From contig DASUWA010000062.1 of assembly GCA_036378675.1 (NCBI GenBank), positions 1-56,395 of the forward strand: a stretch of DNA of 56,395 nt. Direction: 5' to 3'. Position 1 is the stretch's first letter, and the number at the start of each line of letters is the position of its first letter. The notes below the pieces were generated by a model. That model saw only the letters and a program-made list of their open reading frames with translations. It did not search any database and was not told the DNA's origin. The DNA is from Acidimicrobiales bacterium. Lineage in GTDB: Bacteria > Actinomycetota > Acidimicrobiia > Acidimicrobiales > Palsa-688. Shown here piece by piece: positions 1 to 56,395 of this stretch. Both the position numbers and the translations under genes were made by a program.

Positions 1-1279
1 CCGAAAACATCGTCCCCCCGACCGAATGCTGTCCCCCTCTGACCACGACGACGTTGGAGTAGCCGCCGCTGGCATGGCCCGACGTGACCCGGACCGCCAT
101 GCCCCTCTCCTCTGCAATGTGCGGCGCATTGACATACGAGACCGGCTCGTCCGTGGCCGCACCGAAGAGTCCCTTCTGGACGGCGAGTCCGAGCACGCGC
201 GTGTCCTCGTCGGCGAGTGCGCCCTGAAACTCGATCTCCAGCACGCCCGGCAGCTCACGGGACAGGCCGCCGAACAACCGGCCGAGCCTCTCTGCGAGGG
301 GAAGCCAGGGCCTCACCGTCTCGGGAACCTCGGTCGCCGCGATGTTCACGGCGAACGGGACGAACTGTCCGGCGAGAGCGAGCTGCACCTGCTCTGCGAT
401 CGTGATCCCCGCCTTGTCCTGAGCCTCACGTGTCGACGCCCCGAGGTGGGGTGTCACCACCACCGGGTCAAGGTCGAACAGCGGGGATGAGGTCACCGGC
501 TCCTGCTCGAACACATCGAGCGCCGCGCCGCCGACAAGCCCGTCGGCTATCGCGGCCGCCAAAGCTTTCTCGTCGATGATCCCGCCGCGGGCGGTGTTCA
601 CGATCCGCACTCCCGGCTTGGCAGCCGACAGCAAACTTTCGCCGATCAGCCCGATCGTCTCCGCGGTCTTCGGCAGGTGGACGGTAAGGAAGTCCGCGTC
701 CGCGATCACTTCCTCGAGCCCCATCAGCTCGACCCCCATCTGGCGGGCGCGATCGGCGCTCACGTAGGGGTCGTACGCGATCAGGCGCATCCCGAACGCG
801 GCAGCCCGCGCCGCGACGAGCGCGCCAACCCGGCCGAGGCCGATGACACCGAGAACCTTTCCGTGAAGCTCGACCCCCTCCCACTTCGAACGCTCCCAAC
901 GGCCTGCCTTCAACGCTGAGTCGGCTTGCGGCACGTTCCGGGCTTGGGCCAGTAGGAGGGCCATGGTGTGCTCTGCCGCCGACAGCACATTCGACTGCGG
1001 AGCGTTGACGACCATCACACCGCGCCGGGTCGCGGCTTCCACGTCGACGTTGTCCACTCCAATACCAGCACGGCCGACGACCACCAGATCCCGTGCGGCT
1101 TCCAGCACCCCGGCGGTTACCCGCGTCGCCGATCTGATGATGAGCGCCGACGCGCCGGCGACGGTCGCCTGGAGCTCCTCGGGCGACAGCCCGAGTTGCA
1201 CGTCGACGTCGTGCCCGGCCGAGCGCAGTAGCGCAAGGCCCGGTTCGGCGATTTCTTCGGTTACGAGGACCCGGGCCAC
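1..1279 (-). CDS. serA: D-3-phosphoglycerate dehydrogenase, 3' end cut by window edge
   Basis: NAD-dependent oxidation of 3-phosphoglycerate, the first step of serine synthesis. The reading frame runs from a GTG at 1279 (V-A-R-V-L-V-T-E-E) without a stop to the left edge. It shows the NAD-binding glycine motif (G-V-I-G-L-G-R-V-G), the substrate-side motif N-T-A-R-G-G, and P-H-L-G-A-S-T with the catalytic-region His. After these comes the long C-terminal intervening (ASB) domain of the actinobacterial type; the ACT domain would lie outside the window. The upstream aminotransferase stop is 3 nt before this GTG, so the two are probably one transcript. serC lies just beyond, on the other strand. 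Very sure of function. Confidence 0.95.
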   Translation of the reverse strand, partial: MARVLVTEEIAEPGLALLRSAGHDVDVQLGLSPEELQATVAGASALIIRSATRVTAGVLEAARDLVVVGRAGIGVDNVDVEAATRRGVMVVNAPQSNVLSAAEHTMALLLAQARNVPQADSALKAGRWERSKWEGVELHGKVLGVIGLGRVGALVAARAAAFGMRLIAYDPYVSADRARQMGVELMGLEEVIADADFLTVHLPKTAETIGLIGESLLSAAKPGVRIVNTARGGIIDEKALAAAIADGLVGGAALDVFEQEPVTSSPLFDLDPVVVTPHLGASTREAQDKAGITIAEQVQLALAGQFVPFAVNIAATEVPETVRPWLPLAERLGRLFGGLSRELPGVLEIEFQGALADEDTRVLGLAVQKGLFGAATDEPVSYVNAPHIAEERGMAVRVTSGHASGGYSNVVVVRGGQHSVGGTMFS

Positions 1280-1282
1280 GGA

Positions 1283-3626
<2,344 letters not shown>

Positions 3627-3678
3627 CTAGTCTCGATAGATCGCCCCGAGCCGGTTCCTTCTAGCGGTCTCGGCCGCC

Positions 3679-4770
3679 ATGACGGCCCTCGGAGGGTGGT
3701 GGGTCCCAGCCATCGCGGGCCAGCCGCCGTCCCCGCCCACGACCGCGCCCGCGGGCCCACCGCCGGCCAAAGCCGAGCTTCTCGCCGACCTCGACACCGG
3801 GCACGTCCTCGTCACCCAGAACGTGCACGCACTGCTCCCACCGGCCAGCCTCACCAAGATCCTCACCGCGCTGGTAGCGGCCGACTGGCTAACGCCGGAA
3901 ACACAGATCCCGGTAACCGACCGGGCGGCGAACGTCTCGCCGGACAAGCTCGGCATGAAATCAGGGCAGCAATGGTCCTACGACATCGCGATGCACGCGC
4001 TCCTGATCTCATCCTCCAACGACGCGGCGTACGCGCTGGCGGAGAAGGTTTCGGGATCCATCGAAGCGTTCGCCGACACCATGCACCAGGCCGCCTCCCA
4101 GATTCGGATGCCGGACGAGCCGGTCCTGCGCGACCCGGCCGGCCTCGACGGCTCCGAGGGAGTCGGCGGCGGAAACCTCATGAGCGCGTGGGACGTCGCC
4201 GTCGCTTCTCGCGACTTGGTAGCCAACCCGTATCTCGCGTCGATCGTTGCGTCCAAGACCTACCGGTTCACCGGACCGGACGGCATCGTTTACCAGCTGG
4301 CTAGCCACAATCTCGGGTTCCTCAACAGCTACCCAGGCGGCGCCGGGGTGAAGACCGGTTACACCGTCCCCGCCGGGGTCTGCGTTTCGGCGCTGGCCAT
4401 TCGCGGCGACCGCCACATTCTGGCGGTCGTGATGAACGGGGTATCCCCCGACCGGACCGCCGGGATGCTTCTCGATCAGGGGTTCGCGACCGCTCCGGAG
4501 TCGGAACCTGCGACCGACCCGACCCTGCCGCCGGTCATAGAGCCCGAACCGCCGGCAGCTGCCCCCCAAGCCGACGACCCGCCGGACCCCCTGACCCGGG
4601 GCGGGACTGCCGCCGACATTCGCTTGGAGCCGAAGTCGTCTGGCATCTCGATCCTCCCGACCGCCGAGGCCGCTGCGGGCGTGATCACGATCTTCGCGGT
4701 TGCCGCGACCCTGCTCGCTCGAGGAAGACGGCGCGTGGCAGCGGGCGCACACAGCCAGCGGCGCCAATAA
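3679..4770 (+). CDS. Serine-type D-alanyl-D-alanine carboxypeptidase (peptidase S11)
   Basis: Penicillin-binding protein of the S11 family that trims pentapeptide stems of peptidoglycan outside the membrane. All three active-site motifs are present: S-L-T-K (SxxK), S-S-N (SxN) and K-T-G-Y. The C terminus has a Pro-rich stretch and one hydrophobic segment (A-A-A-G-V-I-T-I-F-A-V-A-A-T-L-L-A) followed by Arg-rich residues, so it is probably anchored. The ATG at 3679 (363 residues) cuts the signal peptide short. Reading in frame from an ATC at 3640 gives an N terminus with Arg, a hydrophobic core and an A-I-A cleavage site, and TAGTCT stands 6 nt before that ATC. There is no ATG, GTG or TTG between the in-frame stop at 3637 and 3679. 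The true start is therefore probably upstream of the one given. Confidence 0.92.
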   Translation: MTALGGWWVPAIAGQPPSPPTTAPAGPPPAKAELLADLDTGHVLVTQNVHALLPPASLTKILTALVAADWLTPETQIPVTDRAANVSPDKLGMKSGQQWSYDIAMHALLISSSNDAAYALAEKVSGSIEAFADTMHQAASQIRMPDEPVLRDPAGLDGSEGVGGGNLMSAWDVAVASRDLVANPYLASIVASKTYRFTGPDGIVYQLASHNLGFLNSYPGGAGVKTGYTVPAGVCVSALAIRGDRHILAVVMNGVSPDRTAGMLLDQGFATAPESEPATDPTLPPVIEPEPPAAAPQADDPPDPLTRGGTAADIRLEPKSSGISILPTAEAAAGVITIFAVAATLLARGRRRVAAGAHSQRRQ

Positions 4771-4791
4771 CTGTCAATCAGTCCAGCAGGC

Positions 4792-5820
<1,029 letters not shown>

Positions 5821-5827
5821 TGGTGGT

Positions 5828-6358
5828 TCAGCTTGCCTTTCCGGTGAGACGCAGGCGGGGCGACGCCTGACGTTCGAGCTTCGGCAGCGCGACGCGTCCG
5901 GTGCGCTGCAGTTCGGTGATTCCGTACGGTCGCATGAGTTCCTCGAGGTCGTCGAGTTTGTCAGGTTCGCCCGCGAGCATCACAGTAAGGGCGTCGGCGC
6001 CGACGTCGACGATCTTTCCTTCGAACACTCCGACCAGCTCGATGACGGCACCGCGCTGGTCCGGGCCCGCCGCAACGGTCGCCATAAGCAGCTCACGCTC
6101 GACCGAGTCGGAGGGGAGCAGTTCGGTGATCTTGACCACGTTGACGAGCTTGAAGAGCTGCTTGGTGATCTGCTCGACGGACGTTTCCTCGACGTCGATC
6201 ACGATGTTGATCCTGCTGAAGCGCGCGTCGTCGGACGGCGCCACCGCGAGGGAGATGATGTTGAAACCGCGCCGCGCGAACAGGCCGCTGATCCGGGCGA
6301 GCACGCCCGACCTGTTCTCGACCAGCACCGAAAGCGTTTGATGGTTTAGGACGCTCAT
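5828..6358 (-). CDS. ilvN: Acetolactate synthase small (regulatory) subunit
   Basis: Regulatory subunit of acetohydroxyacid synthase, which binds the catalytic subunit and confers valine feedback. 176 residues. The N-terminal ACT domain begins with [20 protein letters not shown], followed by the R-R-G-F-N-I motif. The second half is the ALS-specific ACT-like domain. Its ATG overlaps the ilvB stop by 4 bp, implying translational coupling, and ilvC follows 7 nt downstream. Confidence 0.96.
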
Positions 6359-8091
6359 TGCACCAACTTCTCCCCACCAGGCTTCTGCGACGGATGGACA
6401 ACCACATCATCGTTCGATGCTCCCGCAGGCACCATCGGGAACACCTTCTCGCGTGAATCGGTCCGGAAGTCGATGACGACCGGGCGGTCGTCGATCGCAT
6501 TCGCCTTCGCGATGACCGGCTCGACCTCCTCCGCTGCCTCCACCCGGAACGCAGCACAACCCATCGCTTCGGCCCACTTCACATAGTCGGGGAGGTCCGG
6601 CGACAGGTAGACCTCGCTGTAGCGCTCCTCGTAGAACATCTCCTGCCACTGGCGGACCATCCCGAGATAAGCGTTGTTGAGTATGGCCACCTTGACGGGG
6701 ATCCGCTCGCTCGAAGCGGTGACCAGCTCCTGCGCGGTCATCTGGAAGCAGCCGTCGCCGTCAACCGCCCAAACGGTCCGGTCGGGCCTGCCGACCTTCG
6801 CGCCGATCGCGGCGGGAACACAGAAACCCATGGTTCCGAGGCCCCCGGAGTTGACCCACGTGTAGGGCTCGTTGAACTGCCAGTACTGGCTCGCCCACAT
6901 CTGGTGCTGGCCGACCCCGGAGGCGAGGATGGTCCCTTCGGGAGCGAGGTCCCGAAGCACCTCCATCACCTGTTGCGGCTTGAGCGCGTCCCCGTCCACG
7001 TGGGGGTCGTAGTGCAGCGGGTACAGCTCCTGCCACCCGGAGATCCGGCTGCGCCACTCGTTGCGGTCCGCCTGCGTGTGGCTCTCCAGCGCCTTCACGA
7101 TCTCGCCGATGACCTGGCGGCAGTCTCCGACGATCGGCACGTCGGGCCGGCGGATTTTTCCGAGCTCGGCGGGGTCTATGTCGACATGGATGATCTTCGC
7201 CTCGGGTGCGAACGTCGCGACCTTTCCGGTCACCCGGTCGTCGAAACGTGTCCCCAACGCGATCAGCAGGTCGGACTTCTGCATTGCGGTTATCGCGGTG
7301 TAGTTGCCGTGCATGCCCGGCATGCCGAGGCAGAGCGGGTGATCGTCGGGGAACGCGCCGCGCGCCATCAGAGTGGTCACAACGGGTGTCCCGGTTCGTT
7401 CGGCCAGCTCGCGCAGGGCGTCGGCAGCGCGGGACTTCAGGATCCCGCCGCCCGCGTAGATGACCGGTTTGCGAGCCTCGCTGATCAGCCGCGCCGCCTC
7501 CTTGATCATCTTGGGGTGCCCCTTCAGGTTCGGCTTGTAACCAGGCAGCGACGAGGAGACCTCGTCGTCGGTCGGCCAGTTCCAAGTCACCTCTGCCTGG
7601 AGCACGTCCTTGGGCACGTCGAGAAGAACCGGGCCGGGACGTCCGGTCGTCGCCAGATGGAAGGCCTGGCGGACCATCAACGGGATCTCGTTCGGATCCA
7701 TGATCAGCTCGTTGTGCTTGGTGACCGACCGGGTGATGCCTACGGTGTCGCACTCCTGGAAACCGTCGGTCCCGATGACCGGCCTGCTCACCTGACCGGT
7801 GATCGCGACCATCGGCACGGAGTCCATGTACGCGTCGCAGAGCGGGGTGACCAGGTTGGTTGCGGCCGGACCGCTGGTGACCAAGGCGACGCCCGGCCGC
7901 CCGGTCACGTGCGCGTAACCCTCCGCCATGTGGCCGGCGCCCTGCTCGTGGCGGACGAGGATGTGGCGGATCGGGCTGTCGAGGATCGGGTCGTAGGCCG
8001 GGAGGATGCACCCGCCAGGCAGCCCGAAGACCACCTCGACGTTCTCCATTTCCAGGCTTTTGATGAGAGCTTGGGCTCCGGTCATCTTCAT
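6355..8091 (-). CDS. ilvB: Acetolactate synthase large (catalytic) subunit
   Basis: ThDP-, Mg2+- and FAD-dependent condensation of pyruvate with pyruvate or 2-oxobutyrate. 578 residues. The N-terminal ThDP pyrimidine-binding domain has the catalytic Glu in R-H-E-Q-G-A-G-H. The C-terminal pyrophosphate motif runs G-D-G-C-F-Q-M-T, with the [12 protein letters not shown] segment behind it. Start ATG 8091 (M-K-M-T-G-A-Q-A-L); a second ATG two codons on is possible. The 5' region holds a promoter, leader peptide and terminator-like hairpin, so expression probably responds to branched-chain aminoacyl-tRNA supply. First gene of ilvBNC. Confidence 0.97.
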
Positions 8092-8161
8092 GGGCGGTCT
8101 CTGGCTTTCCCTTCGGACTGCTGGCGGGGGTGCGTGTTGGACGTGTAAGTGTGCGGAAATT

Positions 8162-8188
8162 GAAACGACCTCCCGGATGGGAGGTCGT
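8162..8188 (-). terminator. Attenuator terminator hairpin of the ilv leader
   Basis: In the leftward RNA a perfect 10-bp stem (ACGACCTCCC / GGGAGGTCGT, 8165-8174 with 8179-8188) closes a 4-nt loop and is followed by UU, then CAAUUU. It lies between the leader peptide and ilvB, about 70 nt before the ilvB ATG. The U-tract is short and interrupted, so termination may be partial or assisted. I could not identify by eye a clear antiterminator that uses one arm of this stem. Confidence 0.75.
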
Positions 8189-8190
8189 CA

Positions 8191-8216
8191 ACGCACGCGC
8201 AGGTTGGCGCGTGCGT
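8191..8216 (-). promoter_or_regulatory. First leader hairpin (pause/anti-antiterminator candidate)
   Basis: A perfect 10-bp stem (ACGCACGCGC / GCGCGTGCGT) with a 6-nt loop begins at the stop codon of the leader peptide and ends 2 nt before the terminator stem. A ribosome finishing the leader peptide would cover its 5' arm, whereas one stalled on the Leu/Val/Ile codons would not. Its 3' arm can also pair, with one bulge, to GCACCGCGC inside the leader ORF. This is how an attenuator would be wired, but the switching order is inference. Confidence 0.6.
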
Positions 8217-8251
8217 CAGGTGATGAGTACGAGAACGAGCGCGGTGCTCAC
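8216..8251 (-). CDS. ilv operon leader peptide (11 aa, Leu/Val/Ile-rich)
   Basis: Very short ORF from GTG 8251 to TGA reading M-S-T-A-L-V-L-V-L-I-T. Six consecutive codons are for branched-chain amino acids, exactly the products of the downstream operon. It is followed at once by two hairpins and then ilvB. This matches the leader-peptide attenuation design known for ilv genes in enterobacteria and actinobacteria. CACACT is 7 nt upstream of the GTG, so the mRNA is probably leaderless at this ORF. Too short to appear in standard gene calls. Confidence 0.82.
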   Translation of the reverse strand: MSTALVLVLIT

Positions 8252-8258
8252 GCCGGTC

Positions 8259-8287
8259 AGTGTGTCACACGCCCGTTCGGTACGCAA
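8259..8287 (-). promoter_or_regulatory. Promoter of the ilv leader/ilvBNC operon
   Basis: Leftward, TTGCGT (8282-8287) and CACACT (8259-8264) are separated by exactly 17 bp. The -10 is followed by 7 nt and then the leader-peptide GTG, predicting a start of transcription at or next to the start codon. This is the best full promoter match in this part of the window. Confidence 0.65.
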
Positions 8288-8311
8288 ACAGGCGGTCTCG
8301 GCCTGAGCGTG

Positions 8312-9664
8312 TCAGGTGTTCTTGACGAGGATCGACTCGACAACGTCGGAAACGTCCTCGATCCGGTTGGCGGCGTTCTCGAGCGATTGGAGAATGTCCT
8401 TCCACTTGAGAACTTCGAGTGCCTCGTACTCACCGCTGAACAGCCGGGCCATACCTCGCCGGTAGATGGCGTCGCCTTCGCGCTCGAGGTTCTCGATCCT
8501 CTCCAGCCGCCGCCGGGCACCTTCCCGAGACTTGAGGCAACCGATGAGCAAGTCGAGCTCGGTAGCCATGCCCGTCAGCACTTCTGTCATCTCCAGCGCT
8601 TCAGGAAGCTGCTGCTTGACCGGGACGAGGTGGACGAGTTCGGCGGCGGAGAACATATCGTCGACGACGTCGTCGATCTCTTCGGTCAGGGCGTGGATAT
8701 CGGCGCGGTCGTAAGGCGTGACGAAGCTGGCATCAAGCCGGCGGAGAAGGTCGGCGGTGATCTGATCGCCTCGGCGCTCGAAGCTTCGGATCTCCTGGTG
8801 GTGCTCGTCTACTTCGTCGAACCCCACGAGCATCTTGCCCAACGTTTCGGAGCAATCGACCACGTTGTTGGTAGCCAATTTGAACAGGTTGAAAAAGCCT
8901 GAGTCGGCGGGCGTCAGGCGCATCCGCACCAACCTGGCGAGCGCGCTCCTCGCCCGGCGGAGCCTTCTCGACTGCCGCCCGGTCAAGGTGCTCCGGGTTC
9001 GGAGGAACAGGGACTGGCCAGGCAAGAGCCGCTTCGGACCGTTCAGCGCCGAGATGCGCCTGCCGAGGTTGACCGCGTGATCACCGAGACGCTCGTAGAA
9101 ACGAGCCACCAGGGCAAGCTCGGCGGCGACCGCCGGCTCCGACCCGCCCGCGGACCCTTCCCCCAGAAGGCTGCTGGCCAGCATGTCAAGCTCGTCGTCG
9201 GCTTCCTGAATCTGGAAGGTGATGTCGCGGGAGCACTCGGAGTAGGCGCGGCTCGCCAGCTGCCACATCCGCACGCACGCGTCGCACATGAGTTGGATCA
9301 GGCCGCGGCTGCGGGGGCTGATGTTGCCTCCTAGCCCCTGCCGGGTGCGCTGGGCTATGTGTTCGGCGAGATCCGCGCTGCGCTCGAGCTCCGGCGCCAT
9401 CTGAAGGATGGTGATCAGATCCTCGAGTTCCTCGGGACCGATGGTGCTGTCGGCGAGCCGGTCCTTGATCAGCCCGGTGAGCTCCTCCACCCGGTCGTCG
9501 ATCCGCCGGTCGTCGGCGATGATCCGATCGGCGCGCTCGAGGTCCTGGTCGAGGAGGGCAGTCGTCGCCCAGCTGGTGGTCTCGATCACCGTGGCGAAAA
9601 GCACAAGGACGGCCCGGTCTACCCTCTTCCGGAACTCGTCCCGGTCCACGGACTCCCTACCCAC
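8312..9664 (-). CDS. PhoU-DUF47 fusion protein (phosphate-uptake regulator type)
   Basis: 450 residues with two related helical-bundle modules. Residues about 8-205 form a PhoU domain, with the repeated E-R-x-x-D-x-A motifs at 94-102 (E-R-S-A-D-L-A-E-H) and 191-199 (E-R-L-G-D-H-A-V-N). Residues about 245-450 form a DUF47/PhoU-like module with L-T-P-A-D-S-G-F-F and the motif F-V-T-P-Y-D-R-A-D-I-H. These families normally occur as separate proteins, PhoU with the Pst transporter and PhoR, and DUF47 with Pit-type transporters. Neither transporter is in the window. Start GTG 9664 follows TACCGT by 6 nt; an internal GTG five codons on is an alternative. A cytosolic role linking phosphate status to transport or kinase control is inference. 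Confidence 0.85.
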   Translation of the reverse strand: MGRESVDRDEFRKRVDRAVLVLFATVIETTSWATTALLDQDLERADRIIADDRRIDDRVEELTGLIKDRLADSTIGPEELEDLITILQMAPELERSADLAEHIAQRTRQGLGGNISPRSRGLIQLMCDACVRMWQLASRAYSECSRDITFQIQEADDELDMLASSLLGEGSAGGSEPAVAAELALVARFYERLGDHAVNLGRRISALNGPKRLLPGQSLFLRTRSTLTGRQSRRLRRARSALARLVRMRLTPADSGFFNLFKLATNNVVDCSETLGKMLVGFDEVDEHHQEIRSFERRGDQITADLLRRLDASFVTPYDRADIHALTEEIDDVVDDMFSAAELVHLVPVKQQLPEALEMTEVLTGMATELDLLIGCLKSREGARRRLERIENLEREGDAIYRRGMARLFSGEYEALEVLKWKDILQSLENAANRIEDVSDVVESILVKNT

Positions 9665-9702
9665 ATAGGTACGGTACCCCTTTGCAGCGATAAGTTTCCC
9701 CG

Positions 9703-11043
9703 ATGCCGCATGACGACGCGCGATCCCGTAATTCGCTCATCCCCTACTCCGCGACGTTTCGTTCGCTTCTCCCGCTTGCGTTCACCGGCAACGCGCTGAA
9801 GCCGATCTCGCGCACCGGACGCCTGTCGGCCTGGGCGTTCCCGCCGGGATGGCACGTCTCCGAGTTGCCGCTGGCGACGCTCGCCCTCCAGCTCGCCGGG
9901 ACGGCTCGGACCCTTCGCGGAGGACGTTGGCGGACCCGCGACGGAGCGCTGAGAATCGTGGCCCAGGCGGCATCGGCCGCCGGGCTCGTTGAGCTCCAGC
10001 GCGCGGCCGCCGACTCTGGACGGATCCTCGAGAAGGCCCTGCGGGACGGACTCGGTGCCGACTACCGGGCGCGGGCCGCAACAGCGGGGGTGGCGGCTCC
10101 GGAGGGACCGCCCGTGCCGAGGCTCGGTCCCGTTCCGTCATGGATCACCCGGCGGTCGCGGCTCCGCGCGTCAGGTATCTCTTACGGTCCTGCCGGCAAG
10201 CGCAACCTGCTCGACGTCTGGGCGCGTCCGGGAGTCCCACCGGACGGTAAGGCGCCGGTGCTCATCCAGGTGCCAGGCGGCGGCTGGGTCAGCGGCGAGA
10301 CCAAATGGCAGGCCTACCCGCTCATGGACCGGCTCATCGAAGCGGGCTGGGTCTGCGTCCCGATCAACTACCGCCTCAGCCCGAGGGCGACCTTTCCGGA
10401 CCACATCGTCGACGTGAAGCGGGCGATCGCGTGGGTGAAGGCAAACATCGCCCAGTACGGCGGTGACCCAGACTTCGTCGTGATCACCGGTGGATCCGCC
10501 GGGGGGCACCTCTCGTCGTTGGCCGCGATGTCCGCCAACGCGCCGGAGTTCCAGCCTGGTTTCGAGGACGCAGACACTTCGGTGCGGGCCGCGGTGCCCT
10601 TCTACGGCGTCTACGACCTCAGCGACTGGGACGGTCGCGGAGGCCCTCCGCAGACGATCAAGTTCATCGAGAGGGTCGTGATGAAGCGCGCGCTCGCCGC
10701 CCATCGCGACGAGTGGCTGAAAGCCTCCCCCATCCACTGGGTCAGCGCCGACGCCCCTCCAACCATGATCATCCACGGCACCAACGATTCGCTGGTTCCG
10801 GTGGAGGGCGCGCGCCGTATGTCGGAGACCTTGCGGGCCGTGTCGAATCAGCCGGTCGTCTACGCGGAACTTCCGTACGCGCAGCACGCGTTCGAAATTT
10901 ATGCGTCCCTTCGTACCCGCCACACCGTTCGCGCAGTCGAGCGGTTCCTCGCATACGTTCGCGCGAGCTACGTCAGCAGTTCCTCGGCATCCGTGCGGTC
11001 GAACGACAACGGCCCGGTGGTACACCAGGTGGCCGCGAGCTGA
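9703..11043 (+). CDS. Alpha/beta-hydrolase, HSL-type esterase/lipase
   Basis: 446 residues: about 140 N-terminal residues of unassigned sequence, then an alpha/beta-hydrolase domain. The oxyanion region is P-G-G-G-W rather than the usual HGGG-type, followed by nucleophile elbow G-G-S-A-G-G-H. The acid is probably in H-G-T-N-D-S-L-V-P and the catalytic His in A-Q-H-A-F-E-I-Y. The layout resembles mycobacterial Lip-type esterases. ATG 9703 is preceded by TAAGTT at 6 nt. It diverges from the PhoU-DUF47 gene (38 bp between starts) and ends 9 bp from the convergent ilvD stop. Substrate unknown. Confidence 0.85.
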   Translation: MPHDDARSRNSLIPYSATFRSLLPLAFTGNALKPISRTGRLSAWAFPPGWHVSELPLATLALQLAGTARTLRGGRWRTRDGALRIVAQAASAAGLVELQRAAADSGRILEKALRDGLGADYRARAATAGVAAPEGPPVPRLGPVPSWITRRSRLRASGISYGPAGKRNLLDVWARPGVPPDGKAPVLIQVPGGGWVSGETKWQAYPLMDRLIEAGWVCVPINYRLSPRATFPDHIVDVKRAIAWVKANIAQYGGDPDFVVITGGSAGGHLSSLAAMSANAPEFQPGFEDADTSVRAAVPFYGVYDLSDWDGRGGPPQTIKFIERVVMKRALAAHRDEWLKASPIHWVSADAPPTMIIHGTNDSLVPVEGARRMSETLRAVSNQPVVYAELPYAQHAFEIYASLRTRHTVRAVERFLAYVRASYVSSSSASVRSNDNGPVVHQVAAS

Positions 11044-11052
11044 CCCAAATGA

Positions 11053-12735
11053 TCACGGCTCGGTGATGGCGCCCCTGTCGGCTCCTGTCACCAAGCGGGC
11101 GTACTTCGCCAGCACCCCCGACTTGTAGCGGGGCTCGGGCATCTTCACCCCGGCGCGGCGACGACCGAGTTCGGCCTCGTCGACTAGCAGATCGATCGCT
11201 CGGGTCGGGACATCGACGACGATGCGGTCGCCGTCGGCGACCAACGCGATCGGGCCTCCGTCCACCGCCTCTGGGGCGACGTGACCGACGCAGAACCCGT
11301 GCGTGCCACCGCTGAACCTTCCATCCGTTACCAACGCACAGTCAGCCCCTCTGCCGGCGCCCTTCATCGCTCCGGTGACCGCGAGCATCTCCCGCATTCC
11401 CGGCCCGCCCTTGGGGCCTTCGTAGCGGATGACCAGCACCGTGCCCGGCTGGATCTCGCCGGCGAGGATCGCCTCCATCGCCTTGTCCTCGCCGTCGAAG
11501 ACCCGAGCGGTCCCCTCGAAACGCTCTTGATCTATGCCCGCGACCTTCACGACCGCGCCATTTGGAGCGAGGCTCCCGTTGAGGACTGCTATGCCGCCGT
11601 CGGCGTGGATCGGCTCGGATATCGGACGGACCACGATCCCGTCCGGGGCAGGCGGGTCGAGCGCGGCGAGATTCTCGGCGACCGTGCGGCCCGTGACAGT
11701 GAGACAGTCCCCGTTGATCAGGCCGGCGTCGAGGAGTTCACGCATGACCATCGGCACTCCTCCGACCCGATCGACATCGACCATGTGGAACCGGCCGTGC
11801 GGCTTGGTGTCGGCTATGTGAGGAACTTTTCGGCCGACGCGGTTGAAGTCGTCGAGGGTCAGTTGCACTCTCGCCTCGTTGGCTATGGCGAGCAGGTGAA
11901 GGACGGCGTTGGTGGAGCCGCCCAGCGCCATCGTGACCGCGATCGCGTTCTCGAACGCCCCTATGGTCATGATGTCCCGTGGGCGGATGCCCTTCTCGAG
12001 AAGGTTGATAACCGCCTTTCCCGTCTCGCGGGCGAAGTCGTCCCTGCGCGGGTCGACCGCCACCGGCGACGCCGAGCCGGGCAGCGCCATCCCGAGCGCC
12101 TCGGAGACAGAAGCCATGGTGTTGGCGGTGAACATCCCGGCGCAGCTCCCGATCGTCGGGCAGGCGTTTCGTTCGATCAATGCCAGTTCCTCGTCGCCCA
12201 GCTTGCCTGCAGCTCGGGAACCCACCGCCTCGAACACGCTGACGATGTCGAGAGCCTCGCCGTGGGCCCCGCGCCCCGGCATGATCGAGCCGCCGTAGAG
12301 GAACACGCTCGGAAGGTTGATCCGGGCGGCGGCCATGAGCATGCCCGGCAGGGACTTGTCGCAACCGGCGAACGTGACCATCCCGTCGAACCTCTCGGCG
12401 TGCATCACCGTCTCGACCGAGTCGGCGATCACCTCTCTGCTGACCAGGGAGGCGCGCATCCCTTCGTGGCCCATGGAGATGCCGTCCGAGACCGCGATGG
12501 TGACGAACTCGATCGGGTAACCGCCGGCCTCCCGGATGCCCTCTTTCGCCTGCTTGGCCAGGCGGTCGAGCGGCATGTTGCAGGGGGTTACCTCGTTCCA
12601 CGAGGAAGCCACGCCGACCTGGGGCTTGGACCAGTCCCCGTCGGTCATGCCGATCGCCCTGAGCATGGCCCGGGCCGGTGCCCGCTCGTAGCCCTCGGTG
12701 ACCTCGCGGCTGCGGGGCTTCATGTCGCTCGCCAT
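11053..12735 (-). CDS. ilvD: Dihydroxy-acid dehydratase
   Basis: Fe-S and Mg2+-dependent dehydration of dihydroxy-isovalerate and dihydroxy-methylvalerate, the third common step of branched-chain amino-acid synthesis. 560 residues. Cluster-binding Cys residues are visible in G-C-D-K-S-L-P-G and [11 protein letters not shown]. The C-terminal half carries [13 protein letters not shown] 12735 has TATGGT 6 nt upstream, suggesting its own leaderless promoter, so it is likely not under the ilvB attenuator. Divergent from the DUF4333 gene with 35 bp between starts. Confidence 0.96.
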
Positions 12736-12756
12736 TAATCCACCATAGGCCGTGTG

Positions 12757-12762
12757 TACTAT
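12757..12762 (+). promoter_or_regulatory. -10 element of the DUF4333 gene
   Basis: TACTAT stands 8 nt before the GTG at 12771, giving a predicted leaderless transcript. The opposing ilvD -10 (TATGGT leftward, 12742-12747) is only 9 bp away, so the two divergent promoters share one short region. Confidence 0.5.
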
Positions 12763-12770
12763 CCGCCGCC

Positions 12771-13295
12771 GTGGGTTATCGGCGCCGTGTTGCTGTCACG
12801 AGCGCCCCTGTCGTTATCGCTGTGGCTTTGGCCTGCGCCGGGTGCGGGCTCGGTCCCGACCACACCTTGAACACCAGGAGCCTGGACTCGCAGATCGCCG
12901 CGCAGCTGAAGGCCCGCTACCCGTTTGGCCGGGTCCAGGTCAGCTGTCCCAGCGGGGTGAGAGAGAAGGTCGGGACCGGGTTTTCGTGCTCGGCAGTCGT
13001 CGACGCTCAGAACCTCACGCTCGACGGTTCGGTCACCTCGCCGGGCGGTCGCTACAGCATCCAGCCTGCTCAGGCCATCGTGGTCAGCAGCCAGGCCGCG
13101 TCAACCTTGCAACAGCAGATCTCCGCACAGCTTCACGAGCCGGCTTCGGTAACCTGCAGCCCGCCGGCCGTCCGGGTCGTGCCCGCCGAAGGCCAGTTCG
13201 CCTGCAACGCGACGCTCGGCGGATCGGTGTCCCGGCAGGTGACCGTCACCGTCCTGGACGCCGCCGGCCACACCAGGTTCAGTCTGAACCCGTGA
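12771..13295 (+). CDS. DUF4333-type secreted/lipoprotein, two repeats
   Basis: 174 residues from GTG 12771. The N terminus has two Arg, a hydrophobic run and Cys residues in L-A-C-A-G-C, so it is probably a lipoprotein or secreted protein, although the lipobox is not canonical. The mature part is two copies of the DUF4333 pattern. Each has a helix ending with Q-I-x-A-Q-L, a first Cys followed by a Pro (S-C-P or T-C-S-P-P), and a second Cys in F-S-C or F-A-C; each copy probably makes one disulfide. DUF4333 is a small extracytoplasmic family common in actinobacteria with no established function. Ends convergent with gatB. Confidence 0.75.
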
Positions 13296-13322
13296 GGGCG
13301 TTCAGGCCCTAACCAACGCCCT
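13295..13322. terminator. Stem-loop between convergent DUF4333 and gatB genes
   Basis: AGGGCGTT (13295-13302) pairs perfectly with AACGCCCT (13315-13322) around a 12-nt loop, starting at the last base of the DUF4333 stop. It lies in the short gap between two convergent genes and could act in both directions. No U-tract is present, so it is terminator-like only. Confidence 0.5.
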
Positions 13323-13327
13323 AGTCC

Positions 13328-14776
13328 TCAAGTCCCGCGCTTCGAGCGGAGAAGGGCGGATGCCTCTTTCAGATCCGCGTTCCCGCCGGTCGCCGCTTTG
13401 ATCTTGCCGACGAAGAAGCCGGTGAGCTTGTCGTCGCCACCGACATAGCGCTCCCACTCGTTCGGGTGTTCCGACACGATCCGGTTCACGACCTCTTCGA
13501 GGGCGCCGGCGCTCATCGCCTCGAAGCCAAGTCGCTTGGCGATTTCCTCCGGGTCCCCTCCGGACGCGAGCATCTCCTTCAGGACCGCCCGGGACTGCAT
13601 GGGGTTCAGTGATCCGTCCGATTCCATCGTCACCAGCGATGTGAACGCCTTCGGATCGAGGTTGCCGATCGAATCGATCTCTGCAGCAACTTCGTTCGCC
13701 AGCCGGCGAACGGCAATTGCCGCCGTTTCGGCAGACGCGCCGGAGGCGACAACGTTGTCGAGGTACCTGTCGAGGTCCAGGCGAACAACGGTGACGACTG
13801 CATCCTGATCCGCCGCGATGCCGGACGCGGATCCAGCCTTCATCCGTCGCTCAGCCGGTAGCTCGGGAAGTGACTCTTCGACCTCGGCCACCCATTCGGC
13901 CGAAGGCTCGAGCGGAACGAGGTCCGGTTCCGGGAAGTACCGGTAGTCGTAGGCCTCTTCCTTCGAGCGCATCGACCCGGTGCGGCCCGTGCTCTCGTCC
14001 CAATGTCGGGTCTCCTGGATCACAGTGCCGCCGTCGCGTATGACCCCGATCTGGCGCTCGGCTTCGTACTCGATCGCCCTGCCCAACGATCGAAGGGAGT
14101 TCATGTTCTTGATCTCGCACCGCGTGCCGAACTGCTCGCTGCCCGCCGGCCGGACCGAAACGTTGGCATCGACTCGCAACGACCCCTCCTCCATTTTTCC
14201 GTCGGAGGCTCCTATGGCAACAAGGATCGATCTCAGTTCGTCGACGTAGGTACGCGCGTCTTCGGAGCTGCGAATATCCGGCGCACTCACGATCTCGACC
14301 AGTGGGACCCCGGCCCGGTTGTAGTCGACGAGAGAGTGCGCTGCGCCGTGAATCCGGCCTCCTCCTCCTACGTGGGTCGTCTTGCCGGTGTCCTCCTCCA
14401 TGTGAGCCCGAACGATCCCGATCCTCGTTCCGCCGGGCAGCTCGAGCCAGCCGTCCGTGTTGATCGGAAGGTCGTACTGGCTGATCTGGTAGTCCTTCGG
14501 CATGTCGGGATAGAAGTAGTTCTTGCGGTGGAAGATCGAAGGCTGAACGTGGCAGTTCAACGCCCTGCCTACTCGCATCGCGAACTCCACGGCGGTGCGG
14601 TTCAGAACCGGTAGAGATCCAGGAAGACCGAGGCACACCGGGCAGATGTTGGTGTTCGGTTCCTGACCGAAGCTGTTGGCGCACCCGCAGAAGAGCTTCG
14701 TCCTGGTACGCAGCTCGGCGTGAACTTCGAGGCCGACGACGATCTCCCAGCTGATCTCGGCGGTCGTGCTGGTCAT
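13328..14776 (-). CDS. gatB: Asp-tRNA(Asn)/Glu-tRNA(Gln) amidotransferase subunit B
   Basis: tRNA-binding and kinase-like subunit of GatCAB, which amidates Glu-tRNA(Gln) or Asp-tRNA(Asn). 482 residues. The N terminus has V-G-L-E-V-H-A-E-L and a Cys-rich zinc site ([15 protein letters not shown]). The family signature D-Y-N-R-A-G-V-P-L and the Y-R-Y-F-P-E-P-D-L motif follow. The C-terminal YqeY-like tail ends in S-L-N-P-M-Q-S-R-type sequence. Overlaps gatA by 4 bp and is the last gene of the gatCAB operon. Presence of the complex implies that GlnRS or AsnRS is missing in this organism, as is usual in actinobacteria. Confidence 0.97.
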
Positions 14777-16263
14777 CGGACCGCCTCCTCGGTTATCCCC
14801 GGCTCGGCCAGCGGAGGCGCGGCGCCTTCCAGAGCAGCGGCGACCTGGAACATGGTGGTCTCGCCGAGCGCGGGAGCCAGAACCTGCACCCCGATCGGGA
14901 GACCGTCGTCGCCGGTGCCGAACGGGACGCTCATCGCGGGATGGCCGGCGAGGTTCGAGGGGATCGTGCAGACGTCATTGAGGTACATGGCAAGCGGGTC
15001 GGACGTCTTCGCCCCAAGCGGGAACGCGGTCCCCGGTGCTGTGGGACCGAGCAGGATGTCGAAGTCACGGTACGCGGTCTCGAAGTCCCGGATGATCAGC
15101 GTCCGGACCTGCTGCGCCTTTCCGTAGTACGCGTCGTAGTAGCCGGCGGAGAGCGCGTAGGTACCGAGCATGATCCGTCGTTTTACCTCTGCCCCGAAAC
15201 CGGCCGAGCGTGTTCGCAGGTACATCTCGGTCACGTCGGCGCCGGGACCGCCCTCGACTCTGAGCCCGTAGCGAACGCCGTCGTAGCGGGCAAGGTTGGA
15301 CGACGCCTCCGCCGGCGCGATCAGGTAGTAAGCGGATAGGCCGTACATGGCGGCTGGGACGCTCACCTCCTCCACCTTCGCGCCCGCGGCCGACAGGGCC
15401 TCCGCGGCTTCCCTGGTCCGGGCGACCACGTCGGGCGAGATGCCTTCTGCGCCGGCTAGCTCGCTGACCACCCCGATTCGAAGCCCGTCCACGCCCGTCT
15501 TCAGCCGCTCCGATGCCAGCGGCGGGGGTTCACGCAGCGACGTGGAGTCCCTCCGGTCCGGGCCGGAGATGGCGTCGAGGACGGCCGCCGCGTCCTCCAC
15601 GGTACGTGCGAAAGGTCCGATCTGATCGAGGGAGCTGGCGAACGCGATGAGCCCGTAGCGCGAGACCAACCCGTAGGTGGGCTTGACTCCGACAACACCA
15701 CAAAGAGCGGCGGGCTGGCGCACAGACCCGCCCGTGTCGGATCCGAGCGCCACCGGAGCGAACCCGGCGGCGACTGCCGCAGCGCTCCCGCCGGAGGATC
15801 CTCCTGGCACCCTTTCCAGGTCATGCGGATTGCGCGTCGGTCCGAACGCTGAGTTCTCAGTGGATGAGCCCATGGCGAACTCGTCGAGGTTGGTCTTCCC
15901 TATCGCGACGGCGCCTGCGGCAGCGAGGCGTTCGACGACCGTCGCGTCGTAAGGGGGCTTCCAACCCTCGAGGATCCGGGAGGAGCACGTCGTGGGGATG
16001 CCGCGGGTGCAGAGGTTGTCCTTGAGGGCGATCGGCACGCCGGCGAGCGGTCCAGGGTCCTTCCCGGCGGCGACCGCCGCGTCTATGGCCGCCGCCTGCC
16101 GGCGGGCCTCGTCGGTGAGGACGAGGTTGAACGCGTGCACACCGGACTCGCCCGCGCCGACGCGGGCGAGATGGCGCTCGAGGACTTCGGCGGCGGAGAT
16201 CTCCCCCTTGCGCACCGCGGCAGCGATATCGACGGCGCTACGGAGGTGTCCGGGACCCGTCAC
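14773..16263 (-). CDS. gatA: Asp-tRNA(Asn)/Glu-tRNA(Gln) amidotransferase subunit A
   Basis: Glutaminase subunit of GatCAB, an amidase-signature enzyme that releases ammonia from glutamine. 496 residues. The Ser-cisSer-Lys triad is visible: Lys in A-L-K-D-N-L, then the Ser residues in S-G-G-S-A-A-A-V and D-T-G-G-S-V-R-Q-P. Overlaps gatC by 4 bp and gatB by 4 bp, consistent with coupled translation of a 1:1:1 complex. Confidence 0.97.
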
Positions 16264-16562
16264 GGTGCCTCGCCGAGGATGCGAGGTACCCGGAACTTGT
16301 GGTCCTCCACCGAAGGCGCCTGGGCGAGAACCTCGTCCCGGTCGAGGGCGGGCTCCAGCTCGTCCTCCCTGTACACGTTGCGAATGGGAAGGGGGTGGGC
16401 GGTCGGGGGCACCCCTGCGGTGTCGAGCGCTTCCACGTCTCGAGCGTGATCGAGGACGGCCCCAAGCTGGCCGGTGAACTGGTCGAGCTCCTCGTCGGTG
16501 AGCGAAAGCCGGGCGAGGCGAGCCACGTGGGCGACGTCCTGCTTCGAGATCGGGGCGGTCAT
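16260..16562 (-). CDS. gatC: Asp-tRNA(Asn)/Glu-tRNA(Gln) amidotransferase subunit C
   Basis: Small belt subunit that stabilises GatA and GatB. 100 residues from ATG 16562 ([16 protein letters not shown]), a normal GatC length and N terminus. A second in-frame ATG at 16571 would add three residues. TAGCAT lies 7 nt before ATG 16562 and overlaps the outer ATG, which favours the inner start on a leaderless mRNA. Heads the operon gatC-gatA-gatB with 4-bp overlaps. Confidence 0.93.
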
Positions 16563-16697
16563 GATGGTCATGCTAGGAGGCCGGACGCGAACCGGATCCC
16601 AGATATATGTTCACCTATCCGCTCGCGGCGCTGTCACCACGGCGCACCCGGTTGTCGTCACATCCGTCCGGCGAGGCCCCAACTCCGCTCCGCCGGA

Positions 16698-16719
16698 GCG
16701 CGGGGACCCCACCCCGCGC
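16698..16719. repeat. Intergenic palindrome, REP-like family, copy A
   Basis: GCGCGGGG / CCCCGCGC stem (8 bp) around ACCCCA, preceded by CTCCGCCGGAG and followed by CCGGCTGT. It lies in the 234-bp gap between gatC and the SCP2 gene. A second copy at 23364-23390 keeps the same layout with compensating base changes in the stem. Otherwise I see no gene or RNA in this gap. Confidence 0.55.
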
Positions 16720-16796
16720 CCGGCTGTCCGCGCTAGCTTTCCCGAGAACAAATCGGGCGCGACGGTTGGCGCCGGGCGCGTACACGGGGAGAGCAA

Positions 16797-17216
16797 TTGG
16801 CGCAGTACGAGTTCCTGAGCGACGAGTGGTTGGCCGAGGCGCGCAAGATTCGGGAGGAGTACCACGGGCGAACCCCTCAGATCCCGGTCGCGGTCCGCAT
16901 GAACCAGATAATCCAGGACGTCCCATTCGGTGAGGGCGTCATTCACGCTCACGTCGACACCTCCAGCGGCGAACTTCAAATGGAGACCGGGCACGTCGAG
17001 TCTCCGGACCTGACCATCACCCTTCCCTACGCGACCGCCCGGGCGATTCTCGTCGACGGGGACGCCCAGGCGGCTATGCAGGCGTTCATGTCCGGCCGGA
17101 TCAAGGTCGACGGTGACATAACCAAGATGCTGGCGCTTCAGACCGCGGGTATGGCGAGCAACACCGATCCCGCCGCTCTCGAACTTGCCAAGAGGCTGCA
17201 GGACATCACCGCTTGA
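16797..17216 (+). CDS. SCP2 sterol-carrier-domain protein
   Basis: 139 residues, essentially one SCP2 domain: a hydrophobic lipid-binding fold with the typical central stretch P-D-L-T-I-T-L-P-Y and the C-terminal G-D-A-Q-A-A-M-Q-A-F-M-S-G-R-I-K-V-D-G-D. Such proteins bind acyl-CoA, lipids or other hydrophobic ligands; the ligand here is unknown. The start is TTG 16797, chosen because GGGGAGAG lies at good distance and the next in-frame starts would remove conserved sequence. Its 3' end overlaps the convergent LWSGP-repeat gene by 11 bp. Confidence 0.85.
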   Translation: MAQYEFLSDEWLAEARKIREEYHGRTPQIPVAVRMNQIIQDVPFGEGVIHAHVDTSSGELQMETGHVESPDLTITLPYATARAILVDGDAQAAMQAFMSGRIKVDGDITKMLALQTAGMASNTDPAALELAKRLQDITA

Positions 17217-18324
17217 CCGTTCGCCGGCGCCAACCCAGCCGAGCCAGGGAAAGCGCTATGCCAGCGGATCCGACAGCGAGTAGCAGCAAAGAGTCGAGAG
17301 CGACGATCCAGGCGGGTGGACCGCCCTTTCCGACATGGCCGCCAGACAGCACCGACCCATGTGCGCGGGCGGCCGGAGTGACGGTCGAGGTCGCGATCAC
17401 CCGCGAGACAACGGACGTCCCGACGGAGATCGTTGCTGCGAGCTGGTAGCAGCCGCTGGCAATCCGGTGTCCGATCGCCCACTGGTAGGCGATCGAAGTG
17501 TGCGGGACGAACGTGTCGAGCTGGCGGCGGAGCTCCGATACGGGGGCTGCGGAACCGCAGCGATGCAACGTGGCGGTTACGTAGGGCTTGCTGAGCAGTG
17601 ACCCGGCGTCGTTGATCGGGATGCGAACGACTTGGCCGGCTTTGCCAAGGGTGACGATTGTGGGCGTGCCCAGATCGAACGAGACGGATCCGGGCCCCGG
17701 AACGTGTGCCAGCACCGCCAAGACGACTCGGGTCGCGGCGGGCGTCGAGGGGCTCTGCGCGGCCACCCCTGCGAGGTAGTCGCCAGGCGCTGTTCCAGTC
17801 GGGATCATGACCGTGAATCCGATCGGGTGGGACTGTCGCGCGTCGAGGGTGACCGTTCCTGCGTCAAGCTGAACCCATCTGCCGGTGTCGTGCAGGGAGC
17901 CGCCGAGCGCGCTGTAGATCACCCCGCCGCCGCTCGCCGTCGCAGCGTCGGCGGGATAGATATCGAACGTGGCGGGGGTGGACGACGGGTTCGTGATGGT
18001 CACGGTGCCTCGGACCGCCTGGCCCGCCGAGGTGGTCCACTCGAAGTAGCCATGCGGACCGGGGTCCTGCGGCGACATCTCGGGTGTGGGCGTCTGTTCC
18101 GGCTGTGAATCGGCGGCCAGCGCTCTGCCCGACCACAGAGGGCCCGACCACAGAGGGTCCGACCACAGAGGGCCCTGCCACAGGGGGCCCGACCACAGAG
18201 GGCCCTGCCACAGGGGGCCCGACCACAGGGGGCCCGACCACAGAGTCGCAGGCGCCAGGGCGAACATCACCGCACAAAACCGGAGGATCCGGGCGAACAG
18301 TGGCGTGGCGCGGCACGCAGCCAT
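17206..18324 (-). CDS. DUF916-like surface protein with N-terminal LWSGP repeats
   Basis: 372 residues. A hydrophobic N terminus (I-L-R-F-C-A-V-M-F-A-L-A-P-A) leads into eight copies of L-W-[SQ]-[GD]-P (residues about 28-67), then A-L-A-A-D, a likely signal-peptidase site. The body is an immunoglobulin-like, DUF916-like region (V-R-G-T-V-T-I-T-N-P-S, then F-D-I-Y-P-A-D-A, and G-F-T-V-M-I-P-T-G). Near residue 340 is one transmembrane helix (A-L-D-S-L-L-L-L-A-V-G-S-A-G-I-A-L) followed by basic residues. Overall a type I membrane-anchored wall protein, similar in plan to the one at 19236-20282. Divergent from the LuxR-type gene (283 bp between starts). Function unknown; the WxL-interacting role is inferred from DUF916 families. 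Confidence 0.65.
   Translation of the reverse strand: MAACRATPLFARILRFCAVMFALAPATLWSGPLWSGPLWQGPLWSGPLWQGPLWSDPLWSGPLWSGRALAADSQPEQTPTPEMSPQDPGPHGYFEWTTSAGQAVRGTVTITNPSSTPATFDIYPADAATASGGGVIYSALGGSLHDTGRWVQLDAGTVTLDARQSHPIGFTVMIPTGTAPGDYLAGVAAQSPSTPAATRVVLAVLAHVPGPGSVSFDLGTPTIVTLGKAGQVVRIPINDAGSLLSKPYVTATLHRCGSAAPVSELRRQLDTFVPHTSIAYQWAIGHRIASGCYQLAATISVGTSVVSRVIATSTVTPAARAHGSVLSGGHVGKGGPPAWIVALDSLLLLAVGSAGIALSLARLGWRRRTVKR
18131..18245 (-). repeat. 15-bp tandem repeat in the LWSGP gene
   Basis: About 7.7 in-frame copies of a 15-bp unit (plus strand GACCACAGAGGGCCC with variants). Copies alternate between gaccacag and tgccacag, giving S or Q at the third residue. Copy-number change by slippage would keep the frame and change the length of the segment between the signal hydrophobic core and the A-L-A-A-D site. 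Confidence 0.95.
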
Positions 18325-18607
18325 CCGAGAACGGGGGCGCGTCAGGCACGCCGGCCGTGGATTACGCCGCAGGCTCGATCGAGAAATTGCCCGGGATCCG
18401 ATCAGGGATCGGAGACTATTTGCTCATCGAGGCAGAGTCCGCCCCGCTGGCACGACTCGGGAACATCTCCGTATACAGGGGGATCAGTGCCAATACCACC
18501 CGAAGGGGTCATTTCTCGAAATAGTCCCTCATGCCCCAATGACGTCAAGCCGAAATATCCGATTAGCGGAACGTTGCCGGCGGATCCGGCAGGAAGGGAG
18601 CTGGGGG
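18325..18607. other. Divergent intergenic region of the surface-protein locus
   Basis: 283 bp between the LWSGP gene and the LuxR-type gene. It is less GC-rich than its neighbours and contains a GATCAGGGATC inverted repeat near 18401-18411 that could be a regulator site. I see no convincing -35/-10 pair with good spacing for either gene. An ATG at 18539 is in frame with the LuxR-type gene and would lengthen it by 23 residues. Confidence 0.35.
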
Positions 18608-19189
18608 GTGACCCGACCAGTCCAGACAACGAACAATGACCCGGAGACGAGCGGAGGTCTGCCGGACGCAGAAGGGAGCCTCGAGGCCCCATTCGGGCTG
18701 TACCGCCTGTCGCCGCGCGAGACCCAGGTCGCAATCCTCACCGCGGAGGGCCATTCGGCGGACGATCTGGCGTCGAGCCTGGGCATCCGGGTTGGGACCG
18801 TGCGGAACATTCGGCAGGCGTTGCGGCGAAAGCTCGACGTACCGGCGAGTACTCCTTTGAACGATGCGCTGAGCGGCATGTTCGGGACCATTCCCAAGGA
18901 CGACAATCCAGCCGCTGCCCTCATGAGCGCGGCCCGGCCGGCGGTCAGTGATAAGGATCGACGTGTACACCTTTCGGTGCGGGAGGCCATCTCGTCAGTG
19001 GGCGAGCTGGCCGAGCGCCTGAACGCCAGATCCGTGGCCGTTGCCGCAGCAGCGCAGCACAGCCGCAGGTCGGGCGATCGGCTTCTCTGGGAGTCCGAAC
19101 AACTCCGGGCGATTGCCGCTGACCTTCACGGTCTCGAGGAGCAAGCAATCGCCCGAGTCCGGGCTCATCTCGCCGCGGTTGCCGGCTGA
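18608..19189 (+). CDS. LuxR-type helix-turn-helix protein
   Basis: 193 residues from GTG 18608, chosen because GGAAGGGAG lies about 7 nt upstream. Residues about 30-90 match a GerE/LuxR-type HTH: Y-R-L-S-P-R-E-T-Q-V-A-I-L, A-D-D-L-A-S-S-L-G-I, and a recognition helix V-G-T-V-R-N-I-R-Q-A-L-R-R-K-L. No receiver or sensor domain is present. The C-terminal half is Ala/Arg-rich and helical, perhaps for dimerisation. It stands between the two halves of the DUF916/WxL-like locus and is the obvious candidate regulator, but this rests on position only. Confidence 0.7.
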   Translation: MTRPVQTTNNDPETSGGLPDAEGSLEAPFGLYRLSPRETQVAILTAEGHSADDLASSLGIRVGTVRNIRQALRRKLDVPASTPLNDALSGMFGTIPKDDNPAAALMSAARPAVSDKDRRVHLSVREAISSVGELAERLNARSVAVAAAAQHSRRSGDRLLWESEQLRAIAADLHGLEEQAIARVRAHLAAVAG

Positions 19190-19202
19190 CGGGCTTGGCC
19201 AG

Positions 19203-19270
19203 TAGCGGGCTGCCACCCTTAGCGGGCTGCCACCCTTAGCGGGCTGCCACCGTTAGCCGCCTGCCACTCT
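19203..19270. repeat. 17-bp tandem repeat at a stop codon
   Basis: Four copies of TAGCGGGCTGCCACCCT (19203-19219, 19220-19236, 19237-19253, and a diverged copy 19254-19270). The TAA stop of the leftward DUF916-like gene lies at the junction of copies 2 and 3. Gain or loss of a unit would change the C terminus (the extra unit is not a multiple of 3). It fills the convergent gap after the LuxR-type gene. Confidence 0.95.
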
Positions 19271-20282
19271 GCTCGTCATCCTCGTCATCCTTACGCCGGC
19301 GCCAAAGCAGGAACAGCAGCAACAAGACTGCGACGAGGATTATCGCTGAGATCACCGTGAGGATGATGAAGCTCGGCCCTCGGTGGTGACGAACGGGAAC
19401 GGCTGCGACCGGAGCCGACGAGGCGTCAGCAGCGGTCGGGAAGCTGATCGTCGCCACCGCTTCCCGGGTGACCTGGTCCGAGGTCAGCGTGACCGTGGCG
19501 GTCCATGGACCGCTCGGAATGTTCCGGTCGAGTGGGATCGTCACGGGTTCGGTTTGGCCTATCCCGAGGGTGGTCCCGAGCTTGGCGGGGAAGGGTCCCG
19601 CGCGCACGCCTCCCGGCCCGTTGGTCAGGTTGAGAGACCCGGAAAGGTCCAGCGCACGACCGCCGATGTTGCGCACGAAGGCCTTGACGTAAGGGGTCCC
19701 CGAAGTGTCTCTGGACGCGGTCAGAGAGTTGATGGTGAAGTCGATCGCCGGCGCGGAACCTTCCCCGACTGATAGGTACACACGGATCCCGACCCGGTTT
19801 ACTTCCGAGATTCCGGCATTCGTCGTCGCCGCGGGTGGTTGCGCCCACACAACGGCATATCTCTCGCCTGCGGAGGCATCGGTCGGCACTCGAATCGTCA
19901 CGGTTGCCGTCGCCTCTCCGTGGGCAGGCACGACGAGCGTGTTGGGACTGACGTTGATCCAAGTGCTCAGGTCATTGTTCTGTCCCTGTGGCTCGGCGAT
20001 GAAGTCACCGCCGTTGATGACAGCAGGGCCACCGTAAAGCTCGACGCGCACCGGGGCGTCAGCAGTGTTGGACACCGCCATTCGGCGAGAGATCGTCGCC
20101 CCCGGCCCAACGTGGTCGATGATGTAGATCCGAGCCCGCGGGTCGTTGGCAAGAGCGACGGGAGCTTGGGTCAGGCGGACGCCGATGTTTGGTTGCGTAC
20201 TCCCATTCGTCTGCGCGAACGCGCCAGTGGCCGGCGCAATAGCACCGGCCACTGCCAGAACGTACGCAGCGAGTCTTCGCAA
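19236..20282 (-). CDS. DUF916-like (WxL-interacting type) membrane-anchored surface protein
   Basis: 348 residues. Sec signal peptide (M-R-R-L-A-A-Y-V-L-A-V-A-G, cleavage near A-F-A-Q), two Ig-like beta domains, then a transmembrane helix (I-I-L-T-V-I-S-A-I-I-L-V-A-V-L-L-L-L-F) followed by R-R-R-K-D-D-E and a short acidic/basic tail inside. The first domain (I-S-R-R-M-A-V-S-N-T-A-D-A-P-V-R-V, then V-P-A-H-G-E-A-T-A-T-V-T-I-R-V-P) is DUF916-like. In Firmicutes such proteins hold WxL proteins at the wall. Here the gene starts 12 bp after the WxL-like gene at 20295, in the same direction, which supports a pair. Function inferred. Confidence 0.75.
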   Translation of the reverse strand: MRRLAAYVLAVAGAIAPATGAFAQTNGSTQPNIGVRLTQAPVALANDPRARIYIIDHVGPGATISRRMAVSNTADAPVRVELYGGPAVINGGDFIAEPQGQNNDLSTWINVSPNTLVVPAHGEATATVTIRVPTDASAGERYAVVWAQPPAATTNAGISEVNRVGIRVYLSVGEGSAPAIDFTINSLTASRDTSGTPYVKAFVRNIGGRALDLSGSLNLTNGPGGVRAGPFPAKLGTTLGIGQTEPVTIPLDRNIPSGPWTATVTLTSDQVTREAVATISFPTAADASSAPVAAVPVRHHRGPSFIILTVISAIILVAVLLLLFLLWRRRKDDEDDEQSGRRLTVAAR

Positions 20283-20294
20283 GATTCGGGAAGG

Positions 20295-20837
20295 CTACGC
20301 GACCGAGTGGGTGATGGTGCCGGTATATGTGCCTGCCGACTGAGATGGTGAAAGAGTGAATGTGACCGTCGGATCCCACGACACGGTGTTGCTGCTCGTA
20401 CCAGCCCATGCGCCGGCCGTGCCCGACGCGGCCATGGTCGCGAGCACCCCGGGCGTGAAGGTACCGATGCCGCTAGTCGAAGTAGCCGTTCCGGAGCTGT
20501 AGGCGATGCTCGCGTTGGTGACGGTCTCGTAGGTGGACGCACCGCCGGTCGTGAAGTTGGTGGAGATGACCGAGGCGGTCCATACGTCGGTGAGGTTGCC
20601 GCGGCTGTCGCTCACGGTAACGGTGCCGAGTTGATGAGCAAGAGTGAGCGTTCCCGGCGCGACCGTGCCCATGCTTGCTGTGGCCGGCTGAGAGATGCTC
20701 AGCGAACCCCCGCCCAGGACGAACGTCGTGGTGGTCCCAGTTGCCGAAGCTCCCGGCGCCAATGCAACCAGTGCGCCGGCGCCGATAGCGAGTGCCGGGA
20801 TGACCCGGATGAGCCGTGTGCCTCGTTTCGGTCCCAT
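20295..20837 (-). CDS. Secreted WxL-like domain protein
   Basis: 180 residues. Strong signal peptide (K-R-G-T-R-L-I-R-V then a hydrophobic core, cleavage near A-S-A-T). The mature part is Ser/Thr/Gly-rich with almost no charge. It has the two WxL-domain landmarks: V-S-D-S-R-G-N-L-T-D-V-W-T-A-S-V in the middle, and S-A-G-T-Y-T-G-T-I-T-H-S-V at the C terminus, though the second Trp is replaced by His. In Firmicutes WxL domains bind peptidoglycan without covalent attachment. Directly followed by the DUF916-like gene. Start ATG 20837. Confidence 0.7.
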   Translation of the reverse strand: MGPKRGTRLIRVIPALAIGAGALVALAPGASATGTTTTFVLGGGSLSISQPATASMGTVAPGTLTLAHQLGTVTVSDSRGNLTDVWTASVISTNFTTGGASTYETVTNASIAYSSGTATSTSGIGTFTPGVLATMAASGTAGAWAGTSSNTVSWDPTVTFTLSPSQSAGTYTGTITHSVA

Positions 20838-21324
20838 GCTGCCCTTACCCCCTTGGTAACGACTGGGCGTTTCCCCCGTCGAGAGCGATCTGCCCGATTC
20901 CGGCAGGATTATCGGGGCGACCCGGAGATCTTCTGAATGGCCCGAAGGGGCGGTTCACTCCGACCGGTCGGACTAGTCATGAGGCCGAAATGGGCTGCGA
21001 CCTGCGGATACGCGGTGAGCGGTCGCTCAACTGCGGTGTGCGTCAAGGGCGCGCCAAAACCCGTCCAAGCGCGAAAAAAGGTTCGAGGGGGGCGGCGGCA
21101 CCGGCAACGGCTGGGGATCGCTGCCTCAGCACGCCGCCCTCCTCGAACCTCAACTCACAGTGTAAGGGAACGCTGCCCGAGTGCAACCGTAAGCAGGCCG
21201 ATTCTCACAAGGAATTTCGGATCGCAACGTCGCACCGCCTGCGCCGAAATCGGCCTAATCCGACATACGCCTCAGGATTTAGCGGCGTGTGGGCCATCTC
21301 TACTGGCTTGACTGGCGACGCGTC
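20838..21324. other. 487-bp intergenic region upstream of the WxL-like gene
   Basis: No protein gene of normal size is supported. It holds a candidate sRNA or attenuated leader (separate entry), plus, close to the WxL-like start, two mutually exclusive small stems around 20890-20917 (CTGCC/GGCAG or CCCGAT/ATCGGG). TTACC/GGTAA (20845-20859) frames the G-rich sequence just upstream of the ATG. Together these suggest an RNA leader that may regulate the WxL-like gene. I could not match it to a known riboswitch. Confidence 0.4.
21074..21152 (-). ncRNA. Candidate small RNA or attenuated leader
   Basis: Leftward, TTGCAC (21181-21186) and TACACT (21159-21164) are 16 bp apart, a good promoter. About 7 nt later begins an RNA that folds into one long hairpin: a 17-bp outer stem (21080-21096 with 21133-21149, one mismatch), an inner G-G-C-A-G-C-G/C-G-T-T-G-C-C stem, then six U residues (complement of 21074-21079). 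The predicted length is about 80 nt. It could be a free sRNA, or a leader that ends transcription before the WxL-like gene 237 bp further on. A 29-codon ORF with AGGAGG before GTG 21132 runs through the hairpin. Confidence 0.4.
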
Positions 21325-23280
21325 TCAACCGGTGATGATCGTGACGTTCGAACCGCGTGGTGCGAGCGACCCGCCCTGCGGGTTGGTGCCCTTGACCGTC
21401 GCATTCGAACCGGCGTTGTTAACCGTGACGGCGAAACCGGCCGCGTAGAGCGCTTGCGTCGCCTGCGGAACCGTGTCCCCCTGCACGATCGGAACCGCCA
21501 CGAGATCGGGGCCCTTCGAGACGAGCACGGTCACCTGGCTGCCGACGGGCACGGTTGTCCCGCCGGGAGGCTGGCTTGCGATGACCTGGCCCTTGGGGAC
21601 GGTGTCGCTGAACTGGTCGCTTTCCACCGCGGCGAGGCCTACCGCTTGGAGCGCCGACTGGGCCGCAGCAAACGACGCGGCCGACGGTCCGGAAAGGGCG
21701 GGAACCGCGACGGTGGGTTTCCCGCTGGAGACGACCAGGTCGACCGACTGGCCCGGAAGCAGGGTTCCGCTGTTGGGGTTGCTCGAAATCACGGCACCAG
21801 CAGGGATGTTCATGTGGGTCGCGTGGGTAACGGTCCCGACCTTCAACCCGAGCGTCTGCAGGACCGCCGTCGCGTCGGCAAGTGGGAGGCCGCTCAAGTT
21901 GGTCGGTACTGCCACCGGCTGGGGTCCCAGAGACAACTGAACCGAGACTGTGGATCCTTCCTTCAGCCGGCCGCGGTCGGGACGCTGCGCCAGCACGGTC
22001 CCCGCTGGCGAGCCGGAGTATGACCGCGCCGACACGGCGATCTTGAAATGCAACCGCGTCAGGGTGGCCCTCGCGTCCTGCTCTGTGTGGTTGACGACGT
22101 TTGGGACCAGGTGGGTTGGAGTCGCCAGCGTTCCTGTTGCCACCACGGCCCCGGCTGCGGCTCCGCCCATCACGAGCAACAGGAGCAGGAGTAGCGCAGC
22201 GATTCGAAGGCGGCGCCCAGTGCCGCGCCGGCGGCCCCCAACGGTCGACTCCTCCGCGTCGAACGGCTTCGGCGGCTCGAATGTGTTGGAGGCAAGCCGA
22301 GCGCCCTGCGCGCCTCCCCGGGGTTCGGGTTCGCCCTCCAGGGCAGCAACGTCGAAGAGCTTCGCCCGGCCCGGGTACTCAGTGGGGTCGTCGTCGGTTT
22401 CGGTGGCGCCAGTCACGAGCGGGGCCGCGAGCGGCAGTGCCGAGGGCGGGGGAAGGTGAGCCGCCGCCGAGTCGAGTTGGTGAGCCAGGCCAGGAGCGTT
22501 GAGGCGCCTCTCGGGGTCTGCGGTGCCAGCTGCCGCGAGGGCTGGGCCGAGCGGCCCGAGCTCTTCGACAACTGGAACGTCCCTTCCCAGTCGGGCCATC
22601 AGCGTTCCGATCGTGGTGTCCGTTACGAAGGGAACCTGCCCGGTGGTCGCTTCGATCAACACGAGCGCCAGCGAATAGACGTCCGCGCGGCTGTCGAGCT
22701 TCTCTCCTCTAGCCTGTTCCGGCGCTGCGTAACGGGCGGTACCGACCACGGCGCCCGCGGGCTCCGTCCAAGTGGCTTCTGCAAGCGCTCGAGCGAGACC
22801 GAAGTCCGCGACGGTGAGCCTGCCCTCGTCATCGAATATGAGGTTGGCGGGCTTTATGTCGCGGTGAACCAGTCCCCGGCGGTGCGCGTAATCGAGAGCC
22901 CGCGCGGCATCGGCGCCGACGGCCGCCGCCTGGGCGGGAGTGAGCAAGTGACCCCGGTCGAGCAGCGAGCGGAGGTTGCCGCCTTCGAGGAGCTCCATCA
23001 CCAGGTACGGGGCTCCGCCGTCCTCGCCCCAGTCGTACACGCGGAGGATGTTGGGGTGGCGAAGCGCGGCGACGACCTGCGCCTCGGCGCGGAATCTCCG
23101 CAGGAAGGCCTCGTCGCCGGCGAGAGCCGGATGGAGGATCTTGATGGCGACCCTCCTCCGGAGGCTCACGTCCTCGGCCACATATACGTGCGCGGACGCG
23201 CCCGTACCCAGCGGGCGAAGCAGGCGGTAGCGGTCGCCAAGGACGCGCCCCACCGAATCGGCGATGCGAGGCGTCGCCAT
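21325..23280 (-). CDS. PASTA-domain Ser/Thr protein kinase (PknB type)
   Basis: 651 residues. Kinase domain about residues 17-270, with G-x-G-A-S-A-H-V nucleotide loop, A-I-K-I-L invariant Lys, H-R-D-I-K-P-A-N catalytic loop, D-F-G-L-A and A-P-E-Q. One transmembrane helix (I-A-A-L-L-L-L-L-L-L-V-M-G-G) follows near residue 365. Then come four extracellular PASTA repeats, each with Q/N-P-x-G-G-type turns, which bind muropeptides or lipid II in this family. Such kinases coordinate growth and division. ATG 23280 was chosen because TACTCT lies 7 nt upstream; the open frame reaches 23328. It is monocistronic here, not in the usual division cluster with pbpA, rodA and pstP. Confidence 0.92.
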   Translation of the reverse strand: MATPRIADSVGRVLGDRYRLLRPLGTGASAHVYVAEDVSLRRRVAIKILHPALAGDEAFLRRFRAEAQVVAALRHPNILRVYDWGEDGGAPYLVMELLEGGNLRSLLDRGHLLTPAQAAAVGADAARALDYAHRRGLVHRDIKPANLIFDDEGRLTVADFGLARALAEATWTEPAGAVVGTARYAAPEQARGEKLDSRADVYSLALVLIEATTGQVPFVTDTTIGTLMARLGRDVPVVEELGPLGPALAAAGTADPERRLNAPGLAHQLDSAAAHLPPPSALPLAAPLVTGATETDDDPTEYPGRAKLFDVAALEGEPEPRGGAQGARLASNTFEPPKPFDAEESTVGGRRRGTGRRLRIAALLLLLLLVMGGAAAGAVVATGTLATPTHLVPNVVNHTEQDARATLTRLHFKIAVSARSYSGSPAGTVLAQRPDRGRLKEGSTVSVQLSLGPQPVAVPTNLSGLPLADATAVLQTLGLKVGTVTHATHMNIPAGAVISSNPNSGTLLPGQSVDLVVSSGKPTVAVPALSGPSAASFAAAQSALQAVGLAAVESDQFSDTVPKGQVIASQPPGGTTVPVGSQVTVLVSKGPDLVAVPIVQGDTVPQATQALYAAGFAVTVNNAGSNATVKGTNPQGGSLAPRGSNVTIITG

Positions 23281-23334
23281 CGAAAGGAGAGTACTTGTGC
23301 GAGTCACCCGGCACGCGGACCGTGACACTGTCCC

Positions 23335-23390
23335 GTCTGGGGCCCCAGCCCCAGACTCCTCCGAAGCGTGGGGACCCCAACCCCACGCTT
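23335..23390. repeat. Intergenic palindromes, REP-like family, copy B
   Basis: Two adjacent hairpins in the 148-bp ligA/kinase gap: GTCTGGGG/CCCCAGAC (23335-23342 with 23349-23356) and AAGCGTGGGG/CCCCACGCTT (23364-23373 with 23381-23390). The second matches copy A near 16700, including CTCCG before it and GGC-GT after it, with paired substitutions in the stem. Confidence 0.6.
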
Positions 23391-23428
23391 GGCCGTAATG
23401 ACCCCGGCCTCAGCGGAAGACGGTCCGA

Positions 23429-25504
<2,076 letters not shown>

Positions 25505-26560
25505 TCAGGCGGCGATGCCGCCTCCGACGACTGCATCGCCTCGATACAGGACGATGCTTTGTCCCGGGGCCACCCTGCGTACCGTTTGCTCCAGGTCGAT
25601 CGTGCCCGCAAGCTCCGGGAGACCTGGCCGCCACACCCCGGCGACCGGGCGGCCGTGCGCGCTCATCTGGACGGCCAGCGGCTCCGATTCGTCCGGCGGG
25701 TGGGCCACCCAGCTGATGCCGGACACCGCGAGCGAGTCGACCATGAGATCGTCCAGGTCGCCGACAGTGACCGTCGCAGTGCGCGAGTCCACAGCCACGA
25801 CATAACGCCGGTTCCCGCCTACCGTGCCCAGATCGCCCAGTCCGCGGCGCTGGCCGACGGTGACCAGTTCCACCGCGGGAAGTTCGCCGACGAGGTTGCC
25901 TTCCGTGTCACGAACCGATGCGGGGCGCAGTGTTATCCGGTCACCTAGGAACACCTCACGACCGGCGGTCCTCGATATGAAGCAGACGTCCTGACTGTCG
26001 GGCTTCGCCGCCGTCCGCAACCCGAGCGACCGTGCCATCTCCCGGACCTCGGCCTTGGTCATCTCCCCGACAGGGAGCAGAGTCTTCGAGAGCTCCGCCT
26101 GACCGAGCATGTGCAGAACGTAGGACTGGTCCTTCGCACTGTCGACGCCACGCCGCAGCTCCCAGGTTCCGTCGGGCCCCGAAGTCACCCGCGCGTGGTG
26201 ACCCGTCGCGACCGCATCAAAGCCGAGTCGGACGGCCCGCTCGAGAAAACGATCGAACTTCAAGTGCCGGTTGCACTCGATGCAAGGATTCGGGGTTCGT
26301 CCGGCGGCGTGATCGGCCACGTACGGCTCGACGACATGGCGATCGAACTCCTCTGAAAAATTGAAGACGTGGTGCGCCAGCCCCAGCTGCTGCGCGACAC
26401 GTCTCGCGTCGTCGACATCCGCTACCGAGCAGCAGCCAGTGTCGGAATGCCCGCCCCACAGCTTCATCGTCGCCCCGACAACCTCGTAGCCCTGCGCCTT
26501 CAAGATCGCGGCTGCGACCGACGAATCGACGCCTCCCGACATTGCAGCGAGGATCCTCAC
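25505..26560 (-). CDS. mnmA: tRNA-specific 2-thiouridylase
   Basis: Adds sulfur to U34 of tRNA Lys, Glu and Gln. 351 residues from GTG 26560. PP-loop motif S-G-G-V-D-S-S at the N terminus; catalytic Cys in N-P-C-I-E-C-N and second Cys in S-Q-D-V-C-F-I. The cysteine desulfurase gene ends 4 nt upstream and both are read leftward, fitting a sulfur-relay operon. GGGAG about 8 nt upstream supports the chosen start over longer open frame. Confidence 0.95.
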   Translation of the reverse strand: MRILAAMSGGVDSSVAAAILKAQGYEVVGATMKLWGGHSDTGCCSVADVDDARRVAQQLGLAHHVFNFSEEFDRHVVEPYVADHAAGRTPNPCIECNRHLKFDRFLERAVRLGFDAVATGHHARVTSGPDGTWELRRGVDSAKDQSYVLHMLGQAELSKTLLPVGEMTKAEVREMARSLGLRTAAKPDSQDVCFISRTAGREVFLGDRITLRPASVRDTEGNLVGELPAVELVTVGQRRGLGDLGTVGGNRRYVVAVDSRTATVTVGDLDDLMVDSLAVSGISWVAHPPDESEPLAVQMSAHGRPVAGVWRPGLPELAGTIDLEQTVRRVAPGQSIVLYRGDAVVGGGIAA

Positions 26561-26564
26561 CGTC

Positions 26565-27692
26565 TCAACTCCCGCTAAGCCGGCGTACCGAATCGATGAC
26601 CGCGGCGGCGGCCGTTTCGGTGTCATCTGCGGTGGTGGTGAACCCGAGAGTCAATCGGAGGCTGCAGAGAGCCTCGTCTTTGTCCACACCCATCGCCAGG
26701 AGCACAGGACTCGGATCAAGCGCCCCGCTCGCGCACGCGGCCCCCGCCGACGCACACACGCCCCTCTCGTCGAGCAGGACGAGCAGCGCCTCGCTCTCGA
26801 CTCCGGGAAAACGAACGTGAACGTGGCCTGGCACGCGCGCCGCGCCGGCAGCGGTCTCTCGCGCACTCGGAATCGCCCGCAGGATGTTGGTGGAAAGATC
26901 GTTTCGAAGATCGGTCACCCTCGCGCAGGTCTCCGACCGCGTCTTCAATGCAGCAACAGCCGCCGCGGCGAAACCGACGATCGCGGCAACGTTCTGCGTA
27001 CCGCTCCTCATCTCGCGTTCCTGTCCGCCACCGTGGAGGAGAGGGCTGACCACCGCGCCGCGCCGTACTCCAAGCGCGCCTGCACCCTGTGGGCCACCCA
27101 GCTTGTGGGAGGACACGGACACGAGATCCGCCTCTGCGGTCACGTCCGGCAGGTCGAGCCACGCTGCCGCCTGCACTGCGTCGGTGTGGAACAGGGCCCT
27201 TGGAGCGCGGCGGTGCACCAGCCGGGCGATATCGCCAACCGGCTGGATGACACCGGTCTCGTGGTTGACGGTTTGGACCGAGACCAGAGCGACGTCACCG
27301 TCCAACAGCGGGCGCAGACCGGCCGGCTCGACGACCCCGTCGGGACCGACCGGCGCGACGCGGACCTCGCGGCCGGACGCCGCCGCCGCCTGGATAACTG
27401 CGGGGTGCTCCACCGCGCTCACGACCACGCACCCCGGCCTGGCGGCTAGCGTCCCGAGGACTGCGAGGTTGTCCGACTCAGTGCCTCCGGACGTGAACAC
27501 AACGCAACCCGGTTCAGCACCGATCAACTCCGCAACGGAGTCCCGCGCCGAGTCGATCGCCTCTCGCGCGGCGCGCGCCACCTGATGCGAACCGGAAGGG
27601 TTGCCGAACCGACTCGTGAGCCACGGGATCATGGCTTCACGGGCATCGGGGCGCAGCGGGCCTCCCGCGGCATGGTCTAGATACACCGGCAC
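26565..27692 (-). CDS. Cysteine desulfurase (NifS/IscS family)
   Basis: PLP enzyme that releases sulfur from cysteine as a persulfide. 375 residues from GTG 27692 (V-P-V-Y-L-D-H-A-A-G-G-P), the normal family N terminus. Schiff-base Lys in S-S-H-K-L-G-G-P-Q-G; persulfide Cys in the loop G-V-C-A-S-A-G-A-A-C-A-S-G. TACGCT is 8 nt before the GTG. Position just upstream of mnmA suggests that it supplies sulfur for tRNA thiolation; a wider Fe-S role is possible. Confidence 0.93.
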   Translation of the reverse strand: MPVYLDHAAGGPLRPDAREAMIPWLTSRFGNPSGSHQVARAAREAIDSARDSVAELIGAEPGCVVFTSGGTESDNLAVLGTLAARPGCVVVSAVEHPAVIQAAAASGREVRVAPVGPDGVVEPAGLRPLLDGDVALVSVQTVNHETGVIQPVGDIARLVHRRAPRALFHTDAVQAAAWLDLPDVTAEADLVSVSSHKLGGPQGAGALGVRRGAVVSPLLHGGGQEREMRSGTQNVAAIVGFAAAAVAALKTRSETCARVTDLRNDLSTNILRAIPSARETAAGAARVPGHVHVRFPGVESEALLVLLDERGVCASAGAACASGALDPSPVLLAMGVDKDEALCSLRLTLGFTTTADDTETAAAAVIDSVRRLSGS

Positions 27693-27878
27693 GTCGAACC
27701 AGCGTACCGACGGTTGTGTTCGCGCCCGGCGCTGCCGTGAACCTGAGCCCTCGGTCCGGTGAATTTTTGCGGAGTTTGTGAGGGATTTGCGACCTAGAAG
27801 GGGCTGGGTGAGCAAACATTCACCTAGACCAGCGCTACCGTCGCGAGTGATGTTGCTGTCGAACTACCCTTCGTCACG

Positions 27879-28865
27879 ATGAGCGAGTTGCGGCTCGACC
27901 CGATGACGGGACGCTGGGTGGTGATCGCCGGCGAGCGGTCGCAACGGCCATCCGATTTCCTTCCACGGCAACTGGCGGTGGAAGAAGATCGGACTCGCCC
28001 CTGCCCGTTCTGCCCCGGCCGGGAGGACAGCACCACCCAGCCGATCGCCAGCTACGGCCCCGACGGAGCGTGGCAGGTCCGGGTCGTGCCAAACCGTTAC
28101 CCGGCGTTCAGCGGGGCGGAACCGATGGTGGTGAACCACCTCGGCCCGGTTTTCACCCAAGCGCCGGCCAGCGGCAAGCACGAGGTGCTGGTTCTGACTC
28201 CCGGCCACGATTCGAGCTGGGCCGATCTTTCGGACGCTCATGCAGCGCTGGTGATGCAGGCACTGCGGGACCGGATGGCCGCTCACGCCAACACCGCAGG
28301 CCTGCGTTACAGCCAGGCGGTCGTCAATTCGGGTCGCGAGGCGGGAGCGTCGATCGAGCACCCGCACGGCCAGCTTCTGTCGATGCCGTTCATCCCGGGC
28401 GAGGCGGCGAACGAGTTGGCCGGCTTTGCGCGATTCCAAGGCAACTGCCTGCTGTGCGCGACGATCGACGCCGAGGAGCAGGTGGGGCACCGGATCGTCA
28501 TGGCCGACGACCGGGTGGCGACGATCGCGCCGTTCTGGAGCGGCACGCCTTACGAGATGCTGATCATCCCCCGCCGTCATTGCCGTCACCTCCACGAGGC
28601 GGACGAGGGTGATCTCGCCGCGACGGGGCGGTCGGTTCAGCGCGCGCTTTCAGGTCTGCGCAGCCGGCTCGGCGACATCGCCTACAACATCATGTTCCAC
28701 TCGGCTCCGTTCCGTTTGACCGGGGATTTCCACTGGCACATCCACGTCGTGCCGAAGATCTCCACGCGCGGCGGTTTCGAGATGGGATCCGGCGTGCTGA
28801 TCAACGTTGTGCCCCCGGAGAGAGCTGCCGAGGATCTGCGCGTCGAGGTGACCACTCCGGTCTAA
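27879..28865 (+). CDS. galT: Galactose-1-phosphate uridylyltransferase (GalT family)
   Basis: HIT-superfamily nucleotidyltransferase exchanging UDP between glucose-1-P and galactose-1-P. 328 residues. N-terminal R-x-D-P-M-T-G-R-W-V-V-I, zinc-type Cys pair C-P-F-C-P-G, active site H-P-H-G-Q (nucleophilic second His), and a C-terminal metal/HIT pattern F-H-W-H-I-H. ATG 27879 lies 8 nt after TACCCT. No galK or galE is adjacent, so it may act instead in general sugar-nucleotide metabolism. Confidence 0.88.
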   Translation: MSELRLDPMTGRWVVIAGERSQRPSDFLPRQLAVEEDRTRPCPFCPGREDSTTQPIASYGPDGAWQVRVVPNRYPAFSGAEPMVVNHLGPVFTQAPASGKHEVLVLTPGHDSSWADLSDAHAALVMQALRDRMAAHANTAGLRYSQAVVNSGREAGASIEHPHGQLLSMPFIPGEAANELAGFARFQGNCLLCATIDAEEQVGHRIVMADDRVATIAPFWSGTPYEMLIIPRRHCRHLHEADEGDLAATGRSVQRALSGLRSRLGDIAYNIMFHSAPFRLTGDFHWHIHVVPKISTRGGFEMGSGVLINVVPPERAAEDLRVEVTTPV

Positions 28866-28876
28866 CAACGCCGGCG

Positions 28877-28901
28877 CAACAGCCACACGTGGCCGCTGTT
28901 G
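28877..28901. terminator. Stem-loop between convergent galT and L,D-transpeptidase
   Basis: CAACAGC (28877-28883) pairs with GCTGTTG (28895-28901), extended by CAC/GTG inside. It sits in the 43-bp gap between two convergent genes. There is no U-tract. Confidence 0.45.
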
Positions 28902-28908
28902 ATGCCGA

Positions 28909-30339
28909 CTAGTGCGCGGTTGAGGAGACCGTCGATGAGGTCGTGGAGGAGTTCGGCTGTGTGCCGTACGTCGTGGTGCCCACCGACGACGACGTCGTCG
29001 GCGACGTCGCGGCAGGCGTCGTAGTGGAGGTGCTCGGGGGCGTCGGGTTGCTCGATTGAACGGTGCCGGGAGTCCACTGGCTCCAGTCGGTCGTCCAGTC
29101 CATCACCCCGTGATCCCCTCCGACGGGCGGGCGGGGGCTTCCGAGAACTTGGACCACATCGCCGACCCGGCTGAAGTTGTAGAAAGCCTGCGAGTCGTTG
29201 GGTCCCAGGTTGATGCATCCGTGCGACACGTTCGTACGGCCCTGCGAGCCGACGGACCACGGCGCGTCGTGCACGTACTCGCCGCTGTCGGAGATGTGCA
29301 CATCCTGATATACGAACTCGTCATAGCCCGCCGGGGAGTTGACCGGAATCCCTACAGACGAAGAGACCATGTGAACCACGGGTTCCTTGTCCATGACGAT
29401 GTGGACACCGCCCATCGTCGGGTATTGATCGCGTCCTCCGCTGACCGGATAGCTCGCGATCGTCGCGCCGTTGCTGTACACGGTCATCCGGTCGGTGCTC
29501 AGGTTGGCAACCGAGATGTGAGCGTCGCCGATGACGAAGTTGGCCGTCACCCGTCCGGTCCCCCATCTCCCGTCGCCGGCGTTCCAGCCGTCCAGGTCGG
29601 ACGAGACACTTACCTGCTCGCCGGTTGGCCAGTAGTTCTGCGGCCGGAAGTGGAGCTCGTACGGGCTGAACCAGTGCCACCCACCGGCAACCGGATTGGA
29701 CTCGGTGATGGTGAAGTGCGACAGGACCGACTGCCTGGCCCCGGCGCCGTTGATCGCGTGGTTGAAGTGCACGATGACCGGCTCTCCGACCCCGACGGTC
29801 ATCCCGCCGTAGGGGAAGAGCGTGAGGGTCACTTTGGCCACCGGAGTCACCGTTGAAAAAGTGGTCGTGCGTTGCGCGGTGACCCCTCCCGGACCCTCCA
29901 CTGTCGCGGTCACCGAATAGGTGGTCCCCGGCTGCAGGCCGTCAGAGGAGGACCACTTGGTGTGATCCAGGGTGAGATTGCCGACGAGTGTCGAAGGGCC
30001 CGCAGTGACCGTCACCGAACTCAGGGCTCCGGCGCTCGACGACACGGACACCGGTGAATCCGGCTGTACCGACGTCGCGCCGTCGGTCGGCGAGAAAACC
30101 AGGGCCGCGACGAGCCGGGCGACCTCTGCGTTTCGTGCGGCGGTTTCGACTGCCTGCTTGTGCGCGGCGGCTCTTGCCTTGGCGGCAGCCACTTCGGCAG
30201 CCGAGGGCTGGGAGACCGTGACCGCGATCGCGGCACCGGTGCCGCCGGCGACGAGCGCGAGAGCCGCGGCGGCGACAATCTGCCAGCGGGCCCACCAGGC
30301 GGGGCCGCTCGAGTGTTTTCCGCGTGTAACGACCCGCAC
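28909..30339 (-). CDS. L,D-transpeptidase (LdtMt2-like)
   Basis: Extracellular enzyme forming 3-3 peptidoglycan cross-links. About 476 residues. N-terminal transmembrane/anchor segment (Q-I-V-A-A-A-A-L-A-L-V-A-G-G-T-G), an Ala-rich helix, two Ig-like domains (about 70-260), then the YkuD domain with catalytic S-H-G-C-I-N-L and upstream H-D-A-P-W. The C terminus is a Pro/Ser/Thr-rich tail of about 65 residues. GTG 30339 was chosen because TATTCT is 7 nt upstream; GTG 30375 would add 12 residues. In mycobacteria this family gives resistance to classical penicillins because the Cys enzyme is poorly inhibited. Confidence 0.92.
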   Translation of the reverse strand: MRVVTRGKHSSGPAWWARWQIVAAAALALVAGGTGAAIAVTVSQPSAAEVAAAKARAAAHKQAVETAARNAEVARLVAALVFSPTDGATSVQPDSPVSVSSSAGALSSVTVTAGPSTLVGNLTLDHTKWSSSDGLQPGTTYSVTATVEGPGGVTAQRTTTFSTVTPVAKVTLTLFPYGGMTVGVGEPVIVHFNHAINGAGARQSVLSHFTITESNPVAGGWHWFSPYELHFRPQNYWPTGEQVSVSSDLDGWNAGDGRWGTGRVTANFVIGDAHISVANLSTDRMTVYSNGATIASYPVSGGRDQYPTMGGVHIVMDKEPVVHMVSSSVGIPVNSPAGYDEFVYQDVHISDSGEYVHDAPWSVGSQGRTNVSHGCINLGPNDSQAFYNFSRVGDVVQVLGSPRPPVGGDHGVMDWTTDWSQWTPGTVQSSNPTPPSTSTTTPAATSPTTSSSVGTTTYGTQPNSSTTSSTVSSTAH

Positions 30340-30410
30340 CGTCAAAAGAATACGGGCCAATGACCGATAAGACACGTCGTTCTACGGCTTGACGCCGGAA
30401 AAAAAGAGGT

Positions 30411-32630
30411 TCAGGGGGCTCCGAGCCACACCACTGCAAGGGGAGGCAAGGTCACCGAAGCGGAGCAGGGCTGACCGTGCCAGGGGATCCGCTCTGCTTG
30501 CACCCCGCCGAAGTTGCCGTCCCCGGATCCGCCCCACTCCTGAGCGTCGGTATTGACCAACTCCGTCCACCTTCCCTCGGCGGGCAGGCCGATCCTGTAG
30601 CCGTGCCGGGGGACGGGGGTGAGGTTCGCGATGCACGCCAGTTCGCCCCCCGGCCGGCCGTCCCTCCGTCGACGCAGGAACGACAGGACGCTCTGGTCGG
30701 CGTCGTTCGCGTCGATCCAGGCGAACCCCGCCGACGTGACGTCCTCCTCCCACAGGGCGGGCTGCTCCCGGTACACCCGGTTCAGGTCTCGGACCATGTC
30801 CTGCAGCTTGCGGTGGTCGGCCCACTCCGCGGGGATCCACCAGTCGATCTCCTGCTCGGCGTTCCACTCACGCTCCTGCGCGAACTCGCCGCCCATGAAG
30901 AGGAGCTGCTTGCCCGGGTGAGCCCACATCCATGCGTACAGCGTCCGGAGGTTGGCGAGCTGCTGCCAGCGGTCGCCGGGCATCTTGTTGAGCAACGATC
31001 CTTTGCCGTGCACCACCTCGTCGTGCGAGAGCGGAAGGATGAAGTTCTCGGTCCACGCGTACAGAAGACCGAAGGTCAGTTCGCCGTGGTGGTAGCGGCG
31101 GTGAACCGGATCGTGGTGGAAGTAGTCGAGGGTGTCGTGCATCCAGCCCATGTTCCACTTGAATCCGAATCCGAGGCCTCCCAGGTAAGTGGGGCGGGAG
31201 ACACTTGGCCACGCTGTCGACTCCTCGGCGATCATGGTCGCACCGGAATCCTGTCCGAACACGGTCTCGTTGAGCTCCTTGATGAAGGACACCGCGTCGA
31301 GGTTCTCGCGGCCGCCGAACTGATTTGGGACCCATTCCCCGGCTTTGCGCGAGTAGTCGAGGTAGAGCAACGAAGCCACGGCGTCGACCCTCAGGCCGTC
31401 GATATGGAACTCCTGAACCCAATACAGGGCGTTGGCGATGAGGAAGTTGCGTACCTCGTTGCGCCCGAAGTTGAACACGAGGGTGCCCCAGTCGGGATGC
31501 TCGCCCTGACGCGGATCTGCGTGCTCGTAAAGGGCGGTCCCGTCGAACCTCGCCAGCGCGAACGCGTCCTTGGGGAAGTGAGCCGGTACCCAGTCGAGGA
31601 TCACCCCGATGCCGCGTTGGTGAAGCGCGTCGATCAAGGCCCGGAAATCGTCTGGGGTACCGAAACGCGACGTCGGGGCGTAGTAACCGGAGACCTGGTA
31701 TCCCCATGACCCGCTGAACGGATGCTCGGCGACCGGCAGGAATTCCACGTGAGTGAAACCCATGTCGTCCAAGTAGTCGGGAAGCTGCTCCGCGAGCTCA
31801 CGGTAGGTGAGAGGCCGGCGAGGCCCCTCTCCGGTGTCGGTGTGCCTCCACGACCCCAGATGGAGCTCGTAGACAGACATCGGCTGCCTCAGCAGGTCGC
31901 CGTTCGCCCGGGACGTCAACCAGCCAGAGTCGCCCCAGTCGAAATCGCTCAGGTCGACCACCACACTCGCGGTGGCCGGGGGGACCTCCATCTCGAACGC
32001 CATCGGGTCGGTTTTCAGGATCAGCTCGCCAGTGCTGCTGATGATCTCGTACTTGTAGCGGGCACCCGCGCTCACCCCAGGCACGAACAGCTCCCACACG
32101 CCGGACGAGCCGAGTGATCTCATCGGGTGAACCCTGCCGTCCCAGAAATTCCAGTCTCCGACGACCCGAACCGCCTTCGCATTCGGGGCCCACACGGCGA
32201 AGGAGACTCCCGCCATCCCGTCGTGCACCCGGAGATGGGAACCAAGCACCTCCCACAACCGGTGGTGCCGACCTTCGCCGAACAGGTGCAGATCCAGCTC
32301 GCCAAGCGTGGGCCACGCCGCGTAAGGATCGCAGTAACGGTACGTGATGGTGCGATCTCCGTCGGCGTAGTCCGCTTCGAACTCGTACTCCTTGACGTCG
32401 GTGTCGATGGATCCCTCGAATACACCGCCGTCGTGGATCCGCGTCATCTCGAACGCTTTCCTGCTCCCGTTCGACCCAACTTCGACACGCATCGCAACGG
32501 CCCCCGGCCGAAAGGCCCGGACCGTCGACCCGTGTCGTCCCAGGATGCGGTGGGGGTCCGAGTGCAACCCCTGCGCTACGAGATCCAGCTCTGAAACCTG
32601 TTTGGTGGCACCTCTAGCCAACGTCGTCAC
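30411..32630 (-). CDS. glgB: 1,4-alpha-glucan branching enzyme
   Basis: GH13 enzyme that creates alpha-1,6 branches. 739 residues, with N-terminal CBM48-type modules and a (beta/alpha)8 barrel. Catalytic nucleophile in G-L-R-V-D-A-V-A-S, acid in A-E-E-S-T-A-W, and third Asp in L-S-H-D-E-V-V-H-G-K. The start overlaps the maltokinase stop by 17 bp. Last gene of the glgE-treS-mak-glgB operon, so it branches glucan made by GlgE. Confidence 0.96.
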   Translation of the reverse strand: MTTLARGATKQVSELDLVAQGLHSDPHRILGRHGSTVRAFRPGAVAMRVEVGSNGSRKAFEMTRIHDGGVFEGSIDTDVKEYEFEADYADGDRTITYRYCDPYAAWPTLGELDLHLFGEGRHHRLWEVLGSHLRVHDGMAGVSFAVWAPNAKAVRVVGDWNFWDGRVHPMRSLGSSGVWELFVPGVSAGARYKYEIISSTGELILKTDPMAFEMEVPPATASVVVDLSDFDWGDSGWLTSRANGDLLRQPMSVYELHLGSWRHTDTGEGPRRPLTYRELAEQLPDYLDDMGFTHVEFLPVAEHPFSGSWGYQVSGYYAPTSRFGTPDDFRALIDALHQRGIGVILDWVPAHFPKDAFALARFDGTALYEHADPRQGEHPDWGTLVFNFGRNEVRNFLIANALYWVQEFHIDGLRVDAVASLLYLDYSRKAGEWVPNQFGGRENLDAVSFIKELNETVFGQDSGATMIAEESTAWPSVSRPTYLGGLGFGFKWNMGWMHDTLDYFHHDPVHRRYHHGELTFGLLYAWTENFILPLSHDEVVHGKGSLLNKMPGDRWQQLANLRTLYAWMWAHPGKQLLFMGGEFAQEREWNAEQEIDWWIPAEWADHRKLQDMVRDLNRVYREQPALWEEDVTSAGFAWIDANDADQSVLSFLRRRRDGRPGGELACIANLTPVPRHGYRIGLPAEGRWTELVNTDAQEWGGSGDGNFGGVQAERIPWHGQPCSASVTLPPLAVVWLGAP

Positions 32631-34002
32631 CCTCGTGGAGCAGGCGGTCTAATGCGTCAAGGGGTATGGATACCCAATCTGGGCGGTGAGCTCTCTCGTA
32701 ATCGAGCTCATACAGCGCTTTATCCAGCTCGTAGGCGAGAAGAACGGCCGCCGACGACTCCGGCGGGGGCATCAGGGCCTCCACCCCCTTGGTGTCCCGG
32801 TAGCCGTCCAGGAAGGCCTGGCGGTTGTGGGCATCCCAGGCCAGGGCGAGGCCGTCCAGGCTCTCCACCTCCGTTTGAGCCCGTTCCGCCAGCGCATGAC
32901 GTGTGGCGTAATGGAATGAGCGGAGCATCCCGGTGATGTCCTTGGCCGGCGATGCGTACCCGACCCGCGCGGAAAGATCTCGCCCCGGCTCGCCCTCGAA
33001 GTCGAGCACGTACCACCCGGTATCGGTGCGCATCACCTGCCCGAGGTGGTAGTCGCCGTGGACCCGCACGAACCGACCGGGATCCTTTAGCTGAGCCAGC
33101 CGGCCCAGCAGAGGTTCGGCCGCGGCGAGAAGATCCCGATCCGCCGCCTCGCTTGCGGAGCGAAGCCGTCCGGGAAGGGTGTCGACCAACGATCGCCAAA
33201 GCGCCTGGGATTCCTCGGTCGTGGCGAACCCGAATCCCTCGACCAGCGCGCGGTGCATCTCCGCGGTCATCCTGCCCAAGCGGGCTGCCTCCGCGGCGAA
33301 GTCGCCGCCGGCGTCGGCGGGGCCGAGGATGGCCGAGTTGTACAGGTCTCTGAGAGACGTGAGAGCCAGGGCCCAGCCGTCGGTGCCGCCGGCGAGAAAC
33401 TCCTGGCCGAAGGCGAGGTCGTAGCCGTGATCTCTCCAGATGACCAGTGGGGCCGCAACGTGGTCGAAACCAGCCTCGGCGAGGACCGCCGTCACCTCGA
33501 CATCGGGGTTCCTGCCGGGATGGAGCTTTCGGAACAGCTTGAGGATGATCTTGTCGTCGTACACCAGCGACGTGTTCGACTGTTCGGCGCTGATCGGACG
33601 GGCGAACGCGGCCTCCTGGGATCCCCCGCTCGCGATTTCAAGAAGCACTTTGGCGAGGTCCGAGTCGAGGGTCGCGTCATAGAAGTACGACTGCTCGATC
33701 GCCCCGAGCATCGCCTCTTCGCGACCGTGCAGGAAATCCGCTCGTTCGCCGGCGGGGCGCTCTCCGATGACCAGCTGGTAGCGGTCGTCGCCAGCAACCG
33801 CGATGGCGTGCCAGAGCGCGCGGAGCCCTTCGTCGTCGCCCCACAGACGGCCGGCCCACTCGAGGTCGACCTTCTCGAGGGCCGGACCCGAATGGCCCGC
33901 ATACCAGCGCTGAGCTTCCAGGTGTGCGGGAACCAGCTCCATCAATCCATCTGGCAATCCATCTGGCAACCCAGCCGCCGATCCAGCCGGAAGTTCGCCC
34001 AT
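32614..34002 (-). CDS. mak: Maltokinase
   Basis: Phosphorylates maltose to maltose-1-phosphate with ATP, the substrate of GlgE. 462 residues, aminoglycoside-phosphotransferase-like fold: catalytic loop V-H-G-D-Y-H-L-G-Q-V and metal motif D-F-E-G-E-P. ATG 34002 shares one base with the treS TGA, and GGAGG lies at ideal spacing inside treS. The N-terminal G-L-P-D-G-L-P-D-G-L comes from a 12-bp DNA repeat and looks like a recent local expansion. Next in the operon is glgB. Confidence 0.94.
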   Translation of the reverse strand: MGELPAGSAAGLPDGLPDGLMELVPAHLEAQRWYAGHSGPALEKVDLEWAGRLWGDDEGLRALWHAIAVAGDDRYQLVIGERPAGERADFLHGREEAMLGAIEQSYFYDATLDSDLAKVLLEIASGGSQEAAFARPISAEQSNTSLVYDDKIILKLFRKLHPGRNPDVEVTAVLAEAGFDHVAAPLVIWRDHGYDLAFGQEFLAGGTDGWALALTSLRDLYNSAILGPADAGGDFAAEAARLGRMTAEMHRALVEGFGFATTEESQALWRSLVDTLPGRLRSASEAADRDLLAAAEPLLGRLAQLKDPGRFVRVHGDYHLGQVMRTDTGWYVLDFEGEPGRDLSARVGYASPAKDITGMLRSFHYATRHALAERAQTEVESLDGLALAWDAHNRQAFLDGYRDTKGVEALMPPPESSAAVLLAYELDKALYELDYERAHRPDWVSIPLDALDRLLHEGDDVG

Positions 34003-35717
34003 CACACACCTCCCGCCGCATCGACGAGCTCGAACCAATAGAAACCGTATGGGGCCAGGGTCACGAAGTAGGGCAGCTCGCCGATCTTGGGGAACGGCAC
34101 GCGTCCTAGCAGCTCGATCGGAACCTTGCCATCGAAGCGCTGCAGCGGAAGTTCCGCCGGCTGCGCGAAACGGGAGAGGTTGCAGACGCACAGGACGATG
34201 TCGTCCCCCGCGTCGTCCGCCTCGAGTGTGGGGATCTCTTCGTCTTCCGCTGGTTCCCTCGGACCGGTGCGCAGATACGCGAGCACTGAAGGGTTGTCGA
34301 CGGAAAGCACCTCGAACGTTCCCGAGCCGAAGACGGGGTGCTGCTTGCGTACCTCGAGCATCCGCTTCATCCAGTGCAGCATCGAGCTCGGGTCGCGAAG
34401 GTGGGCTTCCACGTTGACGGCCTGGAATCCGTACACCGGATCCATGAGCGGCGGGAGGTACAGCTGCGCGAAGTCCGAATGGCTGAACCCCGCGTTCCGG
34501 TCGGGCGACCACTGCATGGGAGTGCGAACGCTGTCGCGGTCGCCGAGATAGATGTTGTCGCCCATTCCGATCTCGTCCCCGTAGTAAAGAACGGGCGAGC
34601 CGGGAAAGCTGAAGAGTAGAGAGTGGAGCAACTCGGCGACGCGGCGGTCGTTGTCGACCAGAGGAGCAAGGCGCCTGCCTATGCCGATGTTCCTCTTCAT
34701 GCGCGGGTCCTTGGCGTACTCCGCCCACATGTAGTCGCGCTCTTCGTCGGTGACCATCTCGAGGGTCAGCTCGTCGTGGTTGCGGAGGAATATGCCCCAC
34801 TGGCAACCCGGCGGTATCTCCGGTGTCCTGGCGAGAATTTCGGTGATGGGGTATCGCTGCTCGCGGCGAACTGCCATGAACATTCGCGGCATGAGAGGGA
34901 AGTGGAAGCACATGTGGCACTCGTCGCTGCTGCCGAAGTACTCCACCACGTCTTCGGGCCATTGGTTGGCTTCGGCAAGGAGAACCCTCCCCGGGAACAG
35001 GGAGTCGACTTCCTTGCGCAACCGCCGCAGGTACTCGTGAGTCTCCGGCAGGTTCTCGCAGTTGGTTCCTTCACGTTCGAACAAATAAGGCACCGCGTCG
35101 AGCCTGAACCCGTCGAGTCCGATATCGAGCCAGTAGCGAACCACGTCGAGCATGGCCTCGGCCACCTCGGGGTTGTCGTAGTTGAGGTCGGGTTGGTGCG
35201 AAAAGAACCGGTGCCAGTAGTACTGGCCTCGCTGGGCGTCGAAGGTCCAGTTCGATTTTTCCGTGTCGACGAAGATGACGCGGGCATCGCGATACTCGTC
35301 GTCCTCGTCGCGCCACACATACCAGTCGGCCTTCGGATTGGTCCGGTCCTCGCGCGACTCCAGGAACCAGGGGTGCTGGTCCGATGTGTGGTTCATCACC
35401 AGGTCGGCTATTACCCGGATCCCCCGCTTGTGCGCTTCCTCGACCAGTTCGACCGCGTCGGCAAGGTCGCCGTATTCGGGAAGTACCGTCCAGAAATCGC
35501 TGATGTCATAACCCCCGTCGCGCAGTGGCGATTGGTAGAACGGGAGAAGCCAGAGGCAGTCAACGCCGAGCCATTTCAGGTAGTCGAGCTTTGCCGTGAT
35601 ACCGGAGAGATCCCCTGTCCCGTCGTCGTTCTGGTCGTAGAAGCCGCGCACGAGGATTTCGTAGAAGACCGCGTACTGGTACCACCTCGGTTCCGGTGCG
35701 GCGAACGGGCTGATCAT
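34002..35717 (-). CDS. treS: Trehalose synthase (maltose alpha-D-glucosyltransferase)
   Basis: GH13 enzyme interconverting trehalose and maltose. 571 residues. Signatures: [10 protein letters not shown] near the start, [11 protein letters not shown], nucleophile in G-F-R-L-D-A-V-P-Y, acid in L-L-A-E-A-N-Q-W, and F-L-R-N-H-D-E-L. Coupled to maltokinase through overlapping stop and start. In mycobacteria TreS and Mak form a complex; the same gene order here suggests that this route also runs. Confidence 0.95.
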
Positions 35718-35760
35718 CGCGGAAGGGTCATCGCGGGAGGGCCGTGTAGCTCGAGACCAT

Positions 35761-37566
35761 TCAGATGGCGGTCGCGGTCCCGGGAGCCTCCACCGCGGAG
35801 GTTATGTCGAAAATGTGCGCCACCCGGTACGTCGGGTCGAGCCGAATGTATGGGTTGCTCCCGCGCCACTCGTAGGACTCGCCCGACAACTCGTCGACGA
35901 CCGTGTACGGAACACCGAACGGAACGCCGAGAGACCAGATGTCGACGAGCGCTACCTGGGCGAAGTGCGGATCGAGGTTGACGACGGTAAGGACAATGTC
36001 ATCTCCGTCGTCCGACACTTTCGAGTAGGCGATGATCTGGGGGTTCGTCGTGTCGTGGAACTCGATCGAGCGCAGTCTCTGTAACGCGGGGTGACGCCTC
36101 CGGACCCGGTTGACCAGGCGCATCAAGGGTTCGAGGCTCCACGGCTGATCGAACTCGCGGACCTTGATCTCGTACTTCTCCGAGTGAAGGTACTCCTCGT
36201 TCGTGTCCGAAGCAGGCTCGTTCTCGTAGAGCTCGTACCCGCTGTAGACGCCGTATGACGGGCTCATCGTCGCGGCAAGAATGAACCTGAGAGCGAAGGC
36301 TGCTGGCGGACCGTTGCGGAGGGGTCCGGACAGGATGTCTGGGGTGTTGGGCCAGAAGTTGGGCCTCATGAAGTCGGCCTTCGGCCCGTGAGCAAGCTCC
36401 TCGAGGTACGCGCGGAGCCCGTCGGGGCCGTGCTGCTCGGTCCTCCAGGTGAAGTAGGTATAGCTCTGGCTGAAACCCACTTCGGCCAGCTTGGCCATCA
36501 CCTTCGGTCGGGTGAACGCCTCGGCCAAGAACACCACCTGCGGATTTGCCTGCTGCACCTCGGCGATCAACCATCTCCAGAATGCGACGGGCTTGGTGTG
36601 AGGATTGTCGACCCGGAAGATGTTCACCCCCTGGGCGATCCAGTAGTCAACGATCCCCTTGCAGGCCTCCCACATGGCGACCCTGTCCTTCTCCTTCGGA
36701 GGCCAGAAGTTGAGGGGGAAGATGTCCTGGTACACCTTCGGCGGGTTCTCGGCACAGGCGATCGTGCCGTCGGCGCGATGGTGGAACCATTCGGGGTGCT
36801 GGGTGACCCACGGATGGTCTGGTGAGCACTGGAGGGCGTAGTCGAGAGCGACCTCCATTCCGTTTTCCTCGGCCACCGCGACAAGCCGGTGGAATTCGTG
36901 AAGGGTTCCCAGATCGGGGTCGATCGCGGTGTGACCACCCTCCTCGGAACCGATCGCCCACGGGCTTCCCGGATCGTCCGGCCCGGCTGCGAGAGTGTTG
37001 TTGGGACCTTTGCGAGCCGTGTGCCCGATCGGGTGGATGGGGGGCAGGTACAGGACGTCGAAACCCATCGCGGCGAGATCGGGGACCCGCTTGGCGGCGC
37101 CGTCGAATCCGCCGTACGAGCGGGGAAAGAGCTCGTACCAAGCTCCGACCAGCGCGCGCTCGCGGTCCACCCACAGCTGGTGCGGTTCGGACCGGGTGAG
37201 ATCGGCGGCCTTCTCGGCGTCCACCGGACCGTCCTTCTGCGACCAGCCCTCGACCACGATCCAATGCGGGCCGATCCCCTCGGGTACGACGTACCCCTCC
37301 CACTCGTCGTTCCCGAGCGGAGTCATCTCAGTGATCACGACGGGTTTCTCTGCGGTGTGAGTGCCTTTCTTGTTGGACGGCGCCTCGTTCAACAGGATTG
37401 CCCTGGCCGCGATCGGGTCATGACCGTCCTTGAACACCACCGCGGTGATCCTGACCTTCTCGCCGACCACCGCCTTAGCGGGGAAGCCGGTCGGGGTCCT
37501 CGGACGGATGTCATCCACGACAAGTCGGCCAATCACGGGTATCACGCTACGTTGCTCGACGACCAC
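35761..37566 (-). CDS. glgE: Alpha-1,4-glucan:maltose-1-phosphate maltosyltransferase
   Basis: GH13_3 enzyme that adds maltose units from maltose-1-phosphate to glucan. 601 residues, shorter than many GlgE proteins (about 650-700). N-terminal F-P-A-K-A-V-V-G-E, catalytic nucleophile in [12 protein letters not shown], acid in F-L-A-E-A-F-T-R-P. First gene of the glgE-treS-mak-glgB operon. The start is uncertain: GTG 37566 is given, GTG 37548 is also possible and would leave more room for the divergent glgP promoter. Confidence 0.95.
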
Positions 37567-37613
37567 ACGATGGCGTTACCCACCTGGCCGGGGTTTCGGT
37601 ACCGTTGCCCGCC

Positions 37614-40157
37614 ATGAGGGCCCTGCGAAGCTTCACGGTGAGGTCCCGGCTCCCCGAAGCGCTCATCCCGCTTCAAGACCTCGCCTACAACCTGCGCTGG
37701 TCGTGGGAGGACCGCACCAGGGACCTGTTCCGCTGGGTAGATCCGCAGGTCTGGGAATCGACCTTCCACGATCCCGTCCGGCTGCTCAGCCTCGTAGGCA
37801 GGCACCGCCTCGAGCAGCTGGCGTCCGACCCGGGTTTCATGGGACTGCTCGGCGAGATGCACGCCGACCTTCAGAGGTACCTCGAGGCCCCCCGCTGGTT
37901 CCAGAACCGGCAAGCCAGCCCGCTCCGGGGGGTCGCGTACTTCTCGCCCGAGTTCGGCATCGCCGAAGCCCTCCCCCAGTACTCAGGGGGCCTCGGCGTC
38001 CTGGCTGGGGACCACCTGAAGGCGACGAGCAGCCTGGGGATCCCCCTCACGGGGATCGGCCTCATGTACCGGCTCGGGTACTTCCGCCAGCACCTGAACG
38101 CCGACGGGTGGCAGGAAGAGCGCTACCCGGTTCTCGACCCCCACGGCATGGCCCTCGAACTCGTCGATGGGGTCAGGATCCAGGTCGACCTCGCCGGCGC
38201 GGAACTCGACGCCCAGGTGTGGCTGGCCCAGGTTGGCCGGGTTCGCTTGTACCTGCTCGACGCCGACGTCGACTCGAACGACGACGAGCTCCGCGCGGTG
38301 ACCGACCGGCTGTACGGCGGCGGGTCCGAACATCGCGTCCGGCAGGAGATCCTGCTGGGCGTGGGAGGGGTTCGCGCGCTCGAAGCTCTCGGCGTCGAGA
38401 CCCAGGTGTTCCACACGAACGAGGGGCACGCCGGGTTCTTGGGTCTCGAAAGGATCCGGAAGCTGATCACAGAACAGGGTCTGAGCTGGAACGAGGCGAT
38501 CGAGGCGGTGAGGGCAGGCACCGTGTTCACGACCCACACGCCCGTGCCGGCCGGCATCGACCGGTTCCCGAGAGAGTTGATCGAGCAGTACTTCTCCGCG
38601 TGGGCGAAGGAGTGCGGGGTCACTATCGACACCCTTATGTCGCTCGGGCACTTCCCGGACGAGCCGGCCGATGCGCCTTTCAACATGGCTGTCATGGGGC
38701 TGCGGCTCGCGGGCCGTTCCAACGGCGTGGCCAAGCTTCACGGCAAGACCAGCAGGGAGATGTTCCAACCTCTCTGGCCGCTCGTTCCGGTCGAGGAGAC
38801 TCCGATCGGCTCCATCACCAACGGCGTTCACGGGCGTACCTGGGTGTCGTCTCAGATGGGCGACCTGTACTCCAAGTACGTGTCGCCGGCGTGGGACGAG
38901 GCTGGACCCGAGGAGTGGGACCGGATCGACGAGGCCCGCGATGACGAGCTGTGGCGCGTCCGTGAACAGGGTCGTGAGGCGCTGGTCAGCTTCGTGCGCG
39001 ATCGGCTTCGTTCATCGTTGTACGACCGGGGCGTTTCGGTCACCGACGCCGAGTGGGTCGACGAGGTGCTCGACCCTCGCTACCTGATCGTCGGTTTCTC
39101 CCGGCGGTTCGCGACGTACAAGCGGGCAACTCTGCTGCTGTCTCAACCCGAGCGGCTGCGAGCACTGCTGCTGAACGAGCACAGGCCGCTGCAACTCGTG
39201 TTCGCGGGCAAGGCTCATCCGGCTGATGACCTTGGCAAGGAGATGATCGCCCAGATAGTGCGGTTCTCCCGTGACCCGGCGGTCCGACACCGCATCACGT
39301 TTATAGAGGACTATGACATCTCCGTCGCGCGGCTCATGTACCAGGGAAGCGACGTTTGGCTCAACACGCCTCGCCGCCCGATGGAAGCCAGCGGGACCAG
39401 CGGCGAAAAGGCCGCACTGAACGGTGCGCTCAACTGCTCGATCCTCGACGGGTGGTGGGACGAGATGTTCGACGGGACGAACGGTTGGGCGATCTCGTCG
39501 GCCGAGGGCATCGCCGATCTCGCGCACCGCGACGAAATCGAGGCGAACAGCCTCTTCGAAGTTCTCGAACGACAGATCGTGCCGCTTTTCTACGACCGCG
39601 CCGGAGCCCGGTTCCCGCGCGGATGGATAACCCGCATGAAGGCGTCGATCCGCTCGCTCGGCCCCAAGGTCATGGCCTCGAGAATGATCCGCGACTACCT
39701 ACAGGAGATGTACGAGCCGACCGCGCGACAGAGCGACGTTCTAGCTGCGAGCAGCTTCTCTCGGGCCAGGGAGCTTTCGGCCTGGAAGCAGAAGGTGCTG
39801 GCCGCCTGGCCGAACGTCAAGGTCGTGGACGTCGATGCGGACGTCGCCGCCGCACCGGTCGACCTCGGCGGCGAGCGTGACGTGACGGTCGAGGTGATCC
39901 TCGGGAATCTCACAACCGATGACGTCGCGGTTGAGCTCCTTCACGGGCCCGTCGCCCCTGGGGACGAGCTCTCGTCTGTTGAGGTGGTGAGGCTGTCCCT
40001 CGAGAGCCCGGTTTCGGGCGCCTCCACTGGAACGCTTCGGTACAAGGGAAGTTTCCGCTGCGACACCGCCGGCCGTCACGGCTACACGGTCAGGATCGTT
40101 CCGTCACATCCGGACCTCGGCTCGGCGCTCGAACTGGGATGTGTCGCCTGGGCGTAG
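37614..40157 (+). CDS. glgP: Alpha-glucan (glycogen) phosphorylase
   Basis: GT35 PLP enzyme releasing glucose-1-phosphate from alpha-glucan. 847 residues, with the N-terminal DUF3417 extension of the actinobacterial/Thermus subtype. PLP lysine in A-S-G-T-S-G-E-K-A-A-L-N-G. E-F-G-I-A-E-A-L-P-Q-Y-S-G-G-L-G marks the active-site loop. ATG 37614 follows TACCGT by 8 nt. Divergent from glgE, so synthesis and breakdown of glucan are controlled from one short region. Confidence 0.94.
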   Translation: MRALRSFTVRSRLPEALIPLQDLAYNLRWSWEDRTRDLFRWVDPQVWESTFHDPVRLLSLVGRHRLEQLASDPGFMGLLGEMHADLQRYLEAPRWFQNRQASPLRGVAYFSPEFGIAEALPQYSGGLGVLAGDHLKATSSLGIPLTGIGLMYRLGYFRQHLNADGWQEERYPVLDPHGMALELVDGVRIQVDLAGAELDAQVWLAQVGRVRLYLLDADVDSNDDELRAVTDRLYGGGSEHRVRQEILLGVGGVRALEALGVETQVFHTNEGHAGFLGLERIRKLITEQGLSWNEAIEAVRAGTVFTTHTPVPAGIDRFPRELIEQYFSAWAKECGVTIDTLMSLGHFPDEPADAPFNMAVMGLRLAGRSNGVAKLHGKTSREMFQPLWPLVPVEETPIGSITNGVHGRTWVSSQMGDLYSKYVSPAWDEAGPEEWDRIDEARDDELWRVREQGREALVSFVRDRLRSSLYDRGVSVTDAEWVDEVLDPRYLIVGFSRRFATYKRATLLLSQPERLRALLLNEHRPLQLVFAGKAHPADDLGKEMIAQIVRFSRDPAVRHRITFIEDYDISVARLMYQGSDVWLNTPRRPMEASGTSGEKAALNGALNCSILDGWWDEMFDGTNGWAISSAEGIADLAHRDEIEANSLFEVLERQIVPLFYDRAGARFPRGWITRMKASIRSLGPKVMASRMIRDYLQEMYEPTARQSDVLAASSFSRARELSAWKQKVLAAWPNVKVVDVDADVAAAPVDLGGERDVTVEVILGNLTTDDVAVELLHGPVAPGDELSSVEVVRLSLESPVSGASTGTLRYKGSFRCDTAGRHGYTVRIVPSHPDLGSALELGCVAWA

Positions 40158-40166
40158 CTGACGTGC

Positions 40167-41180
40167 TTACTCGGTGGTGGTCAGGAGCTCGTCGGCCGCC
40201 GTGTAAGGATCGATCGTGCGGTCCAGCAAACGGTCGCGCACGGACCTGAAGGTGTCGCCGGACTCTACGGCTCGGAGCTTCTGCTCGAGCTTCGAGAGCA
40301 GCACGCGCCGGAACTCGCCGAGGATCCGATCTTTTCGACGGCGTTCCAGTTCGCCGCTTGCGATCAGGTAATCGCGGTGTTCGGCCAGACGCGCCCACAG
40401 CTCCTCGATTCCTGCGCCGGTTGACGCGTCGGTAAGAACGACCGGCGGACGCCACTCTCCCATGGTTCCGTCCATATCGAGCATCGTCTCGAGGTCCCGT
40501 CGGGTCTCGGCGGCGCCCGGACGATCGGCCTTGTTCACGACGAAGACGTCGGCCACCTCTAGAAGTCCCGCCTTGCTCGCCTGGATCGCGTCGCCCCAAC
40601 CGGGGTTCACCGCAACGATCGTGGTGTCCGCCTCGCCGGCGATCTCTACTTCGACCTGGCCGACGCCCACCGTCTCGACCAACACGATCGGCATGCCGAC
40701 GGCTACGAGCAGGCGGATCGCCTCCGGGGCCGCGAGGGCCAGACCGCCTAGGTGGCCCCTCGACGCCATCGAGCGGATGAACACGCCATCGTCGAGCGCG
40801 TGCCCCTGCATCCGGATCCTGTCCCCGAGGATCGCGCCGCCCGAAAACGGCGACGAGGGGTCCACCGCGAGTACGCCAACCTTTTTCCCAGAATCCCTGA
40901 CCGAGGAGATCAACCGATCGGTGATCGTGGACTTCCCCGCCCCCGGAGCGCCCGTGATCCCGAGCACGTGCTCGTCGCCGCCCGTCTCAGGGAACGCCAA
41001 GCGCCCGATCACGCGTGCGGGCTCTCCGCCACGCTCGATCATGGAAAGGAGCCGCCCCACGGCCACCCGGTCCCCTGCCCGGGCCGAGGTCAGCAACGAG
41101 GCCGGGTCGCGCGACTCACGGCTGCGGGCCGGGCCGGCGCTATCGCTGCCCGGGCCGGAAAGTTTGCTCTTGGGCTCCAT
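40167..41180 (-). CDS. meaB: MeaB/ArgK-type G3E GTPase
   Basis: GTPase chaperone of methylmalonyl-CoA mutase (or isobutyryl-CoA mutase) that guards adenosylcobalamin loading. 337 residues from ATG 41180 (GTG 41189 possible). P-loop G-A-P-G-A-G-K-S-T, switch region V-E-T-V-G-V-G-Q, G4-like N-K-A-D. D-P-S-S-P-F-S-G-G-A-I-L-G-D-R is the family signature. The mutase genes are not in the window. Convergent with glgP, 9 bp apart. Confidence 0.93.
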   Translation of the reverse strand: MEPKSKLSGPGSDSAGPARSRESRDPASLLTSARAGDRVAVGRLLSMIERGGEPARVIGRLAFPETGGDEHVLGITGAPGAGKSTITDRLISSVRDSGKKVGVLAVDPSSPFSGGAILGDRIRMQGHALDDGVFIRSMASRGHLGGLALAAPEAIRLLVAVGMPIVLVETVGVGQVEVEIAGEADTTIVAVNPGWGDAIQASKAGLLEVADVFVVNKADRPGAAETRRDLETMLDMDGTMGEWRPPVVLTDASTGAGIEELWARLAEHRDYLIASGELERRRKDRILGEFRRVLLSKLEQKLRAVESGDTFRSVRDRLLDRTIDPYTAADELLTTTE

Positions 41181-41219
41181 GCCGGGCACCAGTATGTCGG
41201 GCGGCGTGCTCGCAACCCC

Positions 41220-41279
41220 ATCGGTAGGCCGATCGGTAGGCCCATCGGTAGGCCGTATCGGTAGGCCCCATCGGTAGGC
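41220..41279. repeat. Tandem repeat in the meaB/M20 divergent promoter region
   Basis: Five copies of ATCGGTAGGC starting at 41220, 41232, 41244, 41257 and 41270, spaced 12, 12, 13 and 13 bp. The last copy gives TAGGCT, which is 7 nt before the GTG of the peptidase gene and so may be its -10. The other copies repeat TAGGCC. Confidence 0.95.
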
Positions 41280-41287
41280 TCAGCGAA

Positions 41288-42451
41288 GTGCGAGAACACG
41301 TCGATGCCGAGAGGGTCGTCTCCCTTACGAGCGAGCTGGTTTCGGTCGACACTCGAAACCCCCCCGGGAACGAGGCACCCATCGAGGAGACGGTCGTCAA
41401 AGCACTGTCCCACCGGCACCCGACCTGGACGCGGATCGAGCCCGAGCCGGGCCGAGTTTCGCTCATCGCGGAGGTGCCCCATCCTGAAGGGCGTCGCACC
41501 GACCGACCCGTACTGATCGTGAACGGCCATCTCGACGTGGTGCCCGTCAACGCGGCGGCATGGTCGCACGACCCGTTCGATCCTGTTCTGCAAGACGGCA
41601 AGCTCTTCGGTCGCGGTACCGCAGACATGAAGGGCGGGATCGCGGCGGCGATCTGCGCGCTCGACACCTTGGAGAAAGCGGGCGTGTCGCGGGCGTGCGA
41701 AGTGTTGTTCCATTTCGTTGCCGACGAAGAACGGGGCGGAAGGGTCGGCACCCAGGCGTTGCTCGAACAGGGGTTCATACGTGGCGACGCCTGCCTCATC
41801 CCTGAGCCGACCGACCTCCAGATCTGCGTCGCGGAGCGAGGCCTGCTCCAGGCGTACATCAAGGTCGAGGGCCGGCCGGGACATGGGAGCCGCCCACGCG
41901 AGGGCGTCTCTGCGATCGAGAACGCCGCCAAGCTTGTCCTGGCCCTGCACGCGGCGGACTTCGGTGATCCCGAGCACCCGCTGCTCGGACGCCCGACCGC
42001 GAACATCGGCACGATCGCCGGCGGCACCACCTTCAACACCGTCGCAGAGACCTGCACGATCGGAATCGACCGGCGCCTCCTTCCCGGCGCCACCCTTGCG
42101 AGCACGGAAGATGGCATCCGCAAGCTGATCGACGCCGCAGCCGTCGCGGACCTTCGTTACGAGTTCGAGGTCGACATGTTCGGGGAGGCCAGCGAGATGT
42201 CGCCGGACGATCCGTTTGCAACCCTCGTCGGCGAGGCCGTGGCCAAAGCAACCGGCTCGGTTCCGCAAACGATCGGAATGACCTTCACGACCGACGCCCG
42301 GTTCGTCCGCAACCAGGCCGGGACACCTGCTGTCGTGTGCGGACCCGGGTCGGTGTCGCAGGCCCACGGCAACGACGAGTACGTGACGGTCGAGTCTCTC
42401 GTCTCCGCGACCGCGGCGTACGCAGAGCTGTACGCGATGTTCGGCCGTTAG
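41288..42451 (+). CDS. M20-family metallopeptidase/deacylase (ArgE/DapE type)
   Basis: Zinc-dependent amidohydrolase of the M20 family. 387 residues from GTG 41288. Metal and catalytic motifs: N-G-H-L-D-V-V-P, G-R-G-T-A-D-M-K-G-G, A-D-E-E-R-G-G (catalytic Glu pair), and C-terminal H-G-N-D-E-Y. The dimerisation/lid domain includes G-R-P-G-H-G-S-R-P. It could be acetylornithine deacetylase, succinyl-diaminopimelate desuccinylase or a peptidase; the sequence does not decide and no arg or dap gene is near. Confidence 0.85.
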   Translation: MREHVDAERVVSLTSELVSVDTRNPPGNEAPIEETVVKALSHRHPTWTRIEPEPGRVSLIAEVPHPEGRRTDRPVLIVNGHLDVVPVNAAAWSHDPFDPVLQDGKLFGRGTADMKGGIAAAICALDTLEKAGVSRACEVLFHFVADEERGGRVGTQALLEQGFIRGDACLIPEPTDLQICVAERGLLQAYIKVEGRPGHGSRPREGVSAIENAAKLVLALHAADFGDPEHPLLGRPTANIGTIAGGTTFNTVAETCTIGIDRRLLPGATLASTEDGIRKLIDAAAVADLRYEFEVDMFGEASEMSPDDPFATLVGEAVAKATGSVPQTIGMTFTTDARFVRNQAGTPAVVCGPGSVSQAHGNDEYVTVESLVSATAAYAELYAMFGR

Positions 42452-42513
42452 ACCGTCCACCAGCCGACCCCCCGTCGAGCCGCGTCCCGTCCACCCGTCG
42501 TCCCGGTTTGTTT

Positions 42514-42544
42514 GCGATTGTGCACCTATTAGGTGCCAAATCGC
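42514..42544. repeat. Long imperfect palindrome downstream of the M20 gene
   Basis: GCGATTGTGCACCT (42514-42527) pairs with AGGTGCCAAATCGC (42531-42544) around ATT, with only two central mismatches. Its core GCACCTATTAGGTGC is a perfect inverted repeat. The AGGTGCC arm can pair alternatively with GGCACCT at 42552-42558. Could be a terminator for the rightward gene or an operator. The rest of the 170-bp gap shows nothing coding. Confidence 0.55.
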
Positions 42545-42600
42545 GGGAAAAGGCACCTGAAGCGCGCTAACCACTCGGTCAGCGCTGAAATGGCCCCCCG

Positions 42601-42628
42601 CTACCCGCTACCCGCTACCCGCTACCCG
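42601..42628. repeat. 7-bp tandem repeat over the stop codon of the hydrolase gene
   Basis: Four exact copies of CTACCCG. The leftward TAG stop of the hydrolase gene (42622-42624) lies in the fourth copy. Each additional unit would carry another TAG in a shifted frame. Confidence 0.95.
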
Positions 42629-43209
42629 AGGAGGCCGGTCTCGCTCAGCCAGTCGACGACGATCGCGGCCACGGCTTCATCGACCCCTCGCAACCCGTGG
42701 TCCTTCCCGTCGATCCATCGATGGGTCACCGGGCCGGCTATGGCCTTCGTGGCCGTCTCCAACTCACTCGGGGACCCGAACTGGTCACGGGTCCCAGAAA
42801 CGAACAGGCAGGGCACGTTGAGGGACGGGAAATGCTCGTCCCGGACGCGGTCCGGCCTGCCCGGAGGGTGGAGCGGGTAGCTGATCAGGACCAGCCCGAC
42901 GGCGTCCAGGCCGCCCGCCACGGCCATGGAGCACACTCGCCCACCCATCGACCTCCCGCCCAGAACAAGCCTTTGAGCCCGTTCGGCGAGCATCGCGGCC
43001 TCCTCCGCCACGGCCGCCAGAAGGACCGGCGGACGGTCGGGCGCTTTCTTTCCGGCCTTCCTGTAGGGGAAGTCCATCCTGACCACCTCTGCGCCGGCGC
43101 TGGAGACTCGTTCGTCGATGGCCACGAGCGCGGACTGATCCCGACCAGCGCCGGCGCCCGGGGCGAGGAGAAGCCCGAGCCGGGCCTTACGGCGCCTGGC
43201 TGCTGTCAC
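42622..43209 (-). CDS. Small alpha/beta hydrolase (KANL3/Tex30-like, dienelactone-hydrolase superfamily)
   Basis: 195 residues. N-terminal strand L-L-L-A-P-G-A-G-A-G, nucleophile elbow G-G-R-S-M-G-G-R, acid probably in S-G-T-R-D-Q-F-G, and His in D-G-K-D-H-G-L. The GTG start overlaps the stop of the zinc-ribbon gene by 4 bp (GTGA), so the two are coupled. Substrate unknown. The stop codon lies in a 7-bp tandem repeat. Confidence 0.8.
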   Translation of the reverse strand: MTAARRRKARLGLLLAPGAGAGRDQSALVAIDERVSSAGAEVVRMDFPYRKAGKKAPDRPPVLLAAVAEEAAMLAERAQRLVLGGRSMGGRVCSMAVAGGLDAVGLVLISYPLHPPGRPDRVRDEHFPSLNVPCLFVSGTRDQFGSPSELETATKAIAGPVTHRWIDGKDHGLRGVDEAVAAIVVDWLSETGLLG

Positions 43210-44537
43210 ACGATCGAACGGAGGAGGTCGTGCAACGTCGCCGCCTCGGCGGCGATCGCGTCGTCGTCTCCGTCCGACTCGAGCGCGGCGGTGAGCGCGT
43301 GGATGCTCTTGATCACCCGCAGCCAGAACACCTCGTTCATCCCAACGGGGGTCGGGCCGTCGACCTCACCCGCCCAGTCGAGAGCGTCGGCCCGTCTCTG
43401 CGGGTCCTCGGGGTCGGAAGCGAGACGCCCCGCGGCGTTGAAGAGCTCCTCGATGGCGTGGTACCGGACTTCGTCCGAATCGTCGTCCTCGTCCTCGGGC
43501 TCGAGCCCTCCAACGAGCGAGAACAACGCCTCGGCCTCCGCTTCGCGCGACGAATCGAGGACCAGGTCACGGTCTTCCCACTCGTAGACGATGCCGTTGT
43601 CATCGAGGAGGAGACTCAGATGGGCGCGCTGTTCGGGGAGCCATTCGGTGAGCTCGTACACGGTCCCCACCGCAAGGCGTGCGGATCGAGCACCGTCCGC
43701 CACTCCGCCAACGGGGCCTATAGCGCTTGTCTGGATCGGGTTCGGAGCGACCGACGCAGCGTGCTCACCCGGCCCGGACTCAACCGATCCCGGCTCAACT
43801 GGACCGGACTCGATCGGCGCAGGCTCAACCGGCCCAGGCTCGATCGGCGCGGGCCCGGTCGGCGCAGCGGGCTTTTCCGGCAGGGGCACCGACTCGAGAA
43901 GCTTGCTGAGAACACCCGCCTGCAGCCTGATCTCCTCTTCGAGCGCCTCGTCCGCGCCGAGGGCGGTTAGAAGCCTCCGGGTGACCCGTCCGATCGCCGC
44001 CCACGTCTCTGGGTCGACGCCGTAGAAGTCGTCACCGATGAAGACCGCCGCCGATGCTTCGGCCACGTCGGCGTCGGCTTGCATGTCGGTCGGGTCCCCC
44101 CGCAGGCGCTTCGCAGCGTCGGCGAGCAGCGCCACCGAGGCGGCCGTGTCGAAGTCAGGAGTTCCGGACCGCGGCTCCCAGCCGTCCTCGCCGAGCGCCT
44201 CAGCACCTCCATAGTCGTCGTCATCGTCTTCATCGCCGTGCGAGGAAGTGGCCATTAGCTCGGCGACGAGATCGTCAACGCGCTCCTCGTCCTCGGCGGT
44301 AACGACGAGCTCGTCCTCCTCGAACCGGTGAGGGATAGTCAGCGCGTTGAGGTACTCGATGAGCCTTCCACGGTCACGATTACCCCAGGCCCCGAGGCGG
44401 TAGCCGACCTCTTCGTCCTCGTCTCCCGCTTCGAGCTCGGGCAGCTCCGACGCAACCAGTTTCTGGCGGCACGAGTGGCAACGCCCACGGCCGTGGACTT
44501 CGTACCCGCAGTTCGGGCAATACCAGATCCGAGCCAC
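43206..44537 (-). CDS. Zinc-ribbon protein with internally duplicated DUF2007-like + helical module
   Basis: 443 residues, not recognised as a named family. Residues 7-23 form a zinc ribbon (C-P-N-C ... C-H-S-C). Then the protein consists of two copies of one unit. Unit 1: a small alpha/beta domain (45-96; Y-R-L-G-A-W-G, then I-P-H-R-F-E-E-D-E-L-V-V), acidic spacer, helical domain (128-216). Unit 2: alpha/beta domain (292-343; Y-E-L-T-E-W-L-P, then I-V-Y-E-W-E-D-R-D-L-V-L), acidic spacer, helical domain (358-443). A P-x-E-P repeat linker (217-250) joins them. The small domains resemble DUF2007/SPOR-like folds. Highly acidic, no membrane segment, so cytosolic. Coupled to the hydrolase. Confidence 0.7.
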   Translation of the reverse strand: MARIWYCPNCGYEVHGRGRCHSCRQKLVASELPELEAGDEDEEVGYRLGAWGNRDRGRLIEYLNALTIPHRFEEDELVVTAEDEERVDDLVAELMATSSHGDEDDDDDYGGAEALGEDGWEPRSGTPDFDTAASVALLADAAKRLRGDPTDMQADADVAEASAAVFIGDDFYGVDPETWAAIGRVTRRLLTALGADEALEEEIRLQAGVLSKLLESVPLPEKPAAPTGPAPIEPGPVEPAPIESGPVEPGSVESGPGEHAASVAPNPIQTSAIGPVGGVADGARSARLAVGTVYELTEWLPEQRAHLSLLLDDNGIVYEWEDRDLVLDSSREAEAEALFSLVGGLEPEDEDDDSDEVRYHAIEELFNAAGRLASDPEDPQRRADALDWAGEVDGPTPVGMNEVFWLRVIKSIHALTAALESDGDDDAIAAEAATLHDLLRSIV

Positions 44538-44549
44538 GTAGGGATTGTG

Positions 44550-46076
44550 TCAGGCGGCGGGGGTTCGTTTGGGGAGGATCGGGGCGTCCCGCCCGGTCTG
44601 TTCGCGGCCGGTGGGCGCGACAGCAGGTTTGGAGGCCACCGAACTGGCGTTGATCTCGTGGTATTCCTCCTCGACGTTCACGGACCACACGTCGTGGTCG
44701 GCGCCGAGCAGGTTCTCCACGGTCAGCATCGCCGTGTACATCGAGTGGTCCTGGTTGTTGTAGCGGTGCATCCCGTTGCGACCGACCAGGTACACGTTCG
44801 CAGCGTTGGATTGGAGCCAGTCGCGGATGGTTTGGACGTTGTCCTTGTAGTCGACGTCGTAGTACGGGTAGGCCTTGGGCATCCGAACCACGTACCCGCC
44901 TTCGACGTCGCTGGGGTTGACCAGACCGAGGCGACCAAGCTCGGTTTTGCCGCGTTCGATCAGCACCTCGTCGGGAGCGTTCCAGTCCTTGTCGCCTTCT
45001 TCGACGGTGTATTCCAGGCCCAAAACGTTGCGGCCGTCTTTGACCAGATACGGCGACCACGACCCGAAGTTCTGGATCCGCATGGTCTTGACCTGGGTGT
45101 CGTGAATGTAAATCCAGTTGTCGTCCCAAGGCACACTCGCCGCGGGAACCACCAACGCGACAGTGAGAAAGTCCCGGTAATACAACTCCGACGCGGCGCG
45201 GCGCACGCGATCCGGTGCGGGTGGATCCATCGACTCGACAAGCTGAGAGATCGGCATCGAGGAGATCACCGCCGACGCCGGATACTCGGTGCGCGCCCCG
45301 TCGGTCTCGCCGACCACGCCAACCGCCTGACCGTTCCGATGGCGAATCGAACGCACTCTGGTATCCATCAACACCTTCGTCCCTGCCGCCTCCACCAAGT
45401 CCCGGCAGCGCTCCCACATCATCCCCGGACCCAACTTGGGATACTGGAACTCCTCGATCAGCGAGGTGACATCCTTCTGGTTGCGCCTGGGCAACACCGC
45501 GTTCACGATCGCCGTGAGCAACGACAGATTCTTTACTCGCTGCGCAGCCCAATCCGCCGGCATCTCCGACGGCGAATGGCCCCACACCTTCTCGGTGTAG
45601 GTCTTGAAGAAATGCCGGTACAGCCGCCACCCGAAACGAGCCGCCAGCCAGCCCTCGTACATGTGCTGGTCCTTCGGTCGCCGCACCCGTGCCCACACGT
45701 ACGACGCCACACACAAAAACGCCTCCACCAGCCCCAAGTTGCGAAGCGCGTTCGACGCCCTCAACGGGTAGTCGTAAAACTTCCCCTTGTAATAGATCCG
45801 GCTCTTGCGCGGGCGAAGCATGAACTCCTGATCCGGCAAGATCTCATGCCAAAGATCCTCAACCGGGGCCACCTTGGTGAAGAACCGATGGCCGCCGATA
45901 TCGAAACGCCAGCCATCGCGCTCCACCGTCCGGCTGATACCCCCCACAACACTGTCGGCTTCCAGCACCGTGCAACGCCGCCCCGCTTTCGACAACTGAT
46001 ACGCCGCAGTAAGCCCAGCAGGCCCCGCGCCGATCACAACCACCTCGTCTGCGAGGCCCTGCACAGACTCACTCAA
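44550..46076 (-). CDS. FAD-dependent oxidoreductase, UDP-galactopyranose-mutase-like
   Basis: 508 residues from TTG 46076, chosen for GGAGGA 8 nt upstream. N-terminal FAD motif V-V-V-I-G-A-G-P-A-G-L-T-A, then V-V-G-G-I-S-R-T and F-D-I-G-G-H-R-F-F-T, as in UGM/amine-oxidase-superfamily flavoproteins; C-terminal Y-L-V-G-R-N-G-M-H-R-Y-N-N-Q-D-H closes the FAD site. Such genes often neighbour glycolipid or polyprenyl-sugar genes, and here the next gene upstream on the same strand is a GT-C glycosyltransferase. Exact reaction unknown; classical Glf is shorter (about 380-400). Confidence 0.8.
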   Translation of the reverse strand: MSESVQGLADEVVVIGAGPAGLTAAYQLSKAGRRCTVLEADSVVGGISRTVERDGWRFDIGGHRFFTKVAPVEDLWHEILPDQEFMLRPRKSRIYYKGKFYDYPLRASNALRNLGLVEAFLCVASYVWARVRRPKDQHMYEGWLAARFGWRLYRHFFKTYTEKVWGHSPSEMPADWAAQRVKNLSLLTAIVNAVLPRRNQKDVTSLIEEFQYPKLGPGMMWERCRDLVEAAGTKVLMDTRVRSIRHRNGQAVGVVGETDGARTEYPASAVISSMPISQLVESMDPPAPDRVRRAASELYYRDFLTVALVVPAASVPWDDNWIYIHDTQVKTMRIQNFGSWSPYLVKDGRNVLGLEYTVEEGDKDWNAPDEVLIERGKTELGRLGLVNPSDVEGGYVVRMPKAYPYYDVDYKDNVQTIRDWLQSNAANVYLVGRNGMHRYNNQDHSMYTAMLTVENLLGADHDVWSVNVEEEYHEINASSVASKPAVAPTGREQTGRDAPILPKRTPAA

Positions 46077-46100
46077 CCGCGAAATCCTCCAATCACCACA

Positions 46101-46136
46101 ACACTCAGCACGACACTCACCACGACACTCACCGGC
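46101..46136. repeat. 12-bp tandem repeat upstream of the flavoprotein gene
   Basis: Three copies of ACACTCACCACG-type sequence (46101-46112, 46113-46124, 46125-46136) within the 183-bp gap between the glycosyltransferase and flavoprotein genes. They lie about 25 bp before the TTG start, in the 5' untranslated or promoter region. The rest of the gap holds nothing coding. Confidence 0.8.
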
Positions 46137-46259
46137 ACACGCAGGTCACAGGGGGCACCGGCGGAGACCCGCAAGGACCAGGCCTCTCGAAAACGCCTAA
46201 CCGTCAGTATCCCACCCGTACCCCGACGGCTTCCAGCCGCGGCCACCCCACTCACCCCG

Positions 46260-47882
46260 TCATATCGAGTAACGGATCAGGTTCTCGTACTCGTAGTACA
46301 CGCTCCCGTTCTGCCTGACGACGGTCGGTCCGGGCGCGCGGAGAAGGTCGAACCAGCTCTTCAGATATCCACAGTCGCCGCCCAGGCCGGGATAGCCGTC
46401 CCTCCACACCAGCCACAGCGTGTGGTCGGCGCCGAGCCGTGACAGCGCTTCCTGAGCGAACGTCTCCACGTCCGTTCGAGAGATCACTTTGCGGTAGTCC
46501 ACCCAATCGACTCGCTGCGGCCCGAGAGCCCTCGGGAAGGTGATCTGAATCACGCCAGGCACGGTAAGTAGGCGGTCGACCGCCGGTCCGAGTTGGTCGG
46601 GGCAGTAGACCACGACGTCTCCGGTCTGTGCCTGCGCATTGAGCACGGCCGCGACGTGGCTCGCTTGGGTCCGGTGCTGCCTGTTTTCGCCGTACCCGGT
46701 GAGGAGGCCGGCAAGACACAGCACGGCGATGCACCCAACACGGAAGCGGCGCCCCGGGATGACAGCTATCCCGGCCGCGACGACCAACAAAAACAGCGGG
46801 AGGACGACGGCCGTGTACCTCGCCACGAACGCGGCATGGGCCACCGCGCCCAGGATCACCGCGATCGTCAGAGTTCCGAGCGCCATGAGCACCAGCGGGG
46901 CCATGCCGGGCCGCGGGCGGAGCTCGATGACCACCGCCGGTCCCGACTGAACCTCCCTCACGACCCCGTCGGAATCGGTCACCGAAACCCTCGTACCGGG
47001 GACCGCTGTACGGCCGAAGACCCCCACGAGGAACAGGGCGAACGTGGCGAACATCAGGAGCATGCCCCACGACCCGGGTCCCGAGTAGTCGCCAAAGAGC
47101 CCTAGTAGGTCTCCGGGGCTCGCCGCGCTCGTCCACGGAGTTCCGGTGTGCATCGCCTGGTAAGCGAATACCGGCGCCCACGGGAGCCAGGCGAGAGCCC
47201 CGAAGCCGATGGCCCGCAAGGCCAGTCGACCAGCCCCGAAGGGGCTTCGGCGTGCCCTCCAGACCAGCCAAGCCGCCGTCACCAGGACGAGGTACAAGCC
47301 CCAGTAGTGGGTGTACAGGAGCGCCTCGGTCACCATACCGAGCGCGATCAGCCGGCCACGGCTGGGCTGTTCGAGCGCTCTCTGGAGGGCGAGATACCCG
47401 AGTACGGACAGCAGGATCATCATCGAGTACATCCGGGCGGCAGTGGCGTAGTTGATCGCGAACGGCGAGGTGACGCCAAGGAAAAAGGTCACCCAGGCGA
47501 CGGTGCGGCCCCCTAACCGCCGGCCGGCAACCCAGAACAGCGGAAGGCTCGCCACTGAGACGAATCCCGAAAACGCCCGCACCGCGAAATCGCTGGTTCC
47601 GAAAGGCTGCATCCAGAAATGCAGCAGCACGTAGTAAAGCGGAGGCGCGCCGTCGTGGCTGAGCGCTCTGGGGATGTCCGACAGCGGGAGACTGGCGATG
47701 TTGACGCTTATGGTCTCGTCCAGCCACATCGGGCTCGGTGCCCAAAATCGCAGCACCACGCCGGCGAGGACCGCCAGCGACCCGGCGGCGATCAGCCCCC
47801 GGTGCACCCTCGATTCGGTGCCAAAGAGGGTTTCCCGAAACCCGCCGACCAAGGTGGAGGTGGCAACCCCAGTGGCGGTCAC
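46260..47882 (-). CDS. Multi-spanning GT-C glycosyltransferase (GT39/ArnT-like)
   Basis: 540 residues from GTG 47882. About 10 hydrophobic helices in the first 440 residues, then a soluble extracytoplasmic C-terminal domain. The first external loop has W-L-D-E-T-I-S-V-N, the acidic pair typical of polyprenyl-phosphate-sugar-using GT-C enzymes. It should transfer a lipid-linked sugar outside the membrane. TAGCGT 8 nt before GTG suggests a leaderless promoter divergent from glpX. Acceptor unknown. Confidence 0.82.
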
Positions 47883-47943
47883 GGACCTACACGCTACTGA
47901 TCCCAGCCTCGCGCCGACATGTCGGGCCGCTACATTCGGTCCC

Positions 47944-48951
47944 GTGGGTGTAAGCGACGACCGCCGGCCGCAGGCACCGGACCGAAACCTCGCCATGGAT
48001 CTCGTGAGGGTGACCGAGGCGGCCGCTATGGCTGCTGCCCGCTGGATGGGCCGGGGGGACAAAGACGGCGCAGACGCGGCCGCAGTAGACGCGATGCGGA
48101 TAGTCCTCGGTGGAGTACCGATGGACGGCGTGGTGGTGATCGGGGAAGGCGAGAAGGACGAAGCGCCGATGCTCTACAACGGGGAGCGAATCGGCGACGG
48201 AACGCCGCCTGAGGCGGACATCGCAGTCGACCCGATCGACGGCACGACCCCCACCGCGCTCGGCCGGGGGGGCGCCCTGTCGGTGATCGCAGTCAGCGAT
48301 CGGGGGACGATGTTCAATCCAGGGCCGTGCGTTTACATGGAGAAGTTGGCCGTCGGGCCGGAGGCCGCCGGAAAGGTGAGTCTGGAGCAGTCGCCGACTG
48401 ACAACATCCGCGCCGTGGCCGAGGCAAAAGGCGAATCGGTTCGCGACGTTACGGCGATCATTCTCGATCGCCCGCGCCACAAGGAGTTGATCGAAGAGGT
48501 CCGTTCGACGGGCGCACGGATCCGCCTGATCACCGATGGCGACGTCGCCGGCGCGATTGCAACCGCGTGGCCCGATTCAGGGGCTGACATCCTGTTCGGC
48601 GTTGGAGGAACTCCGGAAGGCGTGATCGCTGCCGCATCATTGAAATGCATGGGCGGCGAGCTCCAGGGACGGCTCTGGACCCGCGACGACGCCGAGCGAC
48701 AGTCCGCGATCGACGCGGGTTACGACATCGATCGGGTGCTGTACCTCGATGACCTGTGTCGCGGAGACAACTGCTTCTTCGCCGCCACCGGCATAACCGA
48801 TGGCGAGTTGCTGCGTGGAGTCCGGTACGACTCTCGAGGAGCCACAACGGAGTCTCTTGTGATGCGGTCCAAGTCGGGGACGGTTCGCCGGATCGTCGCC
48901 AATCACCGAATCAGGAAGCTCGCCCAGTACGCGTCCGTTGAGTTCGAGTAG
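47944..48951 (+). CDS. glpX: Fructose-1,6-bisphosphatase, class II
   Basis: Gluconeogenic hydrolysis of fructose-1,6-bisphosphate, metal-dependent. 335 residues from GTG 47944, preceded by TACATT at 7 nt. Metal-binding motif [15 protein letters not shown] upstream of it, and the C-terminal M-R-S-K-S-G-T-V-R. This is the main or only FBPase in actinobacteria. Its last 41 bp overlap the convergent 2H-GNAT gene. Confidence 0.95.
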
Positions 48952-49864
48952 CCGGCCTGATCCAAGCGCTGCGCGATTCGTAGAACCCCGCGGGACCTAT
49001 AGCAGTCACGAACGGATCGTCCCATCCGGCTTCGGCCGCGGCGGACTCGAGTTGGGCCAGGAGATGCCCCCCGGTTCCTTCGCGTCGCCCGTCTGGCACC
49101 ACGAACACCGCCGCATGAGCACCCGCGGGGCTTCGCCACAACGCGCCAGTCCCGAGCATCTCGTTGCCGCGATGAGCGGTCAAGACGATCGGCTGGGGCA
49201 CCGATGAATCAAGCGCCTCTGCGATCTGAGTCCAGGAGCTCTTCGCTTCCTCGTCCGCCTCGATCGCTTGGAGTGCTAACGGGTCTGGTACCCGCCCCTG
49301 CGTGATGCGAACGGCAAGCCCGCCAGTTCCGACAACAGCCGGGGGACCCAAGCGTGCGTCGGCGAGCGCCTTCCAAACCCTGCCGCGTGTTTCTTCGAGG
49401 ATCACCACCCGATCGAAGTCCGCTACCGCGGCGTAGCGGTCAAGACTCTGAACCGCTGACGCGATCCGGTTTTCCTCGATGCCATCGGCCAGCGTGACAT
49501 GAGGCACCCACGGCCACGAGAGCGGCCTTTCCAGCGGCGAGCGGAACACAGCGTCACGCAGCTGACGCAAGCGCTCAATTTCACCGCCTACTTCAAGGAA
49601 CAGGACCGGGTTGTCCGGAAGGAATGTGGCAGGAGGTCCGAGGGTGATCCGCAGCAGGCCGGCCTGGACCGCGGCAGCCGAGCGAAGGACCTCGAGCCCG
49701 GCGGCCAGGTCGGCCGATCGCACGTTCACGGGAGGGATCAGGGTCAGATGCGGAGACACTCGCTGGAGCCAGGGGTCGCCAAGCGCCCTTCGCAGGCCCT
49801 GCACCTCGTCTCTGACCGGCGGGTCCAGGACGAGCGCTACTCCGAGGCGCCGGCGGGAGGGCAT
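48911..49864 (-). CDS. 2H phosphoesterase (2'-5' RNA ligase-like) fused to GNAT acetyltransferase
   Basis: 317 residues. Residues about 1-175 form a LigT/CPDase-type 2H domain, with both H-x-T motifs visible: P-H-L-T-L (His39) and P-H-V-T-L (His122). Residues about 180-305 form a GNAT domain, with [14 protein letters not shown] as acetyl-CoA pyrophosphate loop and G-F-Y-E-S after it. 2H enzymes open cyclic phosphodiesters or cyclic nucleotides; GNATs acetylate amines. The fusion suggests two steps on one nucleotide-type substrate or self-control, but this is speculation. The 3' end overlaps glpX tail-to-tail by 41 bp. Confidence 0.8.
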
Positions 49865-49922
49865 ACCGCAGAGGTTCGCGCAGCCACCGCCTTACCTGCC
49901 CGCCCGCGGGGCGACGCTGTCT

Positions 49923-49928
49923 TAGACT
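49923..49928 (+). promoter_or_regulatory. -10 element of glyA
   Basis: TAGACT is 6 nt before the GTG at 49935, giving a predicted leaderless glyA mRNA. No Shine-Dalgarno sequence precedes the GTG. Confidence 0.5.
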
Positions 49929-49934
49929 CGTCGT

Positions 49935-51164
<1,230 letters not shown>

Positions 51165-51254
51165 ATAAGCGTTCTGTAGCGCGTCACCCCTAGCCACCAG
51201 GAGTTTTACATCACCGGCTACCGGGACTACCTCATTGTCGGCGCTGTCGCGGCG

Positions 51255-52325
51255 GTGGTCACTTTCGCCGCAACCTTCGTTGTACGACGGCTGGCGGTGC
51301 GTTTCGCGATCATCGTTCTTCCCGACGAGCGCCGCGTGCACGAGCGGCCCACCCCGACCGTCGGTGGCGCCGCGATGTACCTCGGGCTGCTCGTCTCGAT
51401 CGTCGTGGCGTCGCAGATCCCCGGGCTCAGTCCTCTGTTCAGGGGAAGCTCGGATCCGATCGGGCTGGTTCTCGCCGCATCAGTGATTTTCACGGTCGGG
51501 ATGGTCGATGACCTCCGGGAGATGTCTCCTCCGGCGAAGCTGTCAGGGCAGATCGTCGCTGGAACGGTTCTCTACCTCTTCGGTATCAGCATGCTGTACT
51601 TCCGGGTACCGTTCGCCAGCACCACGCTGGTGCTGTCGGCCGACCTGATACCGGTGATGACGGTCCTGTGGGTGGTCGGGATGGCCAACGCGGTCAACCT
51701 GGTCGACGGGTTGGACGGGCTGGCCGCCGGGATCGTCGGTATCGCCGCCGCGGCGTTCTTCGTGTACTCCCACCAGCTGGTTCACACCGGGACCATCGCA
51801 CCGGAGACATCGGGGCAACTGCTGTCGGTGATCGTCATAGGCGTCTGTCTCGGGTTCCTGCCCCACAACTTCCATCCCGCGAAGATCTTCATGGGCGACG
51901 CCGGGGCGATGCTCCTCGGGTTGCTGATGGCCGCTTCGACGATGTCTGTGGTCGGCCAGACCGACCAGGACTTCAGCGGCCGCACGTACTTCTTTTTCGC
52001 ACCGGTGCTGATCCCATTCTTCATCCTGGGGATTCCGATCCTCGACACCGCCTTCGCCATCTTTCGCCGTGCGGGCCGCAGGACCAATCCGGCGGTTGCG
52101 GACAAGAACCATCTGCATCACAGGCTCATGCGGCTGGGTCACGGTCAAACCAGGTCGGTTCTGATCCTCTGGACGTGGACCGCCTTGCTGTCGGGCCTCG
52201 TGCTCTACCCGTCCTTCGTGAATGGTGCCCTCAGCATCGTGCCGATCGGCGCGATTGCTTTGGGCGTGGCGCTCTACACGCTGTTCGGTGTGAGAGGCCG
52301 CGGAGCGGCCACCCAAGTCCGATAA
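51255..52325 (+). CDS. wecA: Undecaprenyl-phosphate GlcNAc-1-phosphate transferase (WecA/TagO type)
   Basis: Polytopic membrane enzyme that starts lipid-linked glycan synthesis. 356 residues from GTG 51255, about 10 helices. D-E-R-R-V-H-E-R-P cytoplasmic loop 1, V-D-D-L-R-E-M metal motif, N-L-V-D-G-L-D-G-L, F-M-G-D-A-G, and the C-terminal D-K-N-H-L-H-H-R-L. The given start cuts the first helix. AGGAG at 51199-51203 is 6 nt before an in-frame ATC at 51210, and the extra residues complete the helix (Y-L-I-V-G-A-V-A-A-V). No ATG, GTG or TTG lies between the stop at 51177 and 51255, so initiation at ATC 51210 is likely. Confidence 0.92.
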   Translation: MVTFAATFVVRRLAVRFAIIVLPDERRVHERPTPTVGGAAMYLGLLVSIVVASQIPGLSPLFRGSSDPIGLVLAASVIFTVGMVDDLREMSPPAKLSGQIVAGTVLYLFGISMLYFRVPFASTTLVLSADLIPVMTVLWVVGMANAVNLVDGLDGLAAGIVGIAAAAFFVYSHQLVHTGTIAPETSGQLLSVIVIGVCLGFLPHNFHPAKIFMGDAGAMLLGLLMAASTMSVVGQTDQDFSGRTYFFFAPVLIPFFILGIPILDTAFAIFRRAGRRTNPAVADKNHLHHRLMRLGHGQTRSVLILWTWTALLSGLVLYPSFVNGALSIVPIGAIALGVALYTLFGVRGRGAATQVR

Positions 52326-52334
52326 AGGGCTTGG

Positions 52335-52772
52335 CTAGTGAACCGGTTCTCCGGTAGCGGTCTCGAGCCTCGCCTGCGCCCAGCGCAGCGCAGCGTCGGC
52401 CTCTGAGTCGCCGTCGTCGCCGGCTGACGACAGCCTCTGCTCCGCCTCGGCCCGGTCGCGCTCGGCGCCGGCGCGGTCGATCTCGGACGCCAGCTCTGCC
52501 ACGTCGGCGAGCATGATCACCTGGTTGTCCTTCACCTCGACGAACCCTCCCGAAACCGCGAGACGGATGTCGGGCTCACCGGAGCCCTCCTCGCTTCCCT
52601 CAGCCGCGGGGCCGACGATCCGGACCAGCCCGGCGTCGAGCGCACCGATGTACGGCATGTGGTTGGCCAGAAAGGCGATCTCCCCGTCGACCGAGCGGCA
52701 CACGATCATCTCGGCGTACCCGGAGTAGAGAGTCCGGCTGGGGGTGACCAACTCGAACTTGGTGGTCGCCAC
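52335..52772 (-). CDS. atpC: F-type ATP synthase epsilon subunit
   Basis: Central-stalk and regulatory subunit of F1. 145 residues. N-terminal beta-sandwich (F-E-L-V-T-P-S-R-T-L, G-E-I-A-F-L-A-N-H-M-P) and C-terminal helical hairpin. An acidic insertion A-A-E-G-S-E-E-G-S-G-E-P sits in the beta domain and another D/E-rich stretch interrupts the C-terminal helices. Last gene of the operon, 7 nt after atpD, and convergent with the WecA gene 9 bp away. Confidence 0.94.
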   Translation of the reverse strand: MATTKFELVTPSRTLYSGYAEMIVCRSVDGEIAFLANHMPYIGALDAGLVRIVGPAAEGSEEGSGEPDIRLAVSGGFVEVKDNQVIMLADVAELASEIDRAGAERDRAEAEQRLSSAGDDGDSEADAALRWAQARLETATGEPVH

Positions 52773-52779
52773 GCCGCGA

Positions 52780-55205
<2,426 letters not shown>

Positions 55206-55224
55206 GTCTTTTTTCCGGCTCCTT

Positions 55225-56395
55225 CTAGCTCGCGCCCGGCTCGGACGGGGCGAACACCTTCTTGAAGGCGTTGATCGCTTCGTCGATCTTCTCGGTCGCG
55301 GGCAACTGCTTGCTCGTCCTGATCTCCTGGAGGAGCTCCTCATGGCTCGACTTGATATACGAGATGAGCTCCGCCTCGAAACGGCGGACATCGCTCACCG
55401 CGAGGTCGTCCACGAAACCGTTGGTCGCCGCATAGATCGCTAGAACCTGCTCCTCGACCGGCACCGGCTGGTTCTGCGGCTGCTTCAGAACCTCGGTTAC
55501 GCGGTAGCCCCTGTCGAGCTGGGCCTGCGACACCTTGTCCAGGTCGGAGCCGAACGCGGCGAATGCCTCGAGGTCCCGGAACTGCGCCAGGTCCGTCTTG
55601 AGGGTTCCCGCTACGGAGCGCATCGCCCTGATCTGGGCGTTGCCACCCACGCGCGACACCGAGATGCCCACGTTGATAGCGGGCCGGACCCCTGAGTAGA
55701 AGAGGTCGGACTCGAGGTACACCTGACCGTCGGTGATCGAGATCACGTTGGTCGGGATGTACGCGGAGACGTCGCCGGCCTTCGTCTCGATGATCGGCAG
55801 AGCGGTCAGGGAGCCGCCGCCCTTCGCGTCGGAGAGCTTCGCCGACCGCTCCAGCAGCCGGCTGTGCAGGTAGAACACGTCGCCCGGGTAAGCCTCACGC
55901 CCCGGCGGCCGCCGCAAGAGCAGCGACAGCTGGCGGTACGCCTCGGCCTGCTTGGAAAGGTCGTCATAGACAACCAGCGCGTGCTCACCGTTCTCCATCC
56001 AATGCTGCCCGATTGCAGATCCCGAGTACGGAGCGAGGTACTTGAACGGCGCCGGCTCTGACGCAGGAGCGCTGACCACGACCGTGTAGTCGAGCGCACC
56101 GTTCTCTCGGAGCGTGTTGACGGTTTGAGCGACCGTGGAGCCCTTCTGGCCGACCGCGACGTAGATGCACTTCACGCCCTGGCCGCGCTGGTTGATGATC
56201 GTATCGATGGCAACGCTGGTCTTGCCGGTCTTGCGGTCACCAATGATCAGCTCGCGCTGACCCCGGCCGATGGGCGTCATGGCATCGACGGCCTTGACGC
56301 CGGTCTGGAGCGGCACGTCCACGGGCTGGCGGCCAGCCACGCCCGGGGCAACTGACTCGACCGGGCGATAGGTGTCGGTCATCACCGCGCCCTTG
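55225..56395 (-). CDS. atpA: F-type ATP synthase alpha subunit, 5' end cut by window edge
   Basis: Nucleotide-binding, non-catalytic subunit of F1. About 390 C-terminal residues are present; the N-terminal beta-barrel lies beyond the right edge. Walker A G-D-R-K-T-G-K-T, then A-L-V-V-Y-D-D-L-S, and the Arg-finger region [10 protein letters not shown]. The stop is 19 nt before the atpG start. Confidence 0.97.

Follow-up and report, generated by a model that had tools for sequence, protein, structure and literature searches.

An actinobacterial two-gene unit related to the WxL and WxLIP surface proteins of Firmicutes

Actinomycetota possess a conserved two-gene unit that consists of a gene for a small secreted WxL-like protein (P1) and a downstream gene for a WxLIP (DUF916-type) protein (P2). 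The pair is shared by soil actinobacteria and others, among them Thermobifida fusca, Arthrobacter and Streptomyces, and descriptions of it from these bacteria are scarce; its relative, the WxL surface system, is known from gut bacteria. With a probability of roughly 0.6, we regard it as a two-gene operon of an actinobacterial WxL/WxLIP branch, in which membrane-anchored P2 would bind P1 and display it at the cell wall. The pair was found in an Acidimicrobiales contig (DASUWA010000062.1), of which a stretch of 56,395 nucleotides was analysed as a whole (here called the window). One WxL-like gene (P1) and two WxLIP genes (P2 and P3) are present in the window, and the features discussed below are as follows:

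20295..20837, minus strand: P1, small secreted WxL-like protein (180 aa, signal-peptide-like N terminus)
19236..20282, minus strand: P2, WxLIP (DUF916-type) protein (348 aa, TTG start, C-terminal membrane helix)
19794..19835, minus strand: P2 residues 150-163, candidate strand-donating hairpin (low-confidence loop between strands)
19278..19373, minus strand: P2 residues 304-335, C-terminal membrane helix according to model and hydropathy, then Arg-rich tail
20908..20937, minus strand: weak promoter-like site, identified by consensus alone, 71 bp upstream of the P1 start
17206..18324, minus strand: P3, second WxLIP, of another branch and orphan here (372 aa, PF06030 over cut-off)
18127..18245, minus strand: 15-bp tandem array of 7.9 copies, encoding the LWSGP repeats of P3
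18608..19189, plus strand: stand-alone LuxR-type HTH protein (193 aa from its putative start; GerE (LuxR) domain over the Pfam cut-off)

P2 follows P1 across a gap of 12 bp. This spacing, as well as P1 itself and the adjacent P2 with its C-terminal helix, had been described in a first-pass annotation of the same DNA, and these features were confirmed, with the coordinates, strands and lengths listed above. The promoter-like site upstream of P1 has 9 of 12 matches, and one such site was found versus 0.3 expected in shuffles.

In 78 of 80 loci, the gene immediately upstream of P2 is a P1 homologue. The loci were picked by one peptide pattern and therefore represent the P2-like branch, not all WxLIPs (two of them, L184 and L187, are alike and come from one genome); the remaining two loci start at contig ends. 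Similarly, in a sample of the phylum, 17 of 19 strong P2-type places had P1 upstream; this count left aside the weakest places of the P2 list and covered 46 of 56 genomes, whereas all 56 entered the genome count. One genome (G076) has P1 but no P2 match. At 23 of the 80 loci, there are at least two P1-type genes. Furthermore, the P1-type domain stands in some relatives at the end of a larger protein, e.g. an ice-binding protein; ice-binding domains were joined to P1-type domains in two of the five large P1-type proteins scanned. Among the top 14 neighbour clusters of the P2 loci, no third gene family recurring across genera was found, the largest clusters being shared mainly among Micromonospora loci, and a conserved third partner was rejected. 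A defence or phage origin of P1-P3 was discarded as well (no PADLOC match at E≤0.001, no PHROGs match at E≤0.01).

P1 has no Pfam or NCBIfam match at E≤1. Its WxL-like identity, proposed in the first-pass annotation, is backed by profile-profile comparison: the P1 family and seven Firmicute WxL proteins aligned over 134 columns (hhalign, 96.4%, E 1.3e-9), with 0.3%, 8.2% and 0.2% in control comparisons with WxLIP profiles. Profile comparison with one E. faecalis WxL protein gave 89.4%, and 15 of 101 P1 homologues matched PF13731 at E≤0.01 (best 1.5e-6). The sets used here were A1 (P1 with all 14 of its matches) and A4 (P1 with 100 references; of the 103 matches at E≤1e-3, one identical duplicate was dropped, as were the large proteins of L190 and L193, which are over 1e-10).

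According to column counts, the WxL motifs are kept in none of the 101 homologues. The first motif is Trp-x-Ala in P1 (at Trp86), which had been missed before, so that no WxL motif is left in this protein, where His177-Ser-Val-Ala replaces the second motif near the C terminus. The residue at +2 after Trp86 is Ala in 84 homologues, Val in 11, Thr in 4 and Ser in 2, and never Leu. The second Trp had been reported as His in P1; indeed, this His aligns with that Trp, and the position is occupied by His in 91 homologues, Gln in 7 and other residues in 3, and never by Trp. Ahead of the first Trp, Asp is found in 92/101 and Arg in 93/101 homologues, with the spacing off by about one residue; these two residues are given as a feature of the WxL domain in part of PMC9772566.

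P2 matches PF06030 (PGBD) with 12.5 bits (E 0.15), below the cut-off of 27.3. However, its predicted model (pLDDT 83) consists of two tandem Ig-like domains and a C-terminal helix (residues 304-346), and the best PDB matches of this model are the E. faecium WxLIP entries 9i25_C (Z 16.1, 238 residues aligned, rmsd 7.3; the entry title names WxLIP bound to long WxL) and 9i1y_B (Z 15.9). Therefore, the earlier statement that the partners retain nothing but the Ig-like part is incorrect for P2. The helix has a hydropathy of 3.31 and is followed by the tail LLWRRRKDDEDD; helix and basic (K/R) tail are found together in 65 of 68 P2 homologues. Residues 150-163 form a loop between strands 139-148 and 164-172, with a pLDDT of about 51 in the single-chain model (under 50 for 154-160); a WxLIP hairpin that inserts in WxL is described in part of PMC10599100. 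P2 has no match to DUF3324 (HBD), which is not among the families listed for its relatives either (25 of 28 families listed in one scan, all 12 in another), and no NQIDKxxxYFDLK motif, the matching place reading DPRARIYIIDH. Set A2 comprised P2 with 11 of its 16 matches (L084 and the four weaker L089, L090, L092 and L095 were omitted), and set A5 P2 with 67 of 81 references, after removal of 14 frames that were near-duplicates, over-long or short.

The P2 family reached just 40.9% in profile comparison with Firmicute WxLIP, and the P2 homologues are matched by NPCBM_assoc, a generic family, and by fn3_5 about as well as by PF06030 (NPCBM_assoc versus PF06030: 10/12 versus 8/12 and 20/68 versus 10/68). 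P2 might thus be an NPCBM_assoc/Fn3-like membrane protein in a generic secreted Ig-like set, in which P1 would be an independent wall protein and the gene order would reflect co-expression only; the missing family match of P1 fits this idea as well. We consider it unlikely, as P1 is almost invariably the gene upstream of P2, P3-type WxLIPs also come after subunit-like genes, and the fold match of P2 to WxLIP is 3 Z units above the rest. Furthermore, the P2 family is linked to the P3 family with 99.7%, and the latter to Firmicute WxLIP with 97.9% (E 5e-13) over 231 columns that span both WxLIP domains.

The structure of P1 was predicted with a pLDDT of 75. In the fold search, the best 50 rows were headed by a glycosidase domain (Z 7.8) and included no WxL chain; Foldseek returned nothing better than E 0.03 for this model. 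PDB sequence searches gave no convincing match with the P1 and P2 profiles, and nothing beyond fn3 domains with a large WxL-type protein. Pilin subunits (CfaE, CsuA/B, FimG, PapG, FimA) account for many of these 50 P1 rows, besides the cannula protein CanA, with Z of 6-7.3, and the rows that follow the two WxLIP entries for P2 (Z 12.9 and below) are headed by two-domain PapD-like chaperones (YadV, Z 12.9). Hence P1 could be a fibre subunit and P2 a membrane-tethered assembly chaperone or terminator, strand exchange among P1 units leading to a thin surface filament, as a monoderm counterpart of chaperone-usher pilins. P2 would then be a tethered, PapD-like strand donor, and the P1 units, often multicopy, would form a fibre or mounts for cargo, e.g. 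ice-binding proteins. The loci with several P1-type genes fit a fibre subunit. However, P1 is often single-copy and its domain also ends larger proteins, Z values under 8 may reflect merely a common arrangement (and the top row is a glycosidase), and neither an usher-like gene nor a third family recurring across genera was seen, which makes this chaperone-subunit relationship quite improbable in our opinion. If it were true, WxL/WxLIP and chaperone-usher systems would rest on one principle and might have a common origin, and the WxLIP helix would be nothing more than an anchor in the membrane of the producing cell, not a host-membrane device.

For the preferred WxL/WxLIP reading, the data show homology, gene order, domain make-up and helix pattern, while the following mechanism is inferred. 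P1 and P2 would both be exported from a common operon. P2 would be held in the cell's own membrane by its C-terminal helix and Arg-rich tail, with the two Ig-like domains outside, and P1 would be a small beta-sandwich akin to small WxL proteins. P2 would bind P1, most likely lending it a strand from the putative hairpin near residues 150-163, and may so fold, hold and display P1 at the cell wall. As the P1-type domain ends a larger protein in some relatives, the pair can function as a mount at the cell surface.

The second WxLIP gene, P3, had correctly been described as a DUF916-like protein with LWSGP repeats: it matches PF06030 with 33 bits (cut-off 27.3), and the repeats, encoded by the 15-bp array, separate the hydrophobic N terminus from the mature part according to hydropathy. 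The C terminus carries a TM-like stretch and the tail WRRRTVKR. The nearest P3 relatives possess a subunit gene upstream, which was not found in this genome; P3 is therefore an orphan here, i.e. a WxLIP of another branch whose partner gene was not found. P3 matches occurred in 36 of 99 genomes of the order, many of which cover just the repeats (about residues 26-75 of the query) instead of the protein. Set A3 comprised P3 with 6 of its 11 matches.

The preferred start of the HTH gene is GTG at 18608, after AGGAAGGGAG, and the protein thus has 193 aa. The first-pass annotation placed this LuxR-type gene between the others, which is true of its position but not of the arrangement: it lies on the plus strand, tail to tail with P2 (46 bp from the P2 3' end) and head to head with P3 across 283 bp. 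The protein has matches in 9 of the 99 order genomes (its own included), through the HTH part; the 8 others lack any P1 or P2 match. Among the 80 P2 loci, only one match was found (L134, E 2e-4), 3.5 kb beyond P2. This distant single match and the tail-to-tail arrangement, outside the putative P1-P2 operon, speak against the proposed dedicated regulator, which was rejected. We regard the HTH gene as a bystander that at most acts on P3, whose control is possible because the two genes are head to head. The adjacency of all four genes and the shared HTH-P3 intergenic region had been in favour of a four-gene accessory surface system with its own regulator; with these findings, and with a subunit gene upstream of the nearest P3 relatives, such a system appears highly improbable. 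The co-occurrence survey in relatives, set beforehand as its refuting test, separated the genes: P1 and P2 are nearly always together, which is not true of the four genes as a set. What stands of the accessory, poorly described WxL/DUF916 version suggested earlier is the kinship itself (profiles, fold search, gene order), not the four-gene system with a regulator.

According to parts of PMC10599100 and PMC9772566, WxL/WxLIP clusters (PF13731; PF06030 with DUF3324; Csc clusters) occur in Lactobacillales and Bacillales, and the system is placed mainly in host-linked Firmicutes. As in these, P1 is a predicted secreted, beta-rich protein with the Asp-x-Arg turn and the first Trp, P2 is a partner with two Ig-like domains and a C-terminal helix, the genes are close, and small and large subunits are present in some relatives (e.g. 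L127, L214). In contrast to the Firmicute system, P1 has lost both WxL motifs (Trp-x-Ala, His-x-Val), the unit comprises two genes at most loci, P2 lacks NQIDKxxxYFDLK and is weakly similar in sequence, and the named records include actinobacterial hosts that are free-living.

In Arthrobacter, plasmid-borne proteins automatically annotated by NCBI as DUF916 domain-containing are P2 homologues (41-49% identity); DUF916 is here a name only, and the upstream gene is annotated as hypothetical protein. On the Arthrobacter plasmid examined, the gene order is P1-type, P2-type, larger P1-type. Most listed Streptomyces homologues are annotated as hypothetical protein or peptidase.

P2 also resembles the chaperones and pilins of chaperone-usher systems (PapD/FimC/Caf1M; FimG, CsuA/B) in its two Ig-like domains (Z up to 12.9), and P1 resembles pilins as a beta-sandwich subunit (Z up to 7.3), at the level of a common arrangement and by fold resemblance alone. 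Unlike in those systems, P2 is predicted to be membrane-anchored and no usher was seen, and the likeness observed is structural. In part of PMC10599100, the WxLIP helix is proposed to enter host membranes. The actinobacterial branch is widespread, the helix is followed by a basic tail in 65/68 of its P2 homologues, and its larger members include ice-binding proteins. These features favour a general role in surface mounting, with the helix as a plain membrane anchor, and the branch offers harmless laboratory organisms for testing what the WxLIP helix does.

The window makes up a single contig of a 4.1-Mb genome (75 contigs), and the four genes under study lie in it as follows:

20295-20837, minus strand: P1, a putatively secreted WxL-like protein of 180 amino acids
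19236-20282, minus strand: P2, a WxL-interacting partner (WxLIP, DUF916-type) of 348 amino acids
18608-19189, plus strand: a LuxR-type HTH gene (start inferred)
17206-18324, minus strand: P3, a second WxLIP of 372 amino acids

They are flanked on one side by gatC, gatA, gatB and an SCP2-type gene, and on the other by the genes for a PASTA-domain kinase and the ligase LigA. P1 and P2 are 12 bp apart; the LuxR-type gene ends 46 bp from the end of P2 and starts 283 bp from the start of P3. Where the HTH gene and P2 converge lies a 17-bp tandem repeat (3.8 copies, 19203-19267), which reaches into the 3' end of P2.

The unit in this locus is the P1-P2 pair. Among 99 genomes of the order (the window's own genome included), 11 possess P1 and 15 possess P2, and P2 is also present in 10 of the 11 with P1 (the exception is G076). 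When the P2 profile was run against a species-genome collection, 96 relatives were confirmed and 80 loci kept; these come from Streptomyces, Micromonospora, Rhodococcus, Arthrobacter, Thermobifida, Acidimicrobiia and others. In 78 of these loci a P1 homologue is located directly upstream of P2 on the same strand, and the remaining two loci start at contig ends. In a separate sample of the phylum (296 genomes, own included), P1-type genes are present in 27 genomes, P2-type genes in 56 and both in 24 (Fisher p 7e-17, kinship of the genomes ignored). In this sample, 20 of 24 P1-type places (E<=1e-14) are followed by a WxLIP match no more than 2 kb downstream, and three of the other four are divergent second copies adjoining a pair. 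Conversely, 17 of 19 P2-type places (E<=1e-40; two of the 19 are pieces of one gene) have P1 upstream; those without it are a second WxLIP adjoining the first in G256, and one place in G234. The pair also occurs on a Streptomyces plasmid (L215, 4791-6384) and, together with a third, larger P1-type gene and with recombinase genes nearby, on an Arthrobacter plasmid (L214, 4230-6919).

The first-pass annotation had proposed a four-gene system with a dedicated HTH regulator. Conservation holds for P1-P2, but not for the four-gene set: the LuxR protein is matched in only one of the 80 P2 loci (L134), 3.5 kb beyond P2, and none of the eight other order genomes matching it (9/99 with the own genome) possesses P1 or P2. 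Neither the four-gene system nor the dedicated regulator could thus be retained.

P1 alone has no Pfam or NCBIfam match at E<=1. The WxL domain family PF13731 is matched by 7 of 15 order members, P1 included (E<=1, best 1.1e-4), and by 15 of 101 P1 homologues from many actinobacteria (E<=0.01, best 1.5e-6). In profile-profile comparison, the 101-member P1 profile matches one E. faecalis WxL protein with 89.4% probability (E 2e-6) and seven aligned WxL proteins from Firmicutes with 96.4% (E 1.3e-9), in line with the kinship proposed earlier. The controls gave 0.2% (one protein) and 0.3% (seven proteins) for P1 against Firmicute WxLIP, 8.2% for P1 against the P2 family and 0.2% for Firmicute WxL against the P2 family. 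The Asp-x-Arg turn preceding the first Trp, a described WxL feature (PMC9772566), is retained (Asp 92/101, Arg 93/101), and Trp86 is invariant among the 101 homologues; position +2 is Ala in 84 and Leu in none. The place of the second WxL Trp is occupied by His177 (91/101), as had been noted from the sequence; order relatives carry His, Thr or Gln there, and His is therefore typical rather than universal. As both WxL motifs are lost, P1, judged by its sequence, is WxL-related and best named WxL-like, not a strict WxL protein.

P2 and P3 are WxLIPs, in agreement with the DUF916 kinship first assigned to them. P3 exceeds the PF06030 cut-off, the match of its family to Firmicute WxLIP spans 231 columns (97.9%, E 5e-13), and the P2 family matches the P3 family with 99.7% (E 1.7e-25, both profile-profile). 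More P2 homologues are matched by the generic family NPCBM_assoc than by PF06030. In the P2 model (pLDDT 83), a pair of beta-sandwiches is followed by a long helix at the C terminus, and the top solved matches of the model are the E. faecium WxLIPs 9i25_C (Z 16.1, 238 residues, rmsd 7.3) and 9i1y_B (Z 15.9), which Foldseek likewise puts at the top. P2 therefore retains both Ig-like domains, and not only the Ig-like part as assumed previously. An rmsd of this size suggests a different angle between the two domains.

P3 is, as far as seen, an orphan, because the divergent LuxR gene stands where relatives carry a subunit-type gene. In its nearest relatives (G025, G031, G028), the gene preceding the P3-type gene encodes a secreted protein, which in G025 and G031 has ~315 amino acids and a DSTGTG-GW motif; in G028 only the end of this gene is visible, and the P3-type gene is split around an ambiguous base. 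A search of the window's genome, in which 23 of 46 first-look candidates were scored, found no match to this protein. Several other P3-type WxLIPs are preceded by genes for proteins of 295-1211 amino acids, some with PF13731-type ends. In several order relatives (L089, L092, L195 and L202), the P3-type gene is followed by a gene overlapping it by 4 bp (~300 amino acids, C-terminal hydrophobic stretch). The N-terminal part of P3 contains LWSGP repeats encoded by a 15-bp tandem array (18127-18245), whose DNA has no other match in the window's genome; similar five-residue repeats occur in many order genomes and in a subtilase-like gene on contig C51 of the window's genome. Contig C55 of this genome carries another two-gene set (~61138-62857; L230, 1639-3358). 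Its first gene encodes 353 amino acids beginning with a signal-peptide-like sequence and has no match to the P1 profile at E<=10. The second gene, 4 bp further on, encodes a WxLIP-like protein (217 amino acids; E 5e-12 against the P3 profile) that combines a single Ig-like part with a membrane helix.

By hydropathy, 66 of 68 P2-type proteins possess a C-terminal TM-like stretch, followed in 65 by a K/R-rich tail; LPxTG is absent from the last 70 residues of all 68, and two match Gram_pos_anchor (E<=0.01). The one full-length E. faecalis WxLIP examined likewise has a hydrophobic stretch and RKKR at its end. A C-terminal hydrophobic stretch with a basic tail is the usual pattern for anchoring in the cell's own membrane. 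For WxLIPs, PMC10599100 puts forward insertion of the helix into host membranes; it also reports an AlphaFold2 model placing the WxLIP hairpin as a strand inside WxL, and poor solubility of constructs with the first WxLIP domain. In P2, loop 150-163, of low model confidence and situated between two strands, would be a candidate for such a hairpin inserting into P1. Two ice-binding proteins, both encoded beside a P1-P2 pair, end in a P1-type domain: one in Cryobacterium (L127, 2428-4920; 830 amino acids), whose gene is flanked by a small P1 gene and by P2, and one in Micromonospora (L164, 6609-7829; 406 amino acids), encoded after P2; the other three large P1-type proteins scanned have no Pfam match. 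The P1-type ends of these ice-binding proteins support a role of the pair in mounting.

Firmicutes hold >91% of 938 WxL sequences according to PMC9772566, so that some lie elsewhere; PMC10599100 places WxL almost wholly in Lactobacillales and Bacillales. Some Arthrobacter P2 homologues are already named DUF916 proteins by NCBI. Literature on WxL, DUF916 and WxLIP (actinobacteria, structure, peptidoglycan, donor strand, ice-binding; including PMC12537917, in part) contained no title on the P1-P2 pair, although most subscription journals and all preprints lay outside this search and absence is thus unproven. P1-P2 is a real, conserved and little-described actinobacterial branch of the known WxL/WxLIP system. 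It differs from WxL proteins in the loss of both motifs in P1, and the P2 model is matched best by E. faecium WxLIP (Z 16.1); in sequence, the P2 family resembles Firmicute WxLIP only weakly (40.9%). Two-domain pilus chaperones, the next solved matches of the P2 model, share the two-domain arrangement, but with Z 12.9 and lower they rank below the WxLIPs.
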